Shown here: positions 1 to 64,000 of the stretch, piece by piece | Layout: every line of letters starts with the position of its first letter | Numbering within the stretch: position 1 is the stretch's first letter | Origin: Antedon mediterranea | Taxonomy: Eukaryota; Echinodermata; Crinoidea; Comatulida; Antedonidae | Assembly: GCF_964355755.1 (NCBI RefSeq) | Contig: NC_092676.1 | Coordinates: forward strand, 3,206,288 to 3,270,287 | Length of the DNA: 64,000 nt | Direction: 5' to 3' | The notes under the pieces: model-generated | Seen by the model: only the letters and a program-made list of their open reading frames with translations | Database searches by the model: none | What the model was told of the DNA's origin: nothing | Translations under genes and position numbers: made by a program

Positions 1-77
1 GATGCATAAAACACTCTCTATTATGTATTATGAATAAATCAAATATATATAGCGATATTCTAACGGTAACAAAAAGA

Positions 78-3000
78 TTATATATAAATAGCTGCTGGAC
101 ACTCGTCTCTTTGGGGAGACGCGTGCGCACTGGATCGTCTCTTGAATCCATTTTGTTCTAATATTTCTCCATTCGCTCTTTTGTTAAACACTGCTGTACT
201 CTCGGGTAATGCGGTTACTGGTAACGACAGACGCCGGTTAGAATTGATTTCTGTGAATGTCATTGGTCTACGCTTACCTAATTGTTGTTTTCCAAAATAG
301 TTGTCAGAAAAAACTTCCGGGTCGGGAAGCTTTTGCTCATTAAAAACTTCCGGGTCGGGAAGCATTTGCTGGCTTGTGTATGGGCGCATGCTCATTGGTT
401 TGCTTTTAGATTTGATGTCATCGATTGTCGAGTACACGTCTTCTCTGGTGTATGGCTGCATACGATATGAATCAATTTCCGTTGTGGATCTATCAGGCTG
501 AGATTGTGATCTACGGTAAAGTGACGATTTAGCTGGATTTGTTCTTTTTACGGTTGCATAAACTGGTGTAGTCATCTGAGTAGGTATATTAACTAAATCG
601 ATTATGTCATCTGGTGTTGTGTCAAATCCTTCTCTTACGGCCCATCCATTGGTATTGTCGTGTTCTCTGATGTCATACACATTGCCCTGCTTTCTGATGT
701 CATCACTGCCCATACTACTCCGTTCAACATGTAAAACTTTTCCATCATCAGGGTGTTCAGATATAGCTGTGAGGTGCTTGTTTATGTTTGTTCTGTTAAC
801 TAATCTTGGGACAGGGATAGGTTTAACAGAGTCGGTAGCACCGCCCAAAGCAGGCTCAGACACTGAACGACTTATCGTGCGTATAGGTTTGTCATCATCA
901 GGCACTGTCCATTTTAGCTTAGCCGGCGCCTTTTTGTCAACGCCATGTTGATCAATGGAATCTGCAGACGTTGATGGCCGTTCATCACTTTCACTACCGA
1001 TTTCATGAAGGCTTGTGGTGCTACCTTGCACAGGCATTAACCACTTCAATTTACTAGTATTTGTTGGAGGCGCAGTACTAACTACTTTTACAGCGTCTAC
1101 CTCATTTTCAATAACAGGTACTGTTGGTTTAAATTTACTAATCACTTTGACGTCGTCTGGTTTAGGTAATGTTGTCACAATGTGAACATTATCAATGAAA
1201 ATAGGAATAACCGTTTTAGACTCTTCTGGGTTTATTCCATTTGTCGACTGGCTAACGTTATTGACAACCTTAGATGAAGGCTTCACCACATCACCATTTG
1301 CCGATGAAGCATCATCAAAACCGTAATTAATCTGGGCCAATGAATTCCTATCCCATGTTACTCGTTTCTTTTTGTTTAGATCATTCTTGATTTCTAATTT
1401 CTTCTCATCGTCGTTTTGCCAGTTTGGCCGTGCGGCTACAAGCGTTCGCCAACATATTAAGTTGCATATTACACTGACTGTTTTTAGAGCTACAGTGACT
1501 CCGAAAAATGCTAGCCTAAAATCATCCAAGTTGTAAATTGAACACGAACCTTTCTCACCGCACGTTTTCTCCCAGAAAATACAACTAGAGTCGATTGCAG
1601 CTCCGAATATAAGAGGCGCTGGAATCATACCTATAAGAAAACAATCAAAGATGCAACTTGAATGAGTGTGTCACAATTGTAAAAAGTATTTATATATTTT
1701 TTTTATTGAAATGAGGACGGCAGGAATGCATCGTTATATCCATCTACACTGTTCTTTGGTTCCCACACAAGGACGCCGTATGCGCAAAGACATATAATTT
1801 ATCTAACTTTTCTGATAAACTGTGATTGGTCTAATTTCTGGCATAGCGTGTACTGTACGTCATAGCTTTGCCTAGAAAGCATAACCTCAATCTGAAACTT
1901 ACCGAATAATCGCATAAAGATTTCTCGCATACCAATTGCCATAGCCTTGTCATCTTCATCTACAGATCTGAAAGACAACACACCATAGACCTAATTGTTA
2001 CAGGCGTTTATTTTCAAATTATTATATACACCAGTCATATGCTCACTATGTCGGTCGGTCTGTAAACACTAACTTGAGCACGCGACTGCAGCCATGTATA
2101 TGGCCTTGTTTGAAGTGGCTCTTCTTTGTGAAATTAGATAAAACATTTGTATAGGCTTACCTTAAAGTTACCATAGTTTGCGGCACCTCTTCCATACTGT
2201 TTGTACAGGCTATGACAAATAACAGCACAACAAATGGTGCTAGTGCATTACACGTCTTGCTGCACTGAGATGAATCCACCACACCTCCTGATTCAATGCA
2301 AGAACACGACTGCAATGACTATGGCGACAAAATAGAAAATACTATTGGTTATGGGCAGCAATTTGGGCCAAAATTAATGTGGGCCAAAATTAATGTAGGA
2401 CTCATGTTTAAAAAGCTCGAAAAGTGTGCATGCCATGTCAATCCACGCCTAAAGGTCAAAAGACCACCAAGTTAGGAAACGTTCGTCGTAAATGAGAATT
2501 TATCTTAAAGAAAGATAAGCAATAAGCAGCTCATACAAGACAATTCTCAGTTCTCTCACAATGAACTGTTTGTGAAGTCTCCAAGCAACGTCATTAACCA
2601 AATGGCTGGATTCGAGAAGGAAACATTTACAGTTAAAGACATTTAATTTAAAATGACAACAAAATTGTCGACAAAGTGTCCTCTTACCTGTTCTGCTTCG
2701 TCGGTACAACCAGCGTGACATGGTGAGAAATACGTCACACCGTCATCGCCACAAACTGGATCATACACTTCATGACAACTACAATTTGCATTGCATTCAG
2801 CAGTAAGCGTGACGCTATCACTATATAACAGAAACAATGGAAACAAATAGTAAATCCACAATATAATCCGTAAACAAAAACTCATAGAATTGTTTTTCCC
2901 TTTCACAACCAAAATTACGTCAGGCCACGAACAGTTTAGGACACTGGAAAACTTTTGTTTGCAAACTCGAGCAAACCCGAGTTTGGCAAGAGTGTAGTTT

Positions 3001-6000
3001 TCCAGTGTAGTTGTCTAGTGTAAACCAGTTTCGAGTTGTAGAAAACTTATTTGCAGAAGACTAGGCTAGGAAATAATCTTTGTAGCGAATTTTTTGCGTG
3101 TGGTACTGTTGTCTAGTGTACTTTTTAAATAAAAAATTAACGTCATTGCGAAATAGGGAAGCATATCACCAACAACCGTTTATCTAAACTGTAATTGGTC
3201 AAATCACTTTGTGCTGCGCTTACGTCATCCTTGCGTTGAGTTCTAGTGGAAACAATGTCCTCACTCACCTATTCTGATCGTACGCAGATGATATTCCAGC
3301 TATAGGTCCGCTACTGCACCCTAGTCCCAGCATAATTAACAGACCCGTTAACGTGATTAAACTTGTAATGAATAACACTTTTGCAGATTCTGTGATTCCA
3401 GCCCTTATCTTCTTTATCAAGTAGCCACCGACAAGCTGGCCAAGTCCGAATGCTGGCACAGGTACTAAACCTTAATAAAAAAAATATAGATATATTCTTA
3501 GTAACATGGAATTGTATATTTCACGGAATTGTATATTTCACGGAATTGTATACAACAAAGGAAAGATTGACTGTAGAATGAACGAAGAAATAAGCCTAAC
3601 TTCGGAAAACTTTATAATACCACATGTTCGCCGAGGAATCAAGATGACTCACCAGGAGAATTGAAACGCTTGTCGAGGAATCTCAGCGTGTTTTATGTAA
3701 CTACACCTGAGTTGATCATCAGATTGATCATCATGTGACATACCAGTTCCAGTTTGAGAGCCTGGATGTGAAGTTTGTAACTTCATTAAAAGTGCCCCCC
3801 CCCACCCATTTTTTATTTATGCCCCCGTATAAACTCTAACGTGTGCCGCTGATATTCCGGGAAGGGACATTCATTGTCTTTCGTAGGCTCGTTCCACTTT
3901 TATTCTCATATAATATTCTTAATATAATAATGAATTAATAATAGATATATTCATATAGTGCAAATAAAGGATGTCTCTATGCGCTCGACAATAAAGAGAA
4001 AGAGTGGAAACCAAAAGGAAGAGAACAAAAAGACAAGCTAGCACCCAAACCGGAGTATGGGGATACATCATCACCGCTAACTGGAGATCAGTGTGTAAGT
4101 ACCCCAGTAAGCATCGGTTAAGTCTTGATCTGTTCAGGGATCCGGTGCCTCCTAGCCTAGTCAGAAAACAACAACAGGCAAGAAATATACATACAATACT
4201 TCATCTTACTCTCTGTAGTAAAATCGTTCACATTGTGTATTTACTTAACATTGTAACAGTTGAGGGAATGCTTTTGAACAGTAAAAGAGAGCTGACGTTG
4301 GGATTATTCCTTAGAGTTTTTGTACAGGTAATATATTTATGGCGGTCAAGGTCAATGGAAATTGGGTTAACATAGAGTAATTACATTAATGTCATGACGA
4401 CAATATACAGTAATATAACTGTGGAAACCTAGTGGAAATTTCAAATAGTTCAAATTTATTAGAGTAAAGGGACTATAAAAATAAACGGAAACCAGTAAAT
4501 AAACGTCGATGACAACTACTTGTTACATATATTGTAACCGAATACTAACGTTATTATCTGTTTACTATCGAATAATTTCTTATGACCTCAAATATTTTAC
4601 TACTGTACCACACATCAATTCATTCATTTATTTAGAAACAGTTCCAAGAAATAAAAGAAGTATACATTTAAAATAACCTAAATGGTTGCAATGAATAAGA
4701 ACTGTTTCTGGGAGCAGAAAAAGAAGTATTGATACGAAAAAGAAGGACATTGATACTATGACGACAGTTGAATCAATGTACACGATATTTAGCCACGGAA
4801 ACAACGGGTGAAGCAAAGAGTTAAGCGTTTAGGGAGAAAGGCGTATCCTTCCATTTCTCGTCCCGTTTTTATGGGGCCTAAAGGAAATCCACATTGCTGA
4901 TTTGTTTTTCTTTATATTGTGTAACCTTGTACTTTTGTCGTTTTCTTTGTAAAGGTTCTTACAACTACAAAAAAAAAAGGCCATTTTCTTGGTATAATCC
5001 ACACACTTTCTATAAAAAATATATACTTGAATTGAAAAAGGAGAGAGGCGATTTCCAGATAGATGTTATTTTTTTAAAAAAATGGTGACTACTTTGATGC
5101 GGATTGATACATTAATGCGCTATATCAAACAGCATTTAGTTATTTTGTCAAAAATAAAATTTAAAAATAATATATACTAGAAAAAGACATGAAAAAGCAA
5201 TACATTAGAAAACGTCAATGAAATTAAACATTAAAAGCAGAAAAACATGAGATTCACTTTCATATCTAATTAACTTGTGCAGATTGATTCGAAGACAACA
5301 TTATGTTCCCAAATTTTGATTGACGTAATATATTTACAACTTACCAGTAAGAAGGTTAGCAGTTGCTGTCGACAGTCCAAATTGAGTTTCAAAATACTTC
5401 GGAATAAAACTTGTTATTCCAAAAACAATTGCCACTGTTGTTACAAAGCCAATGTTTACTGTCATAAATGGTAAATTCCTTAACAGCCGCCAAGTAGAAC
5501 GTGGTAAACCTAGAATGATAATGATTTATGGAAATAATTGTTTAAAGCTCTGTCTACACTATCAAACTAGTTTGACAACAAAAAGTGTGAAAGTGCAAAG
5601 ATATGGTACTGATATGACGTCATCATGTCTATATATCATCACATCACATAAAGTGTGATAGTGTGGGCAGAGCTTTAGACGTAGACCTACTAGATCACAT
5701 TTTAAATACGTGTGCAAACATCAAGATGAAGTTTTAATCAACTTACCACAACTCGTGGAGATCTTGCGTTTTGTATTAACCGTTTTTGGTGGCCTCTCTA
5801 GCAGCTGTTTTGGAAAACTGAAAAAAGGCAACGCAGAAACAAAGATGATAAAACCAGTGATAATGATTCCAATCCACCATGCTCCTGCCCAGTCTTCATC
5901 GTCTGACGTCAGTGGAATGGTATCGGTGTCAACACGGTAGAAGTCAATCCATAGCTTGATAAAAAAAGACGAGGCTACGAAGGACAAGATTGAGCCTACG

Positions 6001-9000
6001 CCGTACATACTGTTGATGATGCCTTAAAAGAGAAACAATGCTATGTCTGATTTGGTACTATTTTAAAAAAAAGATTAAAACCACAGTATTTTTATTTCTA
6101 ATTTATAAAACTGCAAAACTAACAATGAATAATTCTACGGTAAATTTTACAGTACATTCTTGTTTTTATAGCAAGCGTTTTTCTGATAAATTTCAAATGA
6201 AACTTTGTTAAAAGGTACATACCAATATAGAATGCTGAGTTGCCACTATTTGTGTTATCGTCAATGTAGGAGAAGCCCAGGGGCTTAACAGGCGTCCATG
6301 CCGCTCCTGCTATAGCTGCGCCAACAGCTAGCAAAATGTAGGCTTTCGAATTATCATCATTTTGATCTTGTTCATCTAACGAACAATCTAAAGATAAAGT
6401 GTTATTATAATAACTATATTTTCCGAAATAAAAGAAATTGTAATACAACGAACATGTAATAACGTACGGAATAAATATAATATATGTCTGTTGAATTTAT
6501 TAACCCAGTTAAACTAAACGAAAAAATAAAACCCACAAAATTTTAAATAACACAAACCTCAATTTATCTAATCACTTCGTTAATGTAAAAAATAAATAGA
6601 TTAGTTTTGAAAATCATGCGGCCTACCTTCATAATCACTCCTATTCAAACGGCAGCGGTTTTCGTTCGGGTGCGTATATAAAGCATACTCTCCGTAAATG
6701 AATTGAGGTAGAAAGATTATGATTGTTCCAATAGTTATAAAAAGGAGGCCGATACCAATCCACTGTGGTCGGTTTCTTGAACGTTTACCGCCAAAATAAA
6801 CTACGAATAACTGAACAGCCAGAGCACCTAAGTTGTATACGGTACCTATCAATGCAACCTGGAAAAGAACAAAACAAATAATTTATTCAATTTAATTTTA
6901 TTTCGGAACTAGTCCAAATAAACAATACAAATAACAACAACACAAATAAATAGATGCAAAAAGAGATTGGACTAAAAACAAGGTTAGAAAATAAACAACG
7001 AAAAAATAGACAATTAAGAATATTTTGGCCTAGAGTAGTTGGGTCCATTTTCTATATACAGTTTTGAATTTTTAAGCATTTACATTAAGCTTTAAATTTC
7101 CCCTTATTTAAAGAAATAAATAGATGCAAAAAGAGATTCGACTACAAACAAGGTTTGAAAAGTACTGTAAAAAGAGATAATTATGAATTTTCTATACAGT
7201 TTTGGATTTTAAAGCATTTACATTGTTAAATAAATTATATTAATTTCTTCGTATCTAAAGAACTGAACAATGCACGATGTTCAATTACTGGAAAGGATGG
7301 CGCTGGTTTAGACAAATCTATTGTACTGTTATATATTATTTCATTCAAATTACTGTTAATTACAAACAAACATTGTTATTTGCCTTTACACAGACGAGCG
7401 GTAACGGTAACAAAAAATAATGGATTCTATGTTATTCCTTATGACGATTTTCACACAAAGCGGAGCGGACGGACGGTTTCCGCTCAGGATAGATACAGAT
7501 TCTACGTAGGACAAGCTACGCGGTTTTCCGCTTACCGTTACCGCTCGTCTGTGTTATTTGCCTTTTAAACCTTGAAAGCTATAACAGTAGATTTGCAGTG
7601 AACCGTTTCCTCCTCCATAAATCTAGTATCTTTTATTAGGTAGCCGACAAAAATAAAGCCGGATTACGCCGCCAAAATAAAACTATTTTGGAAGGGTTAC
7701 GTGGGTAATTAACTATCCGATACTGTATCTAGGCAACATTTATAATTCCTGTATTATCATAGACAAATTCGTAAGCTCTGTCGACACTGACAACAAAATG
7801 TGATGTGCTCATATATGGACATGATGATGTCATACCACTACCATATTTAAGCATATTACGGTACCATACATATTTGGGCACATCACACTTATATTCGGCA
7901 TTACATATTACTACTGGATATGAAGATTTACTATGATTATAACTTATCGTAATTGTAACTTTTTTTATAAGCTAGCAATTTAAAAGAAAACTATATGTTA
8001 TTGTAAACCTTTATTTTTCATTATTTGTTGTAATAAACTATTTTGTGTTACGCTAGCGACCAGACAGGACAACAAACAAACACAGATAAACTTCATTTAT
8101 TATAATGACAAATATTTAAACGTGTATATTGTTAAATTTGTTGTAATAAACTATTATTTGTAATACTGATCCTTCATATTTAAAAAATTCTTTGTTGCAA
8201 CTCTCGAAATTCCTTGTTTATGGTCAAGTACTGTAGGCCTACTGTACAAGGATGTTTTGTACGATACGATAGTATTTATTGTCATTTAAACAACATTATA
8301 AGAGTTTTAATAAAGTTAACAACTTCCGTAGAAAAAAACCGATTATAAATTCAACAAAAACTCCATTGGCCAATTTTACTATTTGTTTGCTTTAAATTAC
8401 AGTTTTTTCATGTAAAAAAATTTGTTTTGTAACTAATTTTTGGTCAAACTGGCATAATGGCATATTTAAAAAAAAATGTCAATAATTATTTGTTAAGGGG
8501 GACAATACATCTTTAAAATGTTGCAGAAATCCTAAACAATACAGAGGACATTTAGCACATTTTAATGATCATAGTGGATATGAAACTGAACACTATGTAA
8601 AATAATGTGGTAAACTATACAGGGCAGGGTCCCACGGAGAACATTCTCAACATAACAACGTAAAGTTGGAATGTGGTGCTAATAATAATGTGGGTTTAAA
8701 CAGAGAGGATACAAAGAGATAAAAATGTTTAAAGATGTATTGTCCTCCAAAAACATGAAAAATGAAGATGAATTAATCTGACTATGAATAGGTTATTTGT
8801 AGTTTTAATAAAATGAATCACTTCCAAAGAAAAAAAAAACAAAAAAAAAAATGTTTTCACCTATAAAATAACATAATAATAATAATGGTTAAATGTAACC
8901 AAAAAACTGGCAGCCAAACACTGTTTGCTTTAAATTTCATTTTTTCCAGGTAAATAATTTTTTTTCCGATCCAATTTTTGGTCAAAGTGGATAACTATTA

Positions 9001-9673
9001 TGTGGTATTAAAATGGCATATTCAACAACAAAAATTAAAAACATTTTTTTTAAGGGAACAATTATACATCTTTAAGGAAATACCAAAAAAAAATGTGCAG
9101 TTCATGTTTTGTAGTGCGGTATCAAAATTAGTATTTTACTGGCAAGGTTTCAAAGTACATTTGAATTGACTCGAGGAAGAGGTCATACGAATGAGAGATG
9201 CTGGTGCATCAGACGGACTTTCTTGTTTTTGTTTAATAATGATGGCTAAGATAATGATTACGATGAAGATGATTATAATAATAATGTAAACGATTTAAAT
9301 AATTATGAGGTTAACTGAGATGCTAAAGAAAAGAAAGAAAAGAGAAGAAAGAAAAAAGGTGAAAATAAAAAAGGAGAACGAAAAGAGAGGTTGATGATGA
9401 TGGCATATTACGTAATGGCATTTGCATTTAGCGATAACATTATTTTTAAGATACAAATAAAAAACTTACCTTGGATAAAGAAAGATTGTAACGCGTTTCC
9501 AGCGTGGTAACACTACTAGATATGGATCCAACGAAGAACGCGTCAGCAAAACTAACGGCACACATACAGAAAACGAATGACCTGATGCTGTTTAGACACT
9601 TAGGCCATCGCTTTGGACACTGCTCTATCCAACCACAATAAACTCCACTAGAAGAATCGTTCTTGTCCGTCAT
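78..9673 (-). CDS. SLCO: Solute carrier organic anion transporter (OATP/SLCO family), 10 coding exons, long C-terminal tail
   Basis: Predicted plasma-membrane transporter of large amphipathic organic anions (family knowledge). Exons, 5' to 3' on the minus strand: 9470-9673, 6627-6858, 6223-6387, 5747-6022, 5345-5509, 3269-3470, 2688-2820, 2161-2309, 1903-1967, 78-1630; all joins are GT/AG and phase-consistent, giving 3144 nt, 1047 residues. Exon 1 carries TM1; exons 2-6 carry further TM segments, including the OATP signature region in exon 4 (DEDWAGAWWIG, with the usual Arg before Trp replaced by Asp). Exons 7-8 encode the Kazal-like extracellular loop with 10 cysteines (CSCHEVYDPVCGDDG). Exons 9-10 hold TM11-TM12 (IPAPLIFGAAIDSSC). 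After TM12 about 450 residues of polar tail follow; ordinary family members are 650-720 residues in total. The start is the only ATG before TM1 in exon 1; untranslated 5' exons could lie upstream. The paralogue group cannot be assigned. The stop is TAA at 78-80, and no polyadenylation signal is visible in the remaining 77 bases. Confidence 0.9.
3471..5344 (-). other. SLCO intron 5, no gene recognised
   Basis: This 1.9-kb intron holds AT-rich unique-looking sequence, a small 17-bp tandem repeat near 3510-3550, and a C-rich run near 3796. An open frame on the plus strand at 4004-4375 has a basic N terminus but resembles no family I know; I treat it as chance. Confidence 0.7.
5545..5676. mobile_element. 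MITE family A, copy 1
   Basis: Member of the commonest repeat in the window, in SLCO intron 4. The terminal inverted repeat is AAGCTCTGTCTACACTATCA, with its complement at the far end. The interior carries the family motif in which CATATCACTACCATATTTGG recurs a variable number of times. Several copies are flanked by TA on both sides, which suggests a Tc1/mariner-type origin (inference). No coding capacity. Confidence 0.8.
7376..7566. mobile_element. MITE family D, copy 1
   Basis: Ends are inverted repeats around ACACAGACGAGCGGTAACGG, and the interior is a near palindrome rich in CCGCT and AGCGG. The second copy at 43799-43990 shares termini and interior (for example CGTAGGACAAGCTACGCGG here against a near match there). 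No coding capacity. Confidence 0.75.
7772..7890. mobile_element. MITE family A, copy 2 (right end missing)
   Basis: Begins with the family-A terminal repeat after TA and continues with the ATGATGATGTCAT and ATTTGGGCACATCACAC blocks, but the right terminal repeat is absent. It lies in SLCO intron 1. Confidence 0.7.
8728..9076. mobile_element. MITE family C, copy 1
   Basis: About 350 bp with terminal inverted repeats resembling TTAAAGATGTATTGTCCCC and GGGGACAATACATCTTTAA. The interior is conserved between copies: AAAACATGAAAAATGAAGAT on the left, a TTTTAATAAA block, and AATGGCATATT near the right end. Other copies are at 34683-35019 and 40322-40535; a partial copy ends at about 8516. Confidence 0.8.
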
Positions 9674-10457
9674 TTCAAATGGTATGGCGTCAATTTGTTG
9701 TCAACCCTAAAAACTTGATAACCTATACTACTGTATATCAGACTTTTATCATCAACGTATAAAACTAAGAAGTTATGCAAATAAATTTACATACAAATGT
9801 CCCGTAACATACAGGTTTCATAGCTGGCTAGATCTAACGTGTACCAGTATGGGGCACTGACAGTGCACTGACGCTCTAACAATAGACATGAGAATTTACG
9901 ATGCAACGATACCTCAAGTTCGAACCAATGGATTCTATGGTCCAGTGAAGCGAAAGATTTACACTTTCAAAAAGGGCTAAGTTTGGTGAAGGACAAATCG
10001 CGTTGTATTTGAGTAGGTAATTGTATATTTTGGTGTTTAGTAGATTTACGAGCTTCAGTTCAGGGAACACATACGCCGGTTAAATACACTTTTGATATCA
10101 TAAAAATCTTTCATTTTACTTCTTGTCTGGTACAACGCCTTCTCATAGTTTTTCAAAATATGCCAATCATATTCATTGGTCCATTTAATAGAGGAAATTT
10201 AATATACAATCAACTCAACCTATACAAGTAAAATGAATGGAGTAACTAACTTAAAATATACGGTACCTTTCGACACATCGCGACTGTGGTTGTTGAACTG
10301 GGAATTCACTAGTATTATTGTGTGGTAAACATAAACGATAATATAATTGAAGAAAAACTACAAATATCACTTCCAACTAATACAATATAATACAATATAT
10401 AACAATAATTTACTAAAATAGAAATTTAAAATTAAAAAATGTATTCACTTTTCGTAA

Positions 10458-10590
10458 AGTTTGGTTCCACGCAATGCAAAATAAGTAATAAAGAGTTGAC
10501 CAATCACAAGCGAAAGAATGGATATAATAAAACAATATAATAATTCATCGCTTGCGATTGGTCACTTTCGGTGCGTGTAAGTCCTTTAGT
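10458..10590. mobile_element. MITE family B, degraded copy
   Basis: Starts with GTTTGGTTCCACGCAATGC and contains the family core TTGACCAATCACAAGCGA followed by its inverted form ATCGCTTGCGATTGGTCA. Family B is a palindromic element rich in ACGCAACG, with ends like GGTTCCCACTAG. This copy is degraded at the right end. Confidence 0.65.
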
Positions 10591-13500
10591 TGCACCATAC
10601 GTTAAAAAAATTCGTTAGGAATCACAAACATGGAATATTAAGCATTGGTTTTGGCAAACACAGTGTTTCAGTGTTTCGTTCATTGAAGAATAGATAATAA
10701 AAAACAATGACAAACAAAATTGTTTCTTTTTGACATGACTCATCGTCCACCGTAATCTAGTTATCACTGCATCTTTTAATCATATACATAACTTCTATAA
10801 TTCTATCCATCCGTTTACCATTCTCATACAATTCACTTTATAAGAACACTCTTTTTGTGTATTAAACGTCAATTATTTTACACAAACAATACATAAAATA
10901 GCGATAGATTTACACAGTTGCGAGTTCTTTTGTTTTGGATAATACTCGAACTTGAACTTGGTATATTATCGGCGGCACGCGAACTTTATGAATCTGCAAA
11001 GCTTTTCATAGTAGAGGAACGCAAGATGGAAGAACTTCTCGGCGTTTATTGTGCTTATTTAACGAATTGTTTCCAAAATAGATTGAATCAGGACAGAACT
11101 TTACTTTTTCCTGATTCAATTGAAATGAATGAATTAAAATGAAATAACTTTATCCTAAAACTTGGTTGTCTTTATTTTCAACCAAAACAGTGTAATTTAA
11201 TCATTAATTTCAAGAAATCCATTATGAACACAAGTGAAACGTTGTGTGTATTATACGCCTCTGTTTTGAATTCTTAGTGGGAACAGAGCTTTAGTTTCAT
11301 TAACAAAACGGCGGCCGTCCATGGTACGCAACTGAATGTGGCTATCAAGTACTGTATATAGGAATCAAAATTATCTATAGTTATTATAACAAGTTGATTG
11401 TAATTGTTTGTAACTACTGTACTGTGGAGTATGTATTTCAAGCTAACGGTTAAATTTAGGAAGACTTTTGTAATAATTATACAAGCTATTTGAGAATAAT
11501 GTTTCTAGTTTTTCAAATATACTAGGCCTATTTGATCGTAACCTGTAATGTTGAGTATAGCTTATTCTCACAGGCGAAACTAGTCTGTTTGAAACTTCCA
11601 TTCAATAAACTAGGCTTAGTTTTTTGGTTGTAACCCGTAATTTGGTTGTAATTTCATAGTTTATGGTCACATAGGCGAGACATACTGAGTTTAAAGCTTC
11701 CATTCAATCATTTTGTTACTAAACTCTAAGCGACCTTCGAGTTGATCTACTTTCAGCTGATTCCTTAATAAAATGGATCATAATTAATAACGAACGTTAG
11801 ATACATTAGACAATAATGCTGCGTGTAAGTTCAGATAGCGTTCATCGGTTTTGAAGTTTTCGTTAGCGATACATATTACAATCCAGGATTTGACACTTGT
11901 ATTAGACGACTACAAAAGAAGTCGCTACCGGTTTTGTGTTTAACATTTTGTTATAATCTCTTGAAATAACGGATATAAATTGTTTCATGGTCTAATGTAT
12001 AACAATTGTCGTTAAAACTAGGATGGTTCAATATTACACATATCGAAATCACGTAAACACATTTTTATTATTTAAAACATAAATACTTGTCAAATTATTC
12101 TACTTTTTTTCTTTTAAAAATATTTTTCTCTTACTTGTAATTTTCTTCTCAACCGGACAAAATGAGAATAATACGAGGTTAGAATATTGTGTTAACGGAA
12201 CGAAATCATAATTTTGCATAATTCTTCTGCTAAGTTTCATTAATCAATATTGCCATTTGTTGTTGAGGATAGTTAATGCAGGGAAAAGTGTAATTTCACT
12301 CTTTGCCAGGTTAACGATAATGACAATCTATAGCAATGAGCATGTTGACATTGGACGGGATAGAACGATGACGTGATGATACACACATGATAATAGAGAT
12401 TGTTAACGACGGTGATGAATAGGGACTTTACGAAACAGGACGGTGAGAGGGGAGGTCGACGGATGTCCCGTGGCTGTTTCTTAAAGTCCCTAATATGTTG
12501 GCGGAGGCGACGACAATGATGAGATAATCATGACGTCAACAGAGATGGAAATGATGACGATGACGCCAATGGAAATGATAAGACGATGATGATGATGACG
12601 AAATGATGTAAGATATAAATGATACTTCGAAGATTATTACAACGTATGATAGAAATGTCAACGATGATATTATACATAATGACGACGACTATGATTATAT
12701 TTTATTTTAATTATTATTATTTGTTTCGCGGCAGTTGGCGGTAATATAACAGATCGTGACGACCGGAACGTGTCCTTCCACGTTATACGAGCATTCAGGT
12801 TACGTTAAATTACCGTTTTCTTCGGTTATCGTCCCGAAAAAAAAACAACCGGCTAATGACGACAACGAGACGATGATGAAAATAACAATTATGAAAACGG
12901 CGATTATGTAAATGATGAGCACAATGATGATAATAATACGATATAATATATCATGACTGAAATGATGAAGATGAATATGTCATTAGTATAAAGACAATGA
13001 ATAATATGCACATCATTGAATGTTATATAGTGACTGGTGACCGATTTACAGATCAATGTAACTAATGTATTGATAAGAGTTTAAACAATTTTCTTCCAAG
13101 AATAACAGTTTGTACCTGACTGGCGTGTAAATCACAAGTCCCGGAGCGCCACCTTGATCACCCAACAAGGACCAAATCAGGGGGGTCAAATCACCAATGC
13201 TTTATTACCAGTAAAACTATATACAACTTAATTGGGACTAACTTACTATGCCCTGTTTACATAAACTAATATATTTTATATAGAATTAGGTTAATCATAA
13301 TTCGAAAGACCTACTAGTCTAGAAAGAAAAAAGTAATTTAGGAAATCTACCACCTCCTCTGCGATGGTTAACAAGGACGCGAGCGTATCACCATGACAAC
13401 TAAATACTAAATAATTGTATTATTAAGGGTGCAGTCTTGAAATGACGTTGGTGTTTATAGGGTAAACTTGAGTACCATAACAGATATGATACTAAAATAT

Positions 13501-14371
13501 CATAGTAAAATTTCAACTGTTGAGAGTCGTACGTCAAAACAATGTAAATAGCCCAAAAATGTCCATCAGATTTCAACAATCGACAAACTAGTCTTGAGCA
13601 GTTTGTGATTTAACTCCTCGTGAAACGAACCTGAAGTAGTGTGTTGCCTTAGTAGGCCTAGTACTGCAATTGTACATAACTGTAATGTAGTTATATTTTT
13701 AACACCCAATGAAGATTATTCTATTAATTAATATAATGATTGTTTTGTTTTATTTAGTGGAGTCGACGTTTCTAGCTCAACTAGTATACGTATGAAACGC
13801 CATATGTGCCAAACTATTGATCTTTTTTAACTAATATTAAGTCAAAACTCCGCCTGGAACCCAGACTAGTTACAATATAATCCAGTTCCGGTGAATACCG
13901 GGCATTGTTAGCACAGTACAATTTAAATAACACAAACAAATTAATCTACGTCAATCAAGTTTATTCTCTTAATTAAAAACAGTTTTCTATTTTAATTGAC
14001 AGTTATCAAGTATTCACTCGATCTTACTTTATTTTATTGCACTTTTATGTGATTTACTTCTAATAATTCGAAAACAAAATTGTGTGAACCCTTCACCTAC
14101 CGATTTCATTCGGTTTTTATAAACCTTTTCTAAATAAAATAGTCCTACTTTAACACTACATTATCAACGTTAAATCTAATAAATTTGTTTTTACCATCTA
14201 CAGACAAGACAATGAACAATCATAAACGTGTTTAGGCCTACATCAACATGTCATTATATACGACACAATTATGACAATATATTTATATTATATTTTATAT
14301 TTGATATGATCTTATTGCTGTATTTGACGTATTTCCACTCCATAAACGACATCTCTCCCCACTTCATGACG

Positions 14372-14499
14372 TACCGTATTTATTCGAATAAACGCCCAGA
14401 GAGTACAAGGGCTAGACTTTATTCAAGGGAGGAGTTTATTCTTTTGGGTGCAACATGGCAACAAGTATACTCAATTAAATTATTCGAATAAATACGGTA
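14372..14499. mobile_element. Short inverted-repeat element with TACCGTATTTATTCGAATAA ends
   Basis: A 128-bp element bounded by TACCGTATTTATTCGAATAA on the left and its near-perfect reverse complement on the right. The interior has GCCC and CAAGGG blocks and no coding potential. This terminal sequence looks like a small DNA-transposon derivative; only this one copy is seen in the window. Confidence 0.7.
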
Positions 14500-14531
14500 A
14501 TTTCAACCTATACTCCCCGTGATTCTTAATG

Positions 14532-14687
14532 CGTAGTTCCCATTACAGACGCAACATAACGACGTAACGCAACGTAAATAATTTGCCCAATCACAAGCAA
14601 TGGATTATTCGAACTGTCGCTTGTCATTGGTCAACTCCCTTGCGTTGCGTCTACGTCCTTACGTTGCGTCCTAGTGGAAACCAAGCT
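14532..14687. mobile_element. MITE family B, well-preserved copy
   Basis: Left end GTAGTTCCCATTACAGACGC and right end TTGCGTCCTAGTGGAAACC form an imperfect inverted pair. The centre is the palindrome CCAATCACAAGC...GCTTGTCATTGGTCA. Repeated ACGCAACGTAA words give it a higher CpG density than the surrounding sequence. Confidence 0.75.
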
Positions 14688-15254
14688 TAATATAGGAGAG
14701 TCACCGTATTAGGATGAATTTCTCTAATAATGAGTACCGTATCCCTTGTGACTTTATTAGTGTCCAAAAGCAAGGGTCTTAACACTGTAAGCCTACTAAT
14801 ACGGTTCCATCCATTAGGATTAAGGACAAAATGGTCCAATTGTTTGCGAATTATACCGATATCATCCCGTTTGAATACGATAAAGAAATTATTATATCAG
14901 TGTACCACCCTAGTGCATCACCTGTCTGTACGACATATACAATATTGCAAAGGCTTATACCGAGATAAATAATATATATATATGTCAATTATTTTGTATA
15001 CAATATTACACTTGAGTTGAATTGACATTAAAGCATGTTGCTGCTTGTATAATTAATTTGTCTTAATTGAAATAATTATTTATTGATATCTTACGTCCGC
15101 TTCTAAGCACGCACACATTAATATAGAAAACATCCTCGCGTCGTATAAGTTACATGAAATCTATACTAAGATCTAAAACCGGTGGTGGGGGCGCGTGCGT
15201 ATATCTTGACGTCATAGGCAGTGGAATATTAAATGCAATACAACAGGAATCTCT

Positions 15255-15424
15255 AAAGCTCTGTCTACACTATCAAACTAAATAAATGTGATGTGTCCAT
15301 ATGGACATGATGATGTCATATCAATACCATATTTGGGTATATCACTACCATATTTGGGTATATCACTACCATAATGGGCACGTCACACGTTTTTTGTTAC
15401 TAGTTTGATAGTGTAGACATAGAC
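15255..15424. mobile_element. MITE family A, copy 3
   Basis: Left end AAAGCTCTGTCTACACTATC preceded by TA; three copies of the ATATCACTACCAT motif inside; right arm ends GTTTGATAGTGTAGACATAG. Intergenic. Confidence 0.8.
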
Positions 15425-16984
15425 CAGTCGTATTTGAGGTGTAGGTGTCACTTTTTGCAGAATTTACTTCATGTACTTTTTCTGGGGTAATTTTGGCTGT
15501 AGAATACGAATATGAATGTTGATCGCGACGGGAAGGGGGCGTTTTTGAGATATGAAGGGTCAAAGGTCAAATTAGGTCAAATAAGTCATTTTATGAAGAG
15601 GAAATCGTTTAGATATGTTAAATGCAACAGAAATGTGTTGTCTAGTTGATATAGTCCAAATAAACATCATATCCAAAATTTATCGAAATCGGACACCGGA
15701 AAGTGGGTTAATTGGCATAAATTCAAAATGGCCGCCATTTACCATTTGAAGTTCCCATATCTCCTCAACGGTTGGTTTTAGACCACCTAAGTGCATTACG
15801 AGTAAATATAAATGTGACATTAAACTTTCAAACTAGCATATTTAAATTACCATATGACGTAACTATGACGTCATAAGGTAGTTGTGACGTCATATATTAT
15901 GTTATAACTGCTTAAATGACATTATCCTATGCTAAAAAAAATGTAGAAACCGCAGGAAAACAATTTTCTAACATTTTCCTGTTGAAATGAACATGATACG
16001 GTCAGACATCAAAAAGGTTAATTAGTATAAATTCAGAATAGCCGCTATATAAATGTGGTATTAAACTTTCCAATTAATATTTAAATTACCATATAACGTA
16101 CCTATGACGTCATAAGTTAGTAAAGCATGATGTCAAAAGAATGCGCAATTGGCATATTCTAAGAAAAAATATGTTTTAAATCTCATGAAAATAGTAAAAC
16201 ATCCAGGTTAAGATCATCAACTGTGTATCCGCATGGGCTCTATCCATCCATATCTGGGAACACAGGTACTTTTTGTCGAGTCGGGGAATACTGTAAAAAT
16301 CGTTGGCGTTCACTTCGTAGCCTCAGCGCCTAGAAAACCGCGACGTTCCATTGACCGCGAGTACGTCGGAGGGCTATTATGCATTCATTATTGCCAGCTA
16401 TCCAACTATTAAACAATAGGTACGCACTTGTCTGGCGGTATCCCTTTGTACGAATCGTTCAACGTTGTGTCCAAACGCGTGATATCATATTCCATCCAGG
16501 GACCAAAATGTGTCGTAGTATTACTTTCCAGGCGAAGTTTACTGACGGTTACGTTATGTACTGTGTATCGACGTATGCTACAGCAAAAACGAATTATGTT
16601 AATCTGATACGTTTGTAATGAGTTTAATGTCGTTTAATTCCACCCTTACCTAAAAGCCATCCTAAATCTGGAGGGGCGAAGCAAATTTGGTTAAATGACA
16701 CCTCTAGATGGCCGGAAATGGTATACTCTCGCACATAACATTCATGATAAATAGCACCTCTAATTAGTCGGAAAAGACACTCTCATGCAGCATGCTACCA
16801 ATGAGCAAAACGATCGTATTCGTACCTTTGATCATTCACTTGCGTTCAAGTTCAATGTGAACGTACGTACGTCTAGGGGAATCCCCAAAAAAAGCACTTT
16901 GTGTGAGAAGGCAAATTCAATGCTTATTATAGCTCTACCTATATTTATTTACAGCAATTTGAAGAAATTAAATATTAATCAATC

Positions 16985-17350
16985 TTCTAATAGTAACCCA
17001 CACTCTAATAATAGTAACCCTCCTTTTAATAGTAATAGTGTAACCCAGTCAATAGTCAATCTATAATAATAACAACCCACTACTCTGATAGTAATAAGGA
17101 GATAATGGATGTTGATCTCGGGTGTGGGGAAGGATTGAGTGTTTTTGAGTTTATAAGTTAGTTAGATAGTTAGTTCTGTTCAAACAAATGTGTTTATCCG
17201 TACTGTTTTATTATTTTGCTATGAGCTGCTGACCGGAATAGTTGGGGTGGGTTACTATTTTCAAGTAATAGTAACCCACTACTCTAATAGTAATCCCCTT
17301 CTAGTAGTAACCCACCCTAAAAAACAATCAAAGAATAATATAATAACCCA
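16985..17350. repeat. Degenerate AGTAACCC(A) tandem array
   Basis: Loosely repeated words such as TAATAGTAACCCACTACTCT recur from 16985 to about 17350, interrupted near 17110-17250 by non-repetitive sequence. An imperfect minisatellite with no coding potential. Confidence 0.55.
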
Positions 17351-19163
17351 GGGTTACAATTAGAAGATTTACGGTATACTTTATGCATGCTGACTGCCGT
17401 GATCTAAACAATATAGGTACGTACGCTATTGTCTGGCGGTGTCCTTTGTACGAATCGTTCGTGCCCCAGCTCACTTTATGAGTACGATACACGCATCAAT
17501 ATCATGTTACATCCAGGGATTTCAGGTGAAAATCGGCAATTCATTTGCAACTCGTAAATTTACAGACACGTATCGCTCGACATACGCTCATACAGTGAAG
17601 AAGGTATCGAGTTATTCACGAACGAATTTTTCAAATTAACCTTTTGTACTGTGTGGGGCACGTATTTGGAGGATTTTCAGAGATGAGGGTGAGGTATTGG
17701 GCATGTCGGGAATGGGGGTTCGCCCGAACCATAAAAACCCCTCTGGCTACGCGCCTGTACATATACATAGAAAATGCAATAGTTCATCATCAAAATACAG
17801 TATTACTATTATGGAATCAAACCACCAAACACGCAAATTCCACATTTATCAGTTGGTCTTTGACATTTTAAACCATAATTATTATATGATGCTGGCTGTT
17901 TATTTTGTAGAATACATTTGGTATGATATAGCCATGTTTATTGGAATTATGTTGGTTCAGGGACAGAGAAACATTGTTTTATGTGATTTTCTACAGCTAG
18001 TTCTTTAGGGCAACCTTATTTTCTTTTATTGTTTAAAACATGATCTCAGTCAGAGAGGAAATATGTTCATGCTAGATGCAGCTTTCGTAATAAATAATAC
18101 ATTCAATATCGTTGTAGTATTTTCACAATGTTTCCACCTGAACAATGATGTCACCTGTGAGAAATCGTTGGTTGATAGGGTTGCTGAATGTATTGTTATA
18201 ATCAGCTGAATATACGGGTAGTAGTACACAGCATTTATTAGATTTATGTATACAAAAATAAATGTTTTAGCTGTAAGACTACACACACGACACCATAATA
18301 CATCTACACCTACGCTATTATTATGCCAGCTAGTTACTACACCAGTACTAGGCCTAGTAGTATAGTAGTAGCCTACTCTAGAAGCCTGTCAGTAATAATA
18401 ATATAAGTTCTAGGCCCTTACACCACCTAAAAATCGGGGGGAAAAATTTAAAAACAGTAGTACACATGTTTATGTAAAGCTAGCGCTGCATGCAAAATAA
18501 GCTAGAGAAAGATGTTTCATGTATACGGTCACAATACGCTAGGCTAGTAAAAGCCTACCCACTATTCACTTGAGCGAACTTTATATGCGGTCATCGCGGT
18601 TTAAACGTCCTTTGTTTACATACGTCGTACGCTGGAAGCATTCATATTCGGGCCTAGACAATATCATTTTTGATCACTGAAAACGCGAAAATGAAAAGTT
18701 CTAACTAACTTTATACTACACAGTGTATTACTAAAACAATTTCAGCATATAAAACCGATCAGATTTATAAATTATTTTCACATTTACGTGAATAAAAATA
18801 ACAGCAACGAAGTCTTTTTTAATCCAATTTACTCATAATTATGTAGAAAGTGCGCCCTCTATTGTCTAAATTTGTTTTATTTTGATTAATTTCGGCTCTC
18901 AAAAATCAAGATTTTAAACGTTTATATCTTTAAAAAGCCCCCACGTTAGTCCGATCAACAACCAGATTCGTAATCTACGTCAAAAAATGCACTAGAAAAA
19001 GTTGGTTTGGAAAATTCTGCAGAAAAGTGACACCTGCCTCCAGATCCGACTGGTCTAACAGAGCTTTATACTGTATTAAACGTAAATAATAATGTACCAG
19101 GGCACCAAGATTGGAAGTTTAACAAAACGTGCCGAGCTGCACCCAGCATAAACATGTTCTAAA

Positions 19164-19371
19164 GCGTGGTTCTCACTAGCAACGTAACGTAACGCAAACG
19201 ACGCAACGTAAGAAAATTCCCTTCCAATAAATGTGTTTACCCCCGTCTCCGTGAAATCAAACCTGTGATGTTTGCAGCACTATTGCGTCTTCGATTCCCA
19301 CTTGTGATTACGCAATACAGCACTTTGCATCGATACGTCGTTGCGTTGCGTCCTAGTGTAAACCACGCTTA
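19164..19371. mobile_element. MITE family B, copy in intergenic region
   Basis: Left end GCGTGGTTCTCACTAGCAAC and right end GTTGCGTCCTAGTGTAAACC, with ACGCAA words in both arms and a non-palindromic centre with an ACCCCCGTCTCCG block. The same centre appears in inverted form in the 55332-55682 copy (GCAGGCGGGG), so these two belong to one subfamily. Confidence 0.7.
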
Positions 19372-21277
19372 AGAACATATTCGTGACAAAAATACAATGA
19401 ATTTTACGGAAAAAAAAATTAATTGCGTCAAACCTTTAAAAAATTGTTTTACACCGGATTTGAACGAGTAAACTCTTGAACCAGGAAAACACATTAACAA
19501 TACTAATACGGCGATTAACAGTCTGTACAATTTGTTACAGCCCTATATTTTGTATCTTTTTGTCTCTCTACAAAATAGCCAGACTTGCATGGGAAATATG
19601 ACCCAGATGTTCGTAACGTCAGACATGTATTGTACAACTATTGTTCCATTACTGTTTTTACAACGCTGTCTTTCCTATTCGCAGCTAGAACTATTTTTAA
19701 AATATCATAATCGGTAATAAAATCATATTTGAACACGCTTTGTACTTTTACGATGGAAAGAATAACTATTAAATGTCTTTGAATTTGACACGCTTCTTAA
19801 TTTTTCGTAGTTGCTATAGTTGTTGTTAGACTGTAGTAGCAAATATTGGATTTATGTATGAATTAGTAAACGTATATTGTTGTGATGTGACTTTACTCTT
19901 TTATGGTACGAAATGACTTATTTGCATATCTTCCACCTGCGGGTTGGTTTAAATAGACAGGGGAGGGAGGGGGGGGGGGGGGTTTCCGGACGGGAGGTTG
20001 TGCACAATGGATGAATAAAGTGAACGGTACTGAGTAAAATGTGTTGCGTATAATGTTCAAGTAGGCAACTCCCTGGTCTAAGCATAACAATATTTGTAGT
20101 TCATTAACGAAACGCTGTTACATGTTGATAACACGGCATATTAAGGCCTATGTAAAATTAGATACGGGGCCTAGTTTTCTTTTTCGGCGGACGAGGTTAC
20201 AAACAGTTGAAAGGGTAATTATTAAAAATTGCTCTCTCATTTACCAATTCCGAAAAAAAAATAGACCATTTTTGTACCAAAAACAAATGTCGAACGCATA
20301 AAAAGGTCAAAACTGTACCGATAAAAACAGAAAAATAAAGTAAAGATCATAATAGTCCTGCGTGTCACTTTCATTTGTTAGTAAATACAATTAATTAAAT
20401 GAAATTCTTTCTGCTTGATGTTGAGATTACTTCGAACAAACAAGGTATCATAACGGGTTAGTTAAGGTAGTATACGTATAGTACATGATGGAACCACCAC
20501 AAAGCGATTCGTTACCATGGTGTAAAGGAGGATTACACCATTTTTTTTGGCACTTGTAACACAATAAATGTCAGTGGATATTTATATCTCCTCGGATCCG
20601 CCTACAATTATCTGTCGTCGTCGAACAAAAAATATAGGCCTATCATAAAATAAAACAAAACGTGTTTTTAAGACCACCGAAAAAATTCAACCCGATGACG
20701 TACAACATAAATTCCATAATATTAAATGGTTGAATGTATTAATATTTAAATATTTTGCGAATGTGTACATCTGCGTCGGATACTAAACCTAAAAGTACAA
20801 TAAGTTTACCATGCGTTCGCAACAGATTCGATTGCGTTTCCACAATCTGAAAGCGTTAGCGGTTGACGCGTGCGATCATTTTCGACGGACGATTTGATTC
20901 GTCGTCTGTTAATCCACTGTAACAAAAAAGGTCTGCTTTAATTTTGTTCAAGCATATGTTTTTGCATAGCCTAGTGGGTGCGTGGGCATTTAAATTTCTT
21001 CTATATCTACAATAACCTTTCGTTAATAGTATAGTTATGTTAGCACAAATACAGCACACACCAAAACCTAACCTTATACAATAATAATTGCTGACTGTAC
21101 TGTATGTGTAAATTACCCAGTATTATTGGCAAATTCTGTAATACAGTATCACATGTGTCGTCTGTATCATAGCTTTGTCTAAACTTAACATAATATAGGC
21201 GTCACATGTGATACCTTTTTTGTGTTTTGTGTAAAATTATTGTACTACCAAAGCCATTCTACTGTACGTAACCTTTT

Positions 21278-21440
21278 AAGCTCTGTCTACACTATCAAAT
21301 TTTATGTGACAAAGAATGTAATATTATGGACATAATGATGTCATATCACTACCATATTTGGGCATATCAACACCATATTTAGGCATATCACTACCATATT
21401 TGGGCATATCACTACCATATTTGGGCACATCACACTTTTA
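21278..21440. mobile_element. MITE family A, copy 4 (right end missing)
   Basis: Left terminal repeat TTAAGCTCTGTCTACACTAT, then four consecutive copies of a 23-bp unit around ATATCACTACCATATTTGGG, the longest internal array of the family in this window. It ends at CACATCACACTTTTACTG without the right terminal repeat. Confidence 0.75.
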
Positions 21441-21625
21441 CTGCAGTATCTAGATTAGGAAGACTGAATTGACTGTTCAATGTTTAGCTACCAGTAATCT
21501 TACTTATAATAACAACTTCATTTATCATATTATTACTAAGATCAATTTTAATATTTATCTATAAAAAAATTATATCAAGGAGATTTATGTTCTCTATTGT
21601 AAAATATTTGAACAATCTTAAATAA

Positions 21626-21631
21626 TTTATT
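21626..21631 (-). promoter_or_regulatory. Candidate polyadenylation signal of BLTP3
   Basis: AATAAA on the minus strand about 220 bp past the BLTP3 stop codon. It is the first canonical hexamer I noticed downstream, but the region is AT-rich and the hexamer could be chance. Confidence 0.4.
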
Positions 21632-21849
21632 TTAAAAAAAAGGGAATTTTAAAACACAATATTTGTGCACCATTCCTAAGAAATTTACATAAAAAAGCAC
21701 CAGAGAGAATTAAGTACTATTGGATAAAAAATAAAATTATAATTTGTTAAAATTATATAAAAAAAAATTTAAAATAGAATAACTAAATTTGACAATAATA
21801 TTAATATATAGAATATAGTGGAAAAATATTATGCCTATAGGTGTATTAA

Positions 21850-24800
21850 TTATTTCTTAGTTGCCATTAACCGTCGTAATAATTCAGTAACCTTACCCTG
21901 GAGGGCCTCCTTCTGTCGATCCGCAGCAAGGAGTTCTTCTTGTAAGTGTTCTAGTGTTGCTAGTAAGGACGCCCTCTCCTGTTCTAGGGTACTTATACCT
22001 GAACTCATCAGCTGTGCTTGTTCCTTCAACTGTAGGTTCTCCATCTCGAGCTGGTTGTGGTTCCTCATGAACTCCTGATCAATAAAGACAAGTGGTCCGT
22101 CACATCGGTCACTGGTACGATCATGAACCTCATCTAAAACACAAAGAATTATTATTCGTTTTTTTTTATTCCCCTGGTTATTTTAAAGCTTTGTCTACAC
22201 TAGAAATGTGATGTGCACATATACGGACATGATGATGTCATATCACTACCATGTTTGGGCATATCACTACCATATTTGGGCACATCACACTTTTTTTGTC
22301 AAACTAGTGTAGACAGAGCTTAACTCACTCTAGGTTATCATTCATTGGTGACCAAATAAATATTATTATTATATTATATTATCATTACTATTATTATATA
22401 TTATTATCATTTATTTTATACTTCGCTCGCGTACCCTCTAGGTCGTGCCCACAAATGGTTCTCAAAGACGCAGTAATTTCAGCGTAAAAAAAACTGATGA
22501 TTTCAAATGTACGTACCGCAGGACTATAATACATTGTCGTTTACAGAAACGAATAAATAGACATTTATTAATTGTTTGTTTTTTTTCTACTGTTTGCAAC
22601 AATTTTTTTTATCAAACTTAAGTTTATTTTAATTTTATTATGCTGTCGGAAGTTCGGCAAAATAATTTATGACATCACCTTAAACACTTCGGTGTCACTC
22701 AAGGACTTATGAAAGTTGAAAAAGCTCTCGAAAAAAAACGTAAAAGCAGCAGCTGAAATAAACTATTTAAAAAATTGCTAAAACGTTCGGCATGTTTCCA
22801 AATGTAAAATATTAATATTATAAATAAATAAATGAATATACCTCGTATATGAAATACTCCGTCAGGAGACCTTTCTATCGTCATTCGTGTTATATTTACA
22901 TCAAGTGGAATCGGAGGAGGGCTTGTAATGTACACTAACGGCATGTCGTCCTAAAAAGTATTAAAAATATAATAAAATAATTTAATATTGCAAATAAAAA
23001 AAACAAATCAAAATTGTTTTATATACAAGGATCGTTTATATATACTGCATTGATACGGTAAACGTGTCGCCGCGGTTAATGCAGGCATACGTGGTGCGTG
23101 ACTGAGAAGAGGGCGCTGTCAAGACTTCCCCATTGAGATAAACTTGATGGTTCCTCTTGATGACTTGCTTATAGAGCTATTATTGTAGTAGGCTCTCTAG
23201 TCGGATATAGTGCCTCTATGGTAATGCCGCTATATGATGGCTGGGAGAAAGATGTTGGGGTTAAGGGTGTATATTGGGGGTTGGGTGTGGGTTGTTGGTT
23301 ATGACAGGAGGGTGCATGAACAGTTGTAATGACTTAAGCTCTGTCTACACTATCAAACTTTATGTGACAAAAAATGTGATGTTCCCATACATTTATGGAC
23401 ATGATGTCATATCACTACCATATTTAAGCATATCACTACCATATTTGGGCACATCACAGTTTTTTTGTCAAACTAGTGACTAGTGTAGACAGAGCTTAAA
23501 AGGGATTTTGTCCTTCGTAGAATGAGGTGATTTTGTCATTTTACTGATTTTTTTTTGTATGTTGAATACCAATTAAAATACCTGTAATTGTATTTTTGTG
23601 TTTTTCAGTTCAATCTTCATCGGCATTGCTTCTCCAACAATCTCGTCTTCAACAAACCCAGTCAAGTTGGAGATGGTTGACTTTTGAAATTCAGAAATAA
23701 ATCCATCCACCTAAATAGTAATAAAAACTTCTTTCACACATTTCATTTACAAACGAAAAATAAGTATATGTAGAGTACAATCATAAATATTTTGATACCT
23801 CACTTTAACACCCATACTCCAGTTTTAATTTGCGACCTTGTAACACCCTCCTTAAACCCATGTAGTTTATACCTATAATTAATACACGAGTCCCCTGCTA
23901 GTGTGTTCAAGCTATAACCTTGAAGGCATGTACACTGGGTATTCCTTGTTGTCCTATTTTAATTAGCTACTTTACATAAGGTATGTAGACAGATTCATTT
24001 TATAAAGAATGCAAGCCAGAAATATACTACCAATGTAGTGATTATTTAGTTCAAATATTATGACCTCTCCCAGGTGGCCATCCCAATAGTTATACAATAA
24101 TTTTGTCAATTTAGTAAATAGGTTGACGTAAATAGAGGCCTTGTCCTACGATGATAAACAAATAATAAATGTTTATGAGCCAAATATAAATAAATATTTT
24201 GATTCATTGAAGAAATATTTATTGCTTAAGACACAAACCTTAATTTTATTATATAATTAATTTGTAGACTAGAGCTAGGTATACAGTAGTAATAGCTAGA
24301 GAATGTGCATTGTCCAATGACCAACAACATTTAGCTTCAACCGTACTGTATATACTGTACTGTATCATAGACACATTATCATTACAGTGTCACATGTGTG
24401 GATTATGTTAGGTTAGTTACAGCAGTAACTGCATTAGATAACCCATTTTCTCCATACCTGTAATACTGCATACCCCCTATCTGTAGCAGTCTCACAGAAT
24501 TTCTCAGCTCCTGGTCCGCTGATAAACCTGATCTTAGCGACTGGAGATTGTAGTGTAGCTTGTAGTAACATTTCGCGTTCACTTGCGTCGCTCGTTTTTC
24601 TACTCAACTCTGTAAAATTGAATTTATATGAATGCAAAAATGGTGTGCTCAAGACAGTAGAACATCTATTAAGGGGACACCTTTCAGACCTAACAGAGTG
24701 TCCCGTTATTAGTGGTGTCCCCTGAACAGAGGCTGGATGTGGTGTTAAATCATCCTCATTTGTTTCACAGGAAAGTGTTCTCTTATTAAATAGGGGTGTC

Positions 24801-27800
24801 ACAAAGGAGGGGTTTTGCTGTATTCCCATTCATTAGCAGATAATTTAAACTGGGTATTTTTAAAAAGCTTGCTGCGAAAAGAATTCAGATACAGTGCCAA
24901 GAATATAATTGTTTATATATTCCCGCTCAAAGAATTTCCATAAGTGAATTCACAGAACAAACATTTACACAAGATGCTCTACTGCTAAACAAGGTCTTAA
25001 TCAAACTATTTGGCAGTGGAATTGAACCCAGGACCCTTGGCCCGGTAAGTGAGCGCCTTTACCACCAAGCTACAACCTGCAATCAATGTACCTGTTTGTC
25101 TTTTAGACATATACTGTTCATAGTTCATGTTGCCTTGTTCCTCACGTTCAAATGCACCAATCTCAATTCTAGCAGCCATGTCGTTGTTGTCCAAGTCCAC
25201 GGCAACATTCACACCGTTTAAACTTACTTTTAAAACAGACACCTGTAAAACAAATTAGGTAATTAACATATTATTAAAGTGCATACTGTATGTTCAAAGG
25301 TTCAAAAGATAGCTTTTTAAATTAACTTCTTGCTCAATTCAATTCTCTTCATTAATATATCAAAACAAAATTGATCAAATTTTACGAATTATCCCTGACC
25401 ATCTCCCACACCCCCACCAAATCCTATAAAATAAACTTACCGTATTTAGTTTATGCTTGCTGTTGCTATACAGTTCCTCCGTAGTAAGTTGTGCCTGTTT
25501 AGACTGCTCAGCGCCATCTGCAGATTCTGTGATGTTAATAACAATAACGTTTTTAAGTGTTGTTTCCATATATTCTAATGTTCCAAGATATGACAACAGA
25601 CCTACATCCCTCAACCTATTTTCTTTACTTTAGATGACGACGTCATGATGATTTAAAATTAAATTTTAACCAAACTGTGCTTGCTTTAACCCATTGACCC
25701 CTAAGTTTATTTTGCTCCCCTGGGACCCAAAAAGCATATGTCATATAATTAACCCTAACTTTTTTTCTAAACACAGACATTAAAAAAATTAAAAAACAAA
25801 AATAATGCAAAGGACATTTTATTTCCAAATATGTTATCAAATTTGTGTTACAACTTATTTTGGCGGAGTATGGATTATGCAAATTTTAGAAATATTTTAG
25901 GAAAATTATTAAAAATTTGTAATTTATCTTTGACTACCAAATGCACAAAAATTAATAAATATTTCATAATAAAACTCATCTCTTCATCAGAACCTATTTC
26001 TTCTCTTCAAAATAAGACCAAACTTGACCATTATGAATGACCGGTTTCGAAATTATGAAGAAATTAGTAGACTGACTCATCCGACGATGACCATATGGGG
26101 CCTAGGCCTATCGGGAGCCGCCCCGAGAGCGTCCTCGCCGCTGTTTGTTCACCGGGAATGTTAAAAAAAACATCCCGAAAGCGACTTGGAATTCGCGATT
26201 CCCACGCGCACCGGCATCCCTCGGGAGCTTAGTCCGGTGTTTTAGACGTGTAGCTTGCAGAAAATTTGACGAAAATGCGTCGAAAACTTATGAAATTAAA
26301 ACAAGTTTGGTATCAAAATGTTTGTCAAAAGTTATGCTTCAATAAACTGACCTTTGCGCAGAGTTTGAACAAATATTTCATGCCCATAATGCATCTGACA
26401 TGTCAGGGTTCATATTACAATCAAAGGTAAACAATATGGCGCGGCCCTTGTGAGGACATCTTCACGACTTTTCTCCGGTAGAAAAATCACATTTTTACAT
26501 GGAAATATGACGATTTAGACACTGTAACTGATACATAATCTTTATTTATTATACATTTATTGTATACAAGCTTCAAAATAGTGATTATTAGAAATAAAGA
26601 TGGATTTTAGACGATTTTACGTTGTATGTCTAGGCCTAGATTCATTCAACGCGCCTGTCGCGTTTCGAACAGCGTGCTTCGAAAAACGGTTATATTTTCG
26701 AATTTTATTTTCAAACTAACTTCAACAATTGTTTTTATATATTTAGAAGCATATTTTTTAAAAAAAAGTTGTGAGTATTTTGTATAATTTGTTGTTACGA
26801 TTCATGCACAGCAAACTGCGCATGTAAATTCGATTTACTTTTTTTTTGTTGAAAATTTGTTTACAATGACCTTGACTTTTAACCTTTTGAGCGCTTTAAG
26901 CGCTTATCGTGGTGAATCGGTTAAAAAGTATTTTTGGCCACTTACCATTTTCTAGTTTTTCATCATGTGACTGTTCGACTACAGCAGCTGATTGCTCAAT
27001 AATGTCAGGTGATTGGCTACTTATGTCTGGTGACCGACCGTTTAACACTGGTAAAGATTGGGATAGTTCACTACCTATCATTAAACACATTTAAAAATAG
27101 TAATGTTATTTTATCTGTTTTCAAGTTTATTTTTCCTGGATGGCCAAATAAATTCATTGTCTATCCAAATACAAAAAATTAGTACTACTTTTAGATGCAA
27201 ATGAAAATAATTACAAATATATTTACCTAGTCCACTTTCTGAATCCATTTCTACATTTTGCCGATTGACGAAAGTGAAACTGCTATCGCTCGAGTCGCTC
27301 TGGATTGAGAGAGTTTCAGTCTCAAACCCTCCTAAGGAAGAGACTTCGTCAAGAGACAGTGCAGACCCCATCAACATCTGTTGTTTCTGCGTAAACGATG
27401 CAGAAAGGCTTGATGCCGATATCTTAGCCAGGTCCGAGTGTGAAGCACTTCGTGGTGGCTGATTAGTCATCATGTAAGAGACGTTTAAACTAGAGTTTAT
27501 CATGATAGGACTTGTCGAACGATTTGTCGAACTCGTGTACAAGACACGCCCATCTGGAAAATCTCGATTTGATATGTCGGTATTTGACAGAGTTCTACTG
27601 TGTGTTGGTTTGGTATTTAAATGATGCTGATTAGAGGAATCTATTATGACTTCTGGGTTGTCAGTGGAAACTTTTGGAAGGATTTGAGAATAATTTCTTG
27701 TAGACGGTTGAGTCGCCGCTCTTTCTCGAAACTCTGAAAATTCTGTTGGAATATCAATCGTTTGTTTTGTCGTCAAGGTTTTTACACTTAGAACTTCTCC

Positions 27801-30800
27801 ATTTTTCTTTTCTTCTATGAAAAGGTTTTGTGATGTGGTAGTGATGTTTACGGGGATTGAATCTGATAAAGTGTCTATACTTGGACTACTTGGTAAACTG
27901 CTAGAAACTGATGCCTCCCCAGGGCACGATCCAGTCGGACTATTAACTGGCTTGGCAGAATTTACATCTTCTACACTCTCTCCACTAACTAAACCTGTTA
28001 AGTCTTTATCTTCTAATCCTCCAGCACTATTACCAACAGATATATCCTCACTTGGAGTATCTTCAGACGGAGCTGGAGCCATGAGTAATGTGGCTTCAAT
28101 ATCTGGACAACGGAAGGCGACTATTTTGCTTGATGATGGTATTTCCTTCTGGGCACTAAGCATTAACTGATCCTCTTCCATTTCTTGAAGAAGTCTCTGC
28201 ACTGAAGTCTGAAGACGGAGTAGAAACAAAACTTGATAGTGTTGGATTACAAGACGCACAACCTCACTGGTGTGTACAACCAGATGCATATCTCCATGCT
28301 TAGGTTTACTCAACTCCATCTGGTTGACATCTTTGACATCAGTTTTGTTATTTAAGATAGTATTCTGATCTTGTTTCCTTTCTGGTGAACCAACTCCGTT
28401 AGAAGCTTGTTCAGAGCCGTTCTCTAACAAGCTGGTTCTTAGCTGATCAATCTCCATCTGGCACTTCTTTTCATCTGGTGAAAACGGCATATTTTCTGAT
28501 TTCTGTGGCGTTTCTTGAGATTCTGATATTTTATTTTTATCGTCATTCAATTGCATAGGAAAACTGACCCAAATTGTCAATGGAACGGCATCTATAAAGG
28601 GAATTTGTCTGTCTTTGAACTCTACAGGCTTGACAAAGTCTGCCCATATCTGGTCAATCTTCACACACCAGACATCTTTTCTAGAATCTTCTCTAAATGT
28701 GTAAGTAGATAACTTCATATGCTTCAAATTTGGATTCACTTTTTTCTCGTCTGATTCCTGTTTTGATTCAAAATTGGAATCAGATTCAGTTCTTTCAGAT
28801 TTTTCTTGTTGATTTAAATTTTCATTATGTGTTCCGGGAAGAAAGAAATTCGGCTGAAAAGCATGATCCCAGAGGAGCTGCGGTAGACTTGTAAAGTCGC
28901 CAACATGGTTTGGAAAGTAGAGGTTGTTGGTAAACAGTCTTGACTTGTACAGCTGTTGCAGTTTAGTGGACAGTTCTGAGCGAGTGGAGTTAGTACCAAT
29001 CCGACAATTTGACGCCGTTAGTTGAGATAATTGTATCAACAGAGATTCCGGTCTGTCTGGATGTTCTGGAACCGTTGATGTGGTAGGAATAATTATCTAT
29101 ATATTAGACAAAGAGATAAATGTAAAAAATAATGGTATATTAAAGCTTACTTTTATTATTTGTGTTATTAAAAGTTGCATTCACGTCACTTTTACTTCCA
29201 TAACGCAAACTCTTGCCTTTTATCCTAAACCCAAACCTTTGTCTTTGATTTTCCCTATGGAAGGAATCGTGCTAATAAATATCATTATCAACAATATCAA
29301 GTTTATCATTATCTATTTCATCTTACAATAATTATTAATATCATCATCATTATCATCAATATTATAATCATCACTTATATAGTACAACAATAATAAATAA
29401 TATTGAACATTTTTAAAGTGCTCTTTACCGGAGTCTCACAGCGCAACATGAAAAGAATAACTATTGAAATAGGTGAGTTTTCAGGAGAGATTTGAATTGA
29501 AAAGAGGATGGAGTTTAACGGATGGAATGAGGAACGTTCCAGATCTCTGGTGCCTGAGCAAAGAAGCCATTTTAGGTTGGTTCTAGGTGGTGTTAACATA
29601 TGAGGATCCGTTTTAAAAGGACGACCTCTGCGTAAAATAATTATTAATATTATCACCAATATTATCATCATCACTAATTTGCTTTTGCACATGTGCATAT
29701 AATATAACAAACTATCTGTTTGCATTAAAAAGGTTAGCATACCTTAGGCATCAAAGCATCAACTCTAATGTCAATATGATCCATACCAATTGTTGGACTA
29801 GGATCAGCCTGCAAGTCTTCAGGCTAAAAATAACAATAACAGTCTCATAATGAAATCTTAATCAACTGAAAAATGGCAAAATAATTAATAATGACAATGA
29901 AACTAAATTGAACAAAACTTGCTGTTTAAGCTTTGTTCTCACTAAAAAAGCAAGGACGTAGATGCAAAGCAAGCGAGTTGACCACATGCTCGAATAATCC
30001 ATAGCTTGAGATTGGTCAAATCACTTTGTGTTACATTACGTCCTTGAATCTAATGAAAGAGATTTCTACACAAATATAGTGACTACAAGCATTAGAGCAA
30101 TGGATCCCTTGTGGAGCCGTGAAATGTGCAAAAAGTCACATTTGTGCAAACAACCACATTTGTGCAAACATTTTACCTTCAAATGTGCAAACAACCACAT
30201 TTGTGCAAACATTTTACCTTCAAATGTGCAAATCTGTAAAAATGTATAACCTGCAAATGTGCCAACATCACGACGTTAAATGTAAAAACGATCAGTTTTG
30301 ACGATAAATGTGCAAAAGGTATTCTACAAATGTGCAAATCATATATTCAGTCAAATTCCTATTACATTTTATATTTTTGGTTCGTAGGTCTTTCAGAGTA
30401 GAAATAACAATAGGAAAAAGAGTCTAATAAATTTAAAATGCTCAATATCATAATAACTAATTATACTGTTGTATTTTATTATGATCAAAGGCTTTAACCC
30501 GTCTAAGTCAAATTCAAGTCGACCCCAAGCCAACTCGCCCACAAGTCAACTCGCCCTGAAGTCAACTCGGCCTCACGTCAACTAGGCCACCTTAAAGTAT
30601 GAAACGCAAAAAGTGCAAATGAATGGGACAAAATAAGTCTAATGAACAGAAGAAAAATAATAAAAACGAAATACGCATGTTATAAGGATGAATATTAGAA
30701 TGAATATGAATGTTAGTTGACCGATTAGTTTTTGGCCGAGTTGACTTGAGGCCGAGTTGACTTGAGGCCGAGTTGACTTCAGGGCGAGTTGACTTGGGGC

Positions 30801-33800
30801 CGACTTGAATTTAGCCGAGGCGATTTTGAGCCTTTGATTATAATAAAATACAACAGTATAATTAGTTATGATATTGAACATTTTATTATAGGCCTACTCT
30901 TTTATATTGTTATTTCTACTCTGAAAGACCTACGAACCAAAAATATAAAATGGAATAGGAGTTTGGTTGAAGAATGCTTTGCACATTTGTAGAATACCTT
31001 TTACACATTTAACGTCAACACTGATCGTTTTTACATTTAACGGCGTGATGTTTGCACATTTGCGGGTTATGAATTTTAACAGATTTGCACATTTGAAGGT
31101 AAAATGTTTGCACAAATGTGGTTGTTTGCACATTTGAAGGTAAAATGTCTACACAAATGTGGTTGTTTGCACAAATGTGACTTTTTGCACATTTCACGGC
31201 TCCACATCCCTACTTACCTAGAAGACAGGGACATTTCCTCCTTTATTCTTATCATTTAATAACAAATACAAATATCTTTAAATATTCAGTATTGTTTTTT
31301 CGTTTAATATATATTTACCAGTGACTGCTTAATGTTGAAGACAAATTGATTGATCCACAAGATGGTGGTGTAATCCAGAGTGAACTGAAAGGGGTTCAGT
31401 TGTACAAAGACATTTGGTGCTGGAACTGAAAGAGCAACACAAGTTTTACAAAGAGGTCATTTTCATATCATCGTAAGTTTCACAATTAACCTATTGATTA
31501 TTATGGAACTTCAGTATGAGCCCACAAAGCCTATAGTACTTAAATACGCTAAAAAAACAAAAACAAGAAGAATACTATGTACTGTATGTAATTTAACAGA
31601 GGGACTCAACTGTCATCTGAACATTGATGTGGAAAAACGAACTAATGTAGTTACAGTTCAAAGAGCATTTGACTGAAGTGAGGGACCACTGCACTACATC
31701 AGCCTATCAGATACATCAGTTTGAAGTCAAGCAGACTATACCCGAGTTGCAGCGTATTGAACGTATCAAAGTATATTCTTAAACAGTGCGTAAAGCTCTG
31801 TCTACACTATCAAACTTTATGTGAAAAAAATGTGATTTGCCCATATATGGATATAATGATGTCATATCACTATTTAGGCATATCACTACCATATTTGGGC
31901 ACATCACACTTTTTTTGTCAAACTAGTTTGATAGTGTAGACAGATCTTATGACTTTTACCATGAAATTGAAATTGTTTGCATAAGTTTGCTGTTGTATAG
32001 TTTGTACTCTGGAAGTTTAATTTTCTCTTTTTTGGAAAAACAAAAACATACCTGGAAAATCTAATCCATCAGGGAAATAATAGGAAGTATACTCAATATG
32101 TACAGACGACATTTCCGGTGGGAGGAATAAAGCTTTTTTGTCGGATGAGAAAAGTCGAGATTGCGATCCTTTCGACGCCCTATCGGAGGTCGATAAATTA
32201 TAAATTTCAAAGTCACTGATGCGTATAATAGCACAATGCGCCAACAGTTTAATGGACTTTGTTGCAGGAGAAGTTCGCGGTACTGGTGGTGGCTTTGGTT
32301 GAACTTTAACCTCATCGGATAAACTAATACTTGATTTCCTAGTGTTATCAAATTTAACCTGAATGTTTGTGTTTTTAGTGTCTGTTGTTGTGTTTGCTCT
32401 CACACTCTCATTCAATAGTGTTGTTCCATTTCTGCTATCAGGTCCATTTTGCTCAATGTTGGTATTAGCAGTTTCTCTCTGTTCAGTTTTTCTAGCAGCG
32501 GCCTTTGCCTGTTCCTGAGCTTTGGCTATATGTTGCCTAGCGTGTGTATATTGCCGTTTGAAATGTCCAAGGATTGCTTGAACCCATTTATCAGCTGCTT
32601 TCATTGCTTCATCATATCGTTCCCAATGCTCCCGACTTGCACCTTAAAAAAAAAATCAGAAATTTGTAACAATACAGGTACGTTTCCATGGACATCTAGA
32701 AGGGTTTGGGGTTGTCAGTAAATCACCTTCAAAGAAACCATATCATAAAGTTGTGTGATATGTATGTGAAAAGTTTATTGCAAATACATAATAGGAAAAT
32801 AAAGCTAAAAAAAGAATGACTTTTCAACTCTATCATGGGGTCATTATGAAGTCCAATGAAGAACTAACTAATTATATAACACGAACCAAGTGTCAAAGTT
32901 CAATTATCTAATAGATAATATCCAAATAAGGAAGTAGGCATACCCCAGTAATAATCAGAACATAGAAATTCAACAATAATAAAACATTATGGTGGGCGTT
33001 ACCATTATATTTATGGGTGTTCAAAAAATGGTATTCATCTTTCAAAACTACAATACTAATTCTGAGAACTGCACCGTTTAAAGTATTTTATAGTTTTATC
33101 TAAAATAAAAACAAAGAACTTATAACACAAGAATCTCCTGTTCTTCAATTTGCATTCAAAACACAGTATCGGAAGTACAGGGTTAAAAGGTCAAACTGAG
33201 CGACGCCATTTCACAGCATGGAGCAGCTCCCCCTCCAAACTAGGAAGTCAATTACTCTACCCCCCTAGAGTATTAGCAGATCCCCTCTATGATTTTGACT
33301 TTCTAATTTGATGCGGGCGCCCTACTCCTCAGTCAATTACTCTATCCCCCCTAGAGCATTAGCAGATCCCCTCTATGATTTTGACTTTCTAATTTGATGC
33401 GGGCGCCCTACTCCATGGCTCACAATGGCGCCACCCATAGCTCTATTCTATCCCACAATGCCTTTCGAAATTGTTACGCGCTTCGGACGAACAGGAGATT
33501 CTTGTGTTATAAGTTCTTTGATAAAAAGTATATATTCTACTCACTAGCTGTATGGAATGGATAGTAGTCAACAAACAGTTTATGTAGAGTTAGCTGCATA
33601 GCTCCACCATCAACACGCCGCTTAAACGATTCTAAGAAAGATAAGAAATTGAACACATTTAGCATGGATTGGAAACATTCTGTATGAAAGGAACACAACA
33701 CAAAAGGTCTGCAGATATTGCTCTTAAGCTAACTAATTTGACAAAAAAAGTGTGATGTGCCCTAATAAGGTAGCAATATGCCCAAATATGGTAGTGTTAT

Positions 33801-36800
33801 GACACCATCATGTCCATATATGGGCACATCCCATTTTTTTTGTCACATAAAGTTTGATAGTGTAGGCAGAGCTTTACAGAGTTGTGTTTTGTTTTGGTGA
33901 CATAACACCAGTTATATAACAAAATTTGTATTATGTTCACATATACAAGTATCTCATGTCTTGTTATAAGCATTTATGCCAAATAGTTGACTGGGCTAGT
34001 AGTTGTAAAATTACTTGCCCATATCATCTAGAAGGAAGTAAATTAATTTTCACTGGATGATAGTATAATAATAATAATACAAACAAAAAACAATGCATAA
34101 CTTAACATTCTACAGTCAAAAATATAAAATTAATTTTATATTAAAATAATAAATAAAAGTTAAGTTAAAAGTTAAATGGCAAACAAAAATTATAAAATCA
34201 ATTGTTAATTTACTATAATAGTCACCAAGGGTAAGTCTTACACATGCATACATGCAAAGTATTAATAATAAACATCTGTAATAATATTGTATCATGCTAC
34301 AGAAAAAATGTGTTACAACTGCTAAACAGATGTTGGCTGGAAGGGAGTATAACCTATGTCTTAGGGTGGTCTACTGGTAACACTGACATAGTTGTATATT
34401 TTTTGTACCAATTACATTACCATGTAGGCTTCTATTAAAACATTTTTAATAATAATAAAACATTTCCATGTATTTTTGTGTTCTATTTTTAGACAAAATT
34501 ATATTTTCTACATAAATAAAATGGTAAAAAATTGAATGTTGTCATCATAGTTTTTAAGAAACTAACAATAAACACAAAATTGGTTAATAAACCAATAAAA
34601 TTATATAAATAAAAAAGTTAGTGTAAAGACAAATTATAGATAGGTTTTTCGAATTTTATTTGTAAAAGAATATAAAATCATATTTAAAGATACATTGTCT
34701 CCCTAAAAAATATTAAAAACATTTTTTTTTAATATGCCATTTTAATGTCAGGTAATAGTTATTCACTTTGAAATTTGGATTGAAGGTAAAACATATTTAC
34801 CTGAAACAAATTTAAAGCAAAACATTCTAAATTTGTCTGTCAGCCAATGGTTTTGGTTAAAATTATACGTTTCTTTTGTCTTTTTATAAGTCAAATAATT
34901 GTTTTTTTCTTTTTTTTAACAGAAGTGAATAACATTATTAAAACTGCAAAATGGCCTATTTAAAGTCTGATTTTATTAATCTTAACTTTCCATGCTTTTG
35001 GGGGACAATACATCTTTAATAAAAACAAGCTATTATCAGTATACAAAGTTAATAAAATAAATATTTAATAATTATAATAATTATATGCATATATATATTT
35101 TATTGATTGATAATAATTTAATAAATATTGGAAAACATACTGTTTTTATTGATTAATAAAGCTAGGTTATTGTACAGTATATATATATCAACAAATTATA
35201 TACAGAACAAACTTAGTTTGCACAAGGAAAAAAAATGCAAAGACACAACACACAATGCAAGTAATTTGACAATTCGTGATGGATTATCTGAACTGTGGCT
35301 TGTGATTGGTCAATTACTTGCGTTGCGTGTACGTCCATTTCTTGCGTCCTTGTGGGAACCAATCAAAAGGAGGGATGTACTAAAAACATTTAACTACTGT
35401 ATACCAATACCTTCATTAGGGTCTTGATTCCACACGGTATAAATAAATCAAACAGATAAAAAAAATAATTAAATGTAGAATCATACGCAGAAGTTTAATT
35501 ATAGTAAAGCTATGTTTACACTATCAAAATATTTGACAAAAAAAGTGTGATGGCTCAAATATGGTAGTGATATGCCCACATAGTGATATGCCCACATTAT
35601 GGTAGTGATATGCCCACATATGGTAGTGTTATGACATCATCATACATCCATATGGGTACTGTACATCACATAAAGTTTGATAGTGTTGACAAAGCTTTAG
35701 TAGTAGTAGAGCCTCTATTAAGGGGACAACGTCAGGACCAATACATTGTCTCCTTAATAAATTGAGTAGGTCTACTGTACTAGTTCCTATATTGATAAAT
35801 TACAAACAAACAATTATTGATTGATCTACGTAATTAATTAATAGCTTGATTATTTAATTAATTATTTTAATTCAATATTAGAATGAATCAATTAAGGAAA
35901 GAATTAATTAAATGATAAATGAATCAAGAATTTAATTGGCCAATCAATGTTATTGCTAGCTAGGTACTGTATTGTAAAGTAATAATTTATTAATTACAGT
36001 ACATACAATAGATACTATTAACAGTCAAAACTAAAATATTCAATTTACAGAAACGTAAATGAAATTGATGATGACAATGCAAGTTAAACCAGTCTAAGAT
36101 TGGGCAATAAATATCGGGAATATTTTTACCACACAAGAAAACATGATCAACATAACGATTTAGCCTGTTTGGGATTGGCCCTAAATATCGTACTAAACAT
36201 TCGAGTCTGTATTGTATAGAATAAGTGAACATTCATTCTATTGCATGTCTACGTTCATGCAAGACTTTGGAATCGATAGAATGTCGGCATACAGTACAAA
36301 TGCATACCTACTGTACAGTACTGTACAGTACTTGTTTTTAAAGGAGATTTATGACCCAAACCTTACAGTGTTATATCAAGTTTGTAAAAATATACAAAAT
36401 TAAAAAATATCGGCCAAATAGTTAGAAAGAAATGTTATAACTGAAAACTTTTCCTGCAAATATAAATAAAAAACAAACCAAAAATAGTAGATGTAAGCAT
36501 ATACAAAACCAAGCAGTAAAAATAAGAGTAGACACATTGTTAATATTACTTTATGTAATACAATGATTCTGATATAATCCCTATAAATACAACAGCTAGT
36601 TGAAAGAAAAAAAGAGATCGAGATCTTCTATTAGCTACAAGAAGTACATAAACAAAAATAGTTATCAAGCAATTTAAGAATGGAGAATATTTGAAAGAGA
36701 TTTCAATAGGTGTGTGAACAAAATGGAGTCTGGCAATTGGTTTAAAACTGCAAGAAAATCCTCTGTGTTTGTTTTATGTATTGTTACACTCTATATGCTA

Positions 36801-39800
36801 TCATTTTTTCTTGTGTACAACAGAGTCATGTTGCATGTACTGTAGAACCAACAGCTAAATATCTCATCTAAAGAGTGCAACATTATCAAGTGTTCCAAAC
36901 CAAACGGTTGAAACACAAGCAGAGGGGGTGATAATCATTACATATAACAGCAAAGAAACTCTATGGTTTGAAGTGTTGGCATGTTAGATTGGACACCCTG
37001 CAGTGATGTCATCTCAAACTTTATTATGATTGGTTAGTAGAATAAACTGACGGCACTTTATCTGTTTACAATGGTATTCAACAATAGAGGTTCTGATGAC
37101 AAATTAGTAGTGAGAATTAGGATCAAATGCAAGTTAGACATTCATGCTGGACCGTAACATTACACTATGCTAATTAATGCTAATTTATGCAAATTTATAC
37201 AAAATACAAACCACTGTTTCTTATTCCCCACACTTTAAAGACAGTCTCTGATTTGTGGCATTACAAAAGAAGTGAAAATGTTAATTACAATCTAAACTAT
37301 TTTAAGTTGCTAAAAAAACGAAATTACAGTATAAGGTGGATAATAACTGCAGGTTCTATAATTCAAAAGATATCGTACTAAACTTTCTTTTTCAACTATA
37401 CCAACAGACCATGCTTATTGATTTTCCAAAAAAATGTATATATTAATGTAACTACACAATATTGAATAGCGCCCTCTGTATTTTTCTACGTATTCTCTCT
37501 GATTTCTGAACGCTAGATTTACTTTCTGTGTTTCTAAAAATGTTTAATTAAGGTTATCCTTGGCTCACCTTTTTCGGGCCGGTTCATTTCGTCACATAAA
37601 TGAAGATCGATTCTTTGGGTACAGAAATGGTAAGAAGTTTCGTGAAGATCATATTGTTCAAAGTACTGTAACTGGGCAAGCTCTTTAGCATTCTTGATGT
37701 TGTGAGGGCGCTTTGCATCAACCTCTTGCTTTACAACTGACGTGGTCTATCAAGAAAAAGAAAGACGTAACATAAAGATCGACAATAAAGACTTTGACAT
37801 AATTGTCTCTGCTCATGAAAGAACACCTTATAAAATTGCTACGGTGGATCATCATCAAACATACAACAAAATACAGCACCCTCACCAATCAAGGTAATGT
37901 CAGACCAGACTGTATTTAATTTCAACACAGAGTATTTGCAAAACATAAAAGTACTTTTTTAAATTATGCAAATATGTAAATAATTATATTTATTTAAATT
38001 AAGCAAATATGTTTATTATTTATTTAAATTATGCAAATTATATTTATTCAAATTATGCAAATATGTAAATTATATCTATTTAAATTATGCAAATATGTGA
38101 ATTATTAAACCTGTTGTTTCTGGTTTGCCATTGCTTTGCTCTGTTGTGTTGATTTTTGAATGACTGGGTTCAGACTTCTGAAATGCATAATGACCGCTTT
38201 GATCTGTGAATCGGTGAGCACCCATAGAATATCGTCCAACAGCACACTTAATTTGGAAGCCAAAATATCACAGTCACTTAACTTCTTTTTCATCGTTATA
38301 TGAATCTGAAAATTTCAAAAAGAAGTATAACCAAAATGTCAACCATACATTCCTTCATGTTGAAAACACATGGCGCAAACTGTACGATAGTTTATTTGCC
38401 ATCCAAACTTTTAAACGAGATAAACTTTTTCATTTTCTGGCAAAATTAGTTGCAAGGTTATCTTACCTGTCCCTGATTGGTGATAATTCTAATTGGTGTG
38501 TTAGGTCTACCTCCTTCATGATCTAACGCATCAATTGTTAAACGAATTGTCGACCACTCAACCATTTTAAACAGTAACGTTTCCCCACGCGTCTGATCTT
38601 TAATCCGCGTCATTCTTAAATCGGTAGGCTGCCAAGTTGAGGGAGAAACACTTTGAACGACAAACCGGGAAATCTATAAAAAGAAAGAAAGATTGTATCA
38701 ACCTGGTTATTATCAGAATTTAGTTTCAAAAATATAAAAACAATTGTATTAACGGTGTTTAATATTATTACTACTACTATAGATTTTACTTTCAAAACAA
38801 ACTGTCAGATCTATAAAAAGAAAAAGATAATTAACAATGTTAATTAATACTAATTTAGTAAATTTCAGTTTCCATTGTATAGTTTCAAAACAAATAATGA
38901 AAGTAAGTGAAATTTTACAGAGAGTAAAAGAATGCAAGTTCTTGCATACATAAGAATACTGTACTTTGTATCTAGTTGAAGTTAAAACTCTTTTACCTGT
39001 ATATCAGCTTTGAATACTGTACTTTATATCTAATAAAGTTAAAACTCTTTTACCTGTATATCAGCTTTGAATACTGTACTTTATATCTAATAAAGTTAAA
39101 ACTCTTTTACCTGTATATCAGCTTTGAATACTGTGTACTTTATATCTAATAAAGTTGAAACTCTTTTACCTGTATATCAGCTTTGAATGCTGTACTTTAT
39201 ATCTAATAAAGTTTAAACTCTTTTACCTGTATATCACCTTTGAATGCTGTACTTTATATCTAATAAAGTCAAAACTCTTTTACCTGTATATCAGCTTTGA
39301 ATGCTGTACTTTATATCTAATAAAGTCAAAACTCTTTTACTTGTATATCAGCTTTGAATGCTGTACTTTATATCTAATAAAGTCAAAACTCTTTTACCTG
39401 TATATCAGCTTTGAATGCTGTACTTTATATCTAATAAAGTCAAAACTCTTTTACCTGTATATCAGCTTTGAATGCTGTACTTTATATCTAATAAAGTCAA
39501 AACTCTTTTACCTGTATATCAGCTTTGAATGTATTTGATACAAACTGGCCATTGATTGCATTGATTGAAACAAAAACGCCATCTACTGTCTTTTCTACGA
39601 ATCCATATTTACTCGTCGCTCTAGAGTAATAAAGAATTTTTAATTTAAAGCATAATGAAGGTATATTCAACAAATTTTAATTGTACGTGACTGGGAAGGA
39701 CAGGTATTTAAAATCTGATCTTAAACAAATATTTGTGTTCACACCATAAGAGCAAAGAATATTGCAATCATTATCATCGTTTTTCTTAGGGCCGTCCAGA

Positions 39801-42800
39801 AAGTAATTTCTTGCGAGTTTCACACTAATTCATTATCCTTACTCGCTTAACATACATTGAATGTTTGCAAAGACTGGAAAAGATCAAATACTGTAAGCTC
39901 AGTATAGAACTTAAATCATACACATAATTGTATCAAATAAAAATAAACAATAACTTAAATGTTAATCTTAACTTAAGTTCAGACAAGTAGTAGTAATGAT
40001 AATTTTTATTTATTTGTTGTTATTTATTTATTATTTTTTTTAATTCCTATTTTTCTTTTGTAATATGCAATGTTATACAGCACTGTATCTAATTTTCAAA
40101 ATTCAGAATTATGAAAATTTGATAATATTAAAGATGTACTCTCTCCAAATTGAATAAATGAATTCTTTATTATTATTCTTCATTAATATTGATGAGCTTA
40201 CGCAGGTGTCTGCTTTGCATCAGGTGTACTTGGCGTGGACGTCCTTGGTTCCTCACATGTCCGCAACTCTACTTCTACTTGATCTAAATACTGTAACATT
40301 AACAATACAGTAAATCAATTATTAAAGATGTATCGTCCCCCAAAAACATGAAAAATGAAGATTAAAAAAATCAGACTTTAAATAAATAGGCCATTTTGCA
40401 GTTTTAATAAAGTTATTCACATCCGAAAAAAATCTAATTTTTTGTCAAAGTGAATAATTATTATGTGACATTAATAATAATTTGGCATATTAAAAAAAAT
40501 GTGAAAAAAAAATTTAGGGGACAATATATCTTTAAGTAATTTTTATGTGATTTATAGTGTTTTTCATTCTAATTCATTACTGTTGTACTCCGATGAATGG
40601 ATGACTAGTTGAGAGCAGAAATATTGACAAAACCCAGTACCATTTTGATTTTACAATTCGTTCAGGAAAATATATAGAAAGTGACCATGAACGTTCCTGT
40701 AATTAATAGACAGTAGGACCCCTCCTTAGGACACCTCTATACAAGGGACACTCCACGTTCAGGAAAAAATCTAAAGTGACCATGATGTGGAGTGATGGGA
40801 ATGTTCCAGTAGAACCCTTACTTTGAACACCTCTATAAAGAGACACTTTCCTGTAACACGAATGAGGGAAAATATTATGCTTTTAACACTACTGATACTT
40901 ATTGTTGCTACAACACGTACTGTATTAGCCGGACATTCTATTTGGTTGCAAAGGTGCCCCACCCCTTTAATAGGAGTTCTACTATTAGTAACTACTGTAT
41001 AGTTTATTTTCCATGTTTATTATTGTCCATAGTTTATTTTCTATAATTTATTTTATCTAAATCCAATGCCAATTTTTCTTTTATGACTCAGTAATAAATT
41101 AAGTTTGAATAATCTACAATCATCAATACATATATTCATTAAGAATAATGAATAATAATTAAGTGACTGTTAGAATTTCGTCAGATAATCAATACATATT
41201 AAAAAGAAGAGAAGAGAAGTCTTAAAAATCACCAGACTCCTCTCATTTCATAATAATTAAAAGCCGCCTCCCACCTAAATATACAATTTGATAGATTTCT
41301 TAATGTTTTTATTCAATAATAAATTTCAAAATCATAATAGGAATCTCACAAAACCAATATTTTAAGAGATGTTATAGAAATAGTAGAAAATTATGAATGT
41401 TGTTGTTATGTTATGAAGTGAAGTCGATTTAAGTACATTATTATCAATATCTTAGTATGAATCATACAAGCAACACGTGATAAAAATAAAAACTGCTATT
41501 GTATACTGTACAATCACTATACAGCTCAACGAAAGCATACCTTGCTGACGACGATCCGAGTGATGATAAGTTCGAAACATCTTCTGGGGTGCGACAGGGT
41601 GGTATTGAGAGTACCAGCATGTTTAACCAATATTTTGATTACGTTATTAGAGTGTTCAAACAACGCTGTAAAGATGCTAGTTTGGATGGCCTAATGATAC
41701 AATACCTAATTCCTATTGAAGCTACAAATCGTGCTCAAAGATGTAAAGCACCATCAAGGGGCATCTATGACGACTTTGAAAGTGGCTATGCTGACGACTT
41801 TGCTGTAAGCTCCTGGTCACAAGAAGAACTGCAAACCATTGTGAACATCTTGAATAAAGTTTGTCTGGAATTTGGTCTAAGAATTAGTGCCCCCAAAACA
41901 GAAACCATTATATGGAACTGGAAAGAGGAAGTTAAAGAATACCCAAGATGCATCATACAAATTGGCGGCGTACACATTAACAACGTAACACACTTTAGAT
42001 ACCTTGGTGTATGGGCTACCTACAATGATGTTCATATTGGAGATCAAGAAGTAAAATACAGAATCAATTCAGCCAAAGGAGCATTTGCAGAGAATAGGGC
42101 ATTGCTTACCAACAGAACGATCCACCTACAAACAAGAATAATGTTTCTTAATGGTCTACTGTAGTTAGGAGTAGACTCACCTATGGTTGCCATGCTTGGA
42201 GGGCAACAGGAAGTGAAATGTCCAAACTTAGCACAACATACAAAACCTTCCTAAGAAGAATGCTAGTGAATGGCTTTCAAAGAGTCTGCCCACCAAACCA
42301 TGTAGACATATCCTCAGATGAAGAAACAGATGAAAACTATATAGACTGGCGTTACGTAATTGATAATGACGATCTCTACAAAATTACTGGCTGTCAACCG
42401 CTAGAAGAATATGTCTACAAGCAACAATTCAACTGGATCGGACATGTAATTAGAAAAGAAAATGAAGATCCTACAAAAATTCTTACTTTTCACACAACAC
42501 AAAGTAAACGAAGAGGTCGGAAGATACCATCAGTACTTGATAGAGTTGTACAACAAAGTCAACTTACTAGATGCAACTTCATTAGAGCCTGCTTCAACAG
42601 AAATTTATAATTCCCAGCAATGTTTTAACTGTATATATGAACTGTTTTATAAGTTGTTTTGTGACTGTGTAATTTGGTAGTAGTCACTCTCATACTGTAG
42701 GCCTACATTTAAAAGTAACACATCCAAATGCCAACTTCAAGTCAATGGCTACCAGATGTCTCTGTGAGACGGTTATTTGAACCAGTACCAGTAGTACCAG

Positions 42801-45800
42801 CTATAAAATTAATAACATATTTTTATCAGACTTGTTTTGATATTCTTTAAAAAAAGAAAAAAAAGTACTTACTATACATATTGGGTGAGTTTTTAATTTT
42901 GTCCATGGAATCTGTAAATAAAAAAAATATGTAATAATTCAAGGTAATTAAGGGTGTGTGTTGGATGTTGGACTACTGATTGTGAGATCGAGGTTCAAAT
43001 TCAACTCTGCCTTATTGCTTGTATCCTACTGTAATAGGTAAGATACTTTACTTACGTTTGCCTCTTTCCACCCAGGTGTATAAATAGGTACCCGGTTAGA
43101 TCAAGACAAAACTTTGCGCTGATTACTAACTGCATTATGGGAGTATGTTTCCATATATGTGTTTGATAAAAAAATTACTGGGGTAATAATGTTCAGCGCT
43201 TAGAGGTTTCACAACATTAGGCGCTATATAAATCCATGATATTATTATTATTATTAATTAACAGTGTATTAAAATATACTATAATTTTCGTATGTAAAAC
43301 GAATGAAATTAGAAAGGCTATGTGTGTATATTCTACTTTTATTTATGACTTAAAAAAGTAAGTATTGCTTTCTAAATGCTGGTACTTGCGACAGTTCAAT
43401 AAACTTATACTGCATCAAGCCAGATACAGTACTGTAGTTTATTTTAACTGTGCAAGTAATGCACAGCGTAGAATATGCATGCTGTAAAATGTATACCGCT
43501 AAGTTCAGTTTAAATATTCGTTCACTGTAGAGATACAGTAAACTTCACATCAGTCTGAATAGATGTTTAATTACTGAAGGACATAAGACATAGCGAGAGG
43601 TTAAAAACAGACGGGGCAAAGATGCTTTAAATATAATTATTAATATAAAATATGACGATCTGTGCTGGGGAATTGGGGTGGGTGGTGAAAATTTAAGACG
43701 AGGCAAGTACCTCATCTGCCTTATGCTGGCTTTGGCTACCAATTTATTATCAACTGACAATTGATCAGCGTTGCCAAATAGCACAATTAACTCCGTTAAG
43801 GCCAATTTACACAGACGAGCGGTAATGGTAAAGCGAAAAACCGCGTAGCTTGTCCCATGTAGAATCTGTATCTATCCTAAGCGGAAAACCGCCGATCCAC
43901 TCCGCGTTGTGTGTATGGTCATAAGGAATAACATAGATTCTAATATTTTTATTACCGTTTACAATACAGCTTGTCTGTGTAAATTGGCCTTTTCTAAAAG
44001 ATATTTAAAAATACTCTTTAGTCTGTCAGGTGCACAATTGCAAAATAATTGTTCTTGAATGGAAAAAAACTACAGCATCTATACATGGTGAAATTAGCAA
44101 GTGATCGCCTGATGATGTCAGGCCTTGTTTTTAAATTTTGTTTTTAATTATCTTGTTTAAAGTGCCATAGAAATGAAATTATAAACAAATTTAATATTAT
44201 TCAATGCTGCTATTGTCTACTGATATGTTAAAATTCATTCATAGTAAATTAACGAAGATTCATATATTATGCAGTCAAATATAAAACAAAGCAACTGAAA
44301 TTTAAACACCCACTCACTTGGCATTAATGAATTAGCCTGGTGGCGGCATAATAATTACACAGATAAGTTGAGATTAAAATTATTGGTGATGATAATGACT
44401 AAACTATTAACAAGCGGCAAAGAAATGGATTGAAATAATATGCTTCATTGATTTCGTGCCTAGGTTGCTATTGATCCGAGCCTGACGAAACGTGTAAAAC
44501 CTATTCAAGGAAAATCACATATTGCCAGTCCAACCTAGCAAGTGATAACGGTTTTGAACGTTAGGCTGTGAATTTTGATGGAATTACTATAAAGTCAATA
44601 TAGTGTAAAAGAAATGGAATAGGGGGTGGCGGGTTTGGTGGGGGTGTCATGTGACACAGGATGGATAAGAAAAAGTATCTAATTATTATTAATATTAACC
44701 AGTCTTGTTTTAAAGTCGTCTGAATAGGGGTGGATGTATTGTATTGTTAAAACAAATATTACCCCTAATAGGGGTGTACTCTGAATAGGTGTCCTCTGAA
44801 TAGGAGGGCTTCTACAGTGTGGTAAACATCATCATTGTTAAAAATGTGTATACAATATTTTTACTATTTAAAAACATTACTGATGCAAATAAGAAAACAT
44901 TTTCCCCGCACAACACAAGAGGATTTAAACAAATTAAACCAACAACTAAATGACCTCTCTGAAGGATGAGATTACTATTAGAGATGCATCTTAAGAACAT
45001 CAAGTAGTTAAAGGGATGCGGTGGTTTATACAGTGTCAACATGTCAGCATGTTATGATCTTTAAGTTTAAGATAACTCAACAGCAATTTGTAAAATATTC
45101 TAATAATAATAATCCATCAAATAAATTCAAATAACATAAAATAAAATCCAAATGAAAAGAGATAGAACACGATTGAAAACTTGTCCTTTTGATCTACTGA
45201 TAATCATTTTTTAGAATCTCAAATGTTATGATAAATATCTGACCAAAAGACAAAATTTCAGATATAAAACTAAACTGTACAAATTATAATGATACAGTAG
45301 ATGAAATTAAATTTCATAATTCTTTAAAAACAAACCAAACGCACACACGTAATAATTTATAATTCAATAATTGAATTCAAGTATCACCATATAATCTCAA
45401 TAAAGCAGTGCTTCTGTAAAATATACTTCATGATGCATAGAAAGAATTTAATTATTTTTTTACTTTAAATACCTATAAAGTCACTTTCGTCAATGTTCTT
45501 GTTTTTAGAATTAAATTCTACAGCGAAATTGACATTAAACATTACAATTATTATTTGAAATCATAAACTTAATGTAACTTTTATGGCTGTCATGAAGAAT
45601 AGTATTATTAATAATGGCCAGCGAGTATGTGACATTTACAGCTAAGCATACTAAATGATTAATAGAGAATTCCCTTGTTGATTATATAGCCTAAACATTT
45701 TCCCATTAACAATAATGTTAGCTTTTAAAGTCCCTTTCAGTATTAGTACAGTTACTGTTTAACAAAACAAATATTTCTTTTTATGTTCTTTGTCTGTCTC

Positions 45801-48316
45801 TCTTCTCTGATCCATATTAAAAGCATATAGCAACTGGGGATTGTCAATGTTACTTACACTACAGGCATAGTGGTTTAACATGGAAATTAGGATCCAAGCC
45901 TGTAGCCAGGGGCTTGTAAGTAGCGTTTGAGCAAACCCCATTTTTTTGGTGATCCCAAATAGAGGCAATCAAGTGAATAAAATAGCAACTAGCACAGGCA
46001 AATCTAAAAAAAATGTTCAGTACTACAGTTAGTAGGCCTACTGTATAACTGTATGTTAAGTTTGAGGTTGCTGATACCTTTAGATTTACCAATTGTGACC
46101 CTGTCCCCCACCCCCATTCCTGCCATAAACCCCGTTCTCTACCCCCATAGTTGGGGTCAACTGGATCTCTGGGCAAAAACCCTAATTCATTATACTTTCC
46201 GAGTTGATTTTATGTTGCTTTGCTTGTTTGGGCTTAGGATCGGTGATTGTAGTACAATGTATTGGTTTAATAAAATTGAGATTGGTGAATTAAGCGTTTT
46301 AGGTGTGTGGCATGAGAACTTAAGGTTTGTTTGAAAAAGCGCCATATCTCACGCCAGATAAATCAGACTTGTCATGTGTGGTACCTATGTACAGGTTATA
46401 AATACATACAAAAAAATCCTATTGTTTAAATTACAATATTCAAACAACTATACTACATTGTCATGATTAATTGCATCACTGGGTATACATGTAAAATTGT
46501 ACAGGCAGGTCAATAGATAGAAAATTAACCAAATTAGTAACACATAGGGAACTTGTACCCTTAAATTAAAAGTGAACAGTTTTCAGTTCCTCTGTGTACA
46601 AGTGCACTCTGAAAAGCAGTTTGTTAATAAATAACAAATAATGAAAGAAAGAGGTCAGAGCATATCAGATATTAGTACGGATGAGTAGGTACACAAATTA
46701 TGTGTAAACAAAGTTTGTCATAATATTATCAGTGAATAAACGCAATTGAAAACCTGATAATAAGTAAGAAGTTACACCATTTTGTGTAGACTGACTGATT
46801 ATGGGAAAAACCACACTGTTCTGAATTACAGTGTGAATGTGGGTCTAGCATCTAGTGCAGTGGCAGACAAGAGAAGTGAGGTGCATAGATACGAACTGGA
46901 ATTGTGGTTTGGTGGTTATGATGCTTGGCTACCAATACAAGGGTCCTGGGTTCAAGTCCAGTCATGTCAGGATTTTTCTAATGACAAATTACAAATGTAC
47001 TCCCAAAGACTTGTAATAAGACTTTGTTTATGTAGAGCATTTTGTGTATATGTTTGTCTTGTGAACAGGATTGCCACCTTTTCAGAAGGATAGTGAATGA
47101 ATTCGCTTATGGAAATCCTTAGAAATTTGCCTAAATATATAAACAAAACAAATATTATCCTGGTATCAACGCTAGCTTCTCGCTTAATTTCAACCAAATG
47201 CACTATTCTTTCATCTTGATCCGAGTTTAAATTAAATACATACCCATACATAAAAATTTTTTTTTAATTTTAAGGAACAGAAGGATGGGGTTTGGATTAA
47301 GCAATTCTATGAAATACGCTCACAATATACAGTAATAACAAACCGTTTTTGGAAAATTAACAAACAATTTAAAAAATACTGTGAACCTACTTTGACAGAA
47401 ACTTTATTGCAGAAGGCCTTAGTTAGCACCATCCATGAGGGGAGCTCAAGCAAGTCCATAAGGGCTTCTTCATCTAGCTCCAAGTTAGTTAAGTTGCCCT
47501 CGCCTTTCAGGGTGCTTAAGCGTATACGATCCCCTGATAAGTTTTTGGCAAACCTGTTATGAAAAAAAGACATTTGAAAACAACTTCAGGAATTGTACAG
47601 TTTCAAGAAAACGCACCTGTTTACAGTAGTTTTGCTGGGACCTGGATACTGTAAACCAACCGCATCCTCAGATGGGGCGCTGTAACTTGAAAAAACTTTG
47701 AATTTGGCTCGTAAGTAAACATGCAGTCATCACTAAGCTGAAACAAACTCTATTATTATTAATATTATTACAGTATTATGTTAGTCTGTCCACATAAAAG
47801 TTCAATGAAGACAGTTGTACTCCATGGATTTCAGAAAACTTTCTTTTTTTTACGTATCAAGGATGTGGACCAATTTTTAGGCTCTTGTTGCTTGCATGCG
47901 AGGAGGTGCTTTGGGTGGTAGGGCCGGTGGCAAAGGGTTGTTCACAACTTTGTCTCAACAATATTATTATTATTATTTATTATTAAATAAATTACACTTT
48001 TTGATTTTTATTAATTAGGGGTGATAGTCTATGTTGGTTGTCTGAAAATGAATAGGCTAAAGTAGACACACATAGGCCTAGATATGTAGGCAGACTGTAT
48101 ACTGTAGTATGTATCATGGTCTGTCTTGAGTAGCTACATGGCCTAGCCCCTAGACTATGAAATGACTGCTGCAAGCTGTGCACAACAACAAGCCACGGTA
48201 CTGTTACTGTCCTGATTGTCGTCCTCCTCCTGGCTGGGGGCCTGGATTCACGAGTGTGATGAATGAACTTACTTCGATAAATGCTTTATTATCTGTCCCT
48301 TGATTATGGCTGTCAT
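21850..48316 (-). CDS. BLTP3: Bridge-like lipid transfer protein 3 (UHRF1BP1/UHRF1BP1L, SHIP164-like), 20 coding exons
   Basis: VPS13-related rod-like lipid-transfer protein; the vertebrate orthologues act on endosomal and Golgi-linked vesicles (family knowledge). Exons: 48273-48316, 47391-47553, 42873-42911, 40202-40290, 39512-39620, 38467-38673, 38111-38305, 37569-37746, 33545-33631, 32052-32642, 31319-31425, 29743-29823, 27227-29096, 26946-27074, 25441-25601, 25092-25242, 24458-24609, 23582-23710, 22842-22950, 21850-22133. The join is 4875 nt, 1624 residues, without a stop; human paralogues are about 1440-1464. Residues 1-82 form the chorein-type N terminus (IIKGQIIKHLS, LSTLKGEGNLTNLELDEEAL, IPWTKLKTHPICI). 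DDILWVLTDSQIKA lies in exon 7. Exons 10 and 13 are low-complexity, Ser-rich regions with PPPVPR. The last exon is a coiled coil (LEMENLQLKEQAQL). The ATG at 48316 is the first codon of the conserved N terminus. The exon 7 donor GTTTAA is weak. The gene probably predates the vertebrate A/B split (inference). Confidence 0.9.
22134..22841 (-). other. BLTP3 intron 19: MITE A and LINE-like tail
   Basis: Contains family-A copy 5 (22186-22322). Immediately after it come GGTGACCAAATAAATATTAT and an ATT microsatellite to about 22410. That tail matches the 3' end of the LINE fragment at 51440-51720, so it is probably the end of a severely truncated LINE insertion. Confidence 0.65.
22186..22322. mobile_element. 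MITE family A, copy 5
   Basis: Compact, nearly complete copy in BLTP3 intron 19. Left AAAGCTTTGTCTACACTA, two ATATCACTACCAT units, right AGTGTAGACAGAGCTTAA. Confidence 0.8.
23335..23498. mobile_element. MITE family A, copy 6
   Basis: Complete copy in BLTP3 intron 18. Both termini are intact (TTAAGCTCTGTCTACACTAT and GTGTAGACAGAGCTTAA). A short internal duplication of GTGACTAGT lies beside the right terminus. Confidence 0.8.
24640..24812. mobile_element. Repeat family E (AGGGGACACC type)
   Basis: In BLTP3 intron 16. The left end ACAGTAGAACATCTATTAAG is followed by GGGGACACC; the right end has AATAGGGGTGTCACAAAGGA, an imperfect inverted counterpart. Related stretches occur at 35703-35760, 40690-40980 and 44700-44820. 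Non-coding; probably a MITE. Confidence 0.55.
25012..25079 (-). mobile_element. tRNA-derived SINE head (BLTP3 intron 16)
   Basis: On the minus strand a tRNA-like segment has an A-box-like TAGCTTGGTGGTAAAGGC and a B box GGTTCAATTCC. The 18 bases CAAGGGTCCTGGGTTCAA are identical to the plus-strand element near 46896-46975, so the two are copies of one SINE family rather than independent tRNA genes. I could not pair a clean acceptor stem. It begins 13 bases from the donor of exon 16. Confidence 0.6.
25602..26945 (-). other. BLTP3 intron 14, unique-looking sequence
   Basis: 1.3 kb without recognisable repeats or coding exons. The part at 26080-26240 is more GC-rich than the surroundings (CGGGAGCCGCCCCGAGAGCG), but no promoter, frame or RNA gene is evident there. 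Confidence 0.6.
29930..30056. mobile_element. MITE family B, degraded copy
   Basis: Runs from CTTTGTTCTCACTAAAAAAG to TTACGTCCTTGAATCTAATG with the inner palindrome GTTGACCAC...GATTGGTCAAATCAC. It lies in BLTP3 intron 11, about 50 bp from the foldback element. Confidence 0.6.
30110..31206. mobile_element. Foldback element, 1.1-kb imperfect palindrome with 5-bp target duplication
   Basis: The outer ends TGTGGAGCCGTGAAATGTGC and its reverse complement at 31187-31206 define the element, flanked by TCCCT on both sides (30105-30109 and 31207-31211). The arms match inward almost to the centre: 30110-30165 with 31150-31206, 30350-30420 with 30895-30965, and 30440-30590 with 30710-30880; a spacer of roughly 120 bp remains. 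The outer arms are short repeats of CACATTTGTGCAAACA and CCTTCAAATGTGC; the inner arms repeat AGTCAACTCGGCC. No coding capacity. It lies in BLTP3 intron 11, about 110 bp below the exon 11 donor. The superfamily is unknown to me. Confidence 0.85.
31793..31948. mobile_element. MITE family A, copy 7
   Basis: Complete copy in BLTP3 intron 10, preceded by TA. Left AAGCTCTGTCTACACTATCA; right GTTTGATAGTGTAGACAGAT. Confidence 0.8.
33112..33520. mobile_element. Young inverted-repeat element with perfect 32-bp termini and 7-bp target duplication
   Basis: The first 32 bases (beginning CAAAGAACTTATAACACAAG) are an exact reverse complement of the last 32 (33489-33520). ATAAAAA flanks both sides (33105-33111 and 33521-33527). 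Inside, an 86-bp unit (starting AGTCAATTACTCTACCCCC at 33246 and again near 33332) is repeated almost exactly. No coding capacity. It is inserted 11 bases past the GTGAGT donor of BLTP3 exon 9. Confidence 0.85.
33726..33875. mobile_element. MITE family A, copy 8
   Basis: Inverted orientation relative to copies 3-7; the left terminus is degraded (TTAAGCTAACTAATTTGAC) and the right terminus is GATAGTGTAGGCAGAGCTTT followed by A. BLTP3 intron 8. Confidence 0.7.
34683..35019. mobile_element. MITE family C, copy 2
   Basis: Left TTTAAAGATACATTGTCTCC; right GGGGGACAATACATCTTTAA. The interior shares AATATGCCATTTTAAT and the AATGGCCTATTTAAAGTC block with the other copies, in inverted orientation relative to 40322-40535. 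Confidence 0.8.
35246..35365. mobile_element. MITE family B, copy in BLTP3 intron 8
   Basis: Contains the CTTGTGATTGGTCAATTACT core and a right arm GCGTTGCGTGTACGTCC ending in TTGTGGGAACCAA. The left arm is eroded. Confidence 0.65.
35506..35698. mobile_element. MITE family A, copy 9
   Basis: Flanked by TA on both sides. Left AAGCTATGTTTACACTATCA; right GATAGTGTTGACAAAGCTT. It carries an expanded run of the ATGGTAGTGATATGCCCACA motif. Confidence 0.8.
37955..38105. repeat. TTATTTAAATTATGCAAATATG minisatellite at the BLTP3 exon 7 donor
   Basis: About five imperfect units of roughly 30 bp (core TTTAAATTATGCAAATATGT). The array runs to within about five bases of the exon 7 donor (GT at 38110-38109), which is itself the weak GTTTAA. 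The exon end is not part of the repeat, unlike the exon 5 array. Confidence 0.7.
38952..39529. repeat. 57-bp minisatellite containing ten copies of the BLTP3 exon 5 splice donor
   Basis: About ten units of 57 bp (one of 59), each carrying on the minus strand the last 18 bases of exon 5 (TTCAAAGCTGATATACAG) followed by the donor GTAAAAG and about 30 bases of intron. The unit nearest the exon (39505-39529) is the authentic junction. One unit (near 39341) has CAA|GTAAAAG instead of CAG|GTAAAAG. Each 57-bp unit is 19 codons, which is why a long chance open frame of KLFYLYISFECCTLYLIKS repeats appears on the plus strand at 39155-39538. Confidence 0.9.
40322..40535. mobile_element. MITE family C, copy 3 (internally shortened)
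   Basis: Left TTAAAGATGTATCGTCCCCC; right GGGGACAATATATCTTTAAG. At 214 bp it is shorter than the 337-349 bp of the other copies, so it has lost an internal segment. Confidence 0.8.
40690..40980. mobile_element. Repeat family E, longer copy
   Basis: Begins near AATAGACAGTAGGACCCCTC and ends near CCCCTTTAATAGGAGTTCTA. It repeats ACACCTCTATA followed by A/G-rich and GACAC words twice. Non-coding. Confidence 0.5.
41499..42610 (+). pseudogene. Non-LTR retrotransposon reverse transcriptase remnant (5'-truncated, frameshifted)
   Basis: Two frames, 41499-42164 and about 42165-42610, encode the C-terminal half of a LINE-type reverse transcriptase. The first has GVRQGG (RT motif region before the palm), the catalytic YADD at about residue 97, and RISAPKTE downstream. 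The second continues with SRLTYGCHAW, QFNWIGHVIRK and an RRGRK-type tail, as in LINE ORF2 C termini. The frames are separated by a short insertion that introduces TAG near 42162. No endonuclease domain or upstream RT part is present. It is antisense to BLTP3. The clade is not assigned. Confidence 0.85.
42946..43255 (+). mobile_element. tRNA-derived SINE with ATT-repeat tail
   Basis: Head with B-box-like GAGGTTCAAATTCAA and an upstream TGGATGTTGGACTACTG A-box-like word. The body has CACCCAGGTGTATAAATAGG. The end is GGCGCTATATAAATCCATGA followed by (ATT)n. The GCGCTATATAAAT-plus-trinucleotide tail is typical of SINEs that borrow a LINE 3' end. It starts just upstream of BLTP3 exon 3 on the genomic map, in intron 2. 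Confidence 0.75.
43799..43990. mobile_element. MITE family D, copy 2
   Basis: Perfect 18-bp termini AGGCCAATTTACACAGAC and their reverse complement at the right end. The interior is a near palindrome with GCGGAAAACCGCC and TAATGGTAA/TTACCG arms, matching 7376-7566. Confidence 0.8.
44700..44820. mobile_element. Repeat family E, copy in BLTP3 intron 2
   Basis: Carries TAATAGGGGTGTACTCTGAA and GTCCTCTGAATAGGAGGGCT close together, the same GGGGTGTCC/AATAGG words seen at 24640-24812. The left boundary is unclear. Confidence 0.45.
46896..46975 (+). mobile_element. tRNA-derived SINE head
   Basis: A-box-like TTTGGTGGTTATGATGC and B box GGTTCAAGTCC; it shares CAAGGGTCCTGGGTTCAA exactly with the minus-strand element at 25012-25079. 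I could not fold a convincing full cloverleaf, so I prefer a SINE over a functional tRNA gene. Confidence 0.6.
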
Positions 48317-48610
48317 CTTGTGTTGGTACCGGCTTCTTTATCAATTGATTTTTAAGTTTATATACACATTAGAATGTTTATAAATCTGTTTAAAATACAT
48401 CTTTTCAATCAAATCTCTTCTAACAACCACAGAGGAGTGACATTGTTTTGGTTTACTGATTTCTACTAAATTGACGTTTACTTTGAGTCTAAGTTTTTCT
48501 TAAACTAATGAGGGCGGAATTTTCATTGACAACAACTGACTGACTGAGTAGTAAAAATATTGTTTTCATAACAGGAAAGGTTTTTATTTACCCCTAAAAA
48601 TTATATCAAA
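48317..48610. promoter_or_regulatory. Divergent start region between BLTP3 and the SRSF7-like gene
   Basis: Only 294 bp separate the BLTP3 start codon (minus strand) from the SRSF7-like start codon (plus strand), so the two 5' untranslated regions and promoters must share or overlap this interval unless untranslated exons lie further away. No TATA box or other motif is convincing. Confidence 0.6.
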
Positions 48611-51600
48611 ATGTCCAGGGATGGACCAGCTCAACTCTTTGTAGGTCGTTTGGGTAAATCTACAAGATACAGGGATGTCGAAGAGGTTTTTGGATCTTAT
48701 GGAAGAATGATGCGTTGTGATATTAAATACGGTAAGAGTCCGACTGTTTTCCAGGCATTCGGTTATGATATTTTATTATTATATAATACAGTTAATAGTT
48801 CCCCTAGCTAGCTAGCTAGCTAGCTGCTGCCTCTTTTTTAGTCTAGTGCATTGTTAGTTACTAAAGTTTTTGCTAGCAAGCCTATTTATGGGCCAATAAT
48901 ATACACTGTGCATGATAATATAGTGTTCTTGTGTATGTGAAATAAATTAGGAAAATTTGATTATGAAAATCATTTTTTGCAATTTTTGTTTTGTTTTATG
49001 TATTCTTGGGACAAGGCACTGCCATGGGTAAGTATTTTTTGTTCATTATTTGTATTTGATTCTCTAATTACTTCACAGCCTGAGTTTAAAGAATCTAGGC
49101 CTGGGCTGAACAAGTTTGTTAAATTATTTCCATTTGGGAATTCCCCATACATTACGAAACCCAATACTATGTACCTCATGAAATCTCCATTATTTATATT
49201 GGGAATTAAGACATCTTGTACATTGGGAATTCCCATACCTTGGGAATTCCCATACCTTGGGAAACCTAGACATTTTGGAATTCCCCATACACTGGAAAAC
49301 CCTGCTGCATTGAAATCCTGCAGGATTCCCCATACAATGGGAAATCCAGGAAATTGGGAATCCCCCATACATTTGAAAACTCTGTACACTGGGATCTTGC
49401 AGGATTCCCCACACGTTTGGAAACCCAGGAAATTGGGAATCCCCCATACATTGGAAAACCCTGTAAATTGGGATCCTGCAGGATTCCCCATACATTGGGA
49501 AACCCAGGACATCAAGGATCAATTGGGTAATTTTTCTGTACCTTGCATGGAGTAAAATATCTTAGTACTGTATCTCAAAATAAGTTATTATCAAATTTAT
49601 GATTTTGAATGTATACAAATTTTATCTTTTAAACAGCGTATGCATTTATTGATTACGAGGACCGCCGTGATGCCGAGGTTAGTAGGCTGCTTTTTATTAT
49701 AATATAAGTATATCACAATGAATGTTTCATTAATCTAAAAGCATAACTCAGTTGAAAAGGTAATTGTAAATGAAAAATATTTCTTGTCATTACCCACTAA
49801 AGCTCTGTCTACACTATCAAAATGTGATGTGCCCATATGGACATGATGATGTCATATCACTACCATATTTGAGCATATCAATACCATATTTGGGCACATC
49901 ACATATTTTTTGTCAAACTGGTTTGATAGTGTAGACAAAGCTTAACAAAACATTTGTACACTGTTTGGCTCACAGTGTAATTGATGTGGTGTGGTGTTGT
50001 AAAAAGTGGACCTATTCTTATGTAAGTAATACGTCTCAGAACTGTATCAGTAGTCAAAATTCAATTAAATATATTATTAGTCATTTTGTGAATCAGTTTA
50101 GTAAGTACACTAGTAGCTTTAATAACATATTTTTAATTTATAAATGGTTTTAATTTGTGCAGAAAGAACAAAAGACGTGAAAGAGAGAGAATATGTTTTC
50201 CCAAAGAAATCGAAGTATTGAGTCCCTTTATCTACCGCCCTCAACGACACACCGCATATCGTAGGCTACTGCAATGAAACCCTTACAACCAAAATGACGT
50301 GCAGTGAAGTGCGTTCGCCCCTTTCACTACCGCCCTCAACGACAGAATAACCTACTGCAATGAAATGACGTGCAGTTTCTTCTTCTACCTAGACAGAATT
50401 GAAATTATACCATAATGTATATGACGGCCGCAGGATGTGCACAGGGAGGTTTATAAAAATAATGCATCCAAAACAAACTATACTTTCATTTAATTAATTT
50501 TCTATAAAAATTTGGTAAACTTTTTTTGTGGAGGTATTTTAAAATAAAACAAGAATCGATAGATGCAACTGTTCAAGATTGTCAAAATGATGACATTTTC
50601 CATTACAATTAAACTAATAACTAATTAAATTGTAAGTTCAATTTAATTATTAAATATAACAAACATGTATATTTTCTTTTTAAGGATGCTCTGAGACATG
50701 AAAATGGCCGTGAAATTGGAGGACAACGAATTGTGGTTGAATTTGCATATGGACCGAAGCGTGGTTATGTTAGTTGATGTGTTTTTATAGTTAAATTAAA
50801 TATTTTCGCAATTTTAAAATGTTCTGGCATTGTTTGAGAAGTATTAAATTCACAATTTTTAAACCATAAGCTCTATATCGTACACTATCTAACTAGTTTC
50901 ATTTCATTTTCATTTAATTTATTCATTTAGCATCCATTCAACAATACATTTAAAATACATAACAAAGAAAAAATACAAACAATCGGAATATTAAAATTGA
51001 ATAAAACCAAAGTGAATTGATGCAAGGACGACCCATAAAATCGACATGTCAATTTATTTCCAATGGGGTCCATTGACAAAAAAAGTGTGATGTGCCCAGA
51101 TATGGTGGTGATATGCCCAAATGTGGTAGTGGTATGACATCATCACATCTATTTGGTCACATAAAGTTTGATAGTGTAGACAGAGCTTAAACTAAATGCG
51201 TCATTGTCTTGTACTCTATAGGCAGACGATGAGTGCTACAAATGCGGTCGTTTCGGTCATTTTGCCAGAGACTGCCGTGACCCAAGATCCCGTGGTAATT
51301 ATGATATTTATTTTATGATATTTATTTTATTTTATTTCACATGCATCCAACAGCGATCGCCAATTACAGGATGCATTAAATACTCAAATATAAATACAAA
51401 AGTTTAAATTATATATCTTTACATATTCGAAAGGCAATACTTATCATAATTCTGTATTTGTTTCCTTTCCTAGACTATGGGAGCAAATACCAAATGACAT
51501 AAAAGATTCACAAACAATTTCAATATTTAAGGCTGCTCTAACAAAACACTATATTTCATGTTATGTATAGTTTATTTGTATTTTTCTTGTATATGGTTTT

Positions 51601-52773
51601 GTCTGAACTGTTTATATTGTATGGAGTGAGTGCAGAATCTGTTTGGGCTTTAGCCTGTTCTCATTCCTGGTTATTTTTACATTGATGACCAAATAAATAA
51701 TATTATTATTATATATATTACTCATCCATATTTGCACTGAAAATATATTATTAATAACAGTAATAAAATAATAATATAATTTAATAGTTAAATCTGCATT
51801 ATATACAGAACACATACAACTGATGACATTTATCATAAGCAATTGTAATTTCCATAAAACTGTTTTTATGATTTTGGAATAACAAAAGAATGATTATTTT
51901 TCAGATCAGCGTGATAGGTCAAGGTAAGAATTTGTGTTTTTTATGCAAATTTTATGCAAATTATGATATACCTACTGTATCTGCTGTGTTAAGCTCTGTT
52001 TACACTATCAAACTAGTATGGTAGTGATATTCCCATATATATATAGTATCCATAAAGTTTGATAATGTAGACAGAGCTTATGGGAGGACAGACAAAGGGA
52101 TAGGTTCACTGAAAAGACACATTGACATTACTACAGTGTTAAAGAGAATTTCGCCGTAAGTGTATAATATTAGAGATATATAAATAAATAAATTTTCACC
52201 AGCCGGTTTAGAATTTCTTCTATGCCCATAATTTTAATAATAATTAATAATTATATATATTATTATTATATTCATTATTTTACAAATTATATTGTTTAAT
52301 ATTATTAACATTGTACAGTAGTAGTTGAAAGCTCTTACAATTCTTTCATAAAAATTCAATTAAAATTATTACTATACAGCCAGTCTGTCAAATTTCTGTT
52401 TTCGAAAGCTTGTATTTGATCTCAAATTGTTTAAAACTGCCAATTTCTCAACATAATTCACAGAGATGGTTATGGTTATGAACGAAACAGAAGAAGATCC
52501 TACAGAAGCCGGAGCAGAAGTTACGAACGTCGCCGCCATCGTAGCCGCAGTCGCAGCCGCCGTAGAAACGTAGATCACAGAGAGCGTAGACATAAACATA
52601 GTCTGAGCAAATCCAGAAGTAGAAGCCCTGTATCTAGACGAAGAAAAAGTCGTAGTCGTTCTAATTCCAGCAGCCGATCACGCAACGACAGCCGGAGCGG
52701 AAGTCGAAGCAGCAGCTCACAACACGACAGTAAAAGAAGGTACAGTAACGACAGTCAAAGTGACAGTGAATAG
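48611..52773 (+). CDS. SRSF7: SR splicing factor with RRM, CCHC zinc knuckle and RS domain (SRSF7-like), 6 exons
   Basis: Nuclear pre-mRNA splicing regulator (family knowledge). Exons: 48611-48731, 49637-49677, 50685-50763, 51226-51294, 51905-51923, 52464-52773; joined 639 nt, 212 residues, all GT/AG and phase-consistent. The RRM has RNP2 LFVGRL (residues 9-14) and RNP1 AYAFIDYE (41-48) and continues to about residue 78. A CCHC knuckle CYKCGRFGHFARDC follows at 84-97, then an Arg/Ser-rich tail from about 104 to 212 ending in SDSE. Order and knuckle distinguish SRSF7/RSZ-type proteins from SRSF3; at 212 residues it is slightly shorter than human SRSF7 (238). The exon 4 acceptor is AGGCAG|ACGATG; the alternative AG six bases upstream puts a stop in frame. 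Exon 5 is a 19-base microexon. Vertebrate SR genes carry autoregulatory poison exons; I did not identify one in these introns. Confidence 0.9.
49130..49515. repeat. Minisatellite in SRSF7-like intron 1
   Basis: About 2.5 units of a 79-bp repeat (core AGGATTCCCCATACATTGGG with GGAAATTGGGAATCCCCCAT), preceded by shorter related words from 49130. Because GGGAATCCCC words recur without stops, the region shows long chance open frames on both strands (for example 48970-49515 minus). They run into unrelated intron sequence and are not supported as a gene. Confidence 0.75.
49799..49943. mobile_element. MITE family A, copy 10
   Basis: Complete copy in intron 2 of the SRSF7-like gene, preceded by TA. 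Left AAGCTCTGTCTACACTATCA; right GTTTGATAGTGTAGACAAAG. Confidence 0.8.
50867..51189. mobile_element. MITE family A, copy 11, split by an insertion
   Basis: A degraded left end (AAGCTCTATATCGTACACTA) at 50867-50898 and a right part at about 51075-51189 (TTGACAAAAAAAGTGTGATG to GTGTAGACAGAGCTT) are separated by about 175 bp. The separating DNA starts with a TTTCATTTTCATTTAATTTA run and looks like another repeat. Intron 3 of the SRSF7-like gene. Confidence 0.6.
51440..51720 (+). mobile_element. LINE ORF2 C terminus and 3' end
   Basis: A frame reading RLWEQIPNDIKDSQTISIFK, then AALTKHYISCYV and a stop (about 51471-51570), matches the last residues of many LINE ORF2 proteins (WxxLPxxI...S...FKxxL). 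After the stop comes a short 3' untranslated region with GGCTTTAGCCTGTTCTCATT, then GATGACCAAATAAATAATAT and (ATT)n. It lies in intron 4 of the SRSF7-like gene in the same orientation. Confidence 0.75.
51991..52079. mobile_element. MITE family A, copy 12 (short)
   Basis: Both termini are present (AAGCTCTGTTTACACTATCA and GATAATGTAGACAGAGCTT), but most of the interior is deleted, leaving 89 bp. Intron 5 of the SRSF7-like gene. Confidence 0.75.
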
Positions 52774-53833
52774 AGTCGTATTTTTACAAATTATTAAAAT
52801 CTGTGTACGATCAAATTTATGACAGAGTTTTGTTTTGCATTTTCATATCAAAATAGCTAAAATGTGTTTTTGTTGTAGTTTTATAGATTTTAAAAACATA
52901 ATTTTAATTAGAATTTTAAGGATTTAATCTATTTAATATTATACATAGTTTGATAAAGTTTTAGTTAGTTTATACATTACAATGACATGAGAAATATCAA
53001 TACTCCAAGTTGTAGTGTTTGTTGTATGAGGTCAAAGGTTATCTAGCCTAAATATAGATATAGTGATAAATACATTTCATTAAGAATTAAGTCCATTTTG
53101 AGGATTGTCATTTTTATTTTTTTGTATTTTGATTAAGCCTCTGTATACTTTTGCCTCTAATGGTACAACTTTATCAGATGAGGTCAAAGTTCATATTATT
53201 TACTTATGTTTATTCATAGCTTACAGCAATTATGCAAATTACCGAATAGCATCATAAGTATATATGTAAATTACTAACCAGCTAAAGAAAATCTTAAGCC
53301 TAAATTATTATTATTATGTAAATATATAATATATTTATAATTTTTTAAAATATGCTTACAGTATTTAAATTTAATTGTACCATTCCACTAAAATAATAAT
53401 AATAAAAAAACCAACTTTATTTTACATTTGTATACATATATAATTTTGCACCAACCTAGAGGTGGCCATAATAGTATTGTAAAAAAGGAAGTAGTGCAAA
53501 CTTACCTGGATAAAATGTGTCATGCCCTCTCTCTCCTAATGAGTCGCCATAATCTAGTGTTGTATACATTCCTAAAGTGTTAATCACAAACATAATATTC
53601 CAATGCCTCCATTTTGTAAGTTATGGTATAGTTTATACTATCTATCAGTATTATGTTACATAATTGCTATTGCCAACTTACCTGGATAAAACAGAATATG
53701 CCATTCGCTTATATTCGAGTACATTCGTGAATCAGCAATCTATGAATGTTCTTGTTTCAATTTCTTCATTCTGTTTGGGGAATTGTGCATTACTCTGTAT
53801 AAACGAAAGTATTATTTAATGTACTGTATTATA

Positions 53834-54211
53834 ACAATTGTATAATACCAAATAGGTGATTGATGGATATAAGTTTTGCAAATTTAAAAGTATTTTAATT
53901 AGTACATAAACAACTTACTTTAGTCCAGACTATAGCTGATAGCAGTGATTATGACAAACGTTCATTACTTAGTTGTTGATACTCCCTGTTTTTATTAACA
54001 GTAGGCAGACATTTTAATTTTATACTGTTTGTACATTAGCAAACTTTGGAAACCTTTCTTGACAAACTATAATTGTATAATACCAAATAGGTGATTGATG
54101 GATATAATTATTGCTAATTTAAAAGTATTTTAATTAGTACATAAACAACTTACTTTAGTCCAGACTATAGCCGATAGCAGTGATTATGACAACCGTTCAT
54201 TACTTAGTTGT
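53834..54211. repeat. Direct repeat pair, about 140 bp, 235-bp spacing
   Basis: TACCAAATAGGTGATTGATG and the following sequence through TTCATTACTTAGTTGTT occur at 53834-53974 and again at 54070-54211 with few differences. The second copy runs straight into the tandem array at 54230. Confidence 0.75.
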
Positions 54212-54229
54212 TACATTAGCAAACTTTAG

Positions 54230-54935
54230 AAACCTTTCTTGACAAACTCTGAGTTTGTTCGAGTTTACAAAAATGCAGACTAGGCTTCAAGTTTGCTAGA
54301 GTAGACTTGTGCAAACTTGTTTTTCTTTGACTTTGACTTTTGACAAACTCGGAGAAGTTTGCTCGAGTTTTCAAACTAAAGTTTGCTAGTTGTTGCTAGT
54401 ATAGAAATTTAAAAACATGTTTTCAACAGTTTGCCGAAGTTTTCAACTGGCTACTATCAAAATTTGGAGAACTTTTATTGACAAACTCAGAGAAGTTGCA
54501 GAATTTTCCAATTCAGAAGAGTTTGCTCGAGTTTTTAAACTAAAGTTTGGTAGTATAGACTTCTGCAAACTTGTTTTCTGTAGTTTTCCGAAATTTGTCA
54601 ACTGGTCTACATTAGCAAACTTTGGCAAACATTTCTTGACAAACTGGGAGTTTTCAATCAAAAGTTTGTGAACTCGGAGAAGTTTGCTGAGTTTTTAAAC
54701 TAAAGTTTGGTAGTATAGACTTCTGCAATCTTGTTTTCTGTAGTTTTCCGAAATTTGTCAACTGGTCTACATTAGCAAACTTTGGAAACATTTCTTGACA
54801 AACTGGGAGTTTTCAATCAAAAGTTTGCCAACTCGGAGAAGTTTGCTGAGTTTTCCAACTAAAGTTTGCTAGTGTAGAAATCTTCAAATGTTTTCTACAG
54901 TTTACCGAAGTTTGTCACACTAGCAAACTTTTAAA
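54230..54935. repeat. 160-bp tandem array of AAACTTTG/CAAAGTTT words
   Basis: TTCTGCAAACTTGTTTTCTG recurs at 54561 and (with one change) at 54721, a period of 160 bp, in about 4.5 imperfect units. Each unit holds GAGAAGTTTGCTGAGTTTT and AAACTAAAGTTTG, so short inverted repeats are also present. A related scrap (GCAAACTCGAGCAAACCCGA) lies at 2961-2980 beside SLCO exon 7. Confidence 0.7.
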
Positions 54936-55331
54936 AACTAGTGGGTGTCTACTTTAAATTAAAAAAATAACACAAATTTTAAGTTGTGTGGAGTAATGGA
55001 AAGAATGAGTACGACACATCAATGAACAATTTCAATTTTGAGTGCAATTATAATGTTGACCCAGACAGCTTTACAAAACAATGCGCATTTTAATATTTAT
55101 CGCATTACGCAATATACGCCCATCAAGTGTTAATAGCTTTTAGTCGATGTTAGACTTTAAAACAAATCTATATAAACATTGTATATTTAATGGTAATAAT
55201 ACACAGATTGTATCGTTTTCAACAAAATAAAACAAGTAAAACTTGGTCAAAATCTGTAGCAGTTTTGTTATTGTCTTATAGAACCTAAAAGGGATCACTT
55301 ATTTTCAGAAGATAACTACTACTGTCCCTTA

Positions 55332-55682
55332 TGCTTGGTTCCCACTACGACGCAACGCAAAAACGTAAGCGCAACGCAAGTTATTTGATAATTTGTATTT
55401 AATGGTGTGTGTTCAACAAACTTGTCATTAGACAACGGCTCTATTTGTTCAGGGATGCACTCGACCATTACGTGTTATAGCTTCCCACTAGAACGCAACG
55501 TAGTGACGTATTGACGCAAGGTGATGTATTGCGTAATCACAAGTGGGAACCGACGACGCAAAAGTGCTGCAAAAATCGCAGGTTTGATTTCACGCAGGCG
55601 GGGAAAAACACAATTATTGGAAGGGCATTTTGTTACGTTACGTCGGTTGCGTTACGTTGCGTCGCTAGTGGGAACCAAGCTT
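55332..55682. mobile_element. MITE family B, long copy
   Basis: Left TTGGTTCCCACTACGACGCA and right TCGCTAGTGGGAACCAAGCT are good inverted ends. The interior has a second left-type end at about 55484 (TCCCACTAGAACGCAACG), so this may be one element nested in another. Dense ACGCAACG and TTGCGTTACG words. Confidence 0.7.
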
Positions 55683-55769
55683 AAATGTGCACCAAATATA
55701 AAGACACAAAACAATACGATGACAAGTTAATTAATTAATAATTGTGTTAATCACATTAAACATTGTTAA

Positions 55770-56012
55770 GATTTGTTCCCACTGGTACGCAACGCAATGA
55801 CCTAAGCGCAGCGTAATAATCAAAAGCGCAACGCAAGCAAGTTGACCAATCACAAGCGACAGAGTCTGAATAATCCATCGCTTGTGATTTGTCAAATTAC
55901 TTTTGCGCGTCCTAATCAACTAATCCCGAAACGATGGATGATACATCGCGTCGTAATTGGTTGGTAAAACTGCTTACGTCATTGCGTTTCGTCTTAGTGG
56001 AAACCAAGATTT
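55770..56012. mobile_element. MITE family B, complete copy
   Basis: Left GTTCCCACTGGTACGCAACG and right GTCTTAGTGGAAACCAAGAT. The central palindrome TTGACCAATCACAAGCGA...TCGCTTGTGATTTGTCAA is retained. Confidence 0.75.
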
Positions 56013-56064
56013 ACCATAGAATAGAACATCAAATGTTATTATATTAGAATAATTTCCTACGTAA

Positions 56065-56070
56065 TTTATT
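56065..56070 (-). promoter_or_regulatory. Candidate polyadenylation signal of the NT5E-like gene
   Basis: AATAAA on the minus strand about 180 bp past the stop codon at 56251-56253. Positionally plausible but unproven in AT-rich sequence. Confidence 0.45.
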
Positions 56071-56250
56071 ATTTTAATCAAGAAAACAGAAATATAAATA
56101 GAAATGTGTATAGTATTATAAAATAATAATGACGTAAATAATAGTAGTTGTGTTCACAGTGCAGAGAAACATAAACTCATCACAAATTAAGTGTTAGATA
56201 TTGTCATTCCGTTATCACTTATCTCTAGTGTGAAATGTATCCACAGCTCC

Positions 56251-59200
56251 TTATAATAAAAGCAAACTGTACAGGCCTAAACATATGAGCACTGTCCAGG
56301 TAGTAATAAATGATGACGTCATAGCACTGTTGCATTCATGTGGTGAGCTGGTTCCCTCATACGTAATAGTTATCCTAGACTCTAGTCCAGTCGTAATCGG
56401 TGATTTATTGCCAATATAATCGATCATGATGTCCATATCAAGTCGACCTGAAATGTAAAAATAAATGTATACTGGTGGTCACATCACACACGTAACCTTT
56501 TCGTTGATAAAGTTATTTATAATTTCTTTGATATTATCAATGTGATGTATATTCTCTTTCGTCATCAAAACACCTGCTATACATCACCCAATATAAATTA
56601 CAGAATTATTCAAACCTTTTGTTTGGCTCAGCTTAGTTTCTTTAATGACGTCAAAACCACCACCGCCACCTGCTATGTAACTGTTGGTAATTATACTGTA
56701 CACCTCTTCTGTATTTAACTGAACGTAAGCTGGTTCTGTACATCGTGAACAGCGCACTTGCACGTCAGTAATGCGCTCACCGGGACTTCTAGTGACGTCA
56801 TACGCTACACGTATACCTTTTATAGAAATAGACATAAGTATAACGCTTACAGTAACACATTTTTAGCAAGTATATTCTATGTTGTACTTTACTTAATGAG
56901 AATATTTAAAAATGGAAGCGAAATATTACGAAGAACGACCAGAACACCCGATTCTGCAGCTGTCTCTAGTAGGTAAATCTTAACTGACTATTGACAGTCA
57001 ACTGTCTCTCATCTAGATGACTGCCAATGGTCAGTTAACGTCTATCGAGTGACCAGAATATATTGTGACTCGGGAATTGGTTGCAAGCAAGGCAGATGTG
57101 TTGCTACTGGATGTTCCTATTACTTCCTTCAAGCCTTCTCTTCGTGATATTTAACGTAACGTAACTACATTACGGGTGACGTCAGAGTCACCTATTTTAA
57201 GAATTTTACCTGAAACTTGTAGAAAGTCACCACTTCCTGTCTGGTTATTATGTTCAATAACAGAATGTTCCAACGTCTGCAGTAGATGCTTTCCCTTTAA
57301 CTCTATAACATCAATGGTATTGCCGTATGGGAACGTTGAACGTATATTTGCAACTGTGACTTGACCTGATGAATGGAAAATGGAAGTACAAAAAACGACA
57401 ACATCAATCTGATGATAGCCTACTCTAACGATATCGTACTAACCAGGTTTAGTGACAGTTGTAATAACCAAGTTTAATAATCATGACAGACATCGTACTA
57501 TGCAGATTGGAATTTCTATTTACTATTTAATTATAACAGGTTTTAATCAGAATCGTACTACTATAACCAGGTTTAACGATTCTTACCTTTCTAACCCGTT
57601 TTAAGGATACTGTAGTTATCGAACAGTTTAATTCATAGAAAAGTAATTGTATTACTAACCAGGTTTTATGATAGTTATCGCCGTAACCAGGTTTAATACT
57701 ATAGTTATCATACTAACCAGGTTTAACGATTATTATCGTTCTAGCCAGTTTTAATGATAAGTGTAATACTAACCCGGTTTAATTGAGCTCTGAATACTTC
57801 CAGCAGTCGTCATTGCTATGCTAGCGTTACTCCATGTTTCTTGGTTGGGAGTTTTTAAGAAATCTGCTACCATAGCGTCTGTTATTAAGTTTCCATAACT
57901 GCATTCTCTTACTTTACATGCGTCTGCTTCAAGCGTTACAAAACTTTGACCAATGACGTCTTCGCTGACTTCAGTTACCTTCTTCGCCCAGATACTAACT
58001 TCTGACGCAATTGTGGGATCTGTGATGAAACATGCGTCAATGTAAACAAGTACTTTCCTTATGTTTCTATGCCACAAAATGAGTCAAATTTGGTACGACC
58101 TTCATTCATGTGGAGTTTGTTGCTTTTTATGATATAATAATTGTATACTGAACGCGCGATTGATATTCTTTCTTTTTAAATACTAATAGCTAAAAATAAA
58201 ACAACAACTTCTGCTTCACAAAACGTTTATTAAGAACTTACCAGGTTGAACAATGTGATCTAGCAAAATAGGATTGCCCGTGTACGCTTTTACGTCACCT
58301 TCTTCTGAAAACGTCACATCCAGTCGACCAAGATATTTTCCGTAAGCGTACGCAGAGACGACTAGAACCGTCCTGGTGGTATCGTAATCAGGGCGCACGG
58401 TTATTGGATAGACATCAAATGGTGTTTCGGAAGATGGTGGTGGTGAACCTGTAAAAGAATGACTGACAACCAGAAGATCCTGTGGATGGGTTTGATAGGA
58501 ATGGTTACTTCAAAGCTCATCTTGGTATTATGATATGGGGCGCCATACGCAGCAAAGATGCTATGCTAAAATACAAGTGTAACATTAGAATTGAATAAAA
58601 TAACAATCAATTATACTGTATGTTTGAAGAAATTAGACGTGTGTTTAAAATTTACACATGTATTTAAGCATGATACTTTTGTTGCGTTTGGCGCCCCGTA
58701 GCAGATTGACCCGGCCGTTTATTAACCTGTGTAGAGAAACGTATTTGTATGTCCACCGATGACGACATCAAGTCCTGTAACTCGATTAGCTATATCCAGA
58801 TCTACTTCAATTCCCGAGTGCCCCACTGCCACTATTATGGTGACGTTACTGGCCAGCAGACGATTAACTTCACTTTGAACTGCGTCAACTTCATCCTCAA
58901 AAGTTAGTTTTCCTTAAAATTTTAGTGATAGTATATATTATTATTATTAGAGTTTCTGATATTTTGTTTCATTTTCTGCAAGGTTTATGTTTGGCAATAG
59001 GCCTACAAATAAAGAATGTTTACTTTTTAAGTTTGCAAAATACGAAAAAAAAACTTTGTTCAATCTATCTCGAACATTCTGCTCGAACAAATTAAAGACT
59101 TATGGACAAACAGAAAGTATAATCATTAAAGTATTGTTGTTTCTAAACTTCGTTTAAAAACAATAGTATGTATTATTATCATAACCTTTCATCATGATAA

Positions 59201-60697
59201 GTAATGCAGTTCTATTTATAGGCAGAGTATTTCCCGCCAAAATAATGTAGGCCTACAAGAATTTCTTCAGTATAAGTCTATGGCGAGCCTTCGAAGCCTT
59301 TAAAAATGAAGTGTTTTGGAACAATACATTATGCAAATTACTCATAGCAATAAAATATGTACACATAATCAATATATTACCTGTTTTACTGAAGTCGGGT
59401 GTGGTAGACAAGGTGTATCCAATTATCCCCATTTTAGTGCCTTCCACCAACAGAATAACACTTTTGCTGATCTTCTGTTGAAATTTGACTTCGTCATCGG
59501 CGTTTATGTTCGAACTGAGAATAGGGAATGTGACGTTTTCAAGGAATGGTAACAATCCGCTGATACCATCATCAAACTCATGATTACCCAAACTCTACGA
59601 AATGAATAACAACAGGTTTAATGATAAATTATCGGCATAACCAGATTAACAACAGTTATCGTACTAACTAGGAAGGGTAAAAAACCGCTGATACCATCAT
59701 CAAACTCATGATTACCAAAACTCTACGAAATGAATAACAACAGGTTTAACGATAAGTTATCGGCATAACCAGATTAACAACAGTTATCGTACTAACTAGG
59801 AAGGGTAACAAACCGTTGTTACCATCATCAAACTCATGATTACCCAAACTCTACGAAACGAATAACAACAGGTTTAAAGATAAGTTATTGGCATAACGAG
59901 ATTAACAACTAACTAACTAACAATTAACTACTTAGTTTAACAATACATTTAGACAGTTCTAGTTTGCTAAAAACAGAATTAGGCACCGTCCTGTGACATT
60001 CAAAATGTGACATTGTTTAGGATAAGGGGGATGGTAGGACACACAAAGGCTGGATTGCGAAGACTATAATGTTGATATTTAGTGTTTAAATAGACTAAAC
60101 AACTAAAAGCTATAAACAGGTCTACTTCTTTGATAGCTATATTGTATACAATAGCGTTTATATGTTTACTCAAAACAGTGCTGCACTCGGGACAGCCCGG
60201 ATACACAGTACGACACGAAAGATACGCATACAAATGAAACACGCGCAAACAGATTAACCCACCTTACCAAGATGATGAGACGCATAATATGGTTGAACAA
60301 TTTCTTGATTTAAAAAAAAATGCTTTAGTTTCCATGCATTATGAAACATTAAACATACCATGGCGTCGTACTGTAACATGTTCATGAAATGTGACGTAGC
60401 CAATCCTCTATATACGTAATACCACATAGTTCCTTGAAACTCGTCTCCAGCGTCTAGCAGTAACACGTTAGTTTCATTCTCACGTCGTATCTTTGAAACC
60501 ACAGTGGCGCGCCGAGCAATGCCGCCGAAACACATATCGTCTGCTGCCATTTCAGAAGTACACGTTGAACCAGTCAAACTTGCTTGTTCAATTCTTGTGT
60601 GAACGTCGTTCGTATGCAGGAACGTGATATTAACGGCAGTAGCTAACAAATTACAGGTTAAAAGTAAAACAATAACACAATATTGTGGTATATCCAT
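56251..60697 (-). CDS. NT5E: Ecto-5'-nucleotidase (CD73-like), 8 exons, altered substrate pocket
   Basis: Family members are GPI-anchored cell-surface enzymes that hydrolyse AMP to adenosine. Exons: 60359-60697, 59381-59594, 58727-58912, 58242-58448, 57774-58019, 57210-57365, 56616-56816, 56251-56447; joined 1746 nt, 581 residues (human CD73: 574). N-terminal signal peptide (hydrophobic residues 7-20), then metallophosphatase motifs HTNDVH, LLLDAGD, LGNHEFD, VGHSG and VIGGHTNTF: all metal ligands are present. The C-terminal domain keeps VRECSYGN, but the usual NGGGIR reads TTAGSIQ, the aromatic of LPFGGTF is Tyr (FPYGNT), and ANGGDGF reads AGGGGGF. The last 28 residues are hydrophobic after ECNSA, as for a GPI signal. 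I chose the ATG at 60697 because it directly precedes a normal signal peptide; an in-frame ATG at 60751 would add 18 residues. Catalysis or specificity may be changed (inference). Confidence 0.9.
57438..57780. repeat. Degenerate ~28-bp minisatellite built on the NT5E exon 5 donor
   Basis: About ten imperfect units containing ACTAACCAGGTTTAACGAT on the plus strand, which is AAACCTG|GTTAGT on the minus strand. The authentic exon 5 end (AAACCGG|GTTAGT, exon end at 57774) is the last unit. Donor-like copies with an intact CTGGTTAGT lie near 57438, 57654 and 57712; others have drifted. Confidence 0.75.
59541..59912. repeat. Three ~129-bp tandem copies of the NT5E exon 2 start and its acceptor
   Basis: Units begin near 59541, 59673 and 59801. 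On the minus strand each has a TCGTAG acceptor followed by exon-2-like sequence (GGTAATCATGAGTTTGATGA); the first contains the authentic exon 2 start at 59594. The second copy reads GTTTTGG where exon 2 has GTTTGGG. The intron part (AACAACAGGTTTAACGATAA, GTTATCGTACTAACTAGG) resembles the 57438-57780 repeat. Confidence 0.8.
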
Positions 60698-61304
60698 GTT
60701 GACTAAAGTTTTGGAAAGGATCAGTCCAGAAGTCAACCAAACGTATTTCAAGTTAGCAGAACTAATTTCTCACTTTATGAAAGATAATGCACTATTAATG
60801 ACAGTACTTTCTGTACCCTACCAGATTATAATGTTTACACAGGCCTAACTCAAGTGAGACGGTGTTATCATATTGTTTTCTATAGATAAATTGGTTGATT
60901 TACTTTGACTGAGGGTGGATATAAGTTCCTTTTTTATTGTGTATTCCCTACTACAAGGCAAAGAATAAAGTGGTCAAATAAAACAATAAAACAAGAAAAT
61001 GGTATATTTAATTTGGTAAAATCTCAGCCAGTTTCTGATGAAGTATAATTGATTGCAATATTCAATGATGATTTGTGTTGTTTCAATGACTTCAGACCGG
61101 ACATGTAGTTACAATAAGTGTGAATAAGTACACGCTTGAATAAGATCAAGTGATCGAGTGACGTCTACTTGAAACTAACGATGCCCAATCAATATATCCG
61201 ACGTACAATGCTCGTGCTTGTTACGTAAAATGTTGATTTTAATAAGGAAACAAAATTAAACTGATCTACAGTTGGAACTCAACCATCGCAAGAAGCTGTA
61301 GATA
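60698..61304. promoter_or_regulatory. Divergent start region between NT5E-like gene and Ig receptor
   Basis: 607 bp between the two start codons, which face away from each other. It should contain both 5' untranslated regions and possibly a shared promoter. No repeat and no convincing core-promoter motif is visible. Confidence 0.5.
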
Positions 61305-62902
61305 ATGGATAACACTCGCCTGCTTGGCCTGGTTATATTGTATAGTATTTTCTTCTGCTGTTCTGCACAATCTTATACTTTTACAAAACATCCGCAATCG
61401 GTTCTCATTGCGGAAGGACAAACAGCAACGTTGTCGTGTGAATGGACACCAGAATTAAAGGAAAAACATGCCGTTTTGTGGTCAGCATTCCTTCATGTTG
61501 GTGAGATGCAAGCAATTGCAAGGTCAACTTTAAAGTACAATTTAACAACTAAAGCGACATCTTCATATCTTTCCATTTTCAATGTTGGTTACAACGATGT
61601 AGGAAACTACAGGTGTGATATCTTCGATGATGATTTACACACTTCTGAACTTGCTTTTCTAGGAAACATTACGTGCGATCCGGAAAATGATAATGGTGAG
61701 ATTGGAACAACGCTGACATGTTCTTATCTTCTTTATTATTATTCACGTGATATCGATTTAGTATGGTATAAAGAGGGAAATTTAATTGAATCAAGATCTT
61801 TGACTACCGAAGACGATGGATGGATGTATTTACTTGTAAAGCTATACTCGAAAATCAAGTGATAGGAACTTGTGAAACTACTCCGCTAATATTGACTATA
61901 GATGCAGAGATCGAACAATCACCGCCAGGTCCACTTCATGTTGGTGATAGCTTTAATCTTACCTGCTCAGGGAAAGGTAATCCTGATTTTTATGAATATG
62001 AATGGACCTGGAATGACAAACCGGTAGAAACAAATAGAAAAGAAAGATTCGCAATTGGTAATGTTCTTGTAGTAAAAGGTGTATACAGAAATGCTAATAA
62101 CAAACAAGTTACTTGTACTATTAGTCGTAGTGGTCGCAACAGCAGAGTAGTGAACTATACAGTTAACATTTCAGAACATATATCAAAACCAAATTCAAAC
62201 ACAGGAAACACCATGACGACTAAACCAATCTTATTAACATCAGACAGTGAACAGGTTATGCTAGACAAGTTTACAAGAGTGCTTATTGTAATTGGCGTAG
62301 TTACAATATCAGCTCTTGTGCTGTTGACAACTGTAATTATATTCGTATGCAAAATGAGAAATAGAAATCATCACAAAGACAAGAGAAACATCGTGAGCTT
62401 ACCAGTAAAACAAGAGTATGACATTGAACGAAGCACGACAAACAGTAGGCCTATAAAAGAAAGCTTGAACACAGATGTAAATGCTTATGTTAAGCCCAGA
62501 ACGTCAAATTCAAAAGCACAAGATACTTCGCAGACTATGGGGAATCAACATGCACTGTCAAGACAAGACCGAATAGAAAACACTGATGAGTATTATGATG
62601 TGGAATCAGCAGATATTCATCACGGTGAACTATCTACATCAGACAGTGATAATGAATATGACTATGTCGACACATCAGAAATCAATGTCAACGTCAATGC
62701 ACAATACATCACGAGAATGGCAGCTTCTGATAACACGATTATCAAATACGAAAATATCAAACGTTTTCCACGCGTGAGGGATGAAATGACCATCACAGTT
62801 AAACGTGCGGAAGATGTCGCAGGCAGAATTGAACTACCCGATACCAACGTGTACGAAAATGTACCAGTAGGCAAAAAACCAGTAAAGTTTACTTTGAACT
62901 AA
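61305..62902 (+). CDS. Single-exon transmembrane protein with three Ig domains, frame broken at a GATG repeat
   Basis: Signal peptide at residues 1-21 (hydrophobic LLGLVILYSIFFCC). Ig domain 1 has LSCEW and NYRCDI. Ig domain 2 has TLTCSY and LVWYKEG. The first frame then ends with a stop at 61860-61862. The other Cys of Ig 2 (DVFTCKA) is in a second frame, from about 61820 to 62902, which continues with Ig domain 3 (FNLTCSG, WTWND, VTCTIS), one TM helix (LIVIGVVTISALVLLTTVII) and a tail of about 170 residues with EYYDVE, EYDYVD, KYENI and VYENV. The switch falls on three GATG units at 61815-61826. With one or four units the frames would join, so this may be a length allele, an assembly error or a recent lesion. 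No introns, unlike its neighbours. A cell-surface adhesion or immune-type receptor is possible; no orthologue is recognised. Confidence 0.75.
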
Positions 62903-64000
62903 GAAGCAAAGATCCTCTACTGTAAATTACTGCATATGTTAACAAATGTTTACTATGGCTACTGCGAGTTAAGATGTTATAACAAGTCTATAACAAACAC
63001 CACTGTCCCCTTGGGAATTTTTTTAAATCTTTCAAATAATTTTAGAGGAATAATGATTAAATATTAAATCTTATCTTAATATCTGTTAAACCTAGTGTGA
63101 ACAAAAAAGAAGTGTGATTTGCCCAAATATGGTTAGTGATATACCCAAATATGGTCAGTGATATGACATCATCATGTCCATGGGTACATAACATTGTTGT
63201 CACATACAGTCTGATACTGTCGACAGGGCTTTAGCATAGCATACAGTACACGACTTGTTTGTTGTTTAACTCTACAGCTTTTACGCTTTCTGTGACTTAG
63301 AATTAGGACATTTTCTTTTGTATCTACAAAATGACTTCAAATGTACCATTGTCTCCAAGTGGATCTTGTTTAAATCTTATCAAGTTACAGGAATAATAAG
63401 TTCATGAAAATTTAACTTTTCATATTTTGTAAACCATAAGTTATGCAAATGTACATGATTTTTTAGATTGTACCTACTGAATTGTTTACTTTTATACAAT
63501 CATAATTTTTAACTTTTATACAATCATAATTTTTAACTTTTATACAATCAGAATGTTCAGATAGCAATTATATTTTTAGAAAACTTTGATTAACATTTTA
63601 TTATAGAATATTTTTCTATGTATGTTTTCTATATATTTTTTTATAATCTCGGTTTTATTGTATTGTCCTAGTTGACAGGGGCTGGTTAAGCACATCACAA
63701 GAAGACAGTTTTATTACTTTTGCTTTTCCGCTACACTCCCCTGTTATACTACCTGTTTTTTTTTGGTTACGTAGAAAGATTGAAAATTTACCTATAAATA
63801 AATAAATAACTTAAATATTATATATTGTCTTCGTATCATTACATACATGATGATGTAACAACTATAATTGTTTGTTGTTTAAGGAAGAAAACTGAAATAG
63901 ATTATTAGTACTACGTACTATTAACGTTAACGAGAATAAGTAGTGGTAGTGGCATATGAATAATAGGAAATACTTAAAGATATTGAAGTCGTACCAGGAA
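62903..64000. other. 3' flank of the Ig receptor
   Basis: AT-rich sequence with family-A copy 13 (63091-63232), a 24-bp tandem repeat of TTTATACAATCATAATTTTT at about 63481-63550 and AATAAATAAATAA near 63800, which could serve for polyadenylation. No further gene is seen up to the window end. Confidence 0.6.
63091..63232. mobile_element. MITE family A, copy 13
   Basis: Left end eroded (CCTAGTGTGAACAAAAAAGA); two ATATGGT(T/C)AGTGATAT units; right end CTGATACTGTCGACAGGGCT, with several changes from consensus, so it is an older copy. Confidence 0.65.

Follow-up and report, generated by a model that had tools for sequence, protein, structure and literature searches.

Tandem repeats that carry copies of a splice site have been described in amphioxus, where the globin genes BflGb6 and BflGb9 contain so-called mirages at 5' and 3' exon boundaries that differ in length between alleles (PMC3087553). 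The name was given for the amphioxus Adh3 gene (Canestro et al., 2002, via PMC3087553), and, according to the accessible part of the globin report, the Adh3 data and globin RT-PCR suggest that regular splicing is undisturbed (PMC3087553). In human ABCA7, a polymorphic VNTR in intron 18 has a 25-bp unit, present in 12 to about 427 copies, that opens with the donor of exon 18; the array has been associated with skipping of exon 19 and with Alzheimer risk. Retention of one unit is given there as 2 +/- 1% (the latter of two values) and is unchanged by array length; exon 19 skipping rises with array length and longer arrays show lower expression, as stated in the available text (PMC5954066). Human duplicated genes contain variable internal tandem repeats at exon-intron boundaries, in the part of that report at hand (PMC2812944). 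The MIR137 VNTR (PMC6692358) was considered as a further parallel and set aside, as its novel donors lie in pre-miRNA sequence according to the portion of that article available. By title, we found no genome-wide survey of splice-site arrays in the literature, subscription papers being mostly outside our reach.

The locus described here lies in the crinoid Antedon mediterranea, in a stretch of 64,000 nucleotides (contig NC_092676.1, positions 3,206,288 to 3,270,287) that was analysed as a whole and is called the window below; coordinates are those of the window. On its minus strand, a BLTP3-family exon of 109 nt (39512..39620), preceded by ATTACTCTAG at its putative acceptor, encodes a segment closing with ...ADIQ and ends in ...ATACAG^GTAAAAG, where the caret, here and below, marks the splice junction. 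Across this junction, on the same strand, runs a 57-bp minisatellite (38954..39531; TRF: period 57, 10.1 copies, 96% matches), which takes in 20 bases at the exon's end and 558 bases of the 838-nt intron. The array is a tandem repeat whose unit spans the exon-intron boundary, the boundary being fixed by homology. Each unit consists of 20 exon-derived bases (CATTCAAAGCTGATATACAG, with the three distal units beginning with T instead) and 37 intron-derived bases. The donor heptamer GTAAAAG is unbroken in all ten units, with first bases at 39511, 39454, 39397, 39340, 39283, 39226, 39169, 39110, 39053 and 38996; it is preceded as CAG^GT in nine units and as CAA^GT in unit 4, and nine copies match the donor consensus at 7 of 9 positions and one at 6 of 9. 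A first-pass annotation of this DNA had proposed ten GTAAAAG donors on a 57-bp unit, which TRF and the donor search bore out. Its regular 57-bp spacing from 39512 applies to all steps save one of 59, with donor 1 starting at 39511, and its figure of 18 exonic bases per unit has to be corrected to 20. Just past the distal end of the array lies an inverted repeat with 7-base arms (ATGCAAG-AA-CTTGCAT, 38932-38947).

Assignment of the gene to the BLTP3 family of lipid-transfer proteins, as the same annotation had it for BLTP3, is confirmed by the Pfam profile PF24917 (BLTP3A_B). Of its 13 genomic matches, 12 fall in the window; 11 exceeded the cut-off, all of these in the window, and the array's own exon is the twelfth window match, just under it when searched alone (1.3e-4, 19.8 bits; cut-off 24 bits). 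The next exon on the minus strand (38461..38673, 3' end approximate) has the acceptor TTCTTTCTTTTTATAG^ATTTCCCGG and the first exon base 38673. When donor 1 (CAG^GTAAAAG, 39505..39511, minus strand) was joined to this acceptor, residues 3-106 aligned to profile positions 112-215 with an E value of 5.8e-26, 104 residues filling 104 positions. Because the joined exons match the BLTP3 profile at equal lengths, we regard donor 1 as the protein-conserving site of this exon, and the conservation of the protein suggests that splicing takes place there. Use of any of donor copies 2-10 (38990..39454, minus strand) adds VKEF*, the first stop met in frame for all nine. Both earlier statements on this point, namely that choice of the first site conserves the protein and that any other donor adds an in-frame stop, are thus correct. 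In the same intron, another strong tract that looks like an acceptor, TTATCTTTTTCTTTTTATAG^AT, lies at 38811-38830 and resembles the one before 38673. Elsewhere in the gene, an A/T-rich array of 30-54 bp, which holds no donor copies, starts within about 5 bases of the 38111 end of the exon at 37982-38111.

In its organization the BLTP3 array is real and belongs to the already known mirage-type repeats. Like the amphioxus mirages, as described in the accessible part of the source (PMC3087553), it is a minisatellite-like tandem duplication of an exon-intron boundary with AG/GT in many units, and both it and the other arrays of this genome resemble them in lying at 5' or 3' edges with units in the range of roughly 10-160 bp. 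The differences are that other genes are affected, that up to 22 donors occur, that prevalence was estimated from a small survey and that the arrays are known here from genome sequence alone. With ABCA7 it shares a donor GT in every unit, and in both genes splicing at the second donor means one additional unit and a premature stop; in contrast to BLTP3, the ABCA7 unit is described, in the text available, as starting at the donor, without an exonic part (PMC5954066). The human repeats are likewise minisatellites at exon-intron boundaries that affect gene structure, but the accessible portion of that report treats differences, in segmental duplications, between paralogues that show alternative splicing or have new introns, whereas BLTP3 is one locus with its coding sequence preserved (PMC2812944). 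Intron gain by tandem duplication also multiplies splice signals, as set out in the part of PMC2891723 at hand, but no new intron has been shown at BLTP3.

A search of the 354-Mb assembly with a 28-base core of the unit, allowing up to 3 mismatches, found ten places, all inside the BLTP3 array, and no match on the other strand or for the reversed control. Introners are copies inserted into many genes; like the BLTP3 array they multiply splice signals by duplication, but the BLTP3 unit is restricted to one locus. Confinement of the core to the array rules out a dispersed repeat or introner. Neither a second haplotype nor a paralogue was found, the 851-bp region matching a single place in a search that skips very common words.

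The units of the array are nearly identical. Units 1, 2, 3 and 5 agree across the 54 compared bases, unit 4 has one difference, units 6-9 have two or three each, with intermediate variants in units 6 and 7, and unit 10 is the most diverged, its 15 ungapped mismatches being inflated by a 1-base insertion. Of the two ends of the cluster, which in mirages are said to escape homogenisation, the distal one is the most divergent and the exon-side one is identical to its neighbouring units. The gradient of variants that had been noted earlier from the exon side outwards is real and would agree with an array expanding from that side, although it is no proof of that direction. Among the unit variants we saw no sign of selection to keep or to kill the extra donors, the changes being few and the power low. 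The array is young and its retained donors do not reveal selection. Ordered private variants and the single 59-base spacing also speak against the copy number being an assembly artefact, as does the occurrence of the same pattern in other arrays of the genome; the 11 contigs examined span 22-41 Mb each. One amphioxus mirage was misassembled in a draft, as reported in the accessible part of PMC3087553, and copy number was judged here from the assembly. On balance we give an artefact very little credence.

The BLTP3 array is most probably a mirage, i.e., a minisatellite whose growth extended over an exon-intron junction and whose extra donors are tolerated while exon definition keeps the exon-side site in use. 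The array starts in the exon with CATTC and ends with TATTC; the latter lies 58 bases from where unit 10, with its one additional base, begins. The short ATTC match is a likely birth point. The end of the exon and the start of the intron would have been duplicated in tandem, probably between two short ATTC matches about one unit apart. Amplification and homogenisation of the duplicated unit would have followed, the exon side being affected last.

Two further arrays lie in the window, on the minus strand of a 5'-nucleotidase (NT5E-like) gene. A 128-bp array (59542..59909; TRF and sequence) contains three acceptor copies of the form TTTCGTAG^AGTTT(G/T)GGTAATCATGAG, at 59850, at 59722 and at the authentic acceptor 59594. 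The exon that follows (59594-59382) matches 5'-nucleotidases in PDB (best 1.4e-11); Pfam gave no match for the ORF holding it. In another intron of this gene, degenerate repeats of about 28-30 bp with the motif AAACC(T/G)GGTTA (57440..57782; TRF and motif search) begin at the donor CCGG^GTTAGT (first base 57773) and fill most of the intron. Seven of the eight window matches to this motif fall in that interval, against 1.83 expected per window, and a single copy of the 16-mer TTAAACCTGGTTAGTA exists in the genome. Motifs resembling AAACCTG(T/G)TT are common to both array-bearing introns. An intron full of degenerate donor-derived repeats (57.4-57.8 kb) is what would be expected of an aged array, and such arrays might be a stage of intron gain, with an internal unit becoming a new exon or the array a new intron. 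A model of this kind was put forward for the amphioxus globins, as given in the accessible text of PMC3087553. At BLTP3, however, the flanking exons give a continuous profile match without any unit, and no unit acting as an exon has been shown, which makes such a stage hardly probable for this array.

The recurrence of such arrays at other genes was surveyed in two samples. For the kinase sample, 50 of 140 kinase-domain matches, short partial matches picked by hand, gave 40 loci (93,140 bp); another 30 kinase loci, mostly consisting of one long open frame, were kept out of the edge counts. For the helicase sample, 66 of 92 matches were taken downward from the list and gave 60 loci (43,568 bp); not used were four matches whose open frames are very long, two further matches and the greater part of the list's tail. 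High-identity arrays copying a splice site were found at 2 of 232 listed match edges (0.9%, 95% interval 0.1-3.1%), in a non-random sample whose match edges only approximate exon edges. The window was excluded from this rate because it had been chosen for its array. The kinase sample contributed a PAK-like gene (PAK1, E 1.4e-39) with nine donors on an 80-bp unit (98%), and the helicase sample a CHD1L-like gene (CHD1L, E 2.5e-33) with at least 14 acceptors on a 90-bp unit, in an array that continues beyond the fetched piece. A DDX54-like gene has three acceptors on a 39-bp unit at the exon following a listed one (DDX54, E 3.6e-24 for the listed exon). A 29-bp repeat of 2.3 copies at an exon edge (L106) is degenerate and was excluded from the count, and the arrays at L081 and L095 lie beside an acceptor without including it.

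A pattern search added a gene related to DHX8/PRP22, with 22 donors on a 37-bp unit (L073:625-851 and L136:1-660; C1:17776224-17777059). Twenty of the 21 spacings are 37 bp and one is 60. Some variants of this array repeat 111 bp apart, hinting at a higher-order repeat of three units. The exon bearing the array aligns to DHX8 residues 733-773 (3.4e-19; best DHX8 entry 9.8e-20) and the next one, which begins 86 nt after the last donor, to residues 775-834 (7.6e-31), one codon being split at the junction. Since the alignment is continuous across the junction, the first donor is the protein-conserving one here as well. The pattern used in this search, AGGTAAGT three times in tandem, had 286 matches genome-wide against 1609 for the reversed control, so that no enrichment can be claimed. 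The matches listed cover one contig, C1, where they fall into four long arrays. In one of these four, the DHX8-like array, the 5' flank is an exon donor; for the other three, no sense-strand exon was seen in the 5' flank, with translations judged by eye.

Arrays were not in excess over exon edges in either sample when compared with random placement, in samples that are small and with some arrays cut by fetched ends. The ten arrays of the kinase sample (4.9% of the sequence) would straddle 2.69 edges if placed at random, and one was seen; for the three arrays of the helicase sample (1.5%) the expectation was 1.63, and one was seen at a listed edge and one more at an unlisted edge. A simple view is that of a genome rich in minisatellites, where a junction-crossing array persists provided that its coding copy remains intact.

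These results bear on the proposal, also made in the first-pass annotation, that the BLTP3 array is a splice-noise or nonsense-mediated-decay module, in which array length would set the fraction of transcripts using donors 2-10 and hence the level of BLTP3 protein. The identical stop after all nine later donors and the donor strength retained in all copies would fit regulation of this kind, but a chance stop would be likely in any AT-rich intron, and in a young array of near-identical units the kept donors show no selection. Arrays also occur at other genes, where their sequences differ, and the edges they cover do not exceed the random expectation. In ABCA7, array length accompanies changes in splicing and expression, but retention of one unit is constant with length, both according to the available text (PMC5954066). 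A regulatory module is accordingly unsupported and we consider it improbable. The alternative offered alongside it, namely slippage that is neutral and tolerated since donor 1 prevails, is the best fit, and the BLTP3 array may be close to neutral. Arrays of this kind are not neutral in every case: in ABCA7, greater length is accompanied by increased skipping of the following exon and by reduced expression.

With regard to the choice of splice site, five other well-preserved arrays agree with BLTP3. In each, homologous coding sequence joins the copy that touches the exon body, with the next exon lying outside the comparison in the PAK-like gene. This copy is the first for donors (PAK-like, DHX8-like) and the last for acceptors (CHD1L-like, DDX54-like, 5'-nucleotidase), so that a single shortest-exon rule covers both. 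The donor exons of the BLTP3, DHX8-like and PAK-like genes measure 109, 124 and 197 nt, and with the last donor they would measure 624, 924 and 837 nt, respectively; from this difference in length we infer exon definition as the chooser. In BLTP3, donor 1 would remain in use through cross-exon recognition, in which the 109-nt exon is defined jointly with its own acceptor. The exon-side donor yields the shortest exon, and donors 2-10 would be tolerated competitors. Their occasional use would place a stop after four codons (VKEF*), and decay of such transcripts through the nonsense-mediated pathway is expected.

Eperon, in 1993, reportedly found that, when a 5' site is duplicated in a test pre-mRNA, the copy on the intron side tends to be preferred, a tendency that runs opposite to the donor choice proposed for BLTP3. 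If it applied here, downstream copies would be used regularly, donor copy 10 foremost, most RNA would carry the stop and BLTP3 protein would come from a minority of transcripts. The last donor would leave a workable intron of 323 nt in BLTP3 and of 86 nt in the DHX8-like gene. The conserved protein, however, requires donor 1 in BLTP3 and the first donor in the DHX8-like gene, and amphioxus RT-PCR (PMC3087553) and the ABCA7 data (PMC5954066), in the parts of both reports available, favour the exon-side site. Regular downstream use is thus very unlikely, and retention of the exon-side site by exon definition remains the reading that we prefer.

The added interest of the BLTP3 array lies in recurrence, at roughly one exon edge in a hundred by our small survey and, separately from that survey, as a run of 22 donors in a spliceosomal helicase gene. 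That arrays of up to 22 near-identical sites, donors and acceptors, occupy about 1% of exon edges, possibly thousands, probably outside cephalochordates, is a tentative generalization that we would not yet bet on. Were it true, a strict shortest-exon rule of the splicing machinery would override identical competitors, and mirages, far from being an amphioxus oddity, would widely and renewably supply alternative exons and new introns. The array frequency, if it holds, would establish them as a general way in which splice variants arise and introns turn over, and would call for caution in gene prediction. Engineered duplications have served to study how the spliceosome chooses among identical sites. 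The natural series of 9-22 donors and of three to at least 14 acceptors in conserved genes offer an in vivo test by RNA-seq, in which exon definition predicts the exon-side copy for donors and acceptors alike and intron-side competition predicts the opposite.

The sampled parts of the genome are rich in young minisatellites. Long, near-identical ones were seen near kinase exons at L045, L052, L056 and L070 (54 x 12, 75 x 6, 64 x 9 and 41 x 19, 26 x 24). A 21-bp unit close to CATATCACTACCATATTTGGG forms arrays of 2-4 copies in the window at 15318, 21342, 22239, 23408, 35559, 49853, 51087 and 63114, and recurs in nine of the 100 survey loci (L055, L060, L061, L066, L069, L071, L080, L105 and L123).
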